A stretch of DNA of 64,000 nt from Acetatifactor sp. (GTDB lineage Bacteria > Bacillota > Clostridia > Lachnospirales > Lachnospiraceae), in assembly GCA_024695935.1 (NCBI GenBank), contig JAILHH010000011.1, positions 1 to 64,000 of the forward strand, written 5' to 3'. The translations under genes and the position numbers were made by a program. Positions 1 through 64,000 of the stretch are shown here, piece by piece; within the stretch, counting starts at the first letter, position 1, and each line of letters starts with the position of its first letter. The notes beneath the pieces were generated by a model, which was not told where the DNA came from, did not search any database, and saw only the letters and a program-made list of their open reading frames with translations.

Positions 1-69
1 TGGACGCTGTCCATCATTTTTGTGAATTTAAGTTTGATTACATTGGAAATGTAATTAGGCGGTTATTAC

Positions 70-141
70 GGCTCCATGGTCAAGCGGTTAAGACATCGCC
101 CTTTCACGGCGGTAACACGGGTTCGATTCCCGTTGGAGTCA
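70..141 (+). tRNA. tRNA-Glu (anticodon TTC)
   Basis: A 72-nt cloverleaf is visible. The acceptor arm GGCTCCA pairs with TGGAGTC, with discriminator A at 141. The anticodon loop reads CTTTCAC with TTC in the centre, and the T arm contains GGTTCGATTCC. No CCA is encoded. It heads a two-tRNA cluster whose upstream part may lie outside the window; bases 1-69 show no gene. Confidence 0.95.
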
Positions 142-160
142 CTCGTTTTTATTTTGATAT

Positions 161-231
161 GGTGCGATAGCCAAGTGGTAAGGCCCCGGTCTGCAACACC
201 GTCATCGCCGGTTCAAATCCGGCTCGCACCT
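161..231 (+). tRNA. tRNA-Cys (anticodon GCA)
   Basis: A 71-nt cloverleaf is visible. Acceptor GGTGCGA pairs with TCGCACC, followed by discriminator T as expected for cysteine tRNA. The anticodon loop is CTGCAAC, with GCA in the centre. The T arm contains GGTTCAAATCC. It lies 19 nt after tRNA-Glu and the two are probably co-transcribed. It is the tRNA whose charging would be read by the proposed cysteine leader peptide at 16901-17020. Confidence 0.95.
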
Positions 232-238
232 CTTTTGA

Positions 239-271
239 AACTCTGAAATCTTAGATTTCAGAGTTTTTTTT
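239..271 (+). terminator. Intrinsic terminator of the tRNA cluster
   Basis: A perfect 12-bp stem (239-250 with 254-265) closes a 3-nt TTA loop and is followed by a run of T to 271. It lies 7 nt after tRNA-Cys and ends the tRNA transcript. Confidence 0.9.
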
Positions 272-364
272 ATGGATATCATTTTTTAATGTGGTCTTTT
301 TTTGAACATTTCTTGTTGTTTTTTGAATAAAAACATGAATATCTCTGAATTTTGTATAATCGGA

Positions 365-391
365 TAATTATATCACTCTTTTCGTCGATAA
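365..391 (+). promoter_or_regulatory. Sigma-28 (SigD/FliA)-type promoter for the flagellin gene
   Basis: TAAT at 365-368, exactly 15 nt, then GTCGATAA at 384-391 closely matches the Firmicutes sigma-D consensus TAAA-N15-GCCGATAA. It sits 36 nt upstream of the flagellin start, after the tRNA terminator. Late flagellar genes such as flagellin are normally read by this sigma factor. The assignment rests on motif match and position only. Confidence 0.65.
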
Positions 392-427
392 AAATAATGG
401 AGAATATTTATCGGAAAGGAGGAAAGT

Positions 428-2398
428 ATGGTTATACAACACAATTTGACAGCATTCAATGCCAACAGAATGCTGGGGCTGACCAACATGAAAAAGACCG
501 GTTCCACTGAAAAACTTTCCTCCGGCTATAAGATAAACAGGGCCGCAGATGATGCGGCAGGACTCTCCATATCTGAAAAAATGCGTAGGCAGATAAGAGG
601 TCTTAATCAGGCTGCACAAAACATACAGGATGGCGTAAGCTACTGTCAGGTTGCGGATGGAGCATTAAATGAGATACATGATATGCTGCATCGCATGGAA
701 GAACTGGCGGTGCATGCGGCTAATGGAACAAATACAGATGATGACAGGTCCTATCTTGACGCAGAATATCAACGTTTAAAGGATGAGATGAACAGGATTT
801 TTACCACAACAACCTTTAACGAGAAATATATCTGGGATGCAAATGAAAGAGAGATCATCGGATATGAGAGTAAGGTTGCCGTTACCAGAAGCGGTGACGC
901 AAAAAGTTATGACATAACGCTTGATAATTATGATAAATTGCCTTTGGGCGGAATCAGAGTATCAGCAGATGTTAATAATGGTATTACTCTGTCATGGACA
1001 GACTATAACGGTGTCGATCACACTCTTAATCCCGTATCCTGGGAGACACTAGAAAATAACAATTATTCGTTTAATATGGCAGATTATTTTGGAGGGCCAA
1101 CCGGTTCAAACAGTGACCTTTATACATCACAAGGCAATCCAATATTTGATCATACACTTTCATTTAACCCTATTGAAGCTGCATCAATCCAGGATATTGT
1201 TGATTCCATAAATAACAGATCCATATCCATAAGTACGGCTTCGTATATGTCTGCAGCTTTTGAGGGTACTTCATCCACATCAGGATTATCTGTTTCTTCA
1301 TCTATTAATTATTCTGCGGCATATGCATCCAGAAAAGGAAGTGCTGCGGGATACGATTTTGACGGAGCAAATGACAATTTTGCGGAACCTGTTTTAACCG
1401 GAAATTCCAATTTGTCGACGTTTCCTGCTCCTGCAGATGTGGAAGCTGCTAAAACCGATACAACAGGCTGGAAATTTGATTTCTATATGGAAGGAATCGG
1501 AAATGTTACTGCCTCATCAACAGGTATATCTTACTCATCATCCGACAGAGATGACGATGACCTTGGCCGATGGTGGTCATGGTATGAGAATCCTACAACT
1601 CATGAGAGGTTCAAATCAGGAATAGGTTACAGTGCCTCCGGAGACATGGCAGGATTGATGTCGACATTAATAGGGGATAAGGGACTTTTGTCTAAGACTC
1701 CTTCAAGCGGGGAAGCAGGAAAAAATGACAGTTTGGGCAGCATCTCGATCAATTTTTCAATTACTTCTGCGAACAATTATTCATATGGGCGAGGATTGTC
1801 ATCTAATTCTATTGGATCCATGAGCATTTCCTTTAATGTATCCCAAAGTGACACACAGGAGTCTGTTCTAAATAAAATAAAAGATGCCTTAAACGAAAAC
1901 ACGATCGTAGATTTTTATAAAACAGGAAGCACAAATGACTCTGTTTATATGTATTATATTTCACCGACTTCAAAGCTTATCAATGCACCTGTATATGGAG
2001 GGGTTTGCAATGTCCCGATACAGGCAGGAACAGAGCCCGGGAAATACATAGATATTACTTACGATGCACTCGGGATCCATCAACTGGGGTTGGCTGATTC
2101 AGAGATATCCAGCGTTTTGCTTGCGGAAAATGCCATAAATGAAGTAAAGGATGCACTTGTAATAGTGAGTGAAGAGAGATCTGTCTTCGGCGCATATATA
2201 AACAGACTTGAGCATGCATATAATATAGACAGAAATACAGAGGAGAATACTCAGGCATCCGAATCAAAGATAAGAGATACTGATATGGCAAAGGAAATGG
2301 TAGCTTATTCCATAGCTAATATTTTAAATCAGGCGGGGCAGACCATGCTTGCAAATGCAAATCAGTCAGCTGACGGTGTGCTTGCATTGCTTCAATGA
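428..2398 (+). CDS. fliC: Flagellin with long hypervariable central region
   Basis: This 656-aa protein is a flagellin, the subunit of the flagellar filament. The conserved N-terminal D0/D1 region (residues 1 to about 140) includes the segment SSGYKINRAADDAAGLSISE. The C-terminal D1/D0 helix (about 570-656) ends with NANQSADGVLALLQ. Between them lie about 420 residues rich in Ser, Asn and Tyr that resemble no domain I can name. Common flagellins are 270-500 aa, so this is a long, surface-variable type. The Shine-Dalgarno AAAGGAGG at 416-423 fixes the ATG at 428, and a sigma-28-like promoter lies just upstream. No other flagellar structural gene is in the window, so the gene is orphaned from its assembly operon. 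Its only motility-related neighbour is the chemoreceptor downstream. Confidence 0.93.
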   Translation: MVIQHNLTAFNANRMLGLTNMKKTGSTEKLSSGYKINRAADDAAGLSISEKMRRQIRGLNQAAQNIQDGVSYCQVADGALNEIHDMLHRMEELAVHAANGTNTDDDRSYLDAEYQRLKDEMNRIFTTTTFNEKYIWDANEREIIGYESKVAVTRSGDAKSYDITLDNYDKLPLGGIRVSADVNNGITLSWTDYNGVDHTLNPVSWETLENNNYSFNMADYFGGPTGSNSDLYTSQGNPIFDHTLSFNPIEAASIQDIVDSINNRSISISTASYMSAAFEGTSSTSGLSVSSSINYSAAYASRKGSAAGYDFDGANDNFAEPVLTGNSNLSTFPAPADVEAAKTDTTGWKFDFYMEGIGNVTASSTGISYSSSDRDDDDLGRWWSWYENPTTHERFKSGIGYSASGDMAGLMSTLIGDKGLLSKTPSSGEAGKNDSLGSISINFSITSANNYSYGRGLSSNSIGSMSISFNVSQSDTQESVLNKIKDALNENTIVDFYKTGSTNDSVYMYYISPTSKLINAPVYGGVCNVPIQAGTEPGKYIDITYDALGIHQLGLADSEISSVLLAENAINEVKDALVIVSEERSVFGAYINRLEHAYNIDRNTEENTQASESKIRDTDMAKEMVAYSIANILNQAGQTMLANANQSADGVLALLQ

Positions 2399-2509
2399 CT
2401 TATTCCCGTAGGGGGAACATTTACACGTATATTGAAAAAAATATAAAAAATGTGATTTAATATATTTCTCATGTGTTTTACCTAATAGAGGGAACGGAGG
2501 ATTGGCAGA

Positions 2510-2596
2510 ATGGATTCAGAAAGGTACAGCTCCTGCGTAAAAATCATATGTTTTTGCGTAATTTTGATTCTTAATTCATGGGGATTCAGGATGTAA
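2510..2596 (+). CDS. Possible 28-aa hydrophobic small protein
   Basis: A short reading frame with ATG at 2510 has CGGAGG at 2495-2500, nine bases upstream, which is good ribosome-binding spacing. The product would have a polar start followed by a hydrophobic stretch (about residues 10-24, including KIICFCVILIL) of the kind seen in single-pass membrane peptides. It lies alone between flagellin and the chemoreceptor. Nothing identifies a function, and a frame this short can occur by chance. Confidence 0.3.
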   Translation: MDSERYSSCVKIICFCVILILNSWGFRM

Positions 2597-2630
2597 AATA
2601 AAAATGAAATATCATATTTTTATGGAACAT

Positions 2631-2665
2631 TTTTACGAAATGAGCGGATACGTTTTTTCGTAAAA
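2631..2665 (+). other. Inverted repeat upstream of the chemoreceptor ribosome site
   Basis: TTTTACGAAA at 2631-2640 is the exact reverse complement of TTTCGTAAAA at 2656-2665, with a 15-nt loop. It ends 5 nt before the Shine-Dalgarno of the chemoreceptor gene. No T run follows, so it is not a normal terminator. It could be an operator or an RNA hairpin that affects translation. Confidence 0.4.
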
Positions 2666-2685
2666 AATCAGGAGAGGTAGTGCAC

Positions 2686-4404
2686 ATGAAGAGAAAACAC
2701 GTTAGATCACTTAGTTTGCTTTGGAAGATCCTGATCCCTGCAACCGCACTTATCATTTTGGTTGCTTTGGCGATAGGAGTTGCATCCTATAATTTTGCCA
2801 GCAAGATAATGATAGAGTTAGGAATGGAGGAATCCTATACCACAGGAAAGGTTGCAAGGTCTGTTGTAAACACTGACTTGTTAGTAGGATTAAAGCCCGG
2901 TGATGAGGATACCGAGAATTACAAAGAAGTAAGAGAGGCGTTGACACAGGTCAGAGAAGAGTGTGGAATATATTTTCTTTATACTTTGTACAGAGAGAAC
3001 AATACTCTTTACTACCAGGTAGATACGGATACGGTTAACCAATGTGCAATAGGCGAGGAGTTTGAAGTTTCTTATGAGGAACTGGCACCGGTGTTTGATG
3101 GCGTTGAGATGACCGATGATTATATTTATACAGATGATGGTGATTATACGATCTCAACATATCTGCCGCTGTACAATAACGGCGAGATAGTGGCAATACT
3201 TGCAGCAGATTATGACGCATCGGAAATAGTAAATAATCTTCAGTCGCTTCTCTTCAGAGTTGCAAGTATCACGGGAATTTGCCTAATCATCTCCATAGCG
3301 ATAATGTTTATCATCGTAAAGAGAATAATCAGTGCTCTGGTAAAGGTTGACGACAAACTGTATGATCTAGCAAAAAATGACGGTGATCTGACTCAGAAAC
3401 TGGATGTACATACAGGTGATGAACTTGAAAATATAGCCAATAATGTAAATGACCTGCTGGAATTCATTCGCGGAATCATCATAAACATCAGTGGAAACTC
3501 AAAAGAACTGAATGATGCTTCAGAAAATATATCAAAGCAGCTTGATGACTGTGAAGGAAATGTCATGAGCATGTCTGCCGTAAATGAGCAGATGAGCGCA
3601 TCCATGAGAGAGACCAGTGAATCCATCAATCATCTGAACGAAGACTTCACTGAGATCTTTGAAGGCCTGGAACATATTTCCGAATCTGCTTTAAAGAGCA
3701 GCGAAAATACTTCCGAAAAGACTATCAAGGCTGAAGCAATCAATAAGCAGGCAGAGGAAACAAGAAGTACTGCTGTGATGAAGGCAAAGGAACTTGCTGA
3801 GGAGCTTTCCGACAAGGTTGAAAAGAGTAAAGCGGTTGAGCAGATCTCAACTCTTACTGGTGATATCATCGGTATCACATCTCAGACTAACCTCTTGGCG
3901 CTGAATGCTTCTATTGAGGCCGCAAGAGCAGGAGAAGCCGGACGCGGATTTGCGGTAGTTGCAGACGAGATCGGAAAACTGGCAGGAAGTTCTGCAGAGA
4001 CAGCCGGTCAGATCCAAAAGATTTCATCCGATGTGGTCAATGCGGTTAGCGAACTTGCTGAGAAGGCAAATGAGATGCTGGAATTCCTCGAGAAGATAAC
4101 GGTTGAAGGATATGATTCGCTGCTTCAGACCAGCAAAGATTATCACGATGACGTATCAGCGATCGATGAACTTCTAAGGAATTTCTCCTTGGAGAGCGAA
4201 GAGCTTCACAACAAGATGAACAGAGTAAAATCTGTTGTATCTGATATTGACAAGATCGTTGACGAAAATGCATCGGGAATCAATTCACTGGCAGAGACAG
4301 CTTCAGATATAGCATCAATTGTCGGTGATATCGGCCAGATCGCAAAGGAGAATAAAGATATCGCCGGAAAACTTGAAGGCGAAGTCAATAAGTTCAAGAT
4401 TTAG
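2686..4404 (+). CDS. Methyl-accepting chemotaxis protein
   Basis: This transmembrane chemoreceptor (572 aa) passes ligand signals to the CheA/CheW array. An N-terminal membrane segment (about 12-37) is followed by an extracytoplasmic sensor of about 150 residues, a second membrane helix near 190-212, a HAMP-like region, and the cytoplasmic coiled-coil signalling domain. The conserved hairpin tip contains [18 protein letters not shown] and [15 protein letters not shown]. The sensor fold is Cache-like by size, but I cannot name its ligand. The start chosen is ATG 2686, because GGAGAGG at 2671-2677 lies 8 nt before it but only 2 nt before the alternative GTG at 2680. Co-location with flagellin fits a motility role, though the two genes are 280 bp apart and probably separately transcribed. 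Confidence 0.93.
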
Positions 4405-4415
4405 TTTATATAATA

Positions 4416-4442
4416 AAAAGGCCTGCTTGGCAGGCCTTTTTT
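4416..4442. terminator. Bidirectional terminator between the chemoreceptor and xpaC genes
   Basis: GGCCTGC at 4420-4426 pairs with GCAGGCC at 4430-4436 around a TTG loop. The stem is preceded by an A run and followed by a T run. It lies between convergent genes and can end both transcripts. Confidence 0.9.
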
Positions 4443-4474
4443 CAGTGCAATACATAGCACAAACATATGCTCAT

Positions 4475-5662
4475 TTATTTCACAAATGTGGGAGAGAGTT
4501 CTTTGGCTTCTTCGCTGATACCGTCGATTGTAAAGACACTGTTTAAGGTGGCTATATCCGCGCTTACATCAAAGGCCTCTGCCTCAAAGAGTTTATCGAG
4601 CTGATTTTCAAAAGCTACGATCATGGAATCCATGTTATCTTCGATGGATTTTTTTGTCTCATCGATATTGGTTCCCTTTACACCGTCCATATCGATTGTA
4701 GCATAGGTATTTAAAAGCTTTTGGCAGGTGGGAAGGTAATAATCCATAAACCTGCTGAGCATCTTTTTCTTTTCGGGCTTTTTCTCTGCGATCTCAAAGA
4801 TCTTCGCGCTGATGTTTTCAAGCTTGTTGATCTTTGCGGTCATTTCTTCTCCGGGGATCGCTTCGTTTACTTCATGAAGCTCGCGGAGTATTCGCTGATA
4901 TTCTGTCTCGTTACTTGCTTCCTGTTTCTTGAATCCATCCACCACTTCAGTCTCAGCAACGGGTCTTTCGGGAAGAGGACCTCTGATCACGAGAGTGTCG
5001 GTGGCTTTGTCGATAAAAGCAGATGATCCGAAGAGATTGTGGGAGATGGCATCCTCCAGGATCTTGATCAATTTGCTTTTTTCAAGCCCTGTGATCTGCT
5101 GGAGAAGGGAAATGGAAATATTGTCCTTGTCTCCGATCACGGTGAGGATGTTTTTTTGCTCCTCGGTGTATTTCTTGATATTTCTGCCGATTTTAATGAG
5201 GAACAGACCGCCAAAACCATAAAACAGGGGATATACGATATTGTTCATAAAACTGTAAGTGTTTTCCCAGTACCATTCCTCACCCATCCATTGAAATTCA
5301 TCAAGTATGGTTGTTCCTGCTGCAAGAGCTAAAATTCCTCCTATTATAAAGGCTGCATACATTCCGACTTTCCTGAGTGTAAAAATACTTGTCTGGCGGG
5401 AATCTTCCTTTGCCCTTTCTTCCTTGGATAGAGGTACTTTGAAATTATTGTCCTTATCAAATTCGAGATTCGGGAAATCTTCAAGCTTTGTTGCGCGTTT
5501 CCTTCGCTGTTCTCTGTCCTGCTTTTCAATCCTTGATTCCACCAGTTTTAAAATGGTGAGGATCACTCCTATGGGCGGATATATGCAAAGTGCCACGATA
5601 GGAATGGCCCAACTCATATGGGCAAATTTATAATTGTTTTTGTCTTTTTTATTGTCGCTCAT
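4475..5662 (-). CDS. XpaC-family membrane protein
   Basis: This 395-aa protein has three hydrophobic segments in its N-terminal half (about residues 16-41, 98-120 and 141-159) separated by charged stretches. The C-terminal domain (about 245-360) is helical and charged, with KKKMLSRFMDYYLPTCQKLL. That segment is typical of the family named after Bacillus XpaC, the 5-bromo-4-chloroindolyl phosphate hydrolysis protein. Members often lie beside tellurite-resistance TelA-like genes, but none is seen here. The biochemical role of the family is not settled. The start has an AGGAG site close upstream. The sir2 gene lies 14 nt upstream on the same strand, so the two probably form one transcript. Confidence 0.75.
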   Translation of the reverse strand: MSDNKKDKNNYKFAHMSWAIPIVALCIYPPIGVILTILKLVESRIEKQDREQRRKRATKLEDFPNLEFDKDNNFKVPLSKEERAKEDSRQTSIFTLRKVGMYAAFIIGGILALAAGTTILDEFQWMGEEWYWENTYSFMNNIVYPLFYGFGGLFLIKIGRNIKKYTEEQKNILTVIGDKDNISISLLQQITGLEKSKLIKILEDAISHNLFGSSAFIDKATDTLVIRGPLPERPVAETEVVDGFKKQEASNETEYQRILRELHEVNEAIPGEEMTAKINKLENISAKIFEIAEKKPEKKKMLSRFMDYYLPTCQKLLNTYATIDMDGVKGTNIDETKKSIEDNMDSMIVAFENQLDKLFEAEAFDVSADIATLNSVFTIDGISEEAKELSPTFVK

Positions 5663-5676
5663 ATAAACTCCTGTGC

Positions 5677-6396
5677 TTAAATATTACTGAATACCTGACC
5701 GATAGGGGCCTCGATCACAAGGTCTGCATATTTATCCCTCGGGGTTGGAGCTTTGTTGATCACAACAAGCTTTTCTCCGCGGAAATAGTCGATAAGGCCA
5801 GCGGCCGGGTAGACTGCGAGGCTTGTGCCACCGATGATCAGAACCTGGGCATTGCTTATATATCTGACAGCATCCGTTAATGTCTGTTCGTTCAGACCCT
5901 CTTCATACAATACCACATCGGGCTTTACTGCGCCACCGCATTTAGGACAAACAGGTATTTTTTCAGAGTTTTTTATAAAATCAACATCATAAAAAGCTCC
6001 GCATTCTTCGCAATAATTTCTAAGTACCGATCCGTGAAGCTCCAGTACGACTTTGCTTCCTGCTTTTTGATGGAGACCATCAATGTTTTGAGTGATTACC
6101 GCCCTTAGTTTTCCTTTCTTTTCGAGTTCCGCAAGTTTATAATGTGCGGCATTGGGCTCCACATCCGTAAACAGCATTTTGTTCTTATAAAATCTAAAGA
6201 ATTCTTCCTTATTTCGCATGTAAAAAGTATGGCTGAGTATGGTTTCGGGAGGATAGTCATATTGCTGGTTATAAAGTCCGTCCACGCTCCTAAAGTCCGG
6301 GATACCGCTTTCCGTTGACACGCCTGCTCCGCCAAAAAAGACAATGTTGTCATATTTTTCGACTATAGATTTTAATTCTTCAATCTTTGAATCCAT
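5677..6396 (-). CDS. cobB: Sir2-family NAD-dependent protein deacylase
   Basis: This sirtuin (239 aa) removes acyl groups from lysine side chains using NAD+. Visible motifs are the nucleotide-binding GAGVSTESGIPDFRS, the catalytic stretch TQNIDGLHQKAG followed by HGS, the zinc-binding pairs CEEC and CPKC, and GGTSLAVYPAAG near the end. The start at 6396 (MDSKIEEL) is preferred over an upstream frame extension because AAGGGGG lies directly upstream and the extension has no family resemblance. It is the first gene of a two-gene unit with the XpaC-family gene. Confidence 0.92.
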   Translation of the reverse strand: MDSKIEELKSIVEKYDNIVFFGGAGVSTESGIPDFRSVDGLYNQQYDYPPETILSHTFYMRNKEEFFRFYKNKMLFTDVEPNAAHYKLAELEKKGKLRAVITQNIDGLHQKAGSKVVLELHGSVLRNYCEECGAFYDVDFIKNSEKIPVCPKCGGAVKPDVVLYEEGLNEQTLTDAVRYISNAQVLIIGGTSLAVYPAAGLIDYFRGEKLVVINKAPTPRDKYADLVIEAPIGQVFSNI

Positions 6397-6463
6397 AAAA
6401 ACCCCCTTGATGTTTTTCGGTTTGTCTATGACAATATAAAAACTGATAATGTTATTGTACCAC

Positions 6464-6498
6464 AAAAAAGCCCACAGAATTAATTCTGTGAGCTTTTT
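6464..6498 (-). terminator. Terminator of the GH18 gene
   Basis: CACAGAAT and ATTCTGTG form an uninterrupted core. It is extended by AAAAAGC/GCTTTTT after one mismatch. Read on the minus strand it follows the chitinase stop codon and ends in a T run, insulating it from cobB downstream. Confidence 0.85.
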
Positions 6499-6514
6499 GA
6501 GAATATTTTAATCT

Positions 6515-8230
6515 TTAGTTTATTATTTCCATCTTCCACTGCTGGTTTGCATTGCCAAGATAATCCCATTGGTGGACATTTCCGCCGGCATGTGTGTACC
6601 AGCCTTCGGCATCAAGGCATTTGCCGCTGAATTTAGATGTGATATAAACATATCCGTTTCCTGCGTCATTGATATACCATTTTTGATTGTCGGTTCCGGC
6701 ATTATCCCAGATCTGGATATTTCCGCCATTTTCATTTGACCACTCTGCAACATCAAAGCTTTTGCCGTGCATTATGCTCAGGATAGAATAGGTGCCGTCG
6801 GGATTGGCATTTAGCTCAAAGCCCTGTGCTACGGTTCCGTTTATGGTCCACTGCTGTACGTTGGCACCGTTTGCTGTGCTTGCACCATCGATATCAAGGG
6901 CGAGTCCGCTGTTTCTGTTCACGAATCTGTATTGTGCCTTGATTACTTTTATGGAAGAGACTTTGTCATTAAAATCAGATCCGATCCACGAAGTGTTTCC
7001 TGTGACAACCTTTGTTGCTCCGGAGAAATTATCATCCGCATAGAGGATCACTTTATAGCCAAGAGGCACTTTGATGGATGAGAGATCGTCGTTTTTGAAT
7101 CCCTTTGCTGTGAGGGATGACAGATTGTAATCTCCAAGTCCGAGGGAAGCACTGCGTCCGCCGTAGTTGATATCCTGGTAAATATAGATATCTCCCGTAG
7201 CGGTATTTCCTCCGCCGTTACCACCGCCGTTATTTCCGCCATTGTTACCGCCACCGTTGTTAAGACCGGAGGACATGGTATTTTTGATGATGGAGAGGAG
7301 CGAATATTGACCAAAGGAATCCTGCGCAAGTTCCCACATCATGATACCGCCGTAGTTTTTCGCATATTCGGCTTTGGCCTGAATGGTGGCGGCACCGTTG
7401 TAGGCTATTCCGTTATAATAGTCTGAGTTTGCTGCGCCGGGATTCATGGATATGATCTGCGAATATGTGTAGGCTGTTCCTGTAGAGTCATAACCGTAAA
7501 AAGGAACTCCGATGACAAGTCTGTCATTACTTACACCTCTCTGGGAGTAGTAATTTATGTTGTCATAAACCTGACTCCAGGGAGCAACATCACCACCATT
7601 TTGACTGTAATCGTAGGTCATGAGATTTAAAAAATCAAAGTAATTGTAGGTGCTGTTTGCTATGGAACCTGTAAACCAGGGAGAAACGGCCATGGTGAGG
7701 AGCTTTCCGTTTGATTTTAATCTTCCGGAGAGTTCTGATATAAATGCATCGTAGTTTGCCCAGATATCTGCATCCCCGAGTTCGATATCGATGTCAACGC
7801 CGTCCAGGTTGTAAGTGTTAACATAGTTCATAATCTGGTTTACGATGGAGCTTCTCTTGGCGGCAGTGGTGAATGCACCGTCATTTGTAAAGCCGCCCCA
7901 TCCACCCAAAGCTATAATGGCTTTGACGTTGTTTGCATGGCATTTGTTTACTATGTTTGTGATGTCGGAGGAATTGAATCCGAGATTTACTGATCCGTTT
8001 GCATAAGTCATAAATGACAGATTACAGTGGGTCAGTGCCGAAAAATCGATGGAGTCTATGGCATAAGTTCTGTAGGAGGGTAAGTAGCCCACAACTCTTC
8101 TGCCTGCTGTCTCCGTAGGATAGGATGCTGCCTGAGATGGCGTGCCTGTAAAAGAGCAGACGCCTCCCAGTACAAGGCTGAGTGCCAACGCCCCCGAAAG
8201 CACAGCCTTTTTGATTTTTTTTAAATTCAT
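6515..8230 (-). CDS. Secreted GH18 chitinase-like enzyme with ricin-type lectin domain
   Basis: This secreted glycoside hydrolase (571 aa) should hydrolyse chitin-type or related N-acetylglucosamine glycans outside the cell. A signal peptide (about 1-34) leads to the GH18 barrel (about 42-320). The active-site motif DGVDIDIE is at residues 143-150, with Glu150 as expected acid/base, and MTYDYSQN and MMWELAQD mark other conserved strands. A Gly/Asn linker (about 324-345) joins a beta/gamma-crystallin-like module (about 350-435, YQDINYGG and YADDNFSG repeats). A ricin-type beta-trefoil lectin domain (436-571) with QQW/QKW repeats closes the protein. No surface anchor is visible, so it is probably released. 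AAGGGG precedes the ATG. Sugar specificity cannot be read from the sequence. Confidence 0.9.
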   Translation of the reverse strand: MNLKKIKKAVLSGALALSLVLGGVCSFTGTPSQAASYPTETAGRRVVGYLPSYRTYAIDSIDFSALTHCNLSFMTYANGSVNLGFNSSDITNIVNKCHANNVKAIIALGGWGGFTNDGAFTTAAKRSSIVNQIMNYVNTYNLDGVDIDIELGDADIWANYDAFISELSGRLKSNGKLLTMAVSPWFTGSIANSTYNYFDFLNLMTYDYSQNGGDVAPWSQVYDNINYYSQRGVSNDRLVIGVPFYGYDSTGTAYTYSQIISMNPGAANSDYYNGIAYNGAATIQAKAEYAKNYGGIMMWELAQDSFGQYSLLSIIKNTMSSGLNNGGGNNGGNNGGGNGGGNTATGDIYIYQDINYGGRSASLGLGDYNLSSLTAKGFKNDDLSSIKVPLGYKVILYADDNFSGATKVVTGNTSWIGSDFNDKVSSIKVIKAQYRFVNRNSGLALDIDGASTANGANVQQWTINGTVAQGFELNANPDGTYSILSIMHGKSFDVAEWSNENGGNIQIWDNAGTDNQKWYINDAGNGYVYITSKFSGKCLDAEGWYTHAGGNVHQWDYLGNANQQWKMEIIN

Positions 8231-8399
8231 TTGGTAACCCCTTTCTGCACGATTTGTGCTATCATTATTCTATACCCAAGGTTCATTATAAATTATTTAC
8301 ACGAAAAACAAATTGTAAAATTTTGTCCAATTTGACACAGACGGATTTTTAGTTTAAGTTTTTTCAAAATAAAAGGTCTTAAAACGGCGAGGAGTTCAT

Positions 8400-8579
8400 A
8401 TGGATATAAATGTTGGCGACAGAGTCAAAATGAAAAAACAGCACCCTTGTGGAAGCAAGGAGTGGGAAGTTTTGAGGATCGGGGCGGATTTCAGGTTAAA
8501 GTGTTCAGGCTGCGGACATCAGATCATGATCCCAAGGCCTCAGCTTGAAAAAAATGTAAAGGAGATCGTAAAACTTTAA
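8400..8579 (+). CDS. DUF951-family small zinc-ribbon-like protein
   Basis: A 59-aa protein begins MDINVGDRVKMKKQHPCG and contains CSGCGHQIMIPR. This is the pattern of the DUF951 family, found next to replication and translation genes in many Firmicutes (Bacillus YyzM is a member). The Cys residues at 17, 35 and 38 suggest a metal or nucleic-acid-binding ribbon, but no function is established. GGCGAGGAG upstream serves as the ribosome site. It is transcribed away from the chitinase gene and stands alone before the GH43 gene. Confidence 0.85.
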   Translation: MDINVGDRVKMKKQHPCGSKEWEVLRIGADFRLKCSGCGHQIMIPRPQLEKNVKEIVKL

Positions 8580-8659
8580 GCGGTCATTACCGGATTTGGC
8601 GGTAGAGCAGCACCGGCACTTAAATGCAAAATTTTACAAAAAAAAGGCAAACCCTTCTA

Positions 8660-8689
8660 TTAACATATTTGAAAGCAAAAATCTATAAT
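8660..8689 (+). promoter_or_regulatory. Probable sigma-A promoter of the GH43 gene
   Basis: TTAACA at 8660-8665, an 18-nt spacer and TATAAT at 8684-8689 lie about 57 nt before the GH43 start. The -10 is perfect and the -35 matches five of six bases. Confidence 0.5.
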
Positions 8690-8745
8690 GTACAAAGACG
8701 GAATTTTTTTAGGCGGGAAAACAAATATGTTTTATGGAGGAAGTT

Positions 8746-11700
8746 ATGAAAAGGAAAGTGCTAAGCTTAGTGATGGCTCTGCTCATGGTATTAGGGGTGA
8801 TGCCTGCAATGGAGTCTGAAGCTGCTACAACGGGACAGTACACAAATCCCCTTATGAACGGTGCTGACCCCACGATCGTCAGAGGGGATGACGGATATTT
8901 TTATTCCGGATTCGGAACGGATAACGATATCTACATTAAGAGAAGTGAATCTCTGCTCGGGTTATCCACTGCAGAGAGTCATCTGGTGTGGGACAATCCA
9001 AACACCGGAAACCCTGATAACAACAGCAATTATTACATCTGGGGACCTTATATTTACAGAATAGACGGTGCCTGGTATATCTATTACACATCAAGCACGG
9101 AGAATGATTTCGGATACGGACATCCTTCATGCTATGTGCTCGAGAACACATCTGAAGACCCTTTCAAAGGAGAATGGCATTTAAAGGGATCAAACACAAA
9201 CGTGGATGATTTTGAGGGTAATGCCACAGAGAAAGCGGGCCTTATGAACACCGAGAGCTATGGACTTGCCTGCGGTGTGATCTCCATCGGCGGAGAGATC
9301 TATTTTACCTATACAAAATACGATTATTATGCAAACGAGCCCGGACACACAAAATTTAATGAGTGCCCCACCATCGTAAAAATGGAAAATCCCTGGACTT
9401 TGACAGGTCCTGAGTGTACAGTGGCTCGCCCTACATACGACTGGGAAAAACACGGCGATAACATTGACGAAGGCTGTGCGGTTGTGGAGCACGACGGAAA
9501 GGTTTATTTTGCTTATTCCGTAAGCTCATTTACAAATGACAATTATGGAGTAGGTCTGTCAGTTTGTGACCTTTCAACCGACGTGATGGATGAAAACAAT
9601 TGGAAAAAGAGCACGACACCCATCGTGTCAAGATCCGATGAAAATGCATCCTTCGGACCCGGTTCGCCTCTTTTTGTAAAGAGTCCCGACGGAACAGAGG
9701 ACTGGCTCATCTACCACGGAGGCCCTATCGGCGGTCAGACAAGCACGGACAGAAGAGTTCGCGCCCAGATCATCAACTGGACCGATGACGGACAGATAAG
9801 TCTGGGAATCCCTTCTAATCCTGATACAGTCCTGGATTTCCCTTCAGGTGAGATAAAAAGCGATGTATATGAGGCAGAGGATGCAGACTATGACAATGTG
9901 ACCAAAAAGCTCTTTAACAATACGGCAAAAGCATCCGGATCAGGATATATGCAGTATGACTTGGCCGGTACCGGTTACGTGGAATTTACAGTTGATTCAA
10001 ATTCTGCGGGACTCTATGCCCTTGGATTCAGATACAATAACACAGGTGATACGGCAGAAGCTTTAGTTACTGTAAACGGAGCAGATCAGAGAACTGTATC
10101 CTTTGAAAAAAATGCAAACTTCAAGGTGGATCTGGACATCAAGAAGGTCTACAACGTGATGCTTCAGGAAGGCACAAACACAATACGCGTTAGCGTTCCC
10201 GGACCTTCCACATTAAACCTTGATACAATGATCGTTACAAAGACCGTGAAATACGAAGCCGAGGAGGCTGAACTTTTAAACGGTGCTTTTGTGGAAAATT
10301 CAGATCATGCCGGTGGCATGTACAACGAAAATGCCACGGTTAAATTTAATGTAAACGTTCCCACGACTGGTTATTATGCCGTGAATTTAAGATATGCTGA
10401 CGGCTTTAGTGTATCTGACGGAGCAAAATATGCCACTGTTTTTGTAAACGGCGAGGAAGTAAAGAAAGCGCAGTTTTTCCCCACAGGTTCATGGAATACA
10501 TTCGGTACCAGGATCGACAACCTTTATCTTAATGCCGGAGACAACACTATCGCCTATGTCAATGTAAAGGATAACGGTGCAAACACAGGTGATGTAAATT
10601 ATGATTTCATTACAGTGACAGAGGCCGTGACTCACACATATAAAGCTGAAGCAGCAGACGAAGAGATCACAGAGATTCCTGATGAAACTGTGCCTGAGGA
10701 GCAGCCGGATGCAGAACCTGAAAATACAGAGCCTTCTGAAAGCGAACAGGTTTCTGATGATACAGTGTCTGCAGGTGATGTGGAAAGCGCAGAGCCTGTT
10801 ACTGTGACATACGAGGGAGAGACAGCTGAACTTATAAACGGAGCATTCGTTGAAGGCGGCGACCATGTAGGCGGAATGTATAACGGATTTGCGGCTGTCA
10901 AATTCCATGTAAATGTCGAAGAGGACGGTATATATGCCGTAGAGGTAGGATATGCAAACGGTCATGAAAGTGACTCGAAAAAAACCGCAGTGTACGTAAA
11001 CGGTGAGATGATAAGCGCTGTTGACCTTCCATATACCGGACCATGGAATACATGGAGCAGCTTTTCTTTAAATCTTCCCTTGACTGCCGGAGAGAACATA
11101 ATCTCATTTGTAAATGACAGAGATTCTCTGGGACTTGCAGGCGATGTAAATTATGACCGCCTGACAGTTACTGCACCGAAGATTGGTGATTTAGATTCCC
11201 GCGTGCAGACAGTAAGATATGAGGCAGAGCTTTCGGGATTGTCAAACGGAGCAGTCTCTGAGACAAACAATGCGGGCTTTTCCGCAGTGGGCTTTGCGGG
11301 AGGAATGTATAACAGCAATGCGACGGTAAGCTATAAAGTTTATGCGCCTGCAAAGGGAAAATACAATATTGGCATAGGATATGCAAACGGAAACGGTACA
11401 AAGTACGGACAGTTATATGTTAACGGAGCATTTGTAAAGGAAGCTGAGCTTCCCACATCCGGAGGATGGTCATCATACACATCAGTCACAACAGATGTTG
11501 ATCTGGAAGAGGGCGTAAATTCCATATCACTTGCAAATCTGCAGAATGAAACCGGAAATACCGGAGATGTAAATTACGATTATCTGGAACTTGTTTTACC
11601 GGCTGTTGAGGTTATAAATGATGAACCCGAGCCGGTTGTAACAGAGCCTGAATCAGATCCTGCGGAAGAAGTAAGTGAAGAGACCGGCGATGAGAACGGT

Positions 11701-14409
11701 GAAACAACAGATCCATTAAAGACAGTTGCGGTTTGGAACGTGGCAGTTGAAAGTGAAGCACTCTATGATGTGACTATCAACTATTCAAACGATTCCGAGA
11801 GTGGAATATATTCACTGTTTGTGGGCGATGAAAAGAAGGCGGATGTAAAACTTGAAAGCGGCAGAAAAACAGAGACTGTGGCTGTAAAGTTAAATGCCGG
11901 ATCAAATGAGATAAAGCTGGTAAACAGCAATGTGAATGCAGATCCTAATGTTGGCGATATCCACCTGTCAAGGCGTATTCCCTGGTATTATCAGGCAGAA
12001 AATGCCACGCTTAAAGGCGTAAGCCAGATGAATGATCATCTCTACTACGACGGAACCGGATTCGTAGGAGGATTTGAAGACGATGGAGATTCCGTATCAT
12101 TTTTAACAAAAGTGTCTTATAGCGGAACTCATACGGTTTCACTTAAGTATTCCGGAGCATGGTCAAATGATATAACAATTTCCATGTATATAAACGGACA
12201 GAAGGTAAAGCAGCTCTCATTATCACCCACATCAAGCTGGGATTCATGGAATGAAGCTACAGAGAAAGTGTACTTAAGAGCAGGGAAAAATACGGTTGAA
12301 TTCAAGAGAGATGGTGGAGACAGCGGTAATTTCAACATTGATGAGTGCGTAGTTGACAAATATTCAACAGGTGAAACTACTGCAGAAGTCGGAAAACTCA
12401 TCTCCGGAGAAGTATATGTGATCAGAGACAAAAACAGTTCCCTTGTGGCAGATATCGACGGATACTCACCCGATGCGGGAAGAGAAGTTCATCTGTGGTA
12501 CTACCTTGGAAACAACAATCAGAAATGGAAATTGGTGGACCTTGGAAACGGATACTACTCATTTAAGGGTACTTACGGCAGCAAGAGGATCACGATCGCA
12601 GATGACCTGAGAGCCTTTACTGCCGATGAAAACTCAGAAGATCTCGGACAGCAGTGGAAGCTTGAAAAGGTAGGAGACTATTATAAACTTATAAACAGAA
12701 AATACAGCGCAGGAGGAACCGAGAAGGTTCTAACTGTAAAGGATGACTCAAAGGCTGCAGGTGCAAGCTTTACATTGGAGGCATACGATGGCAGGGATTC
12801 TCAGCTGTTTTCAGTTGATGGAGGACTTCGCCATACTACTACTGAAGTCAGAGAAATTCAGAATGTTTTGAGGGCTGAGGATTTTGCCGCATACGGCAGT
12901 CAGTACGTATTGGTTGATCCGGTAATCCCTGAGGCATATGATCCTTATACAACTGTAAATGACGGAATGGATCTCAGATACGAAGCTGCAAAAGCAACCC
13001 TTTCCGACGGAGCCAGAGTTGAGGATGAACATTCAGGATTCTTGTCAAGTACCGGTTACGTCGGAGGCATGTATAACGGAAATGCTGCCATAACATTTAA
13101 AGTAAACGTTGAAACTCCCGGTAATTATACTGTGAGCCTCGGATATTGTAACGGCTTTGGAGAAAGCAAGAAGGCAGCTACATTTGTAAACGGTGAGGCT
13201 GTGGAAGGAACAGCTCTTGCACCCACAGGTTCATGGGATACATGGGGCAAAACCACATTTACTCTTGATCTTAACAGCGGTGTAAATACCATCGTATTTA
13301 TGAACAAAGCAGAGCTTACTGACGGTATAAAGGGTGATGTAAATTACGACTATATGGACATTTCAAAATATCCCAATACCGTAGTTGCGGAGGAATCACT
13401 GTTCACATCCGCAGGTGAAAACACAAAGCATTTCGAGGCTGAGGAGGCCACTCTTTTAGGAGGAGCATTCCTTGCAACAGATCATCATGACTATTCCGGA
13501 GACGGATTCGTTGGCGGAATGTACAACGGAAGTGCAAAGGTATGCCTCAACGTAAATGCTGAGGAAGCAGGCCTCTACAGATTCAATATCAGATATGCAA
13601 ACGGATTCGGAACCGATGTTGAGGACAAGGCGGCAGCAGTACAGGTAAACGGAAAGTTTACAGAAGCGCTTGTGTTTGACAGAACAGGCTCTTGGGATAA
13701 CTGGGGAACCGCATCCATCGACATTTACCTGAACGAAGGAATGAGCACAGTAGCATTTGCAAACAGCTCTTCTCTTGCAGGACATGCAGGTGATGTTAAC
13801 TACGATTACATCGAAGTCAGCAAAGCTACAGAGGCGGATGATGAACCGGACGAAGAGACACCCGCAGAAACTGAAGATCCTGACGAAGAGATACCTGACG
13901 AAGAGACACCTGCCGAAGAGACACCTGCCGGAAACGCTCCTTCGGGAAATACTCCCTCAGGAAACACACATGCAGGTAATAATTCTGGTTCTTCAAACGG
14001 ACATGCCAATGCTTCGGAGCAAAGAAATGTTTCTCCATTGCAGAATTTTGTTCGGGAGATCTTAAACAATACACCGTTTGAAGGCAGATCCGTACGAGAC
14101 AGAGTAAATGTTACGGAAGAGATCGCAAATGAGCTCCCTATAGTGGATGAGGCTGCAAATGAAGAAGCCGATCCGGAAGATGCGCTTACAAATGAAGAGA
14201 ACATAAATGTTCCGGATGAAACCGTTCCCGAGGGTGACACCTTTGATGGCGAGGATGAGAGCACTTCGGTGGGGGATGAAAATGTTCCCACGGATGCGGC
14301 TGTCGAAGGCAGAAGCGGTGTGGTAACAGTCGCTCTTGTAGCGGTATTTGCCCTTGCAGCAGCTGTGGCAGCAGGACTGTATGGCTATTTTAGAAAAAAG
14401 CGTGTCTAG
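8746..14409 (+). CDS. Giant cell-surface GH43 glycosidase with multiple CBM-like modules, ricin lectin and membrane anchor
   Basis: This 1887-aa surface enzyme probably attacks arabinose- or xylose-containing plant polysaccharide. A signal peptide precedes a GH43 five-bladed propeller (about 28-365) with ADPTIVRGDDGYFYSGFG carrying the expected catalytic Asp, and NIDEGCAVVEHDG the probable acid Glu. A first CBM-like module (about 375-495) is followed by repeated CBM35/CBM6-like modules starting near residues 502, 688, 823, 1080, 1409 and 1561. A shorter degenerate one lies near 985-1070. The signature GGMYN recurs in most, and each ends in a GDVNYD-like strand. A ricin-type lectin (about 1218-1355) interrupts the series. 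A Pro/Glu/Thr-rich linker leads to a C-terminal membrane helix (about 1858-1880) and FRKKRV tail, without an LPXTG motif. ATG 8746 is chosen because GGAGG lies just upstream, inside the alternative 8734 start. Confidence 0.9.
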   Translation: MKRKVLSLVMALLMVLGVMPAMESEAATTGQYTNPLMNGADPTIVRGDDGYFYSGFGTDNDIYIKRSESLLGLSTAESHLVWDNPNTGNPDNNSNYYIWGPYIYRIDGAWYIYYTSSTENDFGYGHPSCYVLENTSEDPFKGEWHLKGSNTNVDDFEGNATEKAGLMNTESYGLACGVISIGGEIYFTYTKYDYYANEPGHTKFNECPTIVKMENPWTLTGPECTVARPTYDWEKHGDNIDEGCAVVEHDGKVYFAYSVSSFTNDNYGVGLSVCDLSTDVMDENNWKKSTTPIVSRSDENASFGPGSPLFVKSPDGTEDWLIYHGGPIGGQTSTDRRVRAQIINWTDDGQISLGIPSNPDTVLDFPSGEIKSDVYEAEDADYDNVTKKLFNNTAKASGSGYMQYDLAGTGYVEFTVDSNSAGLYALGFRYNNTGDTAEALVTVNGADQRTVSFEKNANFKVDLDIKKVYNVMLQEGTNTIRVSVPGPSTLNLDTMIVTKTVKYEAEEAELLNGAFVENSDHAGGMYNENATVKFNVNVPTTGYYAVNLRYADGFSVSDGAKYATVFVNGEEVKKAQFFPTGSWNTFGTRIDNLYLNAGDNTIAYVNVKDNGANTGDVNYDFITVTEAVTHTYKAEAADEEITEIPDETVPEEQPDAEPENTEPSESEQVSDDTVSAGDVESAEPVTVTYEGETAELINGAFVEGGDHVGGMYNGFAAVKFHVNVEEDGIYAVEVGYANGHESDSKKTAVYVNGEMISAVDLPYTGPWNTWSSFSLNLPLTAGENIISFVNDRDSLGLAGDVNYDRLTVTAPKIGDLDSRVQTVRYEAELSGLSNGAVSETNNAGFSAVGFAGGMYNSNATVSYKVYAPAKGKYNIGIGYANGNGTKYGQLYVNGAFVKEAELPTSGGWSSYTSVTTDVDLEEGVNSISLANLQNETGNTGDVNYDYLELVLPAVEVINDEPEPVVTEPESDPAEEVSEETGDENGETTDPLKTVAVWNVAVESEALYDVTINYSNDSESGIYSLFVGDEKKADVKLESGRKTETVAVKLNAGSNEIKLVNSNVNADPNVGDIHLSRRIPWYYQAENATLKGVSQMNDHLYYDGTGFVGGFEDDGDSVSFLTKVSYSGTHTVSLKYSGAWSNDITISMYINGQKVKQLSLSPTSSWDSWNEATEKVYLRAGKNTVEFKRDGGDSGNFNIDECVVDKYSTGETTAEVGKLISGEVYVIRDKNSSLVADIDGYSPDAGREVHLWYYLGNNNQKWKLVDLGNGYYSFKGTYGSKRITIADDLRAFTADENSEDLGQQWKLEKVGDYYKLINRKYSAGGTEKVLTVKDDSKAAGASFTLEAYDGRDSQLFSVDGGLRHTTTEVREIQNVLRAEDFAAYGSQYVLVDPVIPEAYDPYTTVNDGMDLRYEAAKATLSDGARVEDEHSGFLSSTGYVGGMYNGNAAITFKVNVETPGNYTVSLGYCNGFGESKKAATFVNGEAVEGTALAPTGSWDTWGKTTFTLDLNSGVNTIVFMNKAELTDGIKGDVNYDYMDISKYPNTVVAEESLFTSAGENTKHFEAEEATLLGGAFLATDHHDYSGDGFVGGMYNGSAKVCLNVNAEEAGLYRFNIRYANGFGTDVEDKAAAVQVNGKFTEALVFDRTGSWDNWGTASIDIYLNEGMSTVAFANSSSLAGHAGDVNYDYIEVSKATEADDEPDEETPAETEDPDEEIPDEETPAEETPAGNAPSGNTPSGNTHAGNNSGSSNGHANASEQRNVSPLQNFVREILNNTPFEGRSVRDRVNVTEEIANELPIVDEAANEEADPEDALTNEENINVPDETVPEGDTFDGEDESTSVGDENVPTDAAVEGRSGVVTVALVAVFALAAAVAAGLYGYFRKKRV

Positions 14410-14438
14410 GACCTTGAAAAAGTAAATAAGTTATAGTA

Positions 14439-14466
14439 AAAAAGGCTTGAAACCAAGCCTTTTTTA
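14439..14466 (+). terminator. Terminator of the GH43 gene
   Basis: GGCTTG at 14444-14449 pairs with CAAGCC at 14454-14459, flanked by A and T runs. Its loop region carries the -35 box of the next promoter. Confidence 0.85.
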
Positions 14467-14475
14467 TGTTATATT
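14447..14475 (+). promoter_or_regulatory. Sigma-A promoter of the rpsF-ssb-rpsR operon
   Basis: TTGAAA (14447-14452), a 17-nt spacer and TATATT (14470-14475) form a strong housekeeping promoter embedded in the preceding terminator. Transcription would begin near 14482 and give a leader of about 65 nt. Confidence 0.75.
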
Positions 14476-14502
14476 AATCAACTGTGATATATCAATTTCC
14501 TT

Positions 14503-14522
14503 GCTCACGTCAGATCGTGGGC
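14503..14522 (+). promoter_or_regulatory. Leader hairpin, possible S6:S18 autoregulatory site
   Basis: GCTCACG (14503-14509) pairs with CGTGGGC (14516-14522) around a 6-nt loop, 12 nt upstream of the AGGAGG of rpsF. rpsF leaders in many bacteria contain an RNA bound by the S6:S18 complex for feedback control. Position and operon content fit that role, but I cannot confirm the specific consensus. Confidence 0.45.
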
Positions 14523-14546
14523 CAGAGACCAAAAGGAGGTAACATA

Positions 14547-14837
14547 ATGAACAAGTATGAATTAGCCGTTGTTGTCGGTGCTAATATCGAAGACGATGCA
14601 AGAACAGCAGTAGTTGATAAGGCAAAAGCTCTTGTGGAAAGATTTGGCGGCAACATCACAGAAGTAAAGGACGAAGGCAAGAAGAAGCTTGCTTACGAGA
14701 TCCAGAAGCAGAGAGAGGCTTTCTACTACTTCATCGAATTCGAGGCAGAGGGTTCAGCAATCGCTGAGATCGAAAGCCGTATGAGAATTGCAGATGGCGT
14801 TCTTAGATACTTATGCGTTAGACAGGACGAGGCATAA
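14547..14837 (+). CDS. rpsF: 30S ribosomal protein S6
   Basis: This 96-aa protein has the S6 pattern: MNKYELAVVV at the start and ending RIADGVLRYLCVRQDE. S6 binds 16S rRNA as a dimer with S18, whose gene closes this operon. The start at 14547 follows AAAGGAGG by the usual distance; the longer frame from 14484 runs through the leader hairpin and is not used. It is first in rpsF-ssb-rpsR, a classic bacterial order. Confidence 0.96.
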   Translation: MNKYELAVVVGANIEDDARTAVVDKAKALVERFGGNITEVKDEGKKKLAYEIQKQREAFYYFIEFEAEGSAIAEIESRMRIADGVLRYLCVRQDEA

Positions 14838-14856
14838 ATAGAAAGCGAGAAAAAAT

Positions 14857-15312
14857 ATGAATAAAGTTATTCTTATGGGAAGGTTAACACGTGATCCCGA
14901 GGTTAGATACTCACAGGGTGGTGAGTCATCACTTGCTATTGCAAGATATTCTCTTGCAGTAGACAGAAGACAGTCAAGAAACAATGGAGGAGATGAGCAG
15001 ACAGCTGATTTTATCAACTGTGTTGCATTTGGAAGAACAGCTGAGTTTGCAGAAAAATATCTCCACAAAGGAACAAAGATTGCCGTTACCGGACGTATTC
15101 AGACCGGCAGCTACACCAATAAGGACGGACAGCGTGTTTACACAACGGAAGTTGTTGTTGAGGAACATGAATTTTGTGAGAGCAGAAATGCTTCTTCAAA
15201 TTCAGGTGGTAACGACGGTTTCTCGGGCGGCAGCCAGCAGGCTCCTATGGGAGCGGCAGATGGCTTCATGAACATTCCCGACGGAATTGACGAAGAATTA
15301 CCATTTAACTAA
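14857..15312 (+). CDS. ssb: Single-stranded DNA-binding protein
   Basis: This 151-aa SSB coats single-stranded DNA in replication and repair. The OB-fold (about 1-110) starts MNKVILMGRLTRDPEVRYS and has TADFINCVAFGRTAEFAEKYL. A Gly/Ser/Asn-rich linker leads to the acidic tip DEELPFN, the docking peptide for replication partners. It lies 19 nt after rpsF and 25 nt before rpsR. Confidence 0.96.
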   Translation: MNKVILMGRLTRDPEVRYSQGGESSLAIARYSLAVDRRQSRNNGGDEQTADFINCVAFGRTAEFAEKYLHKGTKIAVTGRIQTGSYTNKDGQRVYTTEVVVEEHEFCESRNASSNSGGNDGFSGGSQQAPMGAADGFMNIPDGIDEELPFN

Positions 15313-15337
15313 GTTTAATGAATAGGAGGCAACCCAA

Positions 15338-15601
15338 ATGGCTTTCAATAAAGGCGATAAGACCGATGCTCCTGTAAGGAGAAAAGGCGGACTTCACAGA
15401 AGAAAAAAAGTTTGCGTATTCTGTGGCAAAGATAATACAATTGATTACAAGGATACAGCTAAGTTAAAGAGATACGTATCAGAGAGAGGAAAGATCCTTC
15501 CTCGTCGTATCACAGGTAACTGCGCAAAGCATCAGAGAGCTCTCACAGTAGCTATTAAGCGTGCGCGTCACCTTGCACTTATGCCTTACGTACAGGATTA
15601 A
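15338..15601 (+). CDS. rpsR: 30S ribosomal protein S18
   Basis: This 87-aa basic protein carries [15 protein letters not shown], then [16 protein letters not shown] and [13 protein letters not shown], as in S18. The CVFCG pair belongs to the zinc-binding form of the protein. A GGAGG ribosome site precedes ATG 15338. It is last in its operon and followed by a strong terminator. Confidence 0.96.
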
Positions 15602-15621
15602 TCAATATCATATGGTTATTC

Positions 15622-15658
15622 AAAACACCTTTTGGAAAATTCCAAAAGGTGTTTTTTT
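15622..15658 (+). terminator. Terminator of rpsF-ssb-rpsR
   Basis: ACACCTTTTGGAA (15625-15637) pairs with TTCCAAAAGGTGT (15640-15652), followed by a T run to 15658. A near copy follows the next gene at 16685-16726. Confidence 0.92.
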
Positions 15659-15856
15659 AATATCATTCGTATGTTATAATGAGGCATAAGCAATTTTCCT
15701 AAAGAATCATTTAAATCTGTATTATCTTTAACGTTCTGATTTTTCTCTTATGAAATTCTTGCTTATTAATCCACAAATAATATAAGCAGGAATGGCAGAA
15801 AGAGATTTTATGTTTTCTTTTTATCTTAATTCCTGCAAAATTGAAAGGAGTAATTG

Positions 15857-16669
15857 ATGGAAAGAAAACGAATGAAGCAGTACAAGGAACTGAAATTCAA
15901 TGATGATTTCATGTTCGGAAAGGTAATGGAGGACAAAAACCTGTGCCGGGAAGTGCTGGAGTGCTTATTGGAACGGGAGATAGGGGAGATCAGCGAGATT
16001 CAGCCCCAACGGGAATTCAGGTACACATCCGATGGGAAGCCGGTTAGGCTTGATGTTTATAACAAGGACGAGAATGATGTGATATATGATGCCGAAATGG
16101 AAAACCTGAACCATAAAACCGTAAAAGCACATGAGCTTCCAAAAAGGAGCCGTTTCTATCAGAGCGCGATAGATATTGACTATATGAATCGTGGAAATAT
16201 GTACTATAATCTCCCGGACAGTAATATTATATTTATTTGTACCTTTGATCCTTTTGGCAAGAATATGGCAAAGTATACATTCAGAGCCGGTTGTGATGAA
16301 GCACAGGATGTTGCGCTTGAAGATGGAGCGGTAAGGATATTTTTTAACGGTTGTTATGAGGGCGATGATATATCTGATGAACTCAGAGCATTTTATCAGT
16401 ATTTGAGGACAGGTCAGGCCTGTAACGAATTGACGAAAAAGATAGACGCAGCTGTTGACAAAGGGAGAAAGAACGAAGTCTGGAGGACACAGTATATGAA
16501 AGAATGGGTTATTTATCAGGATGCCAAAGCCGAAGGCCGAGAGGAAGAGCGAATAGAGATAGTCGAAGGTTTGCTTGCGCGTGGAAAGACACCTGAGGAA
16601 ATATCGGATTTTATCGGATATCCGCTTGATATGATCCTGGAGATGAAGGAAAAACTTGAACAGCGTTAA
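15857..16669 (+). CDS. Rpn/PD-(D/E)XK nuclease-family putative transposase
   Basis: This 270-aa protein belongs to the Rpn (recombination-promoting nuclease) family, often annotated as PD-(D/E)XK transposase. Near the N-terminus it has ELKFNDDFMFGKVMED. The nuclease core is recognisable at about residues 70-90: VRLDVYN, then VIYDAEMEN, giving the D...ExE metal-binding triad. The C-terminus (about 230-270) is a charged helical EEISDFIGYPLDMILEMKE element common in this family. E. coli relatives cleave DNA and raise RecA-independent recombination. ATG 15857 is favoured over TTG 15854, with AAAGGAG six bases upstream. Inverted ends typical of insertion sequences were not found. Instead the gene is bracketed by two nearly identical hairpins. 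Confidence 0.8.
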   Translation: MERKRMKQYKELKFNDDFMFGKVMEDKNLCREVLECLLEREIGEISEIQPQREFRYTSDGKPVRLDVYNKDENDVIYDAEMENLNHKTVKAHELPKRSRFYQSAIDIDYMNRGNMYYNLPDSNIIFICTFDPFGKNMAKYTFRAGCDEAQDVALEDGAVRIFFNGCYEGDDISDELRAFYQYLRTGQACNELTKKIDAAVDKGRKNEVWRTQYMKEWVIYQDAKAEGREEERIEIVEGLLARGKTPEEISDFIGYPLDMILEMKEKLEQR

Positions 16670-16684
16670 TAAGAATTATAAGAG

Positions 16685-16726
16685 AAACACCTTTTGGAAG
16701 AGATTCCAAAGGGTGTTTTGTTTTTG
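16685..16726 (+). terminator. Terminator after the Rpn gene, near copy of the rpsR terminator
   Basis: AACACCTTTTGGAA pairs with TTCCAAAGGGTGTT across a 4-nt loop and is followed by T-rich sequence. The arms almost equal those of the hairpin at 15622-15658. Confidence 0.85.
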
Positions 16727-16802
16727 TGGAAAAGGCACTTATTGTTAGTTTCCGGCAAAAATGGTTGGAAATTGATTCATTTTATCCAAAATCAAAAAAA
16801 TG

Positions 16803-16831
16803 TTGACATACTGAATGATGAGTAGTAATAT
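16803..16831 (+). promoter_or_regulatory. Canonical sigma-A promoter of the sulfur operon
   Basis: A perfect TTGACA (16803-16808), a 17-nt spacer and TAATAT (16826-16831) put the transcript start near 16838. That gives a leader of about 258 nt before the first structural gene. Confidence 0.85.
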
Positions 16832-16900
16832 ACAATCATCCTATTCATATATGATTAGTAGGAAATGAAAAACAAGTGTCAGATCGGAAGGAAAAGGATC

Positions 16901-17020
16901 ATGAGAACAGCACAGATCACAACATTTTCATATGTATTCGGAATGCAGATGTGTAGCATGTGCATGTGTGGTTGCTGTACGAAAAAAGAACAGATAAAAA
17001 TGCGCCTATGTAAATCCTGA
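16901..17020 (+). CDS. Cys/Met-rich 39-aa leader peptide (probable attenuator)
   Basis: A 40-codon frame begins at ATG 16901 with AAGGA eight bases upstream. Residues 17-26 read MCSMCMCGCC, and a sixth Cys is at 37. Five Cys codons fall within nine codons, with Met interleaved. Its stop lies 18 nt before a strong intrinsic terminator, and the operon below handles organic sulfur. This arrangement matches leader-peptide attenuators such as trp and his, here probably sensing charged tRNA-Cys. Poly-cysteine leader frames are known in actinobacteria, but I know of none described for this group. A role as a metal-binding small protein cannot be excluded. Confidence 0.65.
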   Translation: MRTAQITTFSYVFGMQMCSMCMCGCCTKKEQIKMRLCKS

Positions 17021-17038
17021 GGATCTGAAATGATGTAA

Positions 17039-17064
17039 GCAGGTGATGGGCACCTGCTTTTTTT
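17039..17064 (+). terminator. Leader terminator (attenuator) before the ATC hydrolase gene
   Basis: GCAGGTG (17039-17045) and CACCTGC (17051-17057) form a perfect 7-bp stem with a 5-nt loop and a T run to 17064. It lies after the leader peptide and 32 nt before the first structural gene. A possible competing helix is TCAGATC (16879-16885) with GATCTGA (17022-17028), 7 bp and perfect. CGCCT inside the leader frame could also pair with AGGTG of the terminator arm. The switching scheme is inference. Confidence 0.8.
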
Positions 17065-17095
17065 ATGCTATAAATCAAAAAAAGGGAGAGAGGAA

Positions 17096-17641
17096 ATGGG
17101 CAAAGAAGCGTACGAGATAACAGGAACGGTTGACAAAAAGCTAATGGTCGATCAGGTCAGAAAGGCAGCAAGACAATTTGCCATGCAGTATTTTCATTTC
17201 TGCAAAACATTGTATGAGAGATTCGGACTTGAGACGGCAAAGGATCTGGTGAGACAGACAGTGTTTGAACTTGCGGTGGACAGATCCGACAGGATCAGAG
17301 AAAAATCTCTGGCAAACGGCAGAAAAGCCGACAGCGTGGAGGACTTCATGGCAGATATCGATCTTCCCTTTGAGGGATGGATAAAAGAGTGGGGCGAAGA
17401 TCATTGCCCATACGCAGTGATTTGGCGAGGTTATATAAAGGATTACCCCTGGTTCAAAGAATTCGCATTGTACTACTGTGATGTGATCGATACCACGACG
17501 ATCGAGAATTTCAGCAAACATCTATCCCACAGGATCACGGGAAATGTGATCTCAGAGGGAACCAAGTGTACCAGAGAGTACTTCGAAAGCGATTTTGTAA
17601 AGAAAGGAGGATATACATATGGCAGCAAGAGGGCAGATTAA
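17096..17641 (+). CDS. L-2-amino-thiazoline-4-carboxylic acid (ATC) hydrolase-family protein
   Basis: This 181-aa protein resembles the ATC hydrolase family, named for the Pseudomonas enzyme that opens L-2-amino-thiazoline-4-carboxylate to S-carbamoyl-cysteine on the way to L-cysteine. Visible hallmarks are an N-terminal helical region (about 20-75) and a middle part with GWIKEWGEDHCPYAVIWRGYIKD (split here by length rules: GWIKEWGEDHCPYAV then IWRGYIKD). A C-terminal ITGNVISEGTKCTREYFE segment completes it. Many family members have unproven substrates. A sulfur role is supported here by the Cys-rich leader upstream and the SsuABC-type importer downstream. GGGAGAGAGG precedes ATG 17096. Its 3' end overlaps the permease gene by 23 nt, indicating translational coupling. 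Confidence 0.7.
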   Translation: MGKEAYEITGTVDKKLMVDQVRKAARQFAMQYFHFCKTLYERFGLETAKDLVRQTVFELAVDRSDRIREKSLANGRKADSVEDFMADIDLPFEGWIKEWGEDHCPYAVIWRGYIKDYPWFKEFALYYCDVIDTTTIENFSKHLSHRITGNVISEGTKCTREYFESDFVKKGGYTYGSKRAD

Positions 17642-18416
17642 AAAGAAAAAGTTCACTTTCATAAACGCATTACAGCTGGTAGCGATCATAGTGCTTCTCG
17701 CTTACATCCAATACGCAGTGGACGCGGGCAGGATCAGCAAGATCTTCATAGCAAGCCCAAAGATGATTGTTGAAGAAGCGATAAAGATAATCAGCAAAGG
17801 AATCCTGTGGCCTCATTTGGTACTCACTTTACAGGAACTGGTTGTGGGTTATCTGCTGGCGGCGGCTGTGGGAGTTGTGGTCGCCCTGACCTGGATACTC
17901 TTCCCTAAACTTGAGGAATTCATGGACCTGTTTTGTTCAGCTATAATGGCTGTTCCCAAGACAGCGATCCTGCCGCTTTTGATCCTGTGGTTTGGAATCG
18001 GATTTAAGTCAAAGATCGTGCTGATATTTTTGTTCACGGTTTTCCAGATTCTGTACAACACAGTGACGGGAGCAAAGCAGACGGATGTGAAATTCATAAA
18101 AGTGGCAAAGGTATTCAAGGCAAACAGATTCCAACTGGTATTCGACATAATGATACCTGCTGCTATCCCATCCATGTTCAACGGATTAAAGCTTGCGGCT
18201 GCCACAGCTCTTACCGGCGTGGTCTTCTCGGAGATGCAGTCAGCCAAAGGCGGTTTGGGATTTTTGTTGTCAGAGGCACAGCAGCTGTTAAACTCAGCCA
18301 GAATGTTCTTCATCATAGTGCTTGTAACGGTTGTGTCGGTGCTGTTCGTAAGGCTCATCGCTCTTATCGAATATTCTATATGCCATAAATGGCAACAAAA
18401 AGTACCCCATATTTAA
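17619..18416 (+). CDS. ABC importer permease, SsuC/TauC-like
   Basis: This 265-aa inner-membrane permease belongs to the nitrate/sulfonate/taurine importer class. About six hydrophobic helices are visible, and the EAA-type loop contacting the ATPase lies around residues 150-185 (KVAKVFKANRFQLVFDIMIPAAIPSMFNGLKLA). That loop is quoted in two parts elsewhere in the family as VFKANR and IPAAIPSMFNGLK. AAAGGAGG lies just before ATG 17619 inside the end of the preceding gene. It works with the binding lipoprotein and ATPase below. Substrate by class would be an organic sulfur compound. Confidence 0.88.
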   Translation: MAARGQIKKKKFTFINALQLVAIIVLLAYIQYAVDAGRISKIFIASPKMIVEEAIKIISKGILWPHLVLTLQELVVGYLLAAAVGVVVALTWILFPKLEEFMDLFCSAIMAVPKTAILPLLILWFGIGFKSKIVLIFLFTVFQILYNTVTGAKQTDVKFIKVAKVFKANRFQLVFDIMIPAAIPSMFNGLKLAAATALTGVVFSEMQSAKGGLGFLLSEAQQLLNSARMFFIIVLVTVVSVLFVRLIALIEYSICHKWQQKVPHI

Positions 18417-18503
18417 AATACGGGTACAAACAAAAACAGAAAAATTTAAAAGGCATTAGTTAAGGATTTTAGCTAAATAAACAAAAAGAAAAGGGAGAAA
18501 GAA

Positions 18504-19556
18504 ATGAAAAAGAATCTATTAAGTTTATTACTTGTTTTAACACTTGTAGCGAGTGTGTTTGCAGGATGCGGTAAAAAGAGCGCATCTACAGATGTATCCG
18601 ATGAGGTTGCAGCTACAACAGCGGCAGATGATGACGGTCTTGTGACTATCAATGCATGCTTTGCAACAGGTATGACAGGCGCAGTTAACAACTTCGCTAT
18701 CGAAAAAGGCCTCTATGAAAAAGAGGGACTTAAGTTCAACACAATTCAGTGGTCATCAAACGATGAAGTATTATCACTTATAACCAGAGGTGAGATCGAT
18801 GTGGCAGACGGTGATCCCAGTTCATACATCCCCGGCATCGCAAACGGTGTTGAGGCAAAGCTTGTAGGAAATATGTGGAGATATTCAGGATGCTATTGGC
18901 TTATCGCAAACAATGATATCAAGACCATCGCAGACCTCAAGGGCAAGAAGATCGGTACAGCCGGTGCCGCAGGCGGAATGAAGCTTTCCGTATTAAAGAT
19001 GCTTGAAGCAGAAGGACTCGGTGAGAGCGATGCCGAGCTTATTGCAAACGGCGTATATCAGGGAGCATATGCAACACTTACATCCGGAGAGGTTGATGCA
19101 ACCATCATCCACAACCCTTATGCAGCACTTGCTGAGGCAGAGGGCACAGGACACATCCTTGGAAGAGCATGGGACTACATTCCCGATTACTACACAGGTA
19201 CAATCATCGCATCAAACAAGATCATCAACGGAGATCCTGAGAAATTACAGAAATTTGTGACAGCATATTACAAGGTTCATGAGGAAGTTAAAAACGAATA
19301 TTTCGATGAATTTGTTACATGGGCATCAGAGCAGATGAACACAGAGGAAGACGTAATGAGAAAAGCCATTGAGTCAGAGATCGATGTATGGCTTGACTAC
19401 CCCGTTATCCCTGTTGACAGAGTAAACAAGACAGTTGACATCTTACATCAGTATGGATGGCTTGATGAAAACGTAACAGCAGACGGAACCTATGACAACA
19501 CATTCGCATTAAAGGCAGCGGAGGATCTGGGTCTTAAGGATCCTTATCAGAAATAA
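18504..19556 (+). CDS. ABC importer substrate-binding lipoprotein, SsuA/NMT1-like
   Basis: This 350-aa extracellular binding protein is tethered as a lipoprotein. The signal peptide ends in the lipobox VFAGC with Cys22. The two-lobed fold has features of the sulfonate/nitrate/thiamine-precursor class: GLYEKEGLKFNTIQWSS early, then LKGKKIGTAGAAGGMKLSVL, and DATIIHNPYAAL. It presents substrate to the adjacent permease. It lies 87 nt after the permease gene with its own GGGAGAAAG site. The exact ligand is unknown; the operon suggests a thioether, thiazoline or acylated cysteine derivative. Confidence 0.88.
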   Translation: MKKNLLSLLLVLTLVASVFAGCGKKSASTDVSDEVAATTAADDDGLVTINACFATGMTGAVNNFAIEKGLYEKEGLKFNTIQWSSNDEVLSLITRGEIDVADGDPSSYIPGIANGVEAKLVGNMWRYSGCYWLIANNDIKTIADLKGKKIGTAGAAGGMKLSVLKMLEAEGLGESDAELIANGVYQGAYATLTSGEVDATIIHNPYAALAEAEGTGHILGRAWDYIPDYYTGTIIASNKIINGDPEKLQKFVTAYYKVHEEVKNEYFDEFVTWASEQMNTEEDVMRKAIESEIDVWLDYPVIPVDRVNKTVDILHQYGWLDENVTADGTYDNTFALKAAEDLGLKDPYQK

Positions 19557-19580
19557 TAAAGGCATTTAGGAGGAAAAGAC

Positions 19581-20360
19581 ATGCCAACGATCAAAGCAAA
19601 TAACGTAGAAAAATATTACAGAAGCAATGATGGCGAACTGGTGCACGCTTTAAAGGATGTGACACTGGAAATAAAGGATGGGGAGTTTGTGGCAATCGTT
19701 GGCCCCTCCGGATGCGGAAAGAGTACCTTTCTGGAGATCGTGGCAGGTCTTTTGCCATTGAACGGCGGCGAAGTTTACCTTGACAATGAAAAGATAACCG
19801 ACACCGACAGAAACATCGGCGTGGTATTTCAGGATGCATCCCTGTTTCCATGGAGGACCATCAAGAAAAATATCGCTTTTGGAATGGAGATCGCAAAGGT
19901 TCCAAAACAAGAGCAGGAAAAGCGCCTGGACCACTACATTGAACTCATGAATCTGAAGGGATTTGAAAACAAATTCCCTTCACAGCTTTCCGGAGGAATG
20001 AAGCAAAGAGCCGGAATCGCCAGGACTCTGGTGATGGATCCAAAGGTAATCCTCATGGACGAGCCATTTTCAGCGGTGGATCACCTTACCAGATGCACCC
20101 TGCAGGATGAACTCTTAAAACTCAGAGAAAAAGAGAAAAAGACGATCCTCTTTGTGACACATGATATCAACGAAGCAGTATACCTGGCAGACAGAGTAAT
20201 ACTTTTAAGTCCCCGCCCTTCCGTGATCCAGGAAGAATATGTTATAAAAGCGGATTACCCCAGAAACAGAGATGACGAATATCTGGCGCATGTGGCATCA
20301 AAGATCATGAAGGATATCGTAAAAGGTTCCAAGCAGGATACCATCGAATATTACATTTAA
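19581..20360 (+). CDS. ABC importer ATPase, SsuB/TauB-like
   Basis: This 259-aa cytoplasmic ATPase powers the importer. Walker A GPSGCGKST is near residue 38, Q-loop VVFQDASLFPW follows, the signature is LSGGMKQRAGIART, and Walker B is VILMDEPFSAVDHLTR with the switch histidine in FVTHDINEA. Length and motifs match the SsuB/TauB group. It lies 24 nt after the binding-protein gene and 21 nt before the nitroreductase gene. Confidence 0.93.
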   Translation: MPTIKANNVEKYYRSNDGELVHALKDVTLEIKDGEFVAIVGPSGCGKSTFLEIVAGLLPLNGGEVYLDNEKITDTDRNIGVVFQDASLFPWRTIKKNIAFGMEIAKVPKQEQEKRLDHYIELMNLKGFENKFPSQLSGGMKQRAGIARTLVMDPKVILMDEPFSAVDHLTRCTLQDELLKLREKEKKTILFVTHDINEAVYLADRVILLSPRPSVIQEEYVIKADYPRNRDDEYLAHVASKIMKDIVKGSKQDTIEYYI

Positions 20361-20381
20361 AGATGAGAAAGGAGCATATAT

Positions 20382-21266
20382 ATGGGCAGCATAGACACAA
20401 GCATGGACTATCTTCCAAAGGAAGAAGTCATGGCAATTTGGAACAGAAACGTAGCGCTTACGGATGAAGAGCTTCTTGCCATGGATGAAGTTGAATTCAG
20501 AGCAAGAGTAAGAGAGAGAAGTCATCATACACTGGAGATCCAGATGTATCATGCACAGCACAGAAATAAAAAACTTTCCGAAAAACAGGCAGATTACACA
20601 AAGAGACTTTTGGGCCTTTGGGAAAAGAGAGGCTTGTCAAAAGATCTTCCGGAATATAAATACGCATCATTTCTGGTTGAATCCGCAGACAAGCTTGCAA
20701 GGGGAGAGGCGGTTGACCTGACTCCTTACAAGCCCACCCCCGTCACAAAGGAGATGGAGGACAATTTCTTTACCATCTTAAAAGAGAGAAGATCCGTCAG
20801 AGAGTTCACCGATCAGGATGTGCCTGATGAGATCATTGAAAAAGTCCTGGATGCAGGCCTTTGGGCAGCCCACGGGTGCAACGTACAGTCCATAAAGTAT
20901 GTGATCGTAAGAGAAAAAAATGAGCCGGGACTTTTCAGAGGAAGTGACGTGCCGGGAGGCCCCATTCATTTAGTTATCTGCCAGGATATGAGATGCTACA
21001 GAGCAAACTCATTTACCCCGAGACGTAATCAGCTCCTGGATGCAGGCGCAGCAGGCCAAAATATCGTTCTTGCGGCTCACGCTGCAGGACTTGAAGGCGT
21101 ATGGCTCACATTCCCCAACGAAGAGTTCTGCGACAGATTAAGAGAAAAGTTTAACCTTCCCGAATACATTCGCCTGGTAACATATGTGGATGTGGGATAC
21201 GGTGCCCAGACACCTCACCCTCCCCTCAGATGGGATGTAAAGGATACGATCCTGGGCAGATTCTAA
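20382..21266 (+). CDS. Nitroreductase-family flavoprotein
   Basis: This 294-aa protein has a nitroreductase-like FMN domain in its C-terminal two thirds: ERRSVREFTDQDVPDEIIEKVLDAGLW style start near residue 128, then GAAGQNIVLAAHAAGLEGVW and a closing segment before 294. About 120 N-terminal residues precede it and form a helical extension not usual for small nitroreductases. Members reduce nitro groups, quinones or enones, and some open or oxidise heterocycles. In this operon a redox step on an imported sulfur compound is plausible but unproven. Confidence 0.82.
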   Translation: MGSIDTSMDYLPKEEVMAIWNRNVALTDEELLAMDEVEFRARVRERSHHTLEIQMYHAQHRNKKLSEKQADYTKRLLGLWEKRGLSKDLPEYKYASFLVESADKLARGEAVDLTPYKPTPVTKEMEDNFFTILKERRSVREFTDQDVPDEIIEKVLDAGLWAAHGCNVQSIKYVIVREKNEPGLFRGSDVPGGPIHLVICQDMRCYRANSFTPRRNQLLDAGAAGQNIVLAAHAAGLEGVWLTFPNEEFCDRLREKFNLPEYIRLVTYVDVGYGAQTPHPPLRWDVKDTILGRF

Positions 21267-21277
21267 GGAGGATCATG

Positions 21278-21973
21278 ATGAACATCATTATCGCGGGAGG
21301 AAGCAGAGGCATCGGCAAAGCCATAGCCGGAGTGCTTGCGGAAAACGGTAACAAAGTGCTGATAACAGGCCGAAATATTGAGTCTTTAATAAATGCACAA
21401 AAAGAGATCGGAAGCAATATATCCATATTTGATGCCGATATCAACGACGTAAAAAGAGTTGACGAACTGGCAAATTTTGTGGGAAATACTTTTGTTCCGG
21501 ACGTGCTCATATTGTCGGCGGCACAGTTCCCAAAGCCTGAGACAGCCAGAAGCGTGGTGGATGCAGATGCAGAGGAACTTTCAGGCATAATTAATACAAA
21601 TGTGGTTTCCAACTACAGACTGGTCAAAAAGTTACTGCCATTTTTAAAAAAGAGCCAAAACCCCAGGATAATAGTCATCGGCTCCACCGCAGGTGTGAGA
21701 ACCGACAATGGCGGCGTATACGGCATCTCAAAGGCGGCACTTATAAATTACGTTTACAATCTCAGGGCGGAACTCAAAAAGGAAAACATCGGCGTTTCAC
21801 TGATAAATCCCGGTGCAACCTTTACCGAGACCAGAAGAAAGAAAAGCCCCGAGGACGACAGTCTTTTGGAGAGCAAAGATTTCGGAATACTGGTAAATGC
21901 CTTACTGAACATGTCCCATCAGGCAGTTCTGGAGAGGGTAGATATCAGACCACTTGCGGGAGATACATATTAA
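21278..21973 (+). CDS. Short-chain dehydrogenase/reductase
   Basis: This 231-aa SDR uses NAD(P)H. The Rossmann motif GGSRGIG lies at the N-terminus, followed by ILSAAQ (the NNAG-like element), a Ser in VIGSTAG, and catalytic YGISK. It ends the oxidoreductase pair begun by the nitroreductase gene. Starts at 21275 and 21278 are both possible; 21278 gives better spacing (6 nt) from AAGGAGG at 21265-21271. The substrate is not predictable from sequence. Confidence 0.85.
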   Translation: MNIIIAGGSRGIGKAIAGVLAENGNKVLITGRNIESLINAQKEIGSNISIFDADINDVKRVDELANFVGNTFVPDVLILSAAQFPKPETARSVVDADAEELSGIINTNVVSNYRLVKKLLPFLKKSQNPRIIVIGSTAGVRTDNGGVYGISKAALINYVYNLRAELKKENIGVSLINPGATFTETRRKKSPEDDSLLESKDFGILVNALLNMSHQAVLERVDIRPLAGDTY

Positions 21974-21994
21974 TCCGCGGATAGGAGCAAAAAA

Positions 21995-23326
21995 ATGGAC
22001 GCAGTAGAAGAAAAGATCATAAAGATCATAGATGAGCACAGAGAGGAACTTCTAAGCTTCGGACGTGACATTTACGACCATGCCGAGCTTGGCTACAAGG
22101 AGTTTCGCACCGCAGGCAAATTTGCGGAATACACCGAAAAACTCGGGCTTCGTACTACCACAGGACATGCGGTGACTGGTGTAAAGGCATATTTAAACGA
22201 GGATAAAAAAGAAAACGCAAGCCTTGCCCTTATCGGGGAACTGGACGCCTTGAGAATCCCAAACCATCCTCATTTTAACGAGGAGAGCACCGGCGCTCAC
22301 TGCTGCGGTCACCATGCCCAACTGACGGGAATACTGGGTGCGGCAATTGCGCTTTCCGACCCTGAGATCGCAAAAAATATCGACGGACAGGTGGTATTTT
22401 TTGCAGTACCTGCGGAGGAGTACGGGGAGATAGAATTCAAAAACCGCTTAAAAAACGAAGGCAAGATCAAATACGGCGGAGGAAAATGCGAGCTTATCCG
22501 TATAGGAGCCTTTGACGATATCGACCTGTCAATTGCTCACCACAGCGTAAACGGTGACAAGATCAGCTTTTCCCAGAGCACAAACAACGGATTTGTGAGC
22601 AAGGTCATAAAGGTTCACGGAAAGGCTTCCCATGCAGCCGGTGCGCCTCAGGATGGAATAAATGCACTTAATGCCGCATCCCTTGGACTTGCTGCCCTTG
22701 GATATCACAGAGAGACATTCAAGGATACGGACCACGTAAGGATCCACCCGATCCTCACAAAGGGAGGGGACCTGGTAAACGTTATCCCTGAGGAAGCCGT
22801 AATCGAGACACTTGTAAGAGCCGCAAACAATGAAGCAATACTTGACGCGGCAAAGAAAACCGACAGAGCCTTCTTTGCAGGCGGCGCAGCTCTTGGAGCA
22901 ACCGTTGAGATAGAGACCATGCCCGGATACCTTCCCACACTTCCAAATCCCATTGAGGAGGAACTGGTGGAGGCGGCAAAAATTGCAGGAGGGGACAAGT
23001 ACGCTGTTGAAGTACTTGACAATGCAGGCGATTTCTCGGGCGGTTCCACTGACGTGGGAGATCTGCAGCACATAATGCCGGTTTACACATTTAACACCGG
23101 TGGCATCACGGGAAAGTTTCACGGAGCTGATTTTGACATTGCCGATGAAGAGCTTACATATATTGAAACAGCAAAGGTTTTTGCCCTTGGCGCCTACAGG
23201 TTTTTGCGAGACAATGCAAAACTTTCAAAAAAGATCGTATCGGAATACGAACCGAAACTAAATAAAGAAAGCTACACACAACTTTTGGACTCCTATATAA
23301 ACACGGAGATCAGAAAGTTTGATTGA
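21995..23326 (+). CDS. M20-family amidohydrolase (AbgA/AbgB or N-acyl-amino-acid type)
   Basis: This 443-aa metallo-amidohydrolase probably removes an acyl or aminoacyl group from an amino-acid conjugate. The metal site is marked by GELDALRIP, GAHCCGHHAQ (about residues 100-109, bridging Cys/His) and VPAEEYGEI. The lid domain has VHGKASHAAGAPQDGINAL. This arrangement resembles IAA-amino acid hydrolases and p-aminobenzoyl-glutamate hydrolases. In context it could release a cysteine conjugate that the PLP lyases downstream then cleave. AGGAG precedes ATG 21995. Confidence 0.87.
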   Translation: MDAVEEKIIKIIDEHREELLSFGRDIYDHAELGYKEFRTAGKFAEYTEKLGLRTTTGHAVTGVKAYLNEDKKENASLALIGELDALRIPNHPHFNEESTGAHCCGHHAQLTGILGAAIALSDPEIAKNIDGQVVFFAVPAEEYGEIEFKNRLKNEGKIKYGGGKCELIRIGAFDDIDLSIAHHSVNGDKISFSQSTNNGFVSKVIKVHGKASHAAGAPQDGINALNAASLGLAALGYHRETFKDTDHVRIHPILTKGGDLVNVIPEEAVIETLVRAANNEAILDAAKKTDRAFFAGGAALGATVEIETMPGYLPTLPNPIEEELVEAAKIAGGDKYAVEVLDNAGDFSGGSTDVGDLQHIMPVYTFNTGGITGKFHGADFDIADEELTYIETAKVFALGAYRFLRDNAKLSKKIVSEYEPKLNKESYTQLLDSYINTEIRKFD

Positions 23327-23346
23327 GTGCTTTCGAAGGAGAAGAA

Positions 23347-24492
23347 ATGGAAATAGAATCAAAATGTTTGCACTTAGCCAAAAAAACAAATGCTGAGCAG
23401 ATGGACAGATCGGGAGCATTAAGCTTCCCCATATATCAATCTGCAACATTTGGACACAGAGGACTTGGAGAGTCCACAGGATATGATTACACCAGAATGC
23501 AGAATCCCACCAGGGAGCATCTGGAAAACACCATAAAAGAGCTGGAAAACGGAATCGATGCGGTAGCTTTTTCAAGCGGAATGGCGGCTATTGGAGCGGT
23601 CATGGAGCTGTTTTCCGCAGGTGATGCAATCATAGCCGATATGGACCTGTATGGCGGAAGCGTCAGACTTTTTGAGAATATTTCGAGAAAAAACGGAGTT
23701 GCGGTAATGCAGCTTGATGTCAACAAACAGGATGTGGAGGCTGCTATCACCACTGCCACAAAGGCTGTTTACATTGAGACTCCCACAAATCCCATGATGA
23801 GAGTCATCGATATTAAAAAACTGGCAGACCTTGCTCACAGACATGGATTACTTCTTATCGTGGACAATACATTTCTATCCCCCTATTTTCAGAATCCTCT
23901 GGATCTGGGGGCGGATATTGTGATCCACAGCGGTACCAAATTTCTGTCCGGACACCACGATACAATATGCGGTTTTGTGGTTGTAAAAGATGAGAAACTG
24001 GCGGACAAAATGAGATTTATATTAAAGACCACCGGTGCAGGTTTGTCACCCTTTGACAGCTGGCTGGTAGTCCGCGGTATAAAGACTCTGTCAGTCAGAA
24101 TGGAAAAAGAGGCGGAAAACGCCATGGAACTTGCAAAGTGGCTTAAAGAACAGAAAAAAGTAAAGAAAGTGCTTTACCCGGGACTGCCTGAGCACGAAGG
24201 ATTTGAAGTGATGAAAAACCAGTCAAGAGGCTTTGGCGCCATGCTGACATTTGTGGTTGATTCAAAGGAGACGGCCGTGAAACTCCTTGAAAAAGTGGAA
24301 CTCATCACTTTTGCAGAGAGCCTTGGAGGATGTGAAACACTCGTTACATACCCCATTACCCAGACACATCCCGATCTGTCAAAAGAGCAGCTTGACAGAT
24401 GCGGAATAACGGACTGTTTGCTAAGACTTTCCGTGGGGCTGGAAAATGTGGAGGATTTGAAAAAGGATCTGTCACAGGCATTGGAGGATTAG
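23347..24492 (+). CDS. Cystathionine gamma-synthase/lyase-family PLP enzyme
   Basis: This 381-aa PLP enzyme of the Cys/Met metabolism family cleaves or forms C-S bonds. Visible motifs are YDYTRMQNPTREHLE, FSSGMAAI for cofactor phosphate binding, ETPTNPMMRVIDI, and the PLP lysine in HSGTKFLSGHHD. The family cannot be split into cystathionine gamma-synthase, gamma-lyase or methionine gamma-lyase by eye. Position after an amidohydrolase and before a MalY-type lyase favours a catabolic lyase role. The start at 23347 has GAAGGAG five bases upstream; the frame extends further upstream into the M20 stop region without support. Confidence 0.88.
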   Translation: MEIESKCLHLAKKTNAEQMDRSGALSFPIYQSATFGHRGLGESTGYDYTRMQNPTREHLENTIKELENGIDAVAFSSGMAAIGAVMELFSAGDAIIADMDLYGGSVRLFENISRKNGVAVMQLDVNKQDVEAAITTATKAVYIETPTNPMMRVIDIKKLADLAHRHGLLLIVDNTFLSPYFQNPLDLGADIVIHSGTKFLSGHHDTICGFVVVKDEKLADKMRFILKTTGAGLSPFDSWLVVRGIKTLSVRMEKEAENAMELAKWLKEQKKVKKVLYPGLPEHEGFEVMKNQSRGFGAMLTFVVDSKETAVKLLEKVELITFAESLGGCETLVTYPITQTHPDLSKEQLDRCGITDCLLRLSVGLENVEDLKKDLSQALED

Positions 24493-24494
24493 AG

Positions 24495-25667
24495 ATGGAA
24501 AGGAATTTGAGATTTGACGAATATGTGGATCGTCGAAACACAAAATCGCTAAAATATGATTTTGCTGCAGAGAGAGGAGCCACAAAAGAAGCTCTTCCCA
24601 TGTGGGTGGCAGACATGGATTTCAAGACCAGCTCATATGTCATCGATGCACTTAAACAGACCGCAGAACATGGGATCTTTGGCTACAGCGAGAGAGATAA
24701 CTCATTTACGGAAGCCCTTGTGGATTGGGAGAAAAGACGCCATGGGTACGATATTAAACCGGAATGGATCATCAATACACCCGGAATCGTGTTTGCCCTT
24801 GCCACAGCGGTTAAAGCCTTTACAAAAGAAGGCGATGCCGTCATCATACAGCAACCCGTTTATTACCCCTTCTCAGAAGTTATAGTGGATAATGACAGGC
24901 GTCTTATCAGTTCCGACTTGGTGCTCAATGAAGAAACCCATTCTTACGAGATAGACTTTGCGGATTTTGAGAAAAAAGTAAAAGAAGAAAAAGTGAAACT
25001 GTTCTTTTTATGCAATCCTCATAATCCCACGGGAAGAGTCTGGACAAAGGAGGAACTGATAAAGCTTGGTGACATCTGCGTGGAAAACGGAGTCATAATA
25101 GTAAGCGATGAGATCCACAGAGATTTTGTTTTTGAGGGTAAACATATTGAATTCACTACCTTGAAAAAAGAGTATGAGTGGCAGACCATCGTATGTACAT
25201 CTCCTTCAAAGACCTTTAACCTGGCAGGGCTTCAGATCAGTAACATCTACATACCAAACCCTGTCCTTAGAAAAAAGGTAAAGTATCAAATCGCCGCAAG
25301 CGGTTACAGTCAGGTGGGAGTTATGGGACTTGTGGCATGCGAGGCCGCATACCGAAACGGTGATGAATGGCTTGAGGGCGTATTAAAATACCTGAAAGAG
25401 AACAGGGAGTATCTGGAGAAGAGGATAACCGGGGAATTTCCAAAGATAAAGTTGATCAGACAGGAGGGAACTTATCTTTCCTGGCTTGACTTTAGAGAGT
25501 ACGGTCAAAGCGGAGCAGAACTAAAAAAACGCCTGCTTACAGAAGCCGGACTTTGGTTTGACGGAGGTGAAATGTTCGGAAAGACCGGAGACGGCTTTGA
25601 GAGAGTAAACATCGCTTGCCCCAGAAAGACCCTTGAGGAAGCACTTAACAGATTAAAGAGATTATAA
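24495..25667 (+). CDS. malY: MalY/PatB-type cystathionine beta-lyase
   Basis: This 390-aa fold-type I PLP enzyme of the MalY/PatB group cleaves C-S beta bonds of cystathionine or S-substituted cysteines to thiol, pyruvate and ammonia. LPMWVADMDF is the group's N-terminal signature, FLCNPHNPTGRVW binds substrate, VSDEIHRDF follows, and PLP Lys is in SPSKTFNLAGLQ. GGAGG overlapping the end of the preceding gene serves ATG 24495, just after its stop. It is the last gene of the sulfur operon. Its final 96 bp plus 26 bp downstream are repeated at 30159-30280, marking the boundary of the inserted island. Confidence 0.9.
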   Translation: MERNLRFDEYVDRRNTKSLKYDFAAERGATKEALPMWVADMDFKTSSYVIDALKQTAEHGIFGYSERDNSFTEALVDWEKRRHGYDIKPEWIINTPGIVFALATAVKAFTKEGDAVIIQQPVYYPFSEVIVDNDRRLISSDLVLNEETHSYEIDFADFEKKVKEEKVKLFFLCNPHNPTGRVWTKEELIKLGDICVENGVIIVSDEIHRDFVFEGKHIEFTTLKKEYEWQTIVCTSPSKTFNLAGLQISNIYIPNPVLRKKVKYQIAASGYSQVGVMGLVACEAAYRNGDEWLEGVLKYLKENREYLEKRITGEFPKIKLIRQEGTYLSWLDFREYGQSGAELKKRLLTEAGLWFDGGEMFGKTGDGFERVNIACPRKTLEEALNRLKRL

Positions 25668-25693
25668 ATTGCACCGCATGGTGTACATAATAT
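25572..25693 (+). repeat. 122-bp direct repeat, left copy (3' end of malY)
   Basis: This stretch holds the last 31 malY codons, the stop and 26 bp downstream. The same sequence occurs in the same orientation at 30159-30280, with one mismatch (G25676 versus A30263). The copies are offset by 4587 bp and flank the RiPP island. Confidence 0.97.
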
Positions 25694-25722
25694 GAATAAA
25701 AGAGCATAAATATCGGATTTGA

Positions 25723-25914
25723 AAAAATCTGAGTTTATTTATAGGACGTGATACGTTTTATACCGACTGCAGAGTGCAGAACGATATTTCCGGCTATACA
25801 GAGAAGAGGGTGATATTCCATAGTGGAGAGAAAAAACCTTTATCTATAGAAATAATGCCAGAAGAAGATATCCGGTATTGTTTTTTGGCATATCGACAAT
25901 TTCTTGTAGCATAG
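25723..25914 (+). pseudogene. Possible gene remnant at the island edge
   Basis: An open frame without a convincing start codon runs from 25723 to TAG 25912-25914. Its translation is protein-like and well mixed (for example GRDTFYTDCRVQND and LSIEIMPEEDIRY), but I recognise no family. It starts just inside the left repeat and is on the opposite strand from the RiPP genes. It may be the truncated tail of a gene that arrived with or was cut by the island, or simply a chance frame of 63 codons. Confidence 0.25.
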
Positions 25915-25932
25915 ATCAGGGTATTTCGGAAA

Positions 25933-25970
25933 AACAAAGTGCGTAAAAGTGGTCTTTTACGTACTTTGTT
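25933..25970 (-). terminator. Terminator of the RiPP operon
   Basis: A 16-bp stem with one G-T pair and a 4-nt loop spans 25934-25969. On the minus strand its first arm includes the last codons and stop of the second radical SAM gene, and a T run follows. It marks the end of the minus-strand operon. Confidence 0.85.
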
Positions 25971-26970
25971 TATTAACTTTACTCCTTGCCCAACTTGTTC
26001 TACACGCATATGGATCTGATAGTAAATAATTGCCTTTTATGTTATCTACAATACCAGAACACCTTATACAATATTTGTTATTCTTACATTTATAACACTC
26101 GGTTAAATCTCTCCATGTTGTATTTCTTATTTTTTTCAAAAAATCGCAATTCCATATATCTGCTATTTTATCTTCTGTTATGTTTCCTATTTTTTTAAAC
26201 CATAAATTGCAAGGATAAACATCTCCATAGGAATCTATAAATAAACTGTAATGTAGTTCGCAACATATTGAATCTGTAGATAGTTTTTCCTTACTATATA
26301 AAGCACCAAACCTTATTTCATCCAAACATCTTATATTTCTACATAATTGTTTATCGGTCATTTTAAGGTTTCTAATCGATTCATCGCCACTAACAGATGG
26401 AAAAAGTCCTTCTGTTGCCAAGAATAAAATGTTATTATCGGTGCAGAATTTACGAATATTATCAACTGCATCAGCATTATCTTTCATAAGCACCGTTTTA
26501 ATCTCTGTTTGAATGTCTGTAGTGGCTATTTTCTTTATGGTATCCATTACAACAGTTGCAGAATTGTTTGTTTGAGTAATTTTATCATTTACTTCATTGT
26601 CTGTTGAAAATAATGTTGTACTTATAATTTCAACATACAATGATTCCAAATCGTGTATCATTTCATCGGAAATCAAAGAAACATTTGTTAATAAACTAAC
26701 TTTAAATTTTAGTTCTCGAGCATAGCGAATGATTTCCATAATATCTTTACGCATAAATATTTCGCCACCCGTAAATTGTAGCTCATAAACTCCAAAATCC
26801 CTTAATTCATCTATTATTTCCTTAAGTTTTTGTGTACTAAGACCAGGGTTTGTGTGTTGTTCTAAAAAACAGTGTATACACTTAAAATTGCATAGAGTCG
26901 TCAATTCTATAATGGCTCTATACATATAATTATTTTTGCTATATAGACTTTTTATATTTATCTCTTCCAT
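25957..26970 (-). CDS. Radical SAM/SPASM peptide-modifying enzyme (second)
   Basis: This 337-aa radical SAM protein has the cluster motif CNFKCIHC (Cys27, 31, 34), and YELQFTGGE contributes SAM binding. The C-terminal SPASM-type domain shows CC near residue 240, then YPCNLW, and CYKC...YCIRCSG with a final Cys in DPYACR. These would hold auxiliary iron-sulfur clusters. Such enzymes install C-S or C-C crosslinks in ribosomal peptides. It is a paralogue of the other radical SAM protein (27246-28289). Its start overlaps the PqqD-like gene by 32 bp, so expression is coupled. The sequence is clearly AT-richer than the neighbouring sulfur operon. Confidence 0.88.
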   Translation of the reverse strand: MEEINIKSLYSKNNYMYRAIIELTTLCNFKCIHCFLEQHTNPGLSTQKLKEIIDELRDFGVYELQFTGGEIFMRKDIMEIIRYARELKFKVSLLTNVSLISDEMIHDLESLYVEIISTTLFSTDNEVNDKITQTNNSATVVMDTIKKIATTDIQTEIKTVLMKDNADAVDNIRKFCTDNNILFLATEGLFPSVSGDESIRNLKMTDKQLCRNIRCLDEIRFGALYSKEKLSTDSICCELHYSLFIDSYGDVYPCNLWFKKIGNITEDKIADIWNCDFLKKIRNTTWRDLTECYKCKNNKYCIRCSGIVDNIKGNYLLSDPYACRTSWARSKVNKQST

Positions 26971-27241
26971 TTTTTGTGATTACTCCAATTTCAAATAAAG
27001 AATCTATAAATTCCGAAATATCGTGTTCTATGTCTTCGCTATTTATACAATAATACGTAGCAACAGTATCAATCAAACTATTTAAAGATATCTCTTTGTG
27101 TTGAGAAATTATATTCCACACAACTAATTCGGTATCCTCTAGCGCATAATATTTTTTTTCTTTTATGTTATATACAAACCCAAAATGTTGATCGGGCAAA
27201 ATTTGCCATGAAATATGAGTCGCAAATGCTATATTATACAT
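26939..27241 (-). CDS. PqqD-like RiPP recognition element protein
   Basis: This 100-aa protein fits the PqqD fold that binds RiPP leader peptides and delivers them to the modifying enzyme. HFGFVYNIKEKKYYALEDTE forms the beta-hairpin region and is followed by VVWNIISQ. The helical half has INSEDIEHDISEFIDSLFEIGVI. It sits between the two radical SAM genes and overlaps the second. The leader of the candidate precursor carries a YxxP motif like that bound by related elements in lasso peptide pathways. No other domain is fused. Confidence 0.8.
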   Translation of the reverse strand: MYNIAFATHISWQILPDQHFGFVYNIKEKKYYALEDTELVVWNIISQHKEISLNSLIDTVATYYCINSEDIEHDISEFIDSLFEIGVITKNGRDKYKKSI

Positions 27242-27245
27242 AGGT

Positions 27246-28289
27246 TCAATATGTCTCCTTTGCTTTTACTGGTATATAATTATTCTTTCTTATTTCAGCC
27301 AGCAAACAAGTTTCTGTACAGTTTTCTAAATAATTGTTGCCTTTAATGTAGGACATTGCCCCGCATCTTACACAAAATTCCCTCTTATCACATTTAACAC
27401 AGCCATCACAGTCTTTCCAACAGTAGCGCTGAATTCTTTTTAGGATTTCAGATTTTTCCCATATATCTATCAGAGATACTTCATATATATTTGCAACGCT
27501 TTCTCTATATTTAGCACACGGAATAACATCTCCATTAGAAGTAATGTATATTGAAGTCATGTACTCGGGACAAAGTCTATTAGTCACAGGATTATTGATA
27601 GGTAGTGCCCTTCCGGTAGATTTATCATGCAAATATACTGCATGGCAATACTCTGAAAACGATAATTGTTCCTCTTTTGGAAGTTTCATATTGCCATGAA
27701 TATCCGAATAAATCTGTACGTTTATTGTGCATCTAAACCCTAGCGTACGATAATAATCAACTATATTGTCCAATTCGGCATAATTACTTTTGATAGCCCA
27801 TATTTTTATTAATACGTCAACTCCTAGATCTTTCAACAGTTTTAAATTCTGTATAGATTTTTCCCATGCACCAGGAGAATTTACAAAACAATCATGTACA
27901 CTGCTATTAGTGGAAAACAATGTTGTTTCAACATTATTAATTCCGTATTTTTTTATACAAGCTATTACATTTGGTTCTAAATTTGACATATTTGACAACA
28001 AGGTAATATTCATGTATCTTTCTCTTGCATATCTAATTATTTTCTCTAAGTGTGGACTTGTTGTTACTTCTCCGCCTGATAAGCGAAGTTCATATGCCCC
28101 AAGTTTTCTCGCATCATCTATTATTTCATATATTTTATTAATATCCATATCTACTTTTTTATTATCCAAGTAACAATGTTTACAATGCCAATTACATTGG
28201 TTAACTATTTCGATTGTTACCGTTTTCAATAGACGATTTTTTTCATAAATTTCTTCAAGTTCATTTATATTCATTATTACTTTGACCAA
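27246..28289 (-). CDS. Radical SAM/SPASM peptide-modifying enzyme (first)
   Basis: This 347-aa radical SAM enzyme carries CNWHCKHC (Cys32, 36, 39), YELRLSGGE, and a SPASM-like C-terminus with IPCAKYR, then CDGCVKC, FCVRCGA and a final C-x3-C pair. It shares architecture with the second enzyme, including the order of auxiliary Cys, so the pair probably arose by duplication. Two radical SAM proteins could act in turn or as a heterodimer, as in thuricin CD biosynthesis. The start is uncertain: TTG 28289 (MVKVIMNIN) or ATG 28274. It lies 10 nt after the exporter gene. Confidence 0.88.
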   Translation of the reverse strand: MVKVIMNINELEEIYEKNRLLKTVTIEIVNQCNWHCKHCYLDNKKVDMDINKIYEIIDDARKLGAYELRLSGGEVTTSPHLEKIIRYARERYMNITLLSNMSNLEPNVIACIKKYGINNVETTLFSTNSSVHDCFVNSPGAWEKSIQNLKLLKDLGVDVLIKIWAIKSNYAELDNIVDYYRTLGFRCTINVQIYSDIHGNMKLPKEEQLSFSEYCHAVYLHDKSTGRALPINNPVTNRLCPEYMTSIYITSNGDVIPCAKYRESVANIYEVSLIDIWEKSEILKRIQRYCWKDCDGCVKCDKREFCVRCGAMSYIKGNNYLENCTETCLLAEIRKNNYIPVKAKETY

Positions 28290-28299
28290 TCTCTAAAAA

Positions 28300-29844
28300 T
28301 CAGCGCGAAATCACTATAGTTTCATCGAATGCTTTTTCATATTCTTCAACATTATGAGCGATAATCAGCATCATTCTATCTATACTATCCATATGTTTCA
28401 TAAAGTGAGCTATTGATATATTATTCATTGCCGAAAAAGGCTCATCCATCATTATTATTCTTTTCTCACTGCATAATGCTCTAAGAAATGCGATGACTTG
28501 CTTTTCTCCGCCGCTTAAGTTTTCTGTATTTGTATTTTGTTTGATATTATCCAAGAGTTCTTTAGGGAAAAAAGATTCATACCGCTCAAGGTTATTGCTG
28601 TCATATGCATTAAAAATCGTAACATTATCAACGTAAGAGGCATTAAAAATAACTGGATTTTGTGGCACATAGCAAATATCTTCTGAAATATCAATATCAT
28701 TTATACCATTATATTCAATAGTACCGGAATCTGCCTTTTCAAATTGCATTAAGAGCCTCAAAAATACACTTTTTCCTACACCATTCTCTCCTGTAATTAA
28801 ATACTTCTTAGGATATTCAAATGACGTTTGTGGCAACATTATTTCTGTTTGCTTATATCTCTTTGTTAATTGTGTGGTCGTTATATTTTGAATATTAAAA
28901 CTATCACTCTTATTAACAATGCTATTCCCTATAATATTCAAAATCTTTTCCTGAACTTTTTTCACAGAATGGACTTTTCCTAAACATACATTTAATTCAT
29001 AAATAGGTTCCATAAATCTTGTGCTATATGTAAAAGCAATAGTCGCCATACCAACCGTGATTTTGCTTCTTAGTAATAAAATTGCAACCACAACAAAAGT
29101 AATAACAGAAACAAATTCTACTGAACCACCATTAATTACCATGGCAAAACTATTGGTTTTTCTGAAATTCATATTATGTGCAAAAACGTTCTCTATTTTT
29201 TTACTATGAATCTCTATTAACTTGTTTTTGCTTCTGTGATCTAGAATATCATGGGCTTCAAAAATTTTTCCTATGTCAAAAGTATATTTTCCAACAACAT
29301 CCATATATCGTTTATTTTTGATGGCTAAATCTTTTGCCGTTAACTTTGGTATAAACACCACTATTAATGAAAATAAAAATATCACTGCCGCAATATAGTA
29401 ATTTACAAATACTATAAGAGAGACTCCAAATGCACCGATAAGTAATAATGATCTGTATATTGACAATAGTGGGCTCAGATAATTTTGACACATTTCTGTG
29501 ATATCATTAGCTTGCATTGATATATATTCTTCAGAACTAAATTCATGATATTTTTCAAAATCCCGTGAAATTATAGATTGAAAAAAATCTTTTTTGATTG
29601 CTTCTTCAAATTTTATGCGTCTATAATCAGCAATCCGATTTGAAAAAAACGACACTAATAAATAAATACTAAACGACAAAACATAAAGAATTGCCAATTT
29701 TACTATGTATGCCATTCCATTTTGAAAATTATCAACTAACCAGCCGGGAAACAGTAAAATAACTGATGTTATAACTGCTTCACTTAAACTAAAGATTATG
29801 CTAAGTATTATGTATCCTTTGATAGTACTTAAGTATTTTTTCAT
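28300..29844 (-). CDS. ABC exporter (fused membrane and ATPase domains)
   Basis: This 514-aa half-transporter has six hydrophobic helices in residues 1 to about 290 and a nucleotide-binding domain after about 320. Walker A GENGVGKS is near 351, the signature LSGGEKQ near 442, and Walker B IIMMDEP follows. The usual ATPase lobe looks compact. No N-terminal C39 peptidase domain is present, so leader cleavage, if any, needs another protease. It is the first enzyme gene after the precursor and should export the modified peptide, possibly also giving self-protection. Confidence 0.88.
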   Translation of the reverse strand: MKKYLSTIKGYIILSIIFSLSEAVITSVILLFPGWLVDNFQNGMAYIVKLAILYVLSFSIYLLVSFFSNRIADYRRIKFEEAIKKDFFQSIISRDFEKYHEFSSEEYISMQANDITEMCQNYLSPLLSIYRSLLLIGAFGVSLIVFVNYYIAAVIFLFSLIVVFIPKLTAKDLAIKNKRYMDVVGKYTFDIGKIFEAHDILDHRSKNKLIEIHSKKIENVFAHNMNFRKTNSFAMVINGGSVEFVSVITFVVVAILLLRSKITVGMATIAFTYSTRFMEPIYELNVCLGKVHSVKKVQEKILNIIGNSIVNKSDSFNIQNITTTQLTKRYKQTEIMLPQTSFEYPKKYLITGENGVGKSVFLRLLMQFEKADSGTIEYNGINDIDISEDICYVPQNPVIFNASYVDNVTIFNAYDSNNLERYESFFPKELLDNIKQNTNTENLSGGEKQVIAFLRALCSEKRIIMMDEPFSAMNNISIAHFMKHMDSIDRMMLIIAHNVEEYEKAFDETIVISR

Positions 29845-29894
29845 TAGAGTTCACCTTGATTTTCGCTTGGTTTGCATTATTGTCTATTCATAAT

Positions 29895-29926
29895 AAATGA
29901 GGGCTGTAGCATAACAGCCCTCATTT
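29895..29926 (-). terminator. Strong hairpin between precursor and exporter genes
   Basis: A perfect 13-bp stem (29895-29907 with 29914-29926) closes a 6-nt loop. On the minus strand it follows the precursor stop and is followed by TTTATTATG. It probably works as a partial terminator or RNA end, keeping precursor mRNA in excess of the enzyme mRNA. Confidence 0.75.
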
Positions 29927-29971
29927 GTGAATAAGAACACTCTTATCTTTTTTCTTAAAGTTCAAAACAAA

Positions 29972-30067
29972 TTAATTTGTGCCACTACAATTCGTGTGCT
30001 TGGCCATTTCTTTTACAATATGAACTTTAACTTCTTTAACTTCAGGTTTCTTATATGTGCTATCCAT
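29972..30067 (-). CDS. RiPP precursor peptide (31 aa)
   Basis: A 31-codon frame directly upstream of the exporter starts at ATG 30067, with AAAGGAGGGGG just ahead. The N-terminal half is charged and holds YKKPEV at residues 5-10, resembling the YxxPx(L/V) leader motif bound by PqqD-like elements. The C-terminal end, KHTNCSGTN, with a single Cys27, is the likely core. Position, size, dedicated promoter and following hairpin all fit a precursor. With one Cys, a thioether to a nearby Thr or Asn, or a Cys-free crosslink through Tyr, His or Lys, are both possible. I cannot assign it to a named RiPP class. Confidence 0.78.
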   Translation of the reverse strand: MDSTYKKPEVKEVKVHIVKEMAKHTNCSGTN

Positions 30068-30112
30068 TACGATCCCCCTCCTTTCATACGTTATTGCTTT
30101 AACCCATGAAAT

Positions 30113-30141
30113 AATATATCATTTTTAGCTCTCTGATTCAA
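30113..30141 (-). promoter_or_regulatory. Sigma-A promoter of the RiPP operon
   Basis: Read on the minus strand, TTGAAT (30136-30141), a 17-nt spacer and TATATT (30113-30118) give a start near 30106 and a leader of about 40 nt before the precursor. It lies just inside the right repeat. Confidence 0.75.
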
Positions 30142-30158
30142 TATTTTTTTTCATTAAG

Positions 30159-30280
30159 ATGTTCGGAAAGACCGGAGACGGCTTTGAGAGAGTAAACATC
30201 GCTTGCCCCAGAAAGACCCTTGAGGAAGCACTTAACAGATTAAAGAGATTATAAATTGCACCACATGGTGTACATAATAT
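30159..30280 (+). repeat. 122-bp direct repeat, right copy (malY 3' fragment)
   Basis: This copy encodes only the last 31 residues and stop of MalY plus 26 bp, identical to 25572-25693 except one base. It is followed by a good terminator, so this side probably keeps the original downstream sequence of malY. The fragment itself has no ribosome site. Confidence 0.97.
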
Positions 30281-30284
30281 AAAC

Positions 30285-30343
30285 AAAAAGGGCGTCGCTT
30301 TAGATGATGATCAGTCCACATCTTCATGCGACAGCCCTTTTTT
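30285..30343 (+). terminator. Probable original terminator of the sulfur operon
   Basis: GGGC and TCGC (30290-30298) pair with GCGA and GCCC (30328-30337) across a small internal loop. An inner ATGA-GAT/ATC-TCAT stem and a T run to 30343 follow. It stands after the right malY fragment. Confidence 0.8.
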
Positions 30344-30448
30344 ATGCCTGAAAATATATTTTGCAAAATTTACATATACCAAGTAGAATTATTATCAGAG
30401 TGGGACAAAGAGTTCTATTCATGGGAAAAAGTGTATGGGAGAAGAGTT

Positions 30449-30868
30449 ATGTATTGTTCTAAATGTGGTCAGGAACTTCCTGACAATGCCTTATTCTGCA
30501 ATGCCTGTGGTGCGCCCACAGCCGGTGCGAATCTTAGTTACCCCACAAAAAACGGAAAAGAATTCGATGTAAAAAAGCATATCGAAAAAAGAAGGATCCA
30601 ATTGATATTAGCAGCGGTATTGGTAGCAGTTTCTTTCTTTGGCTCCTATGTTGCATCGACTCTTTCAATGATCCCCGCAATGATCATGGTGCTTGTAAAT
30701 GTATTTAATGCAAGTATCTCGCTCAGATACGGTGTAAATATGTTCAAACCAAATCATGTTGAGATTAAGACAAGAGACAAACAGACAGCTGTATCTATCA
30801 GAAACGGTGTGATAGCAGCGGTCATTATAATGGCCATGTTCATAGTATATGCAAAGAAGGGAGCTTAA
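30449..30868 (+). CDS. Zinc-ribbon membrane protein
   Basis: This 139-aa protein starts MYCSKCGQELPDNALFCNACGAP, a zinc ribbon with two CxxC pairs, and continues with two hydrophobic helices (about 52-82 and 115-135). Such proteins are common in Firmicutes and mostly of unknown role. The start at 30449 places the ribbon at the N-terminus; the longer frame covers the upstream terminator. A second zinc-ribbon gene follows after 4 nt. Confidence 0.75.
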   Translation: MYCSKCGQELPDNALFCNACGAPTAGANLSYPTKNGKEFDVKKHIEKRRIQLILAAVLVAVSFFGSYVASTLSMIPAMIMVLVNVFNASISLRYGVNMFKPNHVEIKTRDKQTAVSIRNGVIAAVIIMAMFIVYAKKGA

Positions 30869-30872
30869 ATCT

Positions 30873-31082
30873 ATGGTTTGCAAAAATTGTGGAGCCGAGA
30901 TATATGACGCAGATAAGTTTTGCACCGCCTGCGGAGCGCCGAATGATATTCCAAGGCCTACAGAGGAGAGGGAGATTCCGGAGTGGGGATTAAAAGCCTT
31001 TGCTTTTAGGAGAAAGGTCAGAAAAGTATATCTGATAATGGTCATTATCATTGCCATTTGGGCAGTGCTTGAGAAACTGTAA
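30873..31082 (+). CDS. Small zinc-ribbon protein with C-terminal membrane helix
   Basis: A 69-aa protein begins MVCKNCGAEIYDADKFCTACGAP and ends with a single hydrophobic helix (VYLIMVIIIAIWAVL). The ribbon closely resembles that of the preceding gene, and the two probably form one transcript and may interact. AAGGGAG upstream supports ATG 30873. No function is known to me. Confidence 0.7.
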   Translation: MVCKNCGAEIYDADKFCTACGAPNDIPRPTEEREIPEWGLKAFAFRRKVRKVYLIMVIIIAIWAVLEKL

Positions 31083-31109
31083 AGCATAAGTGTTTGCAGG
31101 GAATTTAAG

Positions 31110-31213
31110 GCCGAAAAAAACAGACAAAAAAGCCTGTGGAAAATTGGCATATATTCCGTATGGAATTATCCCATAATAATTCGTATAATCGTAGTGTTGA
31201 GGCTTTTTTCGGC
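31110..31213. other. Hairpin element with two mutually exclusive 10-bp stems
   Basis: GCCGAAAAAA (31110-31119) pairs with TTTTTTCGGC (31204-31213). AAAAAAGCCT (31126-31135) pairs with AGGCTTTTTT (31200-31209). The right arms overlap, so only one can form. An inner TTCC-GTAT-GGAA hairpin lies at 31154-31165. It sits between the zinc-ribbon genes and the next membrane protein. Confidence 0.5.
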
Positions 31214-31302
31214 GGATATTTGGATTGATCAAAACCACGAAGATCGCGCTGAACATATTAAGTGGCATTAGTTTGGCCACGATCAGAGAAAGGTTTTTAT
31301 TT

Positions 31303-32262
31303 ATGGGAGAAAAGAACGAGTATTATTACAAAAACTATCAGATGATAGCTGATTCATGTCTGATGACTCTTTCAAAAGAGCATGGGCTTATCTACGGAGA
31401 GGTGGATGGATTTGATATGGTCTTATATCCAAAGAAAAAATCCACTCCTTATGCATTAACCGTTGTTTTAGGTGCTGTAAAAGCCGGTGATGCGGATATT
31501 GCAAAAGAGATCAAGAACACATACAAGTTCGTAAATGAAGTTAAATTCAAAGACAATCATCTGGAAATCGAATTAAAGGAATTAAAGGAGGAGGCTCTTT
31601 CAAGCTTTAACAATATTTTAAAGGCTTTTGCCGCACTCCTTAAAAGCAAAGGTTTTGAACCTGCCTGCGAAAACTGTGGAAAAAGCATTCGTACAATGGA
31701 ATATCTGCAGGGAGAAGGATCATTTCAGATCCTGTGCGATGAATGTGCGGACGAAGCCAAGAGGAAATTTGCCGGAAAAGCCGAAGAAAACTCACACAAG
31801 AGGGAGAGAGTGATCCTTGGACTTATCGGAGCAATTATCGGTGCGGCAATCGGAAGTGCTTTGATCATATTGATCGGAAGAGCCGGTTATGTGACGACCT
31901 TCACAGGATTTGTCCTGGGTATCGCCACAGTTTTGCTTTACAGAAAATTTGCAGGCAAGATGAGTATCATCAGTGTGATAGTCTGCCTGATAGTCATGGG
32001 AGCTGCAGTATATCTCAGCAATCGTGCCGTATGGGCATATGCGATCTTAAATAATGCCGGAGCAAAAGAGTATGGAATGACATTCCTTGACTGCTTTATG
32101 TGGATACCGGATCTTATCAAAGAGAAATATATTGACTCATCTGACTACACTTCGAGCCTTGTAAAATATATTCTTTTTACCGCTGTGGGCGGAGTCGGTA
32201 TGCTTGCATCCGAATTCAGAAGCTACAAGCTGGAGAACAGATTCGTTCCCATCAGAAAATAA
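31303..32262 (+). CDS. Uncharacterised membrane protein with internal zinc ribbon
   Basis: This 319-aa protein has a soluble N-terminal part (about 1-110) and a Cys ribbon (CENCG, then CDEC about 27 residues later). Several hydrophobic helices follow from about residue 170, including a Gly-rich LGLIGAIIGAAIGSALIILIG segment given here in parts as LGLIGAIIG and AAIGSALIILIG. The start at 31303 follows AGAAAGG; the longer frame begins inside the upstream element without a site. The shared ribbon theme suggests relation to the two preceding genes. I do not recognise the family. Confidence 0.65.
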   Translation: MGEKNEYYYKNYQMIADSCLMTLSKEHGLIYGEVDGFDMVLYPKKKSTPYALTVVLGAVKAGDADIAKEIKNTYKFVNEVKFKDNHLEIELKELKEEALSSFNNILKAFAALLKSKGFEPACENCGKSIRTMEYLQGEGSFQILCDECADEAKRKFAGKAEENSHKRERVILGLIGAIIGAAIGSALIILIGRAGYVTTFTGFVLGIATVLLYRKFAGKMSIISVIVCLIVMGAAVYLSNRAVWAYAILNNAGAKEYGMTFLDCFMWIPDLIKEKYIDSSDYTSSLVKYILFTAVGGVGMLASEFRSYKLENRFVPIRK

Positions 32263-32290
32263 ACAGTTTTAAGATTAAAAAACAGACACA

Positions 32291-32329
32291 AAAAGGCCCG
32301 CCCTGTAAAAAGCAGGACGGGTCTTTTTT
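32291..32329. terminator. Bidirectional terminator between convergent genes
   Basis: GGCCCG-CCTG pairs with CAGG-CGGGTC with one mismatch, bounded by A and T runs. It separates the zinc-ribbon membrane gene from the lplA-like gene on the other strand. Confidence 0.85.
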
Positions 32330-32360
32330 CGCGAAAGTACGCGATATATTATTTATGGGG

Positions 32361-34007
32361 TTAACGGTTGTTAAATCTGTCGAGAGCGGCCTGGTTGATC
32401 TCGATAGCTCTGTCCACATTCATGGCTTTGATATCATTAACATAAGTATCCCACTCTGTGTTGATATCGGCTACGCCTGTGATAAACTGTGAAGTTTTTT
32501 CTGTTATGTAGGTATTGATATTGTTTACGATCTCACCGAGTTCCTTGGCTTCATCGCTTGTATATGAGATTCCTGCAGGCATGTTGTAATCATCGCTTAC
32601 AGCGCCCCAGACATCCATTGATACCACGTCTTCTTCAGGAACGGAGCTAAGCTCTCTTGTCCAGTCATAATCTCCACCGATAAGTGAAGGGGGAAGTGCG
32701 TAATATGTCATGCACTGAGCAAATGAATATCCGTCGGGATTGTTTGTCACAAGCTCGGTAAACTGAGGCTTTCCGTTTGAATCAAATTCAAATGACTCAT
32801 GCTCCACACCGTAGTTTGCAAGTAAAGATCCCTCTTCGGTACACATGTAATCCAGCCATTTCATGGCAAGTTCTGCATTCTCGCTGTCTGCGGAGATAGT
32901 GCAGTATGCATGGATGATAGAGTCTGCCAAACGAACATGTACTTCATCTCCCACATTTTCAACGGGTGAAGCGACAGGGATGATCTGCATATTTTTGTCA
33001 TCGCTTGATGCCTCATAGAGAGCGGGCATTGTGTACATTGAATCCCATGCTCCACACTGTCCTGATGTGATTATGGACATATCGGGCATGTATCCGCCGC
33101 CTGTCATGAAGTCGGGATCGATGAGCTTTTTGTTGTACCAGTCGTTCATCTTTGTAAGATATTTTCTCCATCCATCCTCGATGGGACCGTATTTTACGGT
33201 GCCGTTTACGTTCATGAAACCATTGAGAACGTTGTAGCCTGCACTCATGGAGTTACTGTCCATATTGTAACCGAGAGAACCGATGGAAAGAGGTGAATAT
33301 GCATTCTTCTTATCTCTGAATGCCACCAGCATTTCTTCCCAGTCATCAAAGGTTACAGGTACGTCAAGTCCTAAATCGTCCAGCCAGTCTTTTCTGATCT
33401 GAAGTCCCTTGTAGGGAGGCTGAGGCTCAGAGAAGATCTGATAGAAACCTACCACACGACCTTTGTCGGTAACGGTACTCTTGGCAAAGAAGTCGCTCTT
33501 AAGTCGAAGTTTGTTATAGTTTGAAAGATAAGTATCAAGGTAAGGAGTCAGATCCAGATAGTAGCCATCGTCAACTGCAGCATCAAGACCGTCGGCATAG
33601 TGATAACCGTTGTGGGCTATGATATCGGGAAGTTCGTCCGATGCGATCATCAGGTTGTATGCAGTGGGCTCCTCGCCTATTGCAGGGCACATGAATTCAA
33701 TATGTACATTTGTACGTTTCTCCAGCTCCTGAAAGAATTTGTTCTCATTGTAATCGCTGGTGATCGTTGCCATATTACCATCCAAAGGAATGAAAAGCTT
33801 CAGAGTGGTTTTCTCCTCGCAAAGAGGAAGAGTTACTTCATTTGCAGAGATATTCTCGTCTGCTTCCGTCTGAGCGGGGGCGGAACTTTTGGCGGTGCTG
33901 TCATCTGCAACTGATGTTGAACTGTCGGAAGCGCTGCCGCAACCGGAAAGCAATCCCACTACCATGGCTGAGGCCAAAAGCAGTGCTGAAATCTTTTTGC
34001 ATTTCAT
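32361..34007 (-). CDS. Carbohydrate ABC transporter substrate-binding lipoprotein, LplA-like
   Basis: This 548-aa binding lipoprotein has lipobox LLSGC with Cys23. Its size and pattern (ELEKRTNVHIEFMCPA, PDIIAHNGYHYADG, AMKWLDYMCTEEG) match the large LplA/YtcQ-type solute-binding proteins that work with LplB and LplC permeases for oligosaccharide uptake. It is transcribed away from the regulator gene at 34247, while the permease genes lie beyond that regulator. A GGAGGAATT site lies upstream of ATG 34007. The sugar is not readable, but the ROK kinase and GH4 enzyme of the locus suggest a beta-glucoside or similar disaccharide. Confidence 0.87.
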   Translation of the reverse strand: MKCKKISALLLASAMVVGLLSGCGSASDSSTSVADDSTAKSSAPAQTEADENISANEVTLPLCEEKTTLKLFIPLDGNMATITSDYNENKFFQELEKRTNVHIEFMCPAIGEEPTAYNLMIASDELPDIIAHNGYHYADGLDAAVDDGYYLDLTPYLDTYLSNYNKLRLKSDFFAKSTVTDKGRVVGFYQIFSEPQPPYKGLQIRKDWLDDLGLDVPVTFDDWEEMLVAFRDKKNAYSPLSIGSLGYNMDSNSMSAGYNVLNGFMNVNGTVKYGPIEDGWRKYLTKMNDWYNKKLIDPDFMTGGGYMPDMSIITSGQCGAWDSMYTMPALYEASSDDKNMQIIPVASPVENVGDEVHVRLADSIIHAYCTISADSENAELAMKWLDYMCTEEGSLLANYGVEHESFEFDSNGKPQFTELVTNNPDGYSFAQCMTYYALPPSLIGGDYDWTRELSSVPEEDVVSMDVWGAVSDDYNMPAGISYTSDEAKELGEIVNNINTYITEKTSQFITGVADINTEWDTYVNDIKAMNVDRAIEINQAALDRFNNR

Positions 34008-34190
34008 AATAATTCCTCCAATAGATTATTTAGTTTTTTGTTTTCTCAGAGATCGGATCCGTGAAATCTGATATATTAATCATCAATCATCCGGGAGGAT
34101 TTTTAAATGGTCAATAATGGTTTTCCGGTACCAAAAAGAGAAATAAAAATTCTCCTTTTTTGATTTTCATTCTCAAAAAACTACATGAGG

Positions 34191-34219
34191 TTGTGTGAAG
34201 TTATTTTGACAAGTATAAT
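34191..34219 (+). promoter_or_regulatory. Possible promoter of the AraC-type regulator
   Basis: TTGTGT (34191-34196), a 17-nt spacer and a perfect TATAAT (34214-34219) lie 28 nt before the regulator start. The -35 is weak, so the promoter may need activation. Confidence 0.45.
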
Positions 34220-34246
34220 GATAACAATTAAGAGGGAGAAGTTTCA

Positions 34247-36529
34247 ATGAAAAAGAGCGGGGCATACCAAACATTTCTAAAATCATATCTGATAATGTTG
34301 ATCCTGCCGATTCTGGTATCGGTTTTCGGATATTTATACTCAAATAAAATGATAGAAGAGGAGGTTTTGGAGTACCAGACCACCATAATAAAAAAGACCC
34401 AGGGCATCGGAGACCAGATAATCTCCAATCATATGCTGTCAAAGGGTGCGCTTCTGAGCAACAAGTCCTTAAAAAACCTCATGGGTTCCACCGAGTGGAG
34501 CGGAAGTCTGATGTTTGACATAGTTGAACTAAAGGATGTCATCACCGGCATGAAAAACAGTAATTATCTGATGGAAGATGTGCAGGTGTATTTTCCTCAG
34601 TCCGGGGATCTGATAACCACAAAGAGGAGATATCCCGAGAGGCTTACCTATATATATGCGGATGAAGCTAATCTGCCCTGTGATTATGAGGATATATTCA
34701 ATTTCAGCGTTGCCAGAGGATATTTTGTGCAGGATTCGGGAACAGAAGACTGCAGGATCTATTTCTATGAAAATACATTCTCCAGAAATTACAAAGATGT
34801 TTTGGCAAGCATTGTGACGGTGCTTAAATGGAAAGACGTCGAAGAGATCCTGGGAGACATGGGATCAAATTCCCGAGGGACCATTTTCCTCATAGACAAA
34901 AACGGCAATATAATAGGAAACAGTAACATGTCCGTCGACATATCGGGATTTGAGTATGCTGCTCTGACAGATGCCGGAGAACTGATGAGAACGGTTATCG
35001 ACGGTGAAAAATATGTCAGCTCCTTTATGGGATCAAATGTCATAGATCTAAAATATGTGATCTGTGTGCCGGAAAGCGTATTTTACAAAAAAAACAATTA
35101 CATGCTCTTAGCCATACTGATCGAACTGATGATTTGTATGGTGATCGGTGTGATGCTGGCGGCATATCTTGCAAAGAAGAACTCAAATCCAATTGAGAGG
35201 CTTATGGCAAAGCTTAATTCCTCCAAGCGTGGTGCGGGCGTGGCGGAAGGCAAAATGGCCACCGATCTGGGTGTGGCCCTGTCAAATCTTGCAAACGATT
35301 ATGAGAATATGGAAAAGCAGCTGGAGTATCACAACAAGATACTGAATGAAAAGATGCTTTTCAGCATATTAAACGGTCGAAAACAGACAGGCAAAATAAG
35401 CGCGGATTTCAGGGAAAATATGAACAGGAGAATGGAGTCCGAGTGGGGAAACGATCCCTATCGCATAATAGCCATCGGGTATATTAACCCGGAGGAGAGC
35501 ATTTTCGGAAACGATGGAAAGAGCTTTACAAGTCAGGACATTTCGCTGTCGTTTTTTGTCATCGAGAATGTTTTACAGGAGACTTTTCTGTCAGAAGGCT
35601 GGGGACTTGTGCTGGAAACTGACAATGTGGTCCTGGCAATAGTAAAAGACGACCCGGAGATCTTTTCAAAACTTCAAAACTGCGTGGGATTTTTCGAGGA
35701 AATTTTCAAACTGGATGTCTATGTGGCTATCAGTAAGCCTCATCACGGAGTGGATGAACTCAGTGAGAGTTACGCTGAGGCCTTGGCCACTGTGGGATAT
35801 AAGTGCTTCTGGGAAGATGAAGTGGATGATATTGTTTTCTATGAGGAAAACAGTGACGATGACATTCCGTTTGATATAGGAAAATATGCGGATGATATCA
35901 AGAAACTGAACAACTGCGTAGCCACCAGAGATTATTGCGTTGCAAAGACGCTCCTTGGCAACATGCTGGATGAAGGCTTCAAAAAAGATATCAAAAACAT
36001 GTCCATAAACCATTGCCAGGCATCCGGTATTATCAGCCTGGTGCTTGGAATAATAAGCGGAATACATACGGATGACGGCGACGATATCATCAAAAACCTT
36101 GATGTTTCGGGCAGGCTGTTAAAGGCTCAATCCATCAATCAGCTTAAAAACGAGATCGACCTGATATTCGATGAGATCATATCGGGATGCGAAGACCTGG
36201 TAGAAAACAAGATCCCTCAAAAGATCCTTGATGCAAAGGATTATATAGATAAAAATTATGCCGATGTTAACCTCTCCATCTCTTCCGTCGCGGATGAGTT
36301 TGGCATCAGCCTTTCCTATATGGGAAGAATGTTCAAAAAATACACCGGAAACGGAATACTTGGGTATCTCCATATGGTGAGAGTATCGAAATGCAAGGAA
36401 CTTTTGGACGAGGGCAAGTCCGTAAAGGACGCGGCGCTGCTCAGCGGATTTATCGATTCCAAGTCAATGATCCGAACCTTTAGAAAATATGAGGGTATTA
36501 CACCGGGTCAGTACAAAAAATGTAAATAA
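34247..36529 (+). CDS. Membrane-anchored AraC-family transcriptional regulator
   Basis: This 760-aa regulator has two membrane helices (about 10-30 and 284-308) enclosing an extracytoplasmic Cache-like sensor. A cytoplasmic linker with a helical middle domain leads to a C-terminal AraC DNA-binding domain (about 658-760). The two helix-turn-helix units are seen in LSISSVADEFGISLSYMGRMFKK and KDAALLSGFIDSKSMIRTFRK (quoted by key parts SVADEFGIS and AALLSGFIDS). This architecture resembles YesN/LplR-type regulators that sit with LplABC importers. It probably senses sugar or the binding protein outside the cell and activates both flanking transcripts. It lies between the divergent lplA-like gene and the permeases. 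Confidence 0.87.
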   Translation: MKKSGAYQTFLKSYLIMLILPILVSVFGYLYSNKMIEEEVLEYQTTIIKKTQGIGDQIISNHMLSKGALLSNKSLKNLMGSTEWSGSLMFDIVELKDVITGMKNSNYLMEDVQVYFPQSGDLITTKRRYPERLTYIYADEANLPCDYEDIFNFSVARGYFVQDSGTEDCRIYFYENTFSRNYKDVLASIVTVLKWKDVEEILGDMGSNSRGTIFLIDKNGNIIGNSNMSVDISGFEYAALTDAGELMRTVIDGEKYVSSFMGSNVIDLKYVICVPESVFYKKNNYMLLAILIELMICMVIGVMLAAYLAKKNSNPIERLMAKLNSSKRGAGVAEGKMATDLGVALSNLANDYENMEKQLEYHNKILNEKMLFSILNGRKQTGKISADFRENMNRRMESEWGNDPYRIIAIGYINPEESIFGNDGKSFTSQDISLSFFVIENVLQETFLSEGWGLVLETDNVVLAIVKDDPEIFSKLQNCVGFFEEIFKLDVYVAISKPHHGVDELSESYAEALATVGYKCFWEDEVDDIVFYEENSDDDIPFDIGKYADDIKKLNNCVATRDYCVAKTLLGNMLDEGFKKDIKNMSINHCQASGIISLVLGIISGIHTDDGDDIIKNLDVSGRLLKAQSINQLKNEIDLIFDEIISGCEDLVENKIPQKILDAKDYIDKNYADVNLSISSVADEFGISLSYMGRMFKKYTGNGILGYLHMVRVSKCKELLDEGKSVKDAALLSGFIDSKSMIRTFRKYEGITPGQYKKCK

Positions 36530-36661
36530 GGTAAAATAATAGGAATCAAATACAGTTAAAAAAACATAAAATTGAGTATTCTCTTCGAAAAGTGCCCCTA
36601 CTTTTTCGCGGTTTGTTTGGCTACAATGAGCGTGAAATAAAAACACCAAGGGGGTTTTGAT

Positions 36662-37615
36662 GTGAAAGAGAGAAAGAACCAAAAAGCGGACAACGGATAT
36701 AAAAAATATACGAAGGCCGCGATCCGCAAAGATTTTAAGCGGAACTACATTATCTATCTGATGGCATTGCCGACAGTGATCTATTTTATTCTGTTTGCTT
36801 ACTTACCCATGAGTGGACTTATCATGGCATTCCAGGATTACAAGCCAAAGATCGGAATCCTGAAAAGCCCTCTTGTGGGAACAAAGCATTTCGTAGCTTT
36901 TTTCCATGACCCGTTCTTTTTCAGACTTGTGAGAAACACATTCATGATCAGCGTATGGGAGCTTCTGATCGCGTTTCCTCTCACTATTATCTTTGCCCTT
37001 CTGTTAAACGAGATAAGGAGCAAAGTGTTTAAGCGTACCATTCAGACCATCAGTTACATGCCATATTTTATTTCTATGGTGGTTGTGGCCGGTATGATAA
37101 TCGATTTTTGCAAATCAAAAGGTGTGCTGACGCAGTTGGTGGGACTTTTTACAAATAATACACAGAACATCCTGAGTATACCGTCCTATTGGAGACCGCT
37201 TTATATCGGCTCTGGGATCTGGCAGGGTATAGGCTTTGGAAGCATCATATATGTTGCCGCTCTGGCAGGTATCGATCAGCAGCTCTACGAGGCAGCGGTC
37301 ATCGACGGAGCAAACAGATGGAAGCAGACCTGGTATGTGACCCTTCCCGGAATATCCACCACCATAGTGATCATGCTGATATTAAAGATCGGTTCCATGA
37401 TGTCTGTGGGATATGAGAAAACCATACTTTTATACAATTCACAGATCTATGATACGGCAGATATAATCTCCAGCTATGTTTACAGAAAAGGTCTGCTGGA
37501 TTTTAATTACGGATACAGTAGTGCCGTAAGCTTTTTTAACTCGGTGATAAACTTTGTTCTTTTGCTCATGGCGAACAAGTGCAGCAAAAAGTTTACGGAT
37601 ACCAGTCTGTTCTAG
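36662..37615 (+). CDS. Carbohydrate ABC transporter permease, LplB-like
   Basis: This 317-aa permease has six hydrophobic helices after a basic N-terminus with NYIIYLMALPTVIYFILFAYLPM typical of LplB (quoted in part: YLMALPTVIYFILF). The EAA loop is YEAAVIDGANRWKQTWYVTLPG. The start is GTG 36662, because an ATG overlapping it is directly followed by TGA. AAGGGGG lies upstream. It pairs with the LplC-like permease 27 nt downstream. Confidence 0.9.
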   Translation: MKERKNQKADNGYKKYTKAAIRKDFKRNYIIYLMALPTVIYFILFAYLPMSGLIMAFQDYKPKIGILKSPLVGTKHFVAFFHDPFFFRLVRNTFMISVWELLIAFPLTIIFALLLNEIRSKVFKRTIQTISYMPYFISMVVVAGMIIDFCKSKGVLTQLVGLFTNNTQNILSIPSYWRPLYIGSGIWQGIGFGSIIYVAALAGIDQQLYEAAVIDGANRWKQTWYVTLPGISTTIVIMLILKIGSMMSVGYEKTILLYNSQIYDTADIISSYVYRKGLLDFNYGYSSAVSFFNSVINFVLLLMANKCSKKFTDTSLF

Positions 37616-37642
37616 GGTTTTGCGAAAAAGATCACAGATTAT

Positions 37643-38569
37643 ATGAAAGGTATGGTCATCAATATGAGAAGACATGTTTCTGTTTCAAGGAGAATTTTTG
37701 AGATAATCAATACGTTGTTGTTTATAGGAGTTATACTGGCATGTATATTGCCGGTTTGGCATGTGGTATGCGCATCCTTTTCCGATGCGGGATGGGTTAT
37801 CGGCCAGTCGGGACTTATCTGGCGCATAAAGGGATTTACATTAAAAGGTTATATGCTGGTATTCCAGAACAAAGATCTGATCACCGGATATCTGAACACA
37901 TTTTTCTATGTTATCACGGCGACGGCTTTGGGAATGTTACTTACTGTCATGGCCGCATATGCCTTAAGCCGCAAAAATGTGTTGTGGGCAAATGCCATCA
38001 TGTTCATTATCACATTTACGATGATGTTTAACGGAGGTATGATCGCTTATTACATTGTCATCACAAAGGGACTGCACATGTTTGATACCAGGCTTGCGCT
38101 GATCCTGCCCGTATGCTTTAGCGCATACAACATGATAATCGTGCGCACGGCTATGGTCGGACTGCCCGAGAGCTTGGTGGAGTCTGCAAAGCTTGACGGG
38201 GCGGGGGATTTTACCATCCTGTTTAAAATAGTGCTTCCGCTTATGAAGGCAACGATCGCAACAGTCATACTTTATTATGTTGTTGCCCATTGGAATTCCT
38301 GGTTCCAGGCTTCCATATTTTTGAGAGACAGGGCTAAATACCCCTTACAGTTAGTTCTAAAGGAAATACTTGTCACGGGTGATGTGAGCACCACCATGAC
38401 GGGCAGCAGTAATGTTAACACATCGAATTTCTCGGGAGATCTGATCCTGTACAAACAGACGGTAAAATACTGCATCATCGTGGTATCAACACTTCCGATC
38501 TTTATATTCTATCCATTTGTGCAAAAACATTTCGAGTCCGGTGTTATGATAGGTGCCATTAAGGGCTAA
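37643..38569 (+). CDS. Carbohydrate ABC transporter permease, LplC-like
   Basis: This 308-aa permease starts after a basic RRHVSVSRRIFEIIN and spans six helices, with the EAA loop VESAKLDGAGDFTILFKIVLPL. It ends FVQKHFESGVMIGAIKG, a characteristic LplC tail. Starts at 37643, 37652 and 37664 are all possible; none has an ideal ribosome site. No ATPase gene is in the locus, so a shared MsmX-like ATPase elsewhere probably powers it. Confidence 0.88.
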   Translation: MKGMVINMRRHVSVSRRIFEIINTLLFIGVILACILPVWHVVCASFSDAGWVIGQSGLIWRIKGFTLKGYMLVFQNKDLITGYLNTFFYVITATALGMLLTVMAAYALSRKNVLWANAIMFIITFTMMFNGGMIAYYIVITKGLHMFDTRLALILPVCFSAYNMIIVRTAMVGLPESLVESAKLDGAGDFTILFKIVLPLMKATIATVILYYVVAHWNSWFQASIFLRDRAKYPLQLVLKEILVTGDVSTTMTGSSNVNTSNFSGDLILYKQTVKYCIIVVSTLPIFIFYPFVQKHFESGVMIGAIKG

Positions 38570-38630
38570 AAACATATAGAAGCTTTTGCTGCCGCCTTAT
38601 TAAGCGGCAGTAATGATGTGAGGAGATAAG

Positions 38631-39509
38631 ATGGAAGGTGAAGAAAAAAAGATTATTGCCCTTGATATAGGTGGGACATTTGTAAAGTATGGTGTTTTCA
38701 CTGATTCCTTTAGGGAGATCAAAAGCGGCAAAGAACCCACAGTCATATGTGTGGACGGTTTTTTCAGGCAGATATGCGGGATAGTGGAAAGACTGAGCGA
38801 GGAGCATGGCGATTACTGTGGGATCGCCATAAGTGCCCCGGGGTTTATCGACACAAATACAGGCATAAACACGGATTTCAGCATCGACGAATGCTTTACC
38901 AGACACAACCTGAAACGGGAGCTGGGAGATATATTTGACTGCCCGGTGGCCATAGAAAATGACTGTAACTGTGCCGCACTGGCAGAAAGAGACCTGGGAA
39001 GCGGTCGTGACGGAGAGGATTTTTTGATGATCACATTGGGAACCGGGATCGGTGGAGCCATTGTAAGGGACAATAAGCTTTATACAGGCGCCAATTTCAA
39101 GGCCGGAGAATTGGGATTTTGTATATTGGGGCCCGGAAAGGAAGTTGGTGCCACAAGCCTTTTGGTGGACAAAGTCAGCAGGTACATCGGGGAAAAGATA
39201 AACGGAGAGTATGTTTTTGCCCATATGTATAATGAGGGTATTGCATATATTTACGAAAAGTGGCTGGAGGATCTGGCGGTTGTCATAGGAAATGCCATTG
39301 CTCTTCTGGACCCAAAGAAAGTTCTGATAGGCGGCGGGATCAGCGCAGAGCCTGCGTTTATAAACGATCTGAGAGAAAAGATCTACAGCCTGTTTCCCTT
39401 TAGGGAATATACGCAGATCGCACCATGTCATTTTAAAAATGATGCGGGGAAATGGGGAGCCGTGAGTTTGTTCATAGAACAGAACAGAATTGTAGAGGTA
39501 AATGTATAA
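38631..39509 (+). CDS. ROK-family sugar kinase
   Basis: This 292-aa ROK protein has the phosphate-binding ALDIGGTFVKYG at the N-terminus, ENDCNCAALAE near residue 108, and LGTGIGGAIV for ATP contact. The zinc-binding CxCGxxGCxE motif of many ROK members is missing, and there is no DNA-binding domain, so it is a kinase rather than a repressor. BglK-type ROK kinases phosphorylate beta-glucosides such as cellobiose for cleavage by phospho-glycosidases. The overlapping GH4 gene supports that role. AGGAG precedes ATG 38631. Confidence 0.82.
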   Translation: MEGEEKKIIALDIGGTFVKYGVFTDSFREIKSGKEPTVICVDGFFRQICGIVERLSEEHGDYCGIAISAPGFIDTNTGINTDFSIDECFTRHNLKRELGDIFDCPVAIENDCNCAALAERDLGSGRDGEDFLMITLGTGIGGAIVRDNKLYTGANFKAGELGFCILGPGKEVGATSLLVDKVSRYIGEKINGEYVFAHMYNEGIAYIYEKWLEDLAVVIGNAIALLDPKKVLIGGGISAEPAFINDLREKIYSLFPFREYTQIAPCHFKNDAGKWGAVSLFIEQNRIVEVNV

Positions 39510-40840
39510 TGAAAGAAGGACTTAAGATCGTTACTATAGGGGGAGGGTCAAGCTATACTCCTGAACTCATAGAAGGATTCATAAACAGATATGATAAACT
39601 CCCTGTCAGGGAATTGTGGCTGGTGGACATAGAAGAGGGGAGAGAAAAGCTGGAGATCACCGCAGGCCTTGCCAGACGAATGATCGAGCATGCCAATGTG
39701 CCCATAAAACTGGTGACATCCCTGGACAGAAGGGAAGCCCTAAAGGATGCGGATTTTGTCACAACACAGATGCGAGTGGGACAGATAGATGCGAGAATAA
39801 AGGATGAGAGGATTCCCATAAGCCATGGGCTCCTTGGACAGGAGACAAACGGTGCCGGCGGATTGTTCAAAGGTCTTAGGACCATACCGGTCATACTTGA
39901 TATCTGTAAAGATATGGAGGAACTGTGCCCGGATGCCTGGCTCATCAATTTCACGAATCCGGTGGGAATGGTGACAGAAGCAGTTTTTCGCTATGGTGCT
40001 CATAAAAAGACCATCGGCCTTTGCAATGTTCCCATAGGTATGGAGCGTGGGGCAATGGACATATTAAAGGCTTCAAAGGACGAAATCTTTATGACTTTTG
40101 CAGGATTAAATCACATGGTTTTTGCAAATCATGTGTATCTGAAAGGCAAAGAAGTGACAGAAAAGGTCATCGAAGGCTGGGGTACACAGAGCATGAAAAA
40201 CATAAAGGCTCTGGAGTGGAGCAGCGATTTCTTAAAAACTCTCGGTGTGGTTCCATGTCCCTATCACAGATACTATTACATGTCTGTCGAAAATTTAAAG
40301 GAAGAGATCAAAAAATACGAGGAGCACGGTACAAGGGCTGAGGAGGTCAAAAAACTGGAGGCGGAGCTATTCGAGATTTACAAGGACAAAGACCTTGCCA
40401 TAAAGCCAAAGCAGCTTGAACAAAGGGGCGGCGCGTATTACTCTGATGCAGCCTGCAACCTGATCTGCTCTATCTACAATGACACCAGAGACATTCAGGT
40501 GGTGGACACCATAAACCATGGCGCCATTGATTTCTTAGACAGGGATGCGGCTGTGGAGATCAGCTGCGTCATCACCAAAAACGGTCCTGTTCCCATGGCG
40601 GTGGGAGACCTTCCCGATACCGTAAAGGGACTGGTAAGCCAGATAAAGTCCTTTGAGATAGCCGGGGCAAAGGCAGCAGTCACCGGAGATTACAATGATG
40701 CCCTCGCTGCCATGATCATAAATCCCCTGGTGGCTTCCCAGAGTACAGCAATAGAAGTTCTTAACGAACTGCTCTTGGCCCACGAAAAGTACTTGCCCCG
40801 GTTTAAAGAAGCAGTATCCAAACTTCGTTCAAACATATAG
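39509..40840 (+). CDS. GH4-family glycosidase (6-phospho-beta-glucosidase type)
   Basis: This 443-aa enzyme is a GH4 hydrolase, which uses NAD+ and a metal in an oxidation-elimination mechanism. The N-terminal Rossmann motif TIGGGSSYTPEL binds NAD. GLCNVPIGM near residue 170 gives the metal-binding Cys, and GLNHM supplies the following His. The CNVP form and TNPVGM pattern favour the 6-phospho-beta-glucosidase branch. ATG 39509 overlaps the stop of the ROK kinase gene, so translation is coupled. Together with that kinase it should turn an imported, phosphorylated disaccharide into hexose and hexose-6-phosphate. Confidence 0.88.
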   Translation: MKEGLKIVTIGGGSSYTPELIEGFINRYDKLPVRELWLVDIEEGREKLEITAGLARRMIEHANVPIKLVTSLDRREALKDADFVTTQMRVGQIDARIKDERIPISHGLLGQETNGAGGLFKGLRTIPVILDICKDMEELCPDAWLINFTNPVGMVTEAVFRYGAHKKTIGLCNVPIGMERGAMDILKASKDEIFMTFAGLNHMVFANHVYLKGKEVTEKVIEGWGTQSMKNIKALEWSSDFLKTLGVVPCPYHRYYYMSVENLKEEIKKYEEHGTRAEEVKKLEAELFEIYKDKDLAIKPKQLEQRGGAYYSDAACNLICSIYNDTRDIQVVDTINHGAIDFLDRDAAVEISCVITKNGPVPMAVGDLPDTVKGLVSQIKSFEIAGAKAAVTGDYNDALAAMIINPLVASQSTAIEVLNELLLAHEKYLPRFKEAVSKLRSNI

Positions 40841-40868
40841 ACGATGAATTAAAAATGAAACGAAAAAA

Positions 40869-41013
40869 TGCTTTGTGTATGTTATACAGATTTCAAAAGC
40901 AGGTGCTTTGGAGCCGCCGGCACTTAATGAGCATTTATGCGAATTTAGTACCGTTGCGAGCGACAAGCAGCGAGAGCGTGCCTGCGTTGGAACTGTATAA
41001 CGTGCGCAAAGCA
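40869..41013. repeat. Long imperfect inverted repeat, possible repeat element or structured RNA
   Basis: TGCTTTG...TTATACAG at 40869-40889 pairs with CTGTATAACG...CAAAGCA at 40993-41013. The mismatches are G-U compatible on one strand. The pairing continues inward through TTTCAA/TTGGAA and GCAGG/CCTGC. The centre carries GCACTTAATGAGC and GCGAGCGACAAGCAGCGAGAG type sequence. This looks like a dispersed palindromic element or a structured RNA in the gap before the beta-helix gene. Confidence 0.55.
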
Positions 41014-41057
41014 CCCATTCAACTAATCGATTAAAAAAAGGAACAGAAGGTAAAAAA

Positions 41058-42641
41058 ATGAATAACAGAGCATTGGTAACAGGATTGTGCATTATGGGAA
41101 TAGCGGTTTTAGTGAGCTGTATCGCACTTATTAGTGTCAAAAAGATAAATGCAGGGGAGAAAGATGCACTTACACGTGAATCATATGAGCCGGAACCTGA
41201 TTTGCCTGAACAAAGTGCCGGAGTAACTTATTATATTGACTCATTTGGCGGTGATGACAGCGCAGACGGCCTAAGCCCCGATACTCCATGGCAGAGCCTT
41301 GATAAGATAAACGAGAACAGATATAACCCCGGTGACAGGATATTGTTAAAGGCCGGAAGTATTTTTGAAGGGACGCTTCACCCGTCGGGAAGCGGCGCCC
41401 CGGATGCTCCCATCGTGATAGATATGTACGGAGAGGGCTCGAGGCCTATCATAAACGCAAACGGCAGAGAGAGCGCAGTTTACCTCATGGGACAAAAATA
41501 TATTGAGATAAATCATCTGGAAGTCACAAATGATGCGGATTCAGAGGGAAGACGCAGAGGGATTTACGTACAGGCCACGGGAAAGACTGCCCATATACAT
41601 ATTAAAAACTGCTATGTGCACAACGTCCGCGGAGATAATGATTTTTCCACCGGAAAACCCACCGGCGGCATCATTATCATGGGAAACGGCAGTGGCGGTT
41701 GTATGTTTGAGGATGTGCTGATAGAGGGTAATACGGTGGATCTGTGCGACAGGACAGGCATTTATTTCGGTGACGGCTGCGGGGATGGAAAGGCATTTGT
41801 CAATAAAGGCTTTGTGATGAGAGGAAATTCCATAAATTACCCCGGAGGGGACGGAGCCATCATTCATTTTACAGACGGAGGCCTGATAGAATACAATACC
41901 GTAAATACCACGGACAATGTGAGCATACAGGTCTCGGCAGGAATCTGGCCATGGTATTGCAAAGACACGGTTTTTCAGTATAACGAGGGATATGGTTGCA
42001 AATACTCCTTTGATTACGACGACGGTATGCCATGGGATATTGACGGTGGAAATGAGGGATGTATTTACCAATACAATTACAGTCATGACAATGACGGCGG
42101 CTCTGTGATGATCTGCGCAGACGAAACCTGTCCTTCCGACAACTCTGTCATAAGATATAATGTGAGCCAAAACGACGGCGGCAGAGTGCTGACTCTGACC
42201 GGACCATCGACCAACACACAATTTTACAACAACACCATCTATGTGGGAGAAGGGATGAAAACCGCTATGATCGGCGCTAACCACCTTGGCGGCGACCACT
42301 CGGGATTATCTGCCTACAACAACATTTTCTACAACCTGGGAAGCGGTGGATTTGACATGGGCGGATCACAGAATAACGACTTCGACCACAATCTGTATTT
42401 CGGTGAAAATATGACAAATATCCCCGATGATAAAAACGGATTGTTTGCAGATCCCGGATTTGTAAATCCCGGAAGCGGAAAGTGCGGCAGGAGCAGTGTG
42501 GGAGGATACAGGCTAAAGGCGGGTTCCCCCTGCATCGATGCGGGAAGATTTATTGAAGATAACGGTGGAAAGGATTACTGGGGTACCGCCCTTTTGGGTG
42601 AAGGAACCATTGACATCGGAGCTATGGAATTTATACCCTGA
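41058..42641 (+). CDS. Secreted right-handed parallel beta-helix protein
   Basis: This 527-aa protein has an N-terminal hydrophobic signal or anchor (about 5-28), then a short linker. From about residue 55, YYIDSFGGDDSADGLSP starts a pectate-lyase-like parallel beta-helix. Repeated turns such as GIYFGDGCGDG, YNNTIYVG and YNNIFYN support it. Such proteins include polysaccharide lyases and epimerases, but I see no residue pattern that fixes an activity. It may be anchored at the outer face. Position after the sugar uptake genes suggests glycan processing. It is followed closely by a small secreted protein gene. Confidence 0.75.
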   Translation: MNNRALVTGLCIMGIAVLVSCIALISVKKINAGEKDALTRESYEPEPDLPEQSAGVTYYIDSFGGDDSADGLSPDTPWQSLDKINENRYNPGDRILLKAGSIFEGTLHPSGSGAPDAPIVIDMYGEGSRPIINANGRESAVYLMGQKYIEINHLEVTNDADSEGRRRGIYVQATGKTAHIHIKNCYVHNVRGDNDFSTGKPTGGIIIMGNGSGGCMFEDVLIEGNTVDLCDRTGIYFGDGCGDGKAFVNKGFVMRGNSINYPGGDGAIIHFTDGGLIEYNTVNTTDNVSIQVSAGIWPWYCKDTVFQYNEGYGCKYSFDYDDGMPWDIDGGNEGCIYQYNYSHDNDGGSVMICADETCPSDNSVIRYNVSQNDGGRVLTLTGPSTNTQFYNNTIYVGEGMKTAMIGANHLGGDHSGLSAYNNIFYNLGSGGFDMGGSQNNDFDHNLYFGENMTNIPDDKNGLFADPGFVNPGSGKCGRSSVGGYRLKAGSPCIDAGRFIEDNGGKDYWGTALLGEGTIDIGAMEFIP

Positions 42642-42677
42642 TATTTATCCGCAAATTGATTTTGATCGGAGCTATAC

Positions 42678-43397
42678 GTGAAAAGAAAAGTTTTTATGTT
42701 TTTGATACTCATTTTTTCATTGATCATGCTTCTTGGCGTGACGGTGTTCGCAAAACAATTATTAATAGAAAACAGTGATCCGGTGGTAATGTATGTGGGA
42801 GAGAGTCCTGTTTCGGAAGAACTTTTTCGCATCCTCATGAACAGAGAGAAGGCAAAAGTTTCGGCTCTTTTACCGGCAAAAAAGGAAAGTTCCTCCTCAA
42901 ACGGTTACTGGGATGAGGATCATGACGGTATCACCCCGAGGAAGCTACTCATGGAGAAAACGGCAGAAAAGGCAAAGTATGTGGCTGCTGTTTACAGGGA
43001 GGCGGCAACACTTGGACTTACGGAATATTTTGACTCAGCAAGGTTTGATAAGGCATTGGAAAATGAGAATAAGAGGCGAAAAGAAGCTATCGAAAGCGGA
43101 GAGATAATCTACGGCGTCCCGGAATATGATAAGGATACGTATTTTACATATATCTTTTCGAATCTGGAGATAAGACTAAAGGAGAAACTATTTCCGCAGG
43201 ACACAATCACTGAGGAGGAGCTTCGATCGCTATATAAAGAAAAACAAGCCTGCGGGCTTGAAAAGAGTTTTGAGGATTCCAGAAAAGGCCTTGTGGCCGA
43301 GGTATCAGAAAAACTTTTTAAAGAGTATATGGCCGAAAAATGTGCAGAGGCAGAGATAAGGTTTGTCCGGGACTGTTGGGAAATAGAGATCGAATAA
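42678..43397 (+). CDS. Membrane-anchored SurA-like secreted protein
   Basis: This 239-aa protein starts at GTG 42678 with GGAG six bases upstream. It has a hydrophobic signal anchor (about 5-25) and then VVMYVGESPVSEELFRILMN, a pattern seen at the start of SurA/PrsA-type foldase N-domains. The rest is charged helix. No parvulin catalytic domain is visible. It lies 36 nt after the beta-helix gene and could help that secreted protein fold. This is an inference from fold-like pattern and position. Confidence 0.5.
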   Translation: MKRKVFMFLILIFSLIMLLGVTVFAKQLLIENSDPVVMYVGESPVSEELFRILMNREKAKVSALLPAKKESSSSNGYWDEDHDGITPRKLLMEKTAEKAKYVAAVYREAATLGLTEYFDSARFDKALENENKRRKEAIESGEIIYGVPEYDKDTYFTYIFSNLEIRLKEKLFPQDTITEEELRSLYKEKQACGLEKSFEDSRKGLVAEVSEKLFKEYMAEKCAEAEIRFVRDCWEIEIE

Positions 43398-43414
43398 AAT
43401 ATGAGCTCTGATTA

Positions 43415-43446
43415 AGGAAGCATGTCGCAAGAGGCATGCTTTCTTG
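43415..43446 (+). terminator. Terminator after the SurA-like gene
   Basis: GGAAGCATG pairs with CATGCTTTC including one G-T pair, with a 10-nt loop and a short T-rich tail. Confidence 0.55.
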
Positions 43447-43514
43447 CTATGTTACGAAGATGAAGCGAAAAATGCATCGAAAAATGATAAAGTATGGAAT
43501 ACAGAAAACAAATT

Positions 43515-43523
43515 TGTTATAAT
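43515..43523 (+). promoter_or_regulatory. Extended -10 promoter of gdpP-rplI-dnaB
   Basis: TGTTATAAT (TG, one base, perfect TATAAT at 43518-43523) is an extended -10 box 45 nt before gdpP. No good -35 is seen. Confidence 0.45.
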
Positions 43524-43567
43524 ACAATGGAGTATAAACTTATATACTAAGGCATGGAGATAGGGAT

Positions 43568-45619
43568 ATGAAGAGTAAGACAAAACTTAGGGGTGCAATG
43601 AAGTTATATCTTCAGTACGGCATATATCTTGGATTTTTACTTTTGGCCATTGATATCGCCGTATTTATAGCTGACAGCATTTTTGGCGCCATCCTTTTTA
43701 CATTTGTGGTTTTCTATTTTATATTGACGCTTATTCTGTATTTTAATTATAAACCGGTAGTCCTTAACGAATTGGTAAGTTTCGCCACGGAGTACGGACA
43801 GATCCAGAGGAAGCTTTTGAGGGATCTGGATATTCCATATGCGCTTTTGGACGATACCGGCAAGGTTATCTGGACCAACACATCTTTTGAAAATGTGACT
43901 CATCAGAGTAAGGGCTTTAACAAGTCCATCACATCAATATTCCCGACCATAACGCGAGACCGTCTGCCGGACGAAAATGACGTGGACGAGACCCAGTATG
44001 AACTGGAACACGACGGCATGGAATACATGGCCAAGTTTAAAAAAGTGTCCTTAAAGGATATGGTAGAGCACAACAACCTGGTGGATGTTGAGGATTACAA
44101 CGGATACCTGATCGCAGTTTACCTCTATGATGAGACTGCTCTGCACATTGCTTTGCAGGAGGTGGATGACCAGAGCCTTGCTGTGGGAATGATCTATCTG
44201 GACAATTACGATGAAGCTCTGGACAGCGTTGAGGAAGTTAGGCGAAGCCTATTAATAGCTCTGATCGACAGAAAGATCAACAAATATATCTCAGCCCTTG
44301 ATGGAATCACCAAAAAACTTGAAAAAGACAAATACCTTGTTATCATGCGTAAAAAATCCATCGCCAGACTTCAGGAGAACAGATTTGACCTTTTGGAGGA
44401 TGTAAAGACCGTAAATATCGGAAACGAAATGGCTGTCACCATCAGTATGGGTATCGGCCTTGACGGACTTACATACGCACAGAACTATGAATTTTCCAGA
44501 AACGCCATTGACCTGGCCCTTGGACGAGGCGGTGATCAGGCAGTCATAAAAACACCTGAGAGCATTACTTATTACGGCGGAAAGAGCCAGCAGATGGAAA
44601 AAAATACCAGGGTTAAGGCCCGTGTAAAGGCCCATGCTCTCAGAGAGATCATTACGGCAAAAGACAGAGTGCTGGTAATGGGTCACAGAAATCCTGATGT
44701 TGATGCCTTTGGTGCCGCGGTTGGTATATATAGAGTAACGACAGCCCTCGACAGAAAAGCCCAGATCGTATTAAACGATATTCCTTCCGGAATTCAGCCC
44801 TTGGTGGATCTGTTCAGAGACAACCCTGACTATGATCCCGATATGATAGTAAACAATCAGACTGCGCTGGAGATAGCGGGCAGCAATACAGTGCTCGTGG
44901 TAGTTGATGTGAATAAGCCCTCCATCACTGAGTGCCCCGAGCTACTCCGTGCATGTAAATCCATCGTTGTCCTGGATCACCACAGACAGGGAACAGAGAC
45001 AATCGAAAATGCTACGCTCTCATATATCGAGCCCTATGCATCAAGTGCATGTGAGATGGTTTCCGAGATTTTGCAGTACACATATGACAATATAAAGATC
45101 CATGCGGAGGAGGCAGACTGCATGTACTCCGGAATCATGGTGGATACCAATAATTTCATGACAAAGACCGGTGTCAGGACCTTTGAAGCTGCCGCATTCT
45201 TGAGGCGAAACGGCGCAGATGTCATGCGTGTCAGAAAACTTTTCCGTGAGGATGCGCTTGAATACAAGGCGAGAGCCGACGCTGTCAGCCAGGCGGAGAT
45301 CTACAGAAACAGTTTTGCCATTTCCGTATGTACGGCGGATGAGCTTCCAAGCCCCACCATCATCGGTGCCCAGGCTGCAAACGAACTGCTGAACATCCGT
45401 GGAGTAAAGGCAAGCTTTGTGCTGACCGATTATCAGGGCCAGATATATATAAGCGCCAGAAGTATGGACGAGGTCAATGTACAGATCGTCATGGAAAAGA
45501 TGGGCGGAGGCGGACATATGAATACCGCCGCGTGTCAGCTTGAGGGCGTAGGCCTAGCCGAAGCCATCGGTGAACTTAAATCCACCCTTGATGTTATGAT
45601 GGAAAACGGCGAAATTTAG
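43568..45619 (+). CDS. gdpP: Cyclic-di-AMP phosphodiesterase GdpP
   Basis: This 683-aa membrane enzyme hydrolyses the second messenger c-di-AMP. Two membrane helices (about 12-58) are followed by a PAS-like domain (about 80-140), a degenerate GGDEF domain (about 195-340), and DHH/DHHA1 phosphoesterase domains. Metal-binding motifs are GHRNPDVDAFG near 373, VVVDVNKP, VLDHHRQG, and the DHHA1 GGGGHMNTAACQ near the C-terminus. Domain order and length equal those of Bacillus GdpP (YybT). It begins the conserved gdpP-rplI-dnaB cluster. Confidence 0.95.
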   Translation: MKSKTKLRGAMKLYLQYGIYLGFLLLAIDIAVFIADSIFGAILFTFVVFYFILTLILYFNYKPVVLNELVSFATEYGQIQRKLLRDLDIPYALLDDTGKVIWTNTSFENVTHQSKGFNKSITSIFPTITRDRLPDENDVDETQYELEHDGMEYMAKFKKVSLKDMVEHNNLVDVEDYNGYLIAVYLYDETALHIALQEVDDQSLAVGMIYLDNYDEALDSVEEVRRSLLIALIDRKINKYISALDGITKKLEKDKYLVIMRKKSIARLQENRFDLLEDVKTVNIGNEMAVTISMGIGLDGLTYAQNYEFSRNAIDLALGRGGDQAVIKTPESITYYGGKSQQMEKNTRVKARVKAHALREIITAKDRVLVMGHRNPDVDAFGAAVGIYRVTTALDRKAQIVLNDIPSGIQPLVDLFRDNPDYDPDMIVNNQTALEIAGSNTVLVVVDVNKPSITECPELLRACKSIVVLDHHRQGTETIENATLSYIEPYASSACEMVSEILQYTYDNIKIHAEEADCMYSGIMVDTNNFMTKTGVRTFEAAAFLRRNGADVMRVRKLFREDALEYKARADAVSQAEIYRNSFAISVCTADELPSPTIIGAQAANELLNIRGVKASFVLTDYQGQIYISARSMDEVNVQIVMEKMGGGGHMNTAACQLEGVGLAEAIGELKSTLDVMMENGEI

Positions 45620-45639
45620 ACAGAAAGGACGTAATAAAA

Positions 45640-46086
45640 GTGAAGATAATACTGTTACAGGATGAGAAAAAATTAGGCAAAAAAGGGGATATAATCGAAG
45701 CTAACGACGGTTATGCGAGAAATTACATCCTGCCCAAAAAGATAGGTATTGAGGCAACAAATGCAAACCTCAACAATTTAAAACTCCAGAAGGCAAACGA
45801 TGACAAGATCGCCCTCGAGAATTTAAACAAGGCTAAAGACCTTGCAGTTACCCTCGAGTCAAAGCAGATCGTTGTAAAGATAAAGGCGGGAGAGGGCGGC
45901 AAGACCTTCGGATCGGTTTCCACAAAGGAGATCGCTACATCCTGCAAGGAACAGCACGGCATCGAGATCGACAAAAAGAAGATCCAGCTTCCCGAAGCCA
46001 TAAAGAGTTTCGGAAACTTTGAAGTTCCCATTAAGTTACACCCGCAGGTTACTGCAAAATTAAATGTAAAAGTTACTGAAATCTAG
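45640..46086 (+). CDS. rplI: 50S ribosomal protein L9
   Basis: This 148-aa protein has the L9 N-domain KIILLQDEKKLGKKGDIIEANDGYARNYILPK (shown by KKGDIIEANDGYARNYILP) and a long connecting helix, then GKTFGSVSTKEIA in the C-domain. The start is GTG 45640 with AAAGGA upstream. It lies 20 nt after gdpP and 14 nt before dnaB. Confidence 0.96.
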   Translation: MKIILLQDEKKLGKKGDIIEANDGYARNYILPKKIGIEATNANLNNLKLQKANDDKIALENLNKAKDLAVTLESKQIVVKIKAGEGGKTFGSVSTKEIATSCKEQHGIEIDKKKIQLPEAIKSFGNFEVPIKLHPQVTAKLNVKVTEI

Positions 46087-46100
46087 GGGGAGAGGTAAAT

Positions 46101-47459
46101 ATGCCTTCCATGGAAGAAAACATAATTAAGAGAATACTGCCTCATTCCCTCGAAGCTGAAGGCGCTGTGATAGGTTCCATGCTGATGGACCGTGATGCCA
46201 TTTCCGCAGCCGGAGAACTTGTGACCGGGGAGGATTTTTACAACAGGCAATACGGTGTGGTATTTGAAGCCATGCAGGAGCTGAACGATGAAGGCCAGCC
46301 GGTGGATATGGTGACCCTTCAAAACAGGCTGAAGGAAAAGGACGTACCGCCCGAGGTGAGCGGGCTGGAGTTCATGAAGGATATCATTCAGGCCCTGCCC
46401 ACATCAGCCCATGTGCGTCACTACGCGTCCATTGTGGCGGAAAAGGCAACTTTAAGAAAACTCATACACCTGAATGAGGATATAGAAAACACCTGCTATG
46501 CCGGAAAAGAGAGCCTGGAGTTTATCATGGATGACACCGAAAAGAGAGTCTTCCAGCTTATCCAGCAGCGAAACACCGGCACAGATTTTGTACCCATCAG
46601 AAAAGTTGTTATGAATGCCATGGAAAAGATCGAGATCGCTTCAAAGAACAAAGGAAGCGTAACCGGTATTTCCACAGGCTTTATCGATCTGGACTATAGA
46701 ACGGCGGGAATGCAGCCTTCAGACCTTGTGCTCATAGCGGCCCGTCCTTCCATGGGAAAGACCGCTTTTGCCCTTAATATTGCCCAGCATGTGGCATTTA
46801 AGGATAACCTGCCCATAGCGATATTCTCGCTGGAAATGAGCAAGGAACAGCTTGTAAACCGTATGTTTTCGCTGGAATCAAATGTGGATGCCCAAAAGCT
46901 TCGTACAGGTCAGTTGAATGACAACGAATGGGAGCGTTTGATAGAGAGCGCGGGAATCATCGGCCGTTCCAATCTGATAATAGATGATACTCCCGGTATC
47001 TCGGTATCGGAGCTTAGGAGTAAGTGCAGAAAATACAAACTTGAGAAGGGCCTGTCCATGATCATCATCGACTACCTTCAGCTCATGAGCGGAAGCGGCC
47101 ACTCCGATTCAAGGCAGCAGGAGATCTCAGATATCTCAAGGTCATTAAAAAGTGTGGCCAGGGAACTTAATGTTCCTGTTCTGGCTTTGTCACAGCTCTC
47201 CCGTGCAGTGGAACAAAGACCCGACCACAGACCCATGCTTTCTGACCTCCGTGAATCCGGTGCCATCGAGCAGGATGCGGACGTTGTAATGTTCATATAC
47301 AGAGACGATTATTACAACAAAGACACGGAGAAAAAAGGAATCTCCGAGATCATCATTGCCAAGCAGAGAAACGGTCCTATCGGAACCGTAGAGCTTGCAT
47401 GGTTACCTGAATACACCAAGTTTGCTAATCTTGAGAAACAACACAAAAACGAAGAATAG
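46101..47459 (+). CDS. dnaB: Replicative DNA helicase DnaB
   Basis: This 452-aa hexameric helicase unwinds DNA at replication forks. The N-terminal domain (LPHSLEAEGAVIGSML, about 12-27) is followed by a linker and the RecA-like motor. Walker A RPSMGKTAFALNIA is near 214, Walker B MIIIDYLQLM is near 318, and SQLSRAVEQRPDHRPMLSDLRESG (part quoted: RAVEQRPDHRPMLSDLR) completes the core. No intein is present. It ends the cluster and has a strong terminator. Confidence 0.96.
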   Translation: MPSMEENIIKRILPHSLEAEGAVIGSMLMDRDAISAAGELVTGEDFYNRQYGVVFEAMQELNDEGQPVDMVTLQNRLKEKDVPPEVSGLEFMKDIIQALPTSAHVRHYASIVAEKATLRKLIHLNEDIENTCYAGKESLEFIMDDTEKRVFQLIQQRNTGTDFVPIRKVVMNAMEKIEIASKNKGSVTGISTGFIDLDYRTAGMQPSDLVLIAARPSMGKTAFALNIAQHVAFKDNLPIAIFSLEMSKEQLVNRMFSLESNVDAQKLRTGQLNDNEWERLIESAGIIGRSNLIIDDTPGISVSELRSKCRKYKLEKGLSMIIIDYLQLMSGSGHSDSRQQEISDISRSLKSVARELNVPVLALSQLSRAVEQRPDHRPMLSDLRESGAIEQDADVVMFIYRDDYYNKDTEKKGISEIIIAKQRNGPIGTVELAWLPEYTKFANLEKQHKNEE

Positions 47460-47521
47460 ACGTTTTTCCTTAGTTTCAGGAATCTGCTATTAAAGCACCA
47501 CTAATTTTAGTTTCAGTACAT

Positions 47522-47575
47522 AAAGGTGAAGAACTTTGCTGACAGATATAGAAGTCGGCAAAGCCTTCACTTTTT
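47522..47575 (+). terminator. Terminator of gdpP-rplI-dnaB
   Basis: GTGAAG/CTTCAC, CTTTGC/GCAAAG and TGAC/GTCG segments stack into one long hairpin, followed by five T. It lies 63 nt after the dnaB stop and before the palindromic array. Confidence 0.88.
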
Positions 47576-47685
47576 ATTTAGATAAAATATGAAATGTTTT
47601 TTGATTTGTTAAATTTTTTCCTTTCATGAAGTGCATGTCAACAGGTACTGTGGATGATGTGACTTTTTTTCGATTATTTCAGATT

Positions 47686-48010
47686 TCGGTCACAGAACAT
47701 GAGGGAAAATAGTGACCGCAAAATGAGAAAAGCCCCAGTGCGGTCACAGGACTTGAGGGAAAAAAGTGACCGCAAAATGAGAAAGCCGCAGTGCGGTCAC
47801 AGAACTTGAGGAAAAAAAGTGACCGCAAAATGAGAAAGCCCCAATGCGGTCACGGACAGGTGGAAAAACGAGTGACCGCAAAGCAGAAAAGCTCCAATGC
47901 AGTCACAAGCAGTGGGAAAAATGAGTGACCGCAAAGCAGAAAAGCTCCAATGCGGTCACGGACAGGTGGAAAAAAGTGACCGCAAATAGAAAAATGCAAA
48001 GTGCGGTCTC
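47686..48010. repeat. Tandem array of 53-bp palindromic units
   Basis: Six units each contain GCGGTCAC and, 24-26 bp on, its reverse complement GTGACCGC. Left arms start at 47686, 47740, 47793, 47846, 47899 and 47952, and right arms at 47712, 47766, 47819, 47872, 47925 and 47976. A decayed seventh left arm (GCGGTCTC) starts at 48003. The left arms of units 1 and 5 each differ at one base. Spacers are also similar (GACTTGAGGGAAAA and AAATGAGAAAGCC types). The array lies between two terminators and contains no plausible gene. The 712 bp between dnaB and the ferredoxin gene hold nothing else apart from the two terminators. Confidence 0.95.
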
Positions 48011-48103
48011 ATAGTAGCTATGATCATGGTAAACGCGAACGTGCAAAGAGTGATGGTCAGTGCTTTAACATGATAAACGCATTTCAGTTAATATATAGTG
48101 ATA

Positions 48104-48132
48104 AAGAAAGGGCTCGGCGGAATGCCGAGCCC
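48104..48132 (-). terminator. Terminator of the ferredoxin gene
   Basis: GGGCTCGGC (48110-48118) pairs with GCCGAGCCC (48124-48132). On the minus strand a T-rich tail follows. Confidence 0.88.
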
Positions 48133-48172
48133 TGATCTTTTTAATGTTGAATTAAATATAATCCGATGGAAA

Positions 48173-48340
48173 TTATTCGGAAATAGCGCCTACAGGGCAC
48201 TGACCAGCGCAAGAACCGCAGCTGATGCACTTATCCTCATCGATCTCGAATTTTCCATCGCCCATGCTGATAGCGCCAACGGGGCACTGAGCCTCACAAG
48301 CACCACATGCGATACAGTCATCACCGATAACAAATGCCAT
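48173..48340 (-). CDS. 2[4Fe-4S] ferredoxin
   Basis: This 55-aa clostridial-type ferredoxin has two CxxCxxCxxxCP motifs: CIACGACEAQCPVGAIS and CISCGSCAGQCPVGAIS. It carries low-potential electrons, for example to hydrogenase or radical SAM enzymes. The start is ATG 48340; an in-frame ATG at 48346 is too close to the AGGAGG. It has its own terminator and lies next to pflA, which needs a low-potential reductant. Confidence 0.95.
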   Translation of the reverse strand: MAFVIGDDCIACGACEAQCPVGAISMGDGKFEIDEDKCISCGSCAGQCPVGAISE

Positions 48341-48451
48341 TGTCATATCCTCCTTTGTATTGCATAAGAAATATTAATTATGTGAATGTTATTTTATCAT
48401 AAATAACATTTTATAACAAGATAAGCATCGGATTATTACGAAATTTAATAA

Positions 48452-49207
48452 TTATTTTTCAAGTTCCGCTCTTCTTGCCTTTATACCGTCAAGTATCTTT
48501 TCCTTCTTTACGAGGAGATCCTTTTGATTCATGGGTTCAACTCCGTCAAGCCTGTAGGGGAGACCGAGTTTTTCGTATTTAACTCTTCCCATGGTATGAT
48601 AAGGCAATGCATCCAATGCCTTTACACAGGAAAACTGCCCGATGAAATAGCCAAGATTGTAAAGGTCTGTGTCATCATCGGTCACTCCGGGCACGACCAC
48701 ATGCCTGATCCAGGTATCTACTTTTTTCTCGTCAAGGTAAGCCAAAAACTTCAATATATTTTTGTTTGGCTGTTTTACGAGCCATTCATGCTTTTCGGGA
48801 TCGATATGCTTTATGTCGAGCATAACGAGGTCTGTAAGGGGCATGAGTCTGTCAAATTTCTCCATCAAAGGGGCGTTGTCCGGGTTAAATGCGATACCTG
48901 AAGTATCAAGGCAGGTGTGAATGCCTTTTTCTTTGCATTTTCCGAAAAGTTCAATGAGAAAGTCGATCTGCATGAGGGGTTCGCCGCCGGTTACGGTTAT
49001 ACCGCCATTAGTGTAAAAAGCCTCATTCCTTTTGTAATTTTGTATGATCTCATCGGCGCTCATGGGTGTGCCTGCATTCATTTCCCAGGTGTCGGGATTG
49101 TGGCAGTATGCGCATCTCATGGGACAACCCTGCACAAATACCACATATCTGACGCCGGGGCCGTCTACCGTACCGAAACTTTCGAGGGAGTGTATTCTTC
49201 CTTCCAT
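48452..49207 (-). CDS. pflA: Pyruvate formate-lyase activating enzyme
   Basis: This 251-aa radical SAM enzyme makes the glycyl radical in pyruvate formate-lyase. The cluster motif is CPMRCAYC (Cys28, 32, 35), preceded by ESFGTVDGPGVRYVVF, and GGEPLMQ serves SAM binding. ATG 49207 (MEGRIHSL) is supported by GGAGG six bases upstream; the longer frame from 49306 is not. It lies downstream of the glycyl-radical gene but is separated by a terminator, so it may have its own promoter. Its target here is presumably the separate 80-aa protein at 49366-49608. Confidence 0.94.
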   Translation of the reverse strand: MEGRIHSLESFGTVDGPGVRYVVFVQGCPMRCAYCHNPDTWEMNAGTPMSADEIIQNYKRNEAFYTNGGITVTGGEPLMQIDFLIELFGKCKEKGIHTCLDTSGIAFNPDNAPLMEKFDRLMPLTDLVMLDIKHIDPEKHEWLVKQPNKNILKFLAYLDEKKVDTWIRHVVVPGVTDDDTDLYNLGYFIGQFSCVKALDALPYHTMGRVKYEKLGLPYRLDGVEPMNQKDLLVKKEKILDGIKARRAELEK

Positions 49208-49308
49208 AAATGCCTCCATTTCACAGTTAATTCTCTTGTCTTTGTTACTGTTAAGTATAGCGGTTTTGGGGCGTGTATACAAGTTTTTTGATGTATTTAT
49301 TCCCATAC

Positions 49309-49341
49309 AAAAACTCCCGAAGCTTTTCGCCTCGGGAGTTT
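49309..49341 (-). terminator. Terminator of the pflB operon
   Basis: AAACTCCCGA (49311-49320) pairs with TCGGGAGTTT (49332-49341). On the minus strand it follows the glycyl-radical gene and ends in a T run. Confidence 0.88.
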
Positions 49342-49365
49342 GAATTAATCCTGATATTAAATGGA

Positions 49366-49608
49366 TTAGATAGACTCGTGGAATGTACGAGAGATTACAT
49401 CAGCCTGCTGTTCGGGAGTAAGCTTGATGAAGTTTACTGCGTATCCTGAAACACGGATAGTAAGCTGAGGATAGTTCTCAGGATGCTTCTGAGCATCAAG
49501 AAGAGTATCTCTGTTTAATACGTTAACATTAAGGTGATGTCCGCCTTTTGTTGAATAACCGTCAAGTAATGATACAAGGTTATCAACCTGAGCTGTATTT
49601 GCTGCCAT
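49366..49608 (-). CDS. Separate glycyl-radical domain of pyruvate formate-lyase
   Basis: This 80-aa protein equals the C-terminal end of normal pyruvate formate-lyase: [19 protein letters not shown], then [12 protein letters not shown] with radical Gly55, and [14 protein letters not shown]. In E. coli a related stand-alone protein (GrcA) rescues damaged enzyme. Here the main PflB lacks this part, so this protein should be an obligatory subunit that carries the radical. It has its own GGAGG site and is read in the same operon, with the 66-aa protein in between. PflA would activate it. Confidence 0.92.
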
Positions 49609-49648
49609 AGTTTTTTCCTCCTGTTATTTTGAGAATAAGGGTTGACTG

Positions 49649-49849
49649 TTACTGAAAATCATCAAGACCCTCTTGAAGCGTGGGAACACTGCATGCCATG
49701 GGGTTGCGTGAACAATCTGTACAACCTAAAGTTTCAACCTCTTTGGTCTGCGTTGATTCCGCGGTGTCAACATTTACATGTCCGACACCTTTTTCCATGC
49801 CTCCGTCAAGCATCTTGACCAAATCATCAATCATTGCATTCTGGTCCAT
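49649..49849 (-). CDS. Small Cys-containing paralogue of the glycyl-radical domain
   Basis: A 66-aa protein lies between the PFL core and the glycyl-radical gene. Its first part (MIDDLVKMLDGGMEKGVGHVNV) resembles the radical protein's [11 protein letters not shown]...GHHLNV, suggesting a common origin. The radical RVSGYA loop is absent and the C-terminus instead has CTDCSRNPMAC with three Cys. AAAGGGGG precedes ATG 49849, so it is probably translated. It could be a spare or inhibitory docking partner, a redox or metal sensor, or a stabiliser of the split enzyme. I know of no described function. Confidence 0.7.
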   Translation of the reverse strand: MDQNAMIDDLVKMLDGGMEKGVGHVNVDTAESTQTKEVETLGCTDCSRNPMACSVPTLQEGLDDFQ

Positions 49850-49880
49850 AGAAAATCCCCCTTTCGCAGAGTTTTCACAT

Positions 49881-49974
49881 ATCAATTATTTATTTAAATC
49901 GATGTCGAGTATCACACGGTGATATCGACCGGTATACCTTATTAATTATTTATTTAAATCAATGTCGATATCAC
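49881..49974. repeat. Duplicated 3' tail of pflB
   Basis: The sequence at 49941-49974, covering the last codons and stop of pflB, recurs at 49881-49915 with two substitutions and one inserted base. The offset is 60 bp. The extra copy is after the stop codon and not translated as PFL. Confidence 0.85.
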
Positions 49975-51985
49975 CGGCAAATACCTTGTCTTCTTTTCCG
50001 AGAGCACCGGGGATGATAGTGAAGGTATTTGAGATACCATCCTGTGCATCGTTGAAAGGAAGCTTAGATACTGATGAAAGTGAAGCTACAGCACCGTGAG
50101 TATCACGACCGTGCATAGGGTTAGCACCGGGTGCGAAAGGCTGTCCTGCTCTACGTCCGTCAGGAGTGTTACCTGTTGCCTTACCATAGGTTACGTTAGA
50201 AGTAATGGTAAGGATTGAGGTTGTAGGAACACCATTTCTGTAGGTGTGATGTCTTCTGATTGCTGTCATGAACTTGTGAACGATCATCTGAGCGATATCA
50301 TCTACACGGTCATCATCGTTACCATATTTAGGGAACTCACCGGTAGTCTTGAAGTCAGTGATGATACCGTCTTCGTCACGGATAACTTCAACCTTAGCAT
50401 ATTTGATAGCTGAAAGTGAGTCAGCAACGATTGAAAGACCTGCAACACCTGTTGCGAAGTATCTCTTTACGTCTCTGTCATGAAGAGCCATCTCTGCTCT
50501 CTCATAGCAGTATTTATCATGCATGTAGTGGATGATGTTAAGAGTATTAACATAAACATCAGCCTGCCACTCGATCATGTCTGAGAATTTCTCCATTACA
50601 TCATCGTAGTCAAGTACGTCACCTGTTACAGGGCGATACTTAGGTCCAACCTGCTTCTTTGTCTTCTCATCGATACCACCGTTAAGAGCGTAAAGGAGAC
50701 ATTTTGCAAGGTTAGCACGAGCTCCGAAGAACTGCATCTCTTTACCGATAACCATTGAAGATACGCAGCAAGCGATACCGTAGTCATCGCCGTGAACTAC
50801 TCTCATGAGGTCATCGTTCTCATACTGGATAGAAGATGTTGTGATAGAGATCTTTGCACAATACTTCTTCCAAGCCTGAGGAAGTCTTGTTGACCAGAGA
50901 ACTGTAAGGTTGGGCTCGGGAGCTGCACCAAGGTTCTCAAGTGTATGAAGATAACGGAAGCTCATCTTTGTAACCATATGAAAACCGTCAACGCATACAC
51001 CAACGAGTGACTCGGTTACCCAAACGGGATCGCCGGCGAAGATCTGGTTGTATTCAGGTGTACGAGCAAACTTAACGCAACGAAGCTTCATGATGAAGTG
51101 ATCAACGAACTCCTGGATCTGCTCCTCTGTGAAGGTTCCGTTCTTTAAGTCTCTCTGTGCATAGCAATCAAGGAAAGTAGATGTACGACCAAGGCTCATT
51201 GCGGCACCGTTCTGCTCCTTAACTGAGCAAAGGTATCCGAAATATGTCCACTGGATAGCTTCCTGAACGTTAGCTGCAGGTTTAGAAATATCGCAACCAT
51301 AAGAAGCTGCCATTGTCTTCATCATCTTAAGAGCCACGATCTGCTCTGAGATCTCTTCACGAAGACGGATAACGTCGTCTGTCATTACACGACCTGTAGA
51401 AGCTTTCTGCTCCTCTTTGTCCTCGATAAGTCTGTCGATACCGTAAAGAGCTACTCTACGATAGTCGCCGATGATACGTCCACGTCCGTAAGCATCAGGA
51501 AGACCTGTGATGATGTGAGATGTACGGCATGCTCTCATCTCAGGATTGTAAGCATCGAAACAACCTGCATTGTGTGTTTTTCTGTGTGTTGTAAAGAACT
51601 CGCTGATTTCGGGATCTACTTCATATCCGTTGTCTGCGCAAGCTTTCTCTGCCATACGGATACCACCGTAAGGCTGCAATGAACGCTTGAAAGGCTTATC
51701 TGTCTGGAAACCTACGATTGTCTCCTTGCTCTTGTCAAGATATCCGGGTCCGTGTGAAGTGATGGTAGAAACAACCTTTGTGTCCATATCGAGAACACCG
51801 CCTGCTTCTCTTTCCTTCTTCTGTAAGTCAAGAACCTGATTCCACAAATCTTTTGTGTTCTGTGTAGGTCCTGCCAGGAAAGACTCATCTCCATCATAGG
51901 GAGTGTAGTTTTTCTGGATGAAGTCACGTACGTTAACTTCTCTGTCCCATTTGCCGGGTACAAAATCATTCCATTCTGATCTCAT
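49946..51985 (-). CDS. pflB: Pyruvate formate-lyase core subunit lacking the glycyl-radical domain
   Basis: This 679-aa protein is the catalytic barrel of pyruvate formate-lyase, which turns pyruvate and CoA into acetyl-CoA and formate. It aligns from [21 protein letters not shown] at the start. The active-site Cys pair is in IACCVSS (Cys406-Cys407), and [15 protein letters not shown] and [19 protein letters not shown]-type segments are present. The E. coli enzyme has 760 residues; this one stops after [10 protein letters not shown] and a short acidic tail, before the RVSGYA loop. The missing end is encoded at 49366-49608. No frameshift explains it, because the stop is followed by two separately started genes. 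Confidence 0.95.
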
Positions 51986-52048
51986 TCTGAATATAGCCTC
52001 CTATTAAATTTGAATTAGTGTCTATGGGTTCTAATTCTGTGTGTATAC

Positions 52049-52077
52049 ATTATATTTAGATTTCAAATTTCAGTCAA
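52049..52077 (-). promoter_or_regulatory. Sigma-A promoter of pflB
   Basis: On the minus strand TTGACT (52072-52077), a 17-nt spacer and TATAAT (52049-52054) give a strong promoter with a leader of about 55 nt. TGTAC-N8-GTACA (52087-52104) and a doubled TTTATAAAGG (52115 and 52126) lie just upstream and may bind regulators. Confidence 0.8.
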
Positions 52078-52140
52078 GGCGACGCGTGTACTTTTTTCGG
52101 TACAAAACGGTAGATTTATAAAGGTTTTATAAAGGTTTTC

Positions 52141-52169
52141 TTGTATAAACGCAAAAACTGTATTATACT
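52141..52169 (+). promoter_or_regulatory. Promoter of the DUF1858 gene
   Basis: TTGTAT (52141-52146), a 17-nt spacer and TATACT (52164-52169) lie 48 nt before the start, divergent from the pflB promoter. Confidence 0.55.
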
Positions 52170-52216
52170 TTACCCACTTGGAATAAAACAAATGCAAATT
52201 AAAAGGAGATCATAAA

Positions 52217-52408
52217 ATGAGTGGAATAACCAAAGATATGACAATTGGCGAGATCCTCATCTCAAATCCCGATGTTGCACCCGTTCTCATGCAGGCCGGT
52301 ATGCACTGCCTAGGATGCCCCGCGTCACAGGGTGAATCCCTTGAAGAGGCTGCAGCTGTTCACGGTATCGATATAGATGAACTTATGGCAGTTATCGAGA
52401 AGTTATAA
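52217..52408 (+). CDS. DUF1858-domain redox-disulfide protein
   Basis: This 63-aa protein belongs to the DUF1858 / hybrid-cluster-associated redox disulfide family. The hallmark is [23 protein letters not shown] with a CxxC pair (part quoted: [18 protein letters not shown]). Members lie near hybrid-cluster proteins or anaerobic metabolism genes. It is divergent from pflB and may share control with it. AAGGAG precedes ATG 52217. Confidence 0.88.
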
Positions 52409-52433
52409 GGATCAGTTTACAATTTATTGCAAG

Positions 52434-52477
52434 AAAAAAGGCCTCAGCAAAAAAAGCTGAAGCCTTTTGTTTTTTTA
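52434..52477. terminator. Bidirectional terminator between the DUF1858 and mecA genes
   Basis: AAGGC-TCAGC pairs with GCTGA-GCCTT with one mismatch. A runs stand before and T runs after. It serves both convergent genes and touches the mecA stop. Confidence 0.88.
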
Positions 52478-53188
52478 TGCACGGTTCGAAAGTTTCTTTA
52501 ACGCGTTATCTTTTATCATGAGCCTGTGGTGCTCGGAGATGAAGGGCTCGCCCTTCATGGCATTTGATGCGGAGTACTCGGAGAGAGTGTTGCATGCTGC
52601 CAGGAAGCTTCTGGAATCCTCGCCTTCATTGAGGACCAGTATATATTTGCCCGAGAATTTGTCCTGATAAAGGGAATCGGTTCCGTTAAATCCTTCGCCG
52701 CAAACTTCTGCCGCACCGATGATGTCAGACATGGAAGTAAAATAGAAGGAACGCACGCGTTTTTCGTCGCCTTTTTCGGGGACGTTTTCAATAGTTTCCG
52801 TCACAACCTCGGGGGCCTTGGCAGCTTCCTGCGTTTTTCTGAAAAGATCAAGGATCTCATTGTCTGCGTCATCATCCTCGTCATTTTCATTGTCAAAGGG
52901 ATCGGGAGTGAAACGGGAAAACCTTGTATCAAGCTCTTCCGGGTCATTTACCTTGGTGATGATAAGCACAAGACATTCTTTATTTAAGGGAACGGCTTCT
53001 ATCATAAGGGGTGATTCGTTTACCTCGAATCCGAATTCCTCGTTAGCCTGTTCCATCATATCGCGAAACAATCCTCTGGCCTTGTCAGAGCCGTATGCAA
53101 GCTCACTGACTTTGATCTGTCTGCTGGCCAGGTCCTCCTTTGTCAAAGTGCAGCGGATCTGACTATCATTAAGTTTTTCGATCTTCAT
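52475..53188 (-). CDS. mecA: Adaptor protein MecA
   Basis: This 237-aa protein resembles MecA, which delivers substrates to the ClpC protease. The N-terminal domain starts MKIEKLNDSQIRCTLTKEDLASR, with YGSDKARGLFRDMMEQANEEFGFEV (shown by KARGLFRDMMEQANEEFGF). An acidic linker with FDNENDEDDDADNE (about 97-110) joins the C-terminal ClpC-binding domain, which has VRSFYFTSMSDIIGAAEV. Length fits the family. In Bacillus MecA controls competence; targets here are unknown. Confidence 0.9.
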   Translation of the reverse strand: MKIEKLNDSQIRCTLTKEDLASRQIKVSELAYGSDKARGLFRDMMEQANEEFGFEVNESPLMIEAVPLNKECLVLIITKVNDPEELDTRFSRFTPDPFDNENDEDDDADNEILDLFRKTQEAAKAPEVVTETIENVPEKGDEKRVRSFYFTSMSDIIGAAEVCGEGFNGTDSLYQDKFSGKYILVLNEGEDSRSFLAACNTLSEYSASNAMKGEPFISEHHRLMIKDNALKKLSNRA

Positions 53189-53497
53189 ATCAGTTTACCG
53201 TCCTTTCCGCAACATATTTAAAGTACAACCATATTAGCCTCTGAGTTTTTGTTAGTCAATAGAAGAAAAAGCTATTTAATAAATTTTTTCTATTTGACCT
53301 GAATTTTTTATATAACCGTAAATCTTTCCCCTAAATAAGGCTCTTCTTATATAAATATATCGGATAAAAATATAAAGGTAAAAAGTGGCAGCGTAAAAGA
53401 AGCACAAAAATGCGCAAAAACTTTGCAATTTCCGACGTTAAAGTATAAAATTGAAAAAGAAATCAATGAAAAGATCATGTAAAAAGGAGTCGCTAAA
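53189..53497. other. Intergenic region between mecA and the MBOAT gene
   Basis: These 309 bp are AT-rich and hold divergent upstream regions. I see no gene, terminator or strong promoter, only AT-rich sequence and TATAAA near 53440. The AAAAGGAG at the right end is the MBOAT ribosome site. Confidence 0.6.
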
Positions 53498-54988
53498 ATG
53501 CTTTTCAACTCTTTTTCATTTCTTATATTTTTCCCGGTGGTGCTGGCCGTATTATTTGTGATCCCAAGAAAGCTGAGATATATATGGCTTCTTGTGGCAA
53601 GTTACTATTTTTATATGTGCTGGAATGTAAAGTATGTACTGCTTTTGTTTGGAACCACTGCGGTGACCTACCTTGCGGCTCTTTTGATCGAAAAGGCAGG
53701 GGAGAATGTTTTTTTCAAAAAGTTTTTTGCTGCCGTAAGTGCAGTATGCGTGCTGGGGCTTCTCGGATATTTTAAATATGCGGATTTTGCCATAGATTCT
53801 TTGAACAGATTGACTCTCGCCTTTAGGGGCGTAACGCCCTTTAGAGTGGTGGATGTCCTCCTGCCCATGGGCATCTCATTCTATGTTTTTCAGGCTTTGG
53901 GATATTGTATAGACGTGTACCGAGGTGATATAAAAGCAGAAAAAAATCCCCTCCGATATGCATTGTTCATTTCGTTCTTTCCACAGCTGGTGGCCGGCCC
54001 AATAGAGAGGGCGGGGAAACTCATGGGGCAGTTAAACAGGATCCATGAAGTGGACCTGTGGGATACGGACAGGATCCAAAAGGGCGCCCTCACCATGTTA
54101 TACGGATTTTTTATGAAAATGGTGATCGCAGACAGAGCCTCTGTATTTGTCAATACTGTTTTTGACCCTGAGACCTACGGAAACTATGCGGGACTTATGT
54201 ACGGAGTGGCGGCGGTTTTGTTTTCGATCCAGATCTACTGCGATTTTGCAGGATACACCTATATTGCAATAGGAAGTGCCAGGGTGATGGGGGTGGAGAT
54301 CATGGACAATTTCCACACGCCTTACCTGTCGTTAAACATCAGGGATTTTTGGGACAGATGGCATATATCCCTGTCTAAGTGGTTCAGGGATTATCTCTAT
54401 TTTCCTCTCGGAGGCAGCAGGAAGGGAAAGATCAGAAAATATATAAATATCTTTATCGTATTTTTGTTAAGCGGTCTATGGCACGGTGCGGCATGGCATT
54501 TTGTGCTGTGGGGAGCCATGCACGGGATCTTGAGGATAGTCGGAGAGGCCACGGGAAAAATACGGGCCAAGATCTATGAACAGCTTCATTTCAAAACGGA
54601 TACATTCGCTACCGGGCTTTGGCAGAGAGCGTGCACGTTTTTTATGGTGACAATGGCCTGGGTGGTATTTCGCGCCGAGAGCATAGGCCAGGCAAAGGAC
54701 ATCATAAAGGGCATGTTTTCAAAGTACAACCCCTGGATCTTTTTTGACGGAAGTCTGTATACCTGCGGCCTGGATGAAAAGGAATTCCATGTTTTGATAT
54801 ATGCCGTTCTTTTCATGATTCTTGCGGATGTATTGCTGTATCGCGGGAAAAAGATCGCTGAAGCCTTTGCGGCGCAGAATCTGTGGTTTAAGTGGCTTGT
54901 TTTCGTGGCAGGTATCTGCTTTATCGCGGTGTTTGGAGTATACGGCCCCCAGTTTCAGGCTTCACAGTTTATCTATTTTCAGTTTTAA
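53498..54988 (+). CDS. MBOAT-family O-acyltransferase
   Basis: This 496-aa polytopic membrane protein belongs to the MBOAT family (AlgI/DltB-like), which moves acyl groups across the membrane for polysaccharide modification. The start MLFNSFSFLIFFPVVLAVLF and MGISFYVFQALGYCIDVYRG (part) are typical. The conserved block NFHTPYLSLNIRDFWDRWHISLS is present, and the catalytic His is in LSGLWHGAAWHFVLWG near residue 325. It lies 38 nt before an SGNH-type partner gene. Together they probably acetylate a surface glycan. Confidence 0.92.
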   Translation: MLFNSFSFLIFFPVVLAVLFVIPRKLRYIWLLVASYYFYMCWNVKYVLLLFGTTAVTYLAALLIEKAGENVFFKKFFAAVSAVCVLGLLGYFKYADFAIDSLNRLTLAFRGVTPFRVVDVLLPMGISFYVFQALGYCIDVYRGDIKAEKNPLRYALFISFFPQLVAGPIERAGKLMGQLNRIHEVDLWDTDRIQKGALTMLYGFFMKMVIADRASVFVNTVFDPETYGNYAGLMYGVAAVLFSIQIYCDFAGYTYIAIGSARVMGVEIMDNFHTPYLSLNIRDFWDRWHISLSKWFRDYLYFPLGGSRKGKIRKYINIFIVFLLSGLWHGAAWHFVLWGAMHGILRIVGEATGKIRAKIYEQLHFKTDTFATGLWQRACTFFMVTMAWVVFRAESIGQAKDIIKGMFSKYNPWIFFDGSLYTCGLDEKEFHVLIYAVLFMILADVLLYRGKKIAEAFAAQNLWFKWLVFVAGICFIAVFGVYGPQFQASQFIYFQF

Positions 54989-55026
54989 AAATCAGGCGGC
55001 TCTAAGGTGGTTAAAACGGAGGATAT

Positions 55027-55980
55027 TTGCAGGTGTTTGAAAAGATAAAAAAGATTACAAAGATCATTGTATTATTTATGATCTTTATGTGCATATTGGG
55101 GCTTGCACTTATCAGGCTTAACAGTGTGATGAGTGTAAAAGCAGCCGAGGCTGTTCAAAAGAGGTTTTCCGAGTTTGAAAGGGACAGCTGCGATGTGGTA
55201 TTTGTGGGAAACAGCCACCAGTTTTGCAGTATCGACCCCATGTTATTAAAGGACGAATTCGGTATAGAAAGCTTCATGCTGGCCACTTCTGCACAGACGG
55301 TGCCCATGTCCTATTATGCAGTTATGGAAGCCGTGGAAATGCAGCATCCGGACAGGATCGTATTCGAGGTTTCATATTGTGCAAACGATTTCAGGACCGT
55401 GTCAAACGAGATGTCCCATTACTTTTTTGACGGAATGCCCGTGGGGCATATCAAAAAGGCCGCAATAGAGGATCTGATTGAGGATGAGCCTTTCTGGTTT
55501 TATGTTCCCTTTGGACTGTATCACACCAGATGGAAGGAACTTTCAGAGACTGACTTTTCGGACTATGAAGTAAACGAGCGCGGCGGTGTGTTCTTTACGG
55601 AGACGGTGCCAAACAGCAGCATCCATGTGATAGATGAAGGCGACATGGAAAATATGCCTGAAGAGATGGAAAAATACATGGACAAAATGGTGGACTATTG
55701 CAGGGAAAACGGCGTGGAACTTATCCTGTACACTGCCCCATTTAACACTCTTTACGACGGGGATGAGACTCAGCTTGAAGACCTCGAGAGGCGAGAGAGG
55801 ATATTTAATTATGTGGGAAAATATGCCGGGGAAAAAGGGATCGAGTACCACAATCTGTTCTACGAAATCGATAAGCTTGGCATAGATGACCAGACTGACT
55901 GGATGGACAGACAGCATCTTAATGCAAACGGTCAGAGGAAGTTTACGGAGTATATGGCAAATAAAGGATATATTCGATGA
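55027..55980 (+). CDS. SGNH-like partner of the MBOAT acyltransferase
   Basis: This 317-aa protein has one N-terminal membrane helix (about 10-30) and an extracytoplasmic SGNH/DltD/AlgX-like domain. VFVGNSHQFCSIDP near residue 57 carries the Ser block, and DRQHLNANGQRKF near the end provides the Asp-x-x-His pair. Such proteins complete O-acyl transfer outside the membrane. The start is either TTG 55027 or GTG 55033; GGAGG at 55018-55022 is 4 or 10 nt away. Confidence 0.8.
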   Translation: MQVFEKIKKITKIIVLFMIFMCILGLALIRLNSVMSVKAAEAVQKRFSEFERDSCDVVFVGNSHQFCSIDPMLLKDEFGIESFMLATSAQTVPMSYYAVMEAVEMQHPDRIVFEVSYCANDFRTVSNEMSHYFFDGMPVGHIKKAAIEDLIEDEPFWFYVPFGLYHTRWKELSETDFSDYEVNERGGVFFTETVPNSSIHVIDEGDMENMPEEMEKYMDKMVDYCRENGVELILYTAPFNTLYDGDETQLEDLERRERIFNYVGKYAGEKGIEYHNLFYEIDKLGIDDQTDWMDRQHLNANGQRKFTEYMANKGYIR

Positions 55981-56040
55981 ATGTATCTGTAAGCGAATAA
56001 ATAATTCTTTTATCAAATGTGAACGAAGGGAGAGGTATTT

Positions 56041-57588
56041 ATGATCAAAGATGAAAAGGTATTGCTGGGAAAAAGCGGTGAAGAGGAGATTTACATTTAT
56101 CCAAAGATGTCAAACAGACACGGTCTCATCGCCGGTGCCACAGGTACGGGAAAAACCGTGACTTTAAAGGTGATGGCAGAGTCTTTTTCAAAGCTGGGAG
56201 TGCCCGTATTTTTGGCGGATGTGAAGGGGGATCTGGCACCCCTTGTAAAGGCGGGCGAGGAAAATGAGAATGTGAATTCCAGGATCGAGAGCATGGGACT
56301 AAAGGACGCGGGCTTTGCCTTTGACTCCTTCCCCGTAAATATGTGGGATGTATATGGGGAAAAGGGAATGCCCCTTAGGACCACCGTATCTGAGATAGGA
56401 CCTTTGCTTTTATCCAGGATCATGGGACTTAACGATACACAGTCCGATATTTTGAACATCATATTCAAGATCGCAGACGATGAGGGACTTTTGCTCATCG
56501 ACACAAAGGATCTGAAATCCATGATCCAGTACGTGGGAGAAAACAGACAAAACTATGCCACAAGCTATGGAAATATCGCTCAGGCTTCTCTAAATGCCAT
56601 TACAAGAGGTGTTGTGACTCTTGAGAACGAGGGAGCCGATAAGTTTTTCGGTGAGCCTCCTCTTAGCATTGCGGATTTTCTGTGCACTGACAACAGGGGA
56701 AGAGGCATGATCCAGCTCTTGGACTGCCAGAAACTCATATTAAGCCCCAAAATGTATTCCACATTCTTACTTTGGTTGATGTCGGAGCTTTTTGAGAATC
56801 TTCCCGAGGTGGGAGACTGTGACAGACCAAAGATGGTATTTTTCTTTGACGAGGCTCATATGCTCTTTGACTCGGCATCAAAGGATCTGCTTGACAAGAT
56901 CGAGCAGGTGGTAAAACTCATCAGATCAAAGGGCGTTGGAATATTCTTTATCACCCAGAATCCAAAGGATATCCCGGACGGAGTTTTGGCTCAGCTTGGC
57001 AATAAGGTTCAGCATGCCCTGAGAGCCTACACTCCTGCGGAGCAAAAGGGCGTGAAGGCAGCGGCTCAGAGCTTTAGAGAAAATCCGGAGTTTGACACCT
57101 ATACCGTTTTGCAGGAACTCAGCACCGGCGAAGCTTTGGTTTCCGTACTTGATGAGGGCGGTGTGCCCACCATTGCAAAGAGAGTAAAGATCTGCCCTCC
57201 CGAAAGTTACATGGGAACTATAGATGATGCGGAGAGAACACGTATTATCAACAACAGCATCCTCTATTCCAGATATTCAAATTTCGTTGACAGGGATTCC
57301 GCATATGAATTTTTGGAGAGAAGAAATGCTCAGATCGCAGAAAATGCCATAAAAGAGGAAGAACTGTTAAACGAGACAAAGAAGCGTGAAAAGGAGATCG
57401 AGGCCAGAAAGAAAGCAAGCCAGAAGGCGGTTCAGAGTGTGGCAAAGACCACTGCCGGCACCATCGGAAGACAGGTTGGAAAGACCATCGGAGGTTCCGT
57501 GGGAGGGTCATTTGGAAAGACTCTTGGCGGAAATCTGGGAGCAAGTCTTGGAAGAGGAATTCTGAGTACTCTTTTTGGCGGAAAATAA
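56041..57588 (+). CDS. HerA-like/DUF853-family ATPase
   Basis: This 515-aa P-loop ATPase of the HerA-FtsK group matches the DUF853 (YjgR) family. Walker A GATGTGKT is at residues 32-39, followed by VFLADVKGDLAPL; Walker B is MVFFFDEAHMLF near 267, with FFITQNPKDIP after it. The C-terminus (about 430-515) has a charged coiled coil and Gly-rich IGGSVGGSFGKTLGGNLGASL repeats that may form an amphipathic or membrane-touching tail. No NurA or Sir2 partner is adjacent, so a role in known HerA defence pairs is not supported. The function of YjgR proteins is not established. Confidence 0.87.
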   Translation: MIKDEKVLLGKSGEEEIYIYPKMSNRHGLIAGATGTGKTVTLKVMAESFSKLGVPVFLADVKGDLAPLVKAGEENENVNSRIESMGLKDAGFAFDSFPVNMWDVYGEKGMPLRTTVSEIGPLLLSRIMGLNDTQSDILNIIFKIADDEGLLLIDTKDLKSMIQYVGENRQNYATSYGNIAQASLNAITRGVVTLENEGADKFFGEPPLSIADFLCTDNRGRGMIQLLDCQKLILSPKMYSTFLLWLMSELFENLPEVGDCDRPKMVFFFDEAHMLFDSASKDLLDKIEQVVKLIRSKGVGIFFITQNPKDIPDGVLAQLGNKVQHALRAYTPAEQKGVKAAAQSFRENPEFDTYTVLQELSTGEALVSVLDEGGVPTIAKRVKICPPESYMGTIDDAERTRIINNSILYSRYSNFVDRDSAYEFLERRNAQIAENAIKEEELLNETKKREKEIEARKKASQKAVQSVAKTTAGTIGRQVGKTIGGSVGGSFGKTLGGNLGASLGRGILSTLFGGK

Positions 57589-57639
57589 AAGTTTAAAGCC
57601 TGTATGAGAATACGGCGCATAAAATGCATAGATTCAAAT

Positions 57640-57680
57640 ATGTGCCACAAATTAAGATAATTTTTTAATTTGTGGCACAT
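57640..57680. other. Perfect 16-bp palindrome after the HerA-like gene
   Basis: ATGTGCCACAAATTAA (57640-57655) is repeated in inverted form at 57665-57680 with a 9-nt loop. No T run follows, so it is a poor terminator. It could be an operator, an RNA-processing hairpin, or one end of a small element. Confidence 0.7.
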
Positions 57681-57766
57681 AAATAAAATGAAGGACCCCA
57701 AAATGCTGTTATGAGCCGGAAAAGTCATGTCTGCCTTTTTTTGTTCAGAGGCAAAGTAAAAAAATC

Positions 57767-57795
57767 TTGAAATGGATGCTGTCATAAAGTATAAT
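57767..57795 (+). promoter_or_regulatory. Canonical sigma-A promoter of a long leader or RNA
   Basis: TTGAAA (57767-57772), a 17-nt spacer and TATAAT (57790-57795) form a near-perfect promoter 325 nt before the next gene. Confidence 0.8.
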
Positions 57796-57801
57796 GAAAC
57801 A

Positions 57802-58120
57802 AGTAAATGACTCCGGCGTATAGCACGGAGAGGAGGACAGTTTTTACGGGCAGGATCTTTTGATCCTTCAGTACTTTTTGAACACTTTTCTTGGAACGAT
57901 TCGTTCCTTCATCCCAAACTATTATTTTTTTACTTAAATTCAGGATGTCTTATTGGCTAAGTGCCTTTGTTTCTAGGTTGTTCAACTAATTTTTTCACAT
58001 TAATAATTCAAATTTAATGTGCGCCCCGGAGCGTTTACCTAAATCTTATTTGTGAAAACCTATATTGATATATCACATTTCTTTTGGTAATAGGTTTTTG
58101 AGAAAGGAAGGTATATTCGT
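57802..58120 (+). ncRNA. Candidate structured leader or small RNA
   Basis: About 319 nt follow a strong promoter without a convincing gene. Local hairpins are CTCCG/CGGAG (about 57810-57829), GGATC-TTTT-GATCC, and GGAACG-ATT-CGTTCC. CTCCGG near 57810 can also pair with CCGGAG near 58026. AAAACCTAT/ATAGGTTTT lies near 58057-58098. It could be a regulatory leader for the 77-aa gene or an independent RNA. I could not match it to a known riboswitch. Confidence 0.4.
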
Positions 58121-58354
58121 ATGTCAAAAGAGTGTCTTCTGCCTGACACCGTGGGAGGTGTATTGGAGTTTTGGCAGTCAATGGGTTGCGAGGACGCAGT
58201 CTTTTATGTGGATGATATTGAGACATGCTCTTTTTCGGCGGCATATGCAATAGTCCGTGAGGACAATGACTATATGGATGACTACGTGACCGATGACACA
58301 GGCAGAATTGCACAGGTACGTCTGGATAAAGTCGCTCAGGCACAGGTTTTGTGA
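58121..58354 (+). CDS. Hypothetical 77-aa acidic protein
   Basis: This small protein starts MSKECLLPDTVGGVLEFWQS and is rich in Asp, with two Cys and no membrane segment. AAAGGAAGG lies ten or so bases before ATG 58121, so translation is likely. It follows the long leader and precedes the SH3-GH18 gene. I recognise no family. Confidence 0.6.
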   Translation: MSKECLLPDTVGGVLEFWQSMGCEDAVFYVDDIETCSFSAAYAIVREDNDYMDDYVTDDTGRIAQVRLDKVAQAQVL

Positions 58355-58492
58355 ATATAATTTTAACAGGGTTGCCTCTCGCGTTGATCGGGTATTCATA
58401 AAATCTTAATGACTTTTTGTTAAACAGGTGTGATAGAATAGAGTAGCCGTGTTTTGCGGCTTCTCTATTCTATTTTTAATGAGGTATTGATG

Positions 58493-60196
58493 ATGAAAAA
58501 AGCAGTTCCGGTGCTTGTGGCACTTTTTTTGATATTCTGCATAGCAGGCTACTATGGCCTGAAAATAGTTGCAGACAAATATTCCTACGGCAAAGAAAGG
58601 GTCGATCTTAACGAGTTTTACAGTGTTGACGAAGAAAGCAGGAGGCTGATCCTTGGAAACGAACTTACAGATGAATATCTGACTGTAAGGGATGGCATAT
58701 GTTATTGGGAGATAGGAAAGGTAAGAGAATACTTAAATGATGTCTTTTACGTAAGCGAAGATGAAGAGATGCTCCTCTTTACGGATGCGCAAAAGACTTA
58801 CGAGACAGCCTTTGGATCCGAAGTGATAAATGAGGGTGGTCAGGAGAGAAATTTAGGATTTGTGGGATGCTTTAAAGAGGGTGATACACTTTATGTGGCC
58901 CTTGATTATGTAAAGATCTTCACCAATTTTGAATACAGTTTAAATCCCCATACCGTGGTCCTGAAAAACACCTGGGGTGAAAAGACCGTATCCGAGATCA
59001 CAAAGGATACAAAGCTCAGAGTAAAGGGCGGCATCAAGAGCGAGATCATGGTGGATCTTTTAAAAGGCGACGAAGTGGAAGTCGTTGACAAAATGGAAAC
59101 ATGGAGCAAGATAAAAACCGCTGACGGTTATCTTGGATATGTGGAGAATAAATTCTTAGATAATGAGAGGGTTCTTGCAGAAACACCCGTTACCGATTAT
59201 GCGGCTCCGGTCAGAAACGATATTATAATGGATGGAAAGATCTGTCTTGGTTTTAATGCCATAGGAGGCTTTGCCGGAAACGATACTTTTTCAGAGGCTG
59301 CATCCGAGGGGACAGCTATGAATGTGATCGCCCCCACCTGGTTTTCAATAAATGACAACGAAGGCGGATTCAGAGACTTTTCATCGGCGTCCTATGTGAG
59401 CGCTGCCCATGCAAAGGGGCTGAAGGTATGGGGAGTCCTGGATGACTTTAATTATAAAAACGAAAACAAAGCTGATATTGATATAAATGAAGTATTAAAG
59501 AAAAGCACCTCCAGAAGAAACCTGGAGGAGGGCATTGTGAGCAGGGCCACGGCTCTTGGTATTGACGGAATCAATCTTGATTTTGAAAAGATCACCGGAG
59601 ATGGCGGTATACATTACATACAGTTTTTGAGAGAACTCTCAATCCTGTGCTCCGAGGCAGGACTGGTACTCAGTACGGACAATTATCCCCCAAAGGATTT
59701 CAATACATATTACAGACTGGATGTGCAGGGTCAGGTGTGTGACTATGTGGTCATCATGGGATATGATGAACATTGGCACGGCTCAGGGAATCCCGGAAGC
59801 GTGGCAAGCCTGACATATGTGTCCGACGGTATCACAAAGACGGCAGAAAAATTGCCTTCACGTAAAATTATAAATGCGGTTCCTTTCTATACCATTTTAT
59901 GGAAGACGGAAAATACAACCGTTACAGACAGTTATATCACAGTGGAAAATATGAGCGATTTTATTTCCAGGATGCCTGTTACTCCCGAGTGGGATGAGGA
60001 ATGCGGACAAAATTACGCGGAATGGCAGTCCGGAGATGCTTTTTATCAGATCTGGATCGAGGATGCAAACTCCCTCAGTGCAAAGCTCAATGTGATGGAT
60101 GCCAACGATGTGGGTGGTGTGGCAGTATGGAGACTCGGATACGGAAATGCCACAGTGTGGAGTCTGCTTGATGTATATATGCAGATGAATAATTAA
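58493..60196 (+). CDS. SH3-domain GH18-family glycosidase (YaaH/spore-wall type)
   Basis: This 567-aa protein has an N-terminal membrane anchor (about 4-24), a region of about 140 residues resembling copper-amine-oxidase-N type repeats, and a bacterial SH3 domain (about 173-222, LRVKGGIKSEIMVDLLKGDEV part LRVKGG and WSKIKTADGYLGYVENKF). A GH18 barrel runs from about 250. The catalytic segment IDGINLDFEKI puts the acid Glu at about 365. This architecture is known from cell-wall or spore-cortex glycosidases related to YaaH. It probably acts on peptidoglycan or surface GlcNAc. ATG 58493 is preferred over 58490 and 58454 by spacing from GAGG. Confidence 0.85.
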   Translation: MKKAVPVLVALFLIFCIAGYYGLKIVADKYSYGKERVDLNEFYSVDEESRRLILGNELTDEYLTVRDGICYWEIGKVREYLNDVFYVSEDEEMLLFTDAQKTYETAFGSEVINEGGQERNLGFVGCFKEGDTLYVALDYVKIFTNFEYSLNPHTVVLKNTWGEKTVSEITKDTKLRVKGGIKSEIMVDLLKGDEVEVVDKMETWSKIKTADGYLGYVENKFLDNERVLAETPVTDYAAPVRNDIIMDGKICLGFNAIGGFAGNDTFSEAASEGTAMNVIAPTWFSINDNEGGFRDFSSASYVSAAHAKGLKVWGVLDDFNYKNENKADIDINEVLKKSTSRRNLEEGIVSRATALGIDGINLDFEKITGDGGIHYIQFLRELSILCSEAGLVLSTDNYPPKDFNTYYRLDVQGQVCDYVVIMGYDEHWHGSGNPGSVASLTYVSDGITKTAEKLPSRKIINAVPFYTILWKTENTTVTDSYITVENMSDFISRMPVTPEWDEECGQNYAEWQSGDAFYQIWIEDANSLSAKLNVMDANDVGGVAVWRLGYGNATVWSLLDVYMQMNN

Positions 60197-60212
60197 CAGA
60201 ATACTTAACTAT

Positions 60213-60262
60213 AAACAGAGGGCCCTCTGAAAAGCTTATGCTGATCAGAAGGCCCTCTGTTT
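60213..60262. terminator. Bidirectional terminator
   Basis: AAACAGAGGGCC (60213-60224) pairs perfectly with GGCCCTCTGTTT (60251-60262), with an inner TCTGA/TCAGA. It separates the GH18 gene from the sortase operon on the other strand. Confidence 0.9.
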
Positions 60263-60291
60263 AATCTAAGGAGTCCATTTTCAGAATGGTA

Positions 60292-61116
60292 TTATTCGTA
60301 ACTGTTTTCAAGCCTCTTTAAGAGGAATGATGTGACAAAGAATATTGCTGCTCCCGCAAGTGCATACCATACATATACCGGAATCTCATCGCCGGTCTTT
60401 GGCACATCATCAAGCTCGTCATCGGAAGCACTCGCCGCTGCAGATGCTGTTTCGGATGAAGCAGTGTCTGCCGGAGGAGTGGTGGAAAAACTTGAAGTTT
60501 GCGTTATAAGAGCACCGTCTTTTACATTGAAAGTTCCTTTTTTGAATGTGTAATACTCGGGATAATATTTTGTATAGGAGTTGTCGACTTTGTATTTGTC
60601 AACGGTTCCGTCTGCGGTAATGCCCATCTTATAAGATGTAGCATAATGGCCAGTTACGTTATTGATATTTCCGTGGATGGTAACCTTTCCGTCATCATAT
60701 ACATGGAGGTTTGTCACATCACCTGTTACGGACAAGAACTGACCGCCCAAAACGTACACATCGGTGACACCTTTTTTGGCATATACAACGGGGCATCCGC
60801 CTGCGGTATTTTTGGCTGTCAGGTTTCCGAGAGCCACATTAAATGTGAGATCTGGGGCGTTCCCGGAATTTGTATTGTCAATGACGATGTAATCTCCGTC
60901 CTTTATGACTTCATTCAGATAATAGGTCTCGCGGTTGTATGCCGTATCATCCCAGGAAGAACCGGGAATGTAGCGCCAGTCAGACTTTGCAGTATCATAT
61001 CTGAGACAATAGGTTGCGGGGGAATCTGCCTTGGCGGTGATGGTCGATGTGCAGGGTAAAAGTACAAATGCCATACACAGGCAGAGGGTAAGAAGTGCGG
61101 AAAGTTTCTTTTTCAT
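60292..61116 (-). CDS. Sortase-anchored surface protein (VPKTG)
   Basis: This 274-aa secreted protein has a signal peptide (about 1-31), a beta-rich middle (about 35-205) with repeated short strands such as VYVLGGQFLSVTGDV and VTIHGNINNVTGHY, and an Ala/Ser/Thr-rich spacer (about 208-232). VPKTG at 238-242 is followed by a hydrophobic helix and the tail LLKRLENSYE, forming a sortase sorting signal. It lies 45 nt downstream of the sortase gene and is its likely substrate. The function of the middle domain is unknown. Confidence 0.85.
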   Translation of the reverse strand: MKKKLSALLTLCLCMAFVLLPCTSTITAKADSPATYCLRYDTAKSDWRYIPGSSWDDTAYNRETYYLNEVIKDGDYIVIDNTNSGNAPDLTFNVALGNLTAKNTAGGCPVVYAKKGVTDVYVLGGQFLSVTGDVTNLHVYDDGKVTIHGNINNVTGHYATSYKMGITADGTVDKYKVDNSYTKYYPEYYTFKKGTFNVKDGALITQTSSFSTTPPADTASSETASAAASASDDELDDVPKTGDEIPVYVWYALAGAAIFFVTSFLLKRLENSYE

Positions 61117-61161
61117 TTAAATCCTCCTCGTAAACAATGGTTTTTATTTTAAAATAAATAC

Positions 61162-62052
61162 CTATCTGAATGAGTTGTAGCAGGTCTCACATTCCGTTTC
61201 CTTTGCGACCACCACAAAGCGTCCGTTGTCAACATGCTTTGAACAGGTGGAAAGGGTCAGGAACCTGTCGCCGAATTGGGCGGTGACACCGGTATCGTAG
61301 AGGGACAATGCCTTTACATTTTCATAAAAGTCATTGAACTGCTCCTCGGTTTCTGCATTAAAAAACTTGTAATACTTAAAGCGTGTATCGGATTTTTTAT
61401 AAACTGCGGATTTAAAAACCGCCATGACCTTGTAGCTTCGTTTTTCCGTTTCCGTAAAGAGAAAGATCGTGTCATGGTCATGGAAATAATCCTCATCGGA
61501 GTATTTATCCAGTTCTCCGAACATGGAACCGGACCTCATATTGTGTCCGTGAATGATCAAATTTGTGGTGCCGGGGTCCGTATTTGAGTCCGTATCCAGT
61601 ATCAGACACCCATCATACAACTCCTCCTTTTCAAAGGAACGGTGGAGATAATAGTTTTCATCTGAAGGTGTCCACATGACAGGGTAGTCAATTTTCGTAT
61701 TTTCGGGAATGTTTAACCAGGCTACCATATCACTGTTTTGCAAAAAATAATCCTTATAGGGGTTATCTATATATTCTGTTTTCTCATTTTCGGTTTCGTC
61801 TTCGGATACACTATCTTGTGTATCTTCTTTCGGATCGGATTCACTTTTTTCTGCTGTTTCAACGGTGGGATCGGAGGCTCCGTCCTCGGAAACAGGAGTT
61901 ATTACCTTTGGCACTTCCTCAGATTTATTATCGGATAATTGAATTGTTTCTTTTAGTATATAATCTTTAAATGCAAGAAAAAATGCAGAAACAACAAGGG
62001 CTATGCCGATAAATATTGCCAAAACTCTCCAAAAATGAATGTTTTTTCTCAT
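61162..62052 (-). CDS. Class B-type sortase
   Basis: This 296-aa sortase cleaves a sorting motif and links surface proteins to the cell wall. An N-terminal membrane helix (about 10-30) is followed by an acidic linker (about 45-95) and the sortase barrel. The catalytic His is in LIIHGHNM near 167, Cys in TLSTC near 268, and Arg in GRFVVVA just after. NSDMVAWLNIPENTKIDYPVMWT (part: MVAWLNIPENTKIDYPV) is typical of SrtB-like enzymes. Its co-transcribed neighbour carries VPKTG, suggesting a dedicated enzyme-substrate pair. Confidence 0.9.
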   Translation of the reverse strand: MRKNIHFWRVLAIFIGIALVVSAFFLAFKDYILKETIQLSDNKSEEVPKVITPVSEDGASDPTVETAEKSESDPKEDTQDSVSEDETENEKTEYIDNPYKDYFLQNSDMVAWLNIPENTKIDYPVMWTPSDENYYLHRSFEKEELYDGCLILDTDSNTDPGTTNLIIHGHNMRSGSMFGELDKYSDEDYFHDHDTIFLFTETEKRSYKVMAVFKSAVYKKSDTRFKYYKFFNAETEEQFNDFYENVKALSLYDTGVTAQFGDRFLTLSTCSKHVDNGRFVVVAKETECETCYNSFR

Positions 62053-62220
62053 AATTTCATTATAGCATGATATTTTGTCATATCAAGTAAATTATTTAAA
62101 AAGGGTACTAATTTATCACCCGGGAATTGATTTATTTTAATGCTCCTTTTATTTTGTATAATGCTGTGCTATAATTTTCAAAGGAGTGTGCGCAGGGGGA
62201 GGACAGCGCGCGAAATAAAA

Positions 62221-63285
62221 ATGGAAACGAAAATATTTCATATAGAAGATAATGAGAACATAACTGAAAAAGAGGATGAGATGCTAAGGGAAGCCGGAGA
62301 GATATTAAAGAGCGGCGGCCTGGTTGCTTTCCCCACCGAGACGGTTTACGGACTCGGAGGCTACGCACTCAATCCTTCGTCTTCAAAAAAGATCTACGCT
62401 GCGAAGGGCAGACCTTCCGACAATCCTCTGATCGTGCATATATTCCGATTTGAGGATATCTATAAAATAGTAAGAGAAGTTCCCGATATATGTAAAAAAC
62501 TGGCAGAGGAGTTCTGGCCGGGACCCCTGACGATGATACTTGATAAATCCGATGCGGTACCTGCCGAGACAACGGGTGGCCTTAACACCGTGGCTGTCAG
62601 ATTCCCATCACATAAAGTGGCTCAAAAATTAATTGAATACGCAGGCGGGTTCGTGGCTGCGCCAAGTGCAAATGTATCCGGGCGGCCAAGTCCCACAGTC
62701 TTTAAATACGTGGACGAAGACATGAACGGCAAGATCGAAGCCATCATTGACGGCGGCGAGGTGGGCATAGGCCTTGAGTCCACCATAATCGATCTGACGG
62801 TGGATCCGCCACAGATACTTCGCCCCGGGTTTATCACAAAAGAAAGATTCGAGGAGATCATTAAAAAAGTAGATGTGGACATAACCACCATGAAGGGTGA
62901 TACCGGCAAAGCGCCAAAGGCACCCGGAATGAAATACAGACATTACGCTCCCAAGGGAGACCTGACGATCGTGTCGGGAAATCCAAAGAGCGTTGTATCA
63001 TATATTAATGAACAGGTGGCAAAAGACAAAGCGGCCGGTGAGAAGGTAGGGATCATCTGCACCGAAGAACTGAAGGCCGGATACCTGGGGGCGGACTGCG
63101 TAAAGAGCGCAGGTTCCAGAACCGATGAAGAGGCGATTGCCAGACACCTGTATACCATGCTCAGAGAGTTCGACGACGAGGAAGTTACAAAGATGTACTC
63201 GGAGAGCTTTGACAGCTCGGGGTTCGGACAGGCGATTATGAACAGACTGCTGAAGGCCGCAGGCCATAAAGTGGTCAATGTCTGA
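62221..63285 (+). CDS. tsaC: Threonylcarbamoyl-AMP synthase (Sua5/YwlC)
   Basis: This 354-aa enzyme makes threonylcarbamoyl-AMP from threonine, bicarbonate and ATP for the t6A modification of tRNAs. The YrdC domain contains GGLVAFPTETVYGLGG, KGRPSDNPLIVHI and GGFVAAPSANVSGRPSPT. The C-terminal Sua5 domain (about 240-354) makes this the long form. The start at METKIF (62221) matches the family, though the best purine-rich ribosome site lies somewhat far upstream. It lies 32 nt before rpiB. Confidence 0.93.
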   Translation: METKIFHIEDNENITEKEDEMLREAGEILKSGGLVAFPTETVYGLGGYALNPSSSKKIYAAKGRPSDNPLIVHIFRFEDIYKIVREVPDICKKLAEEFWPGPLTMILDKSDAVPAETTGGLNTVAVRFPSHKVAQKLIEYAGGFVAAPSANVSGRPSPTVFKYVDEDMNGKIEAIIDGGEVGIGLESTIIDLTVDPPQILRPGFITKERFEEIIKKVDVDITTMKGDTGKAPKAPGMKYRHYAPKGDLTIVSGNPKSVVSYINEQVAKDKAAGEKVGIICTEELKAGYLGADCVKSAGSRTDEEAIARHLYTMLREFDDEEVTKMYSESFDSSGFGQAIMNRLLKAAGHKVVNV

Positions 63286-63317
63286 AAACATTAAAATAAG
63301 AAAGGCAGGACTTTAAA

Positions 63318-63752
63318 ATGAAAATTGCTATGGGTTGTGACCACGGCGGATTTGAACTTAAAGAAAAGATCAAGAAACATCTTGAAGATAAAGGCATCCG
63401 GGTAACAGACAAGGGATGCTATTCAAAGGACAGCGTTGACTATCCTGTTTTTGCACACGCCGCAGCAAAGGAAGTGGCAGACGGAAACTGCGATTACGGA
63501 ATCGTGATCTGCACCACCGGAATCGGAATCAGCATCGCTGCAAACAAGGTTCCCGGAGTCAGATGTGCTCTTTGCACGGATTCTCTTCAGGCAAAGATGA
63601 CAAAGCTTCACAATGACGCAAACGTTCTGGCACTCGGTGCAGGCATCGTTGGCGAGAATCTCGCGCTTAACATTGTGGACGTATTCCTTGAAACACCTTT
63701 TTCGGGTGAGGAGAGACACGCAAGAAGAGTTAAACAAATAGAGGAAATCTAA
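63318..63752 (+). CDS. rpiB: Ribose-5-phosphate isomerase B
   Basis: This 144-aa enzyme interconverts ribose 5-phosphate and ribulose 5-phosphate. [13 protein letters not shown] at the start supplies the first catalytic residues, and [17 protein letters not shown] carries the active Cys and anion hole. Length is standard. It lies between tsaC and upp, an order common in Clostridia, linking tRNA modification with pentose and pyrimidine salvage. Confidence 0.95.
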
Positions 63753-63766
63753 GGAGGATATTTTTT

Positions 63767-64000
63767 ATGGCAAAAGTAGTGGTAATGGATCATCCCCTGA
63801 TCCAGCATAAGATCGGTCTCATCAGAAGAAAAGAGACAGGAACAAAGGACTTCAGACAGACCATAAGTGAGATCGCAATGCTCATCTGTTATGAGGCTAC
63901 AAGAGATTTGAAGCTTTCCGATGTGGAGATCGAAACTCCCATCTGCAAGGCAACAGTAAAGGAACTTTCAGGCAAAAAGCTTGCCGTGATCCCTATTCTG
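63767..64000 (+). CDS. upp: Uracil phosphoribosyltransferase, 5' part
   Basis: The first 78 codons are visible, and the gene runs off the window end. [30 protein letters not shown] is the family start (shown by [22 protein letters not shown]). The enzyme makes UMP from uracil and PRPP. AAGGAGG precedes ATG 63767, 15 nt after rpiB. Confidence 0.94.

Follow-up and report, generated by a model that had tools for sequence, protein, structure and literature searches.

The window, by which we mean the whole 64-kb stretch of DNA analysed here, carries a 4.5-kb cassette whose product is very probably a short peptide modified by two related radical SAM (rSAM)/SPASM enzymes. Judged by its sequence, this cassette is a tail-less variant of a known, chemically unsolved clan, the SSH group of RaS-RiPPs, and not a wholly undescribed system. 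Our main reading, to which we give a probability of roughly 0.55, is that the operon was acquired horizontally, that a RiPP recognition element (RRE) presents the leader of its precursor, and that the enzyme pair installs one small thioether ring at an invariant Cys-Ser-Gly (CSG) motif. The relevant features are:

25572..25701, + strand: left copy of a direct repeat, 130 bp; last aminotransferase codons and downstream sequence
25932..25971, - strand: palindromic intrinsic terminator at the operon end, overlapping the rSAM2 stop; z -6.7
25957..26970, - strand: rSAM2 (P0005), 337 aa; Pfam Radical_SAM and SPASM
26939..27241, - strand: PqqD-like free RiPP recognition element (P0004), 100 aa; Pfam PqqD above gathering score
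27246..28274, - strand: rSAM1 (P0003), 342 aa; Pfam Radical_SAM and SPASM; alternative TTG start at 28289
28300..29844, - strand: ABC exporter (P0002), 514 aa; Pfam ABC_membrane and ABC_tran
29895..29926, - strand: RNA hairpin of 13 bp in the precursor/exporter gap; z -4.5
29972..30067, - strand: precursor MDSTYKKPEVKEVKVHIVKEMAKHTNCSGTN, 31 aa; strong RBS
30113..30141, - strand: candidate operon promoter with extended -10, TTGAAT-17-TATATT; consensus match only
30159..30288, + strand: right repeat copy; 3′ end of the aminotransferase gene, duplicated and displaced

The five genes all lie on the - strand, in the 5′ to 3′ order precursor, ABC exporter, rSAM1, PqqD-like protein and rSAM2; coordinates and Pfam assignments agree with the gene set described in the initial annotation. 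The cassette has a GC content of 30% against 43.5% for the host, and its interval lies exactly between the two direct repeats, which are 98% identical to each other and have no further copy in the genome. The flanking repeats copy the 3′ end of an adjoining aminotransferase gene, so that the cassette looks inserted, and its sequence gives it the look of a horizontally acquired RiPP operon. The repeats, the GC drop, the hairpin between precursor and exporter and the terminator at the operon end had not been mentioned before. In the sister genome G156 the match to the aminotransferase gene stops after its first half and the right flank is missing, so that no empty site was seen. A search of plasmid DNA with the whole cassette as query gave no match. 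A plasmid match of the exporter in Clostridiaceae 14S0207 was discarded, being set among non-RiPP genes.

The earlier proposal that the genes stand behind one promoter is plausible in view of the TTGAAT-17-TATATT element, but promoter-like matches in this region are no commoner than in shuffles. In RUG055, a rumen relative, a hairpin of unrelated sequence occupies the equivalent position (z -6.3). Lying 3′ of the precursor gene, such a hairpin may keep transcripts of the precursor more abundant than those of the enzymes.

Among all open reading frames of 20-60 aa in the window, the precursor alone combines a [YF]xKP leader with a CSG core, and 20 shuffled windows yielded none. Its RUG055 counterpart is identical at 18 of 27 residues. 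Between the two genes, 22 of the 33 nucleotide differences fall at third codon positions, and 14 codons differ synonymously versus 9 non-synonymously. Furthermore, the 31-aa frame proposed initially is conserved adjoining homologous enzymes in five other clusters. These coding-type substitutions and this conservation indicate that the precursor is real and more than a chance frame. The [YF]xKP and CSG motifs are common to the precursors of the window, RUG055 and four more clusters that encode two rSAM enzymes, a PqqD protein and an exporter; across the six aligned sequences the only invariant residues besides Met1 are K7, P8, C27, S28 and G29. The single-Cys core noticed earlier has its lone Cys within the invariant CSG, and any modification common to the group must use C, S and G, as these are the sole invariant core residues. 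The window core ends in CSGTN and that of RUG055 in CSGKN, both stopping right after CSG without an SSxH tail.

All six clusters combine a PqqD protein, one or more rSAM/SPASM enzymes and an exporter lacking a C39 peptidase with a short precursor that lies no more than about 250 bp away. Scans of genome contigs found nothing with rSAM1 alone as query, and RUG055 was the sole close match when the rSAM2 pair was used. Viral contigs and phages returned only distant rSAM proteins. Plasmid matches in E. coli, Salmonella and Photobacterium were rejected as a different RiPP type, with an RRE-fused rSAM enzyme, a recombinase and a ...GRPCNPP... precursor.

The link to the SSH group comes from a Macrococcoides plasmid, whose precursor is recognised by the NCBIfam model NF050043 ‘SSH motif RaS-RiPP peptide’ (86.4 bits against a cutoff of 45). 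This locus also encodes a PqqD protein, two rSAM/SPASM enzymes and an ABC exporter without C39, and its core is longer than that of the window. A 2026 review lists the SSH subfamily as uncharacterised and reports it for S. equi zooepidemicus, S. mitis and S. parasanguinis (PMC13361665); the comparison with this streptococcal group rests on the NCBIfam model and that review. Up to E 1, NF050043 gives no match to the window precursor, which it misses in a whole-genome scan as well, and it does not match the RUG055 precursor. Searching the whole family with the SSH precursor model gave nothing, which is uninformative because genomes known to hold relatives give only E 0.003-0.007. A profile built from the four SSxH-tailed precursors alone found the window precursor as its single match in the whole 2.64-Mb genome (E 0.12), and this profile found the RUG055 precursor as its single match in the RUG055 genome (E 0.007); both matches are weak but fall where they should. 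The window core has no SS[ST]H-type tail, and no Rgg/SHP regulator, nor indeed any regulator gene, lies within the cassette. Upstream of the RUG055 cluster stand two HTH proteins. Since the Macrococcoides relative passes the SSH model while the tail-less precursors of the window and RUG055 go unmatched, we place the cassette as a tail-less variant of the known clan. To call it an undescribed RiPP system, as was done initially, is too strong, given that the gene set recurs at the Macrococcoides locus beside a precursor of a catalogued subfamily.

The accessory proteins bear out most of what had been read from the letters. The exporter (52% identical to that of RUG055) has ABC_membrane and ABC_tran domains and no C39 peptidase, and there is no protease among the five genes. 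The recognition protein encoded between the two maturases has its best NCBIfam match, below cutoff, in the Bacillota lasso chaperone NF033536 (2.4e-8). Its AF2 model (pLDDT 81.8) yields a fold search topped by TbiB1-leader complexes, with PqqD structures matching too. The suggestion of a lasso-like YxxP leader is borne out by this lasso chaperone match and by the likeness of the fold to leader-bound lasso B1 proteins.

CX3CX2C and GGE are present in both maturases, as are the seven SPASM cysteines (CX12GX4C...CX2CX5CX2CX18C), an arrangement of ligands that resembles the one reported for RumMC2 (PMC8188230). They are paralogues, as proposed, with Pfam hits in each, complete motifs and 29% mutual identity; against the Macrococcoides pair they show 28-33%, and rSAM2 is 49% identical to its RUG055 counterpart. 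A recent duplication was considered and rejected in view of that mutual identity of 29% and because a clade of the two window enzymes is rejected (AU p 0.022). Among solved structures, the enzyme profile comes closest to the sactisynthase SkfB (2e-30). The enzymes fall into none of the characterised families: they score about equally against NCBIfam maturase models for many reaction types, and no model reaches its cutoff. The PapB-type (ranthipeptide) model gave E 4.7e-12 for a relative, far below cutoff; the precursor has a single Cys and no repeated motif, while ranthipeptide cores carry repeated Cys motifs. Sequence does not fix the bond type, as the SkfB match is at superfamily level and many models score alike. 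The AlphaFold model of rSAM2 is poor (pLDDT 57) and was left aside. Taken together, the conserved precursor, the RRE and the complete rSAM/SPASM ligands support the proposed assignment to the crosslinked-RiPP type.

In the mechanism that we favour, the free PqqD-like protein, a lasso-B1-like RRE, would bind the leader segment YKKPEV as an added strand and hand the precursor to the two rSAM/SPASM enzymes working as a pair. Such joint action has a precedent in TrnC/TrnD, a pair of rSAM enzymes that work as a complex (PMC12093266). The pair would form one small thioether ring within Cys27-Ser28-Gly29, with a mass change of -2 Da. The bond would most likely run from the sulfur of Cys27 either to the Gly29 alpha-carbon, with one residue between as in suisactin, or to that of Ser28, as in the thiomorpholine of enteropeptin. 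Of the two enzymes, rSAM2 would more probably be the catalyst, with rSAM1 as its partner or a second modifier; the long branch of rSAM1 in the window and its deletion in RUG055 fit this reading. The ABC transporter would export the modified peptide and a housekeeping protease encoded elsewhere would trim it; a narrow-spectrum antibacterial or signalling role is likely. Conservation of CSG could instead be owed to export, cleavage or target binding.

The history of the two enzymes invites a different view, a possible if tentative one, in which labour is divided. Here A (window rSAM2, in the ‘first’ position elsewhere) modifies CSG and B (window rSAM1, in the ‘near-ABC’ position) modifies the SSxH tail, so that B drifts or is deleted where the tail is gone. 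Indeed, the presumed B enzyme is the longest branch of the tree in the window (2.42), where rSAM1 evolves fast, and in RUG055 an out-of-frame deletion has left no more of it than an N-terminal and a C-terminal remnant, while the frames of the precursor, the RRE, the exporter and rSAM2 stay open there. The best tree also separates A from B enzymes, and rejection of the window-pair clade agrees with this, but the split has weak support (28/73 and 54/70). Moreover, window rSAM1 retains every Fe-S ligand, and the G314 cluster, with a tailed precursor, bears an in-frame TAG in its A enzyme. Tail loss and B decay count as one event, since only two clusters show them and these are sisters. A caution for the main reading too is that the RUG055 sequence comes from a metagenome assembly, and its cluster may be dying. 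Whether the window system represents a minimal single-Cys branch, in which the SSH tail was lost, the pair installs a new small ring on CSG and the ancestral enzyme sites are separable, seems doubtful to us. If it did, natural tail loss and natural enzyme loss would together dissect the pathway.

The chemistry may also differ from a thioether, which we consider rather unlikely: a C-C or ether crosslink, epimerisation or dehydrogenation, with the Cys left free, in a disulfide or used by another step. rSAM/SPASM enzymes built like these form many kinds of bond, among which the 2026 review lists Lys-Trp, ether, Arg-Tyr, beta-thioether and alpha-thioether links (PMC13361665), and the window core contains an aromatic-x-Asn triplet, H24-T25-N26, which in one concrete version would become a His-Thr-Asn three-residue cyclophane. 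However, neither H24 nor T25 is conserved, with Q/S/T and T/A/C at the equivalent positions, and C, S and G remain the sole invariant core residues. That the cassette is a decaying remnant which no longer makes a product appears improbable. Related clusters are damaged (the RUG055 rSAM1 deletion, the TAG of G314, half an rSAM gene in G561) and the cassette has no protease, regulator or immunity gene; yet all five window frames are open with complete catalytic motifs, the RBS, hairpin and terminator are present, and the precursor shows coding-type substitutions versus RUG055. PqqD and rSAM/SPASM pairs also build PQQ and mycofactocin, and both window enzymes score against the corresponding maturase models. 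A cofactor pathway, with the peptide as scaffold for a small molecule, is nevertheless very improbable: these scores lie far below cutoffs, every cluster has an exporter, other tailoring enzymes are absent, and the window core lacks the Glu-Tyr or Val-Tyr used by PQQ and mycofactocin precursors.

For the reading of a single CSG ring, comparison of tail-less with tailed precursors is informative because it narrows the likely modification site to Cys-Ser-Gly. In addition, a close relative in which a tail-less precursor stands beside a degraded enzyme offers a natural experiment on why two paralogous enzymes are kept. These clusters widen the clan beyond a Staphylococcaceae plasmid to rumen Clostridia and others of that class, and it appears to travel as a gene cassette.

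Several known systems share parts of this design. Lasso peptide B1/PqqD chaperones share the RRE fold and the Y-x-K-P leader, whereas the window cassette has neither an asparagine-synthetase-like cyclase nor a B2 protease. The clusters of thuricin CD (TrnC/TrnD) and thuricin Z (ThzC/ThzD) likewise pair two rSAM/SPASM enzymes with an ABC transporter, but their peptides have several Cys and three thioethers each (PMC12093266), whereas the window precursor has a single Cys and the PqqD-type RRE is a protein of its own. The sporulation killing factor SkfA, made by SkfB, contains a single thioether (PMC8326336); however, SkfB is a lone maturase with its RRE fused at the N-terminus, and for this kind of system, to which subtilosin AlbA also belongs, profile scores lie far below the family cutoffs. 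Suisactin (QMP) and enteropeptin (KGR) have precursors and motifs unlike those of the window, and the likeness lies in the ring geometry proposed for C-S-G, small Cys rings with one or no intervening residue (PMC13361665). The SSH RaS-RiPPs differ in their SSxH tail, their gene order and their Rgg-type regulator, which the cassette lacks, but at the Macrococcoides locus the [YF]xKP leader, the CSG core and the gene set match those of the window.

Five tightly packed genes occupy the cassette at 25694-30158, minus strand.

Genes of the cassette (each within 25694-30158, minus strand)
Precursor, 31 aa, MDSTYKKPEVKEVKVHIVKEMAKHTNCSGTN, strong RBS
ABC exporter, 514 aa, Pfam; no C39 peptidase found
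rSAM1, radical SAM/SPASM enzyme, 342 aa, Pfam
PqqD-like protein, 100 aa, Pfam
rSAM2, radical SAM/SPASM enzyme, 337 aa, Pfam

The initial annotation had described these five genes, including an exporter devoid of a peptidase domain, and its gene-level description is correct: all five are present and Pfam agrees for each. In the NCBIfam model search, none of the cassette proteins reached a cutoff. Both enzymes contain CX3CX2C, GGE and seven SPASM cysteines ending in CX2CX5CX2CX18C, a pattern like the one described for RumMC2, a sactisynthase (PMC8188230). A promoter candidate lies upstream of the precursor gene, in a region where promoter-like matches are not enriched, and a palindromic terminator ends the operon. 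Between the precursor and exporter genes, a 13-bp hairpin (z -4.5) would lead to more precursor than enzyme transcripts. The rumen Clostridiales assembly RUG055 has a stronger hairpin of unrelated sequence (z -6.3) at the same position.

Judged from sequence, the precursor is genuine and forms part of a family. The RUG055 precursor, MYKKPVLKEVKVREVNAAVKHTNCSGKN, lies next to an exporter, an rSAM2 and a PqqD protein with 52%, 49% and 42% identity to those of the window. Over aligned codons, the two precursor genes show 4, 7 and 22 nucleotide differences at positions 1, 2 and 3. Within the same family, two further genomes (L021, L022) hold more distant clusters, each comprising a PqqD protein, two radical SAM enzymes, an exporter and a precursor; such clusters also occur in a genome of the same order (L052) and on a Macrococcoides bohemicum plasmid (L048). 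Their precursors are MKKYEKPVIKKAEAKKTGTVVETQCRCSGSSTHIVIAQ, MKSNEQKRPYVKPSITKSAPVEVRNSKSAACSGCSTHKAQTK, MSYSKPIVNISKAIRITHTMKQTNCSGSSTHSMSAN and MKKEFKKPTIIVKPTDNVIMANKSAQCSGSSSHIIIKKSE; two of the four (L021, L022) carry a second cysteine. Met1, Lys7-Pro8 and Cys27-Ser28-Gly29 (window numbering) are invariant in all six precursors. A single ORF of 20-60 aa in the window combines [YF]xKP with CSG, versus none in 20 shuffles. A profile built from the four longer precursors only and run against whole genomes retrieved the window precursor as the only match in its genome, at a modest E of 0.12, and the RUG055 precursor as the only match in RUG055 (E 0.007).

GC content is 30.3% in the cassette and 43.5% elsewhere in the window; no segment of equal length outside the cassette drops below 40%. 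A 130-bp direct repeat with three mismatches (98%) flanks it exactly. The left copy (25572-25701) covers the last part of an aminotransferase gene, which is intact, and downstream sequence, the right copy (30159-30288) is a displaced duplicate of that gene's 3′ end, and a whole-genome search returned no third copy. In the one sister genome compared, which is fragmentary at this site, the aminotransferase gene is matched over its first half only and the right flank is missing. The repeat geometry would result either from integration at the 3′ end of the gene or from a circular molecule that bears this end and inserts by single crossover. Since the cassette contains no integrase, we can only infer the insertion mechanism; the cassette is possibly a cis-mobilisable or crossover-inserted element. 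Near the RUG055 cluster, two HTH proteins, possibly RRNPP-like regulators, are encoded directly upstream (L023:6997-8871), while the window cassette has none, and three copies of a 64-nt palindromic, MITE-like repeat flank and follow the cluster (L023:3210-3273, 8840-8903, 11327-11390).

In a search with rSAM1 (P0003) covering 397 genomes of the same family, CSG precursors were found in three clusters other than that of the window. The order search (392 genomes) added G411, and neither the class draw (391 genomes) nor the phylum draw (398 genomes) gave a further CSG-precursor cluster. Occurrence of the clan is rare and scattered, consistent with horizontal spread. Other loci were noticed as well. 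At L024:5307-10313, a PqqD protein, a single radical SAM enzyme and two ABC genes sit beside IS elements, and no CSG precursor was found there. L053:5773-7325 encodes a PqqD protein, a radical SAM enzyme and a precursor (MSYKKPEIKTIEVSITVNSNADEASSCKGGHCVKSIYENDHP) that shares the leader motif; this looks like a third, related RiPP type. Another type, with an RRE-fused radical SAM enzyme and precursors such as MSYSKPTVLAKSSTYMAQCRPNSKPSGRPCNPPGPSGR (L051:5398-7026, L049, L050, L089:8685-8801), resides in one Bacillota genome and on conjugative plasmids from E. coli, Salmonella and Photobacterium; in the E. coli and Photobacterium cases a recombinase gene just precedes the locus. In three Clostridia (L025, L064, L067), read by eye, an RRE-fused radical SAM enzyme is followed by a UvrA-like ATPase of 775-777 aa and a second radical SAM enzyme of 346-353 aa; L064 has the candidate precursor MKYVKPVVLKSGIVRSAKCGSGPCGRPCDNKAG.

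The PqqD protein is, according to its predicted fold (pLDDT 82), a stand-alone recognition element. The highest-ranking results of the fold search were TbiB1 bound to lasso leaders, followed by PqqD, and the best NCBIfam match, below cutoff, is the Bacillota lasso chaperone. The Y-x-K-P segment of the window leader resembles lasso leaders and would be its likely ligand. The best solved relative of the enzyme profile is SkfB. Because there is one conserved cysteine and CSG provides the sole invariant core residues, a thioether from Cys27 to Gly29 or Ser28 would be the most economical product. A link to Gly29 would enclose a single intervening residue in the ring, as suisactin does, and a link to Ser28 would correspond to the enteropeptin thiomorpholine. 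TrnC and TrnD act as a complex (PMC12093266), and rSAM1 and rSAM2 may, by analogy, do likewise. The ABC protein would export the peptide, with leader removal provided from outside the cassette. The G314 cluster encodes an M16 peptidase immediately after its exporter (L022:807-2039); this peptidase, absent from the window, is a candidate leader protease.

Why two enzymes are present can be approached through their history, and the sequences indicate that the enzyme pairs are old. rSAM1 and rSAM2 share 29% identity. The best tree groups the enzymes encoded first (window rSAM2) on one side of a branch and does the same for those near the exporter (window rSAM1), with weak support (28/73, 54/70). 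A clade of the window's own two enzymes was rejected (AU p 0.022). In the window, the presumed partner enzyme is the fastest-evolving (branch 2.42). In RUG055, rSAM1 (L026:5472-5730) is reduced to residues 6-65 and about 315-333, joined by an internal out-of-frame deletion, and the other cluster genes remain open. Since the presumed partner is thus fastest-evolving or destroyed in both clusters that lack the SSxH tail found after CSG in the longer precursors, this one lineage suggests that it may serve the lost tail; however, in G314, whose precursor has the tail, it is the other enzyme that bears a stop.

The relation to SSH RaS-RiPPs was assessed via the NCBIfam model NF050043, the Macrococcoides relative and a review (PMC13361665), which counts SSH among sixteen streptococcal RaS-RiPP subfamilies and gives its function as uncharacterised. 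The Macrococcoides precursor is an NF050043 'SSH motif RaS-RiPP peptide' (86.4 bits, cutoff 45); the precursors from L021, L022 and L052 are weak matches. Neither the window precursor nor that of RUG055 matches this model, because both end two residues past CSG. By gene set and homology the window cluster falls within the same clan as the SSH clusters, but by the defining motif it stands outside. These comparisons make it a tail-less relative of the SSH clusters rather than an SSH member.
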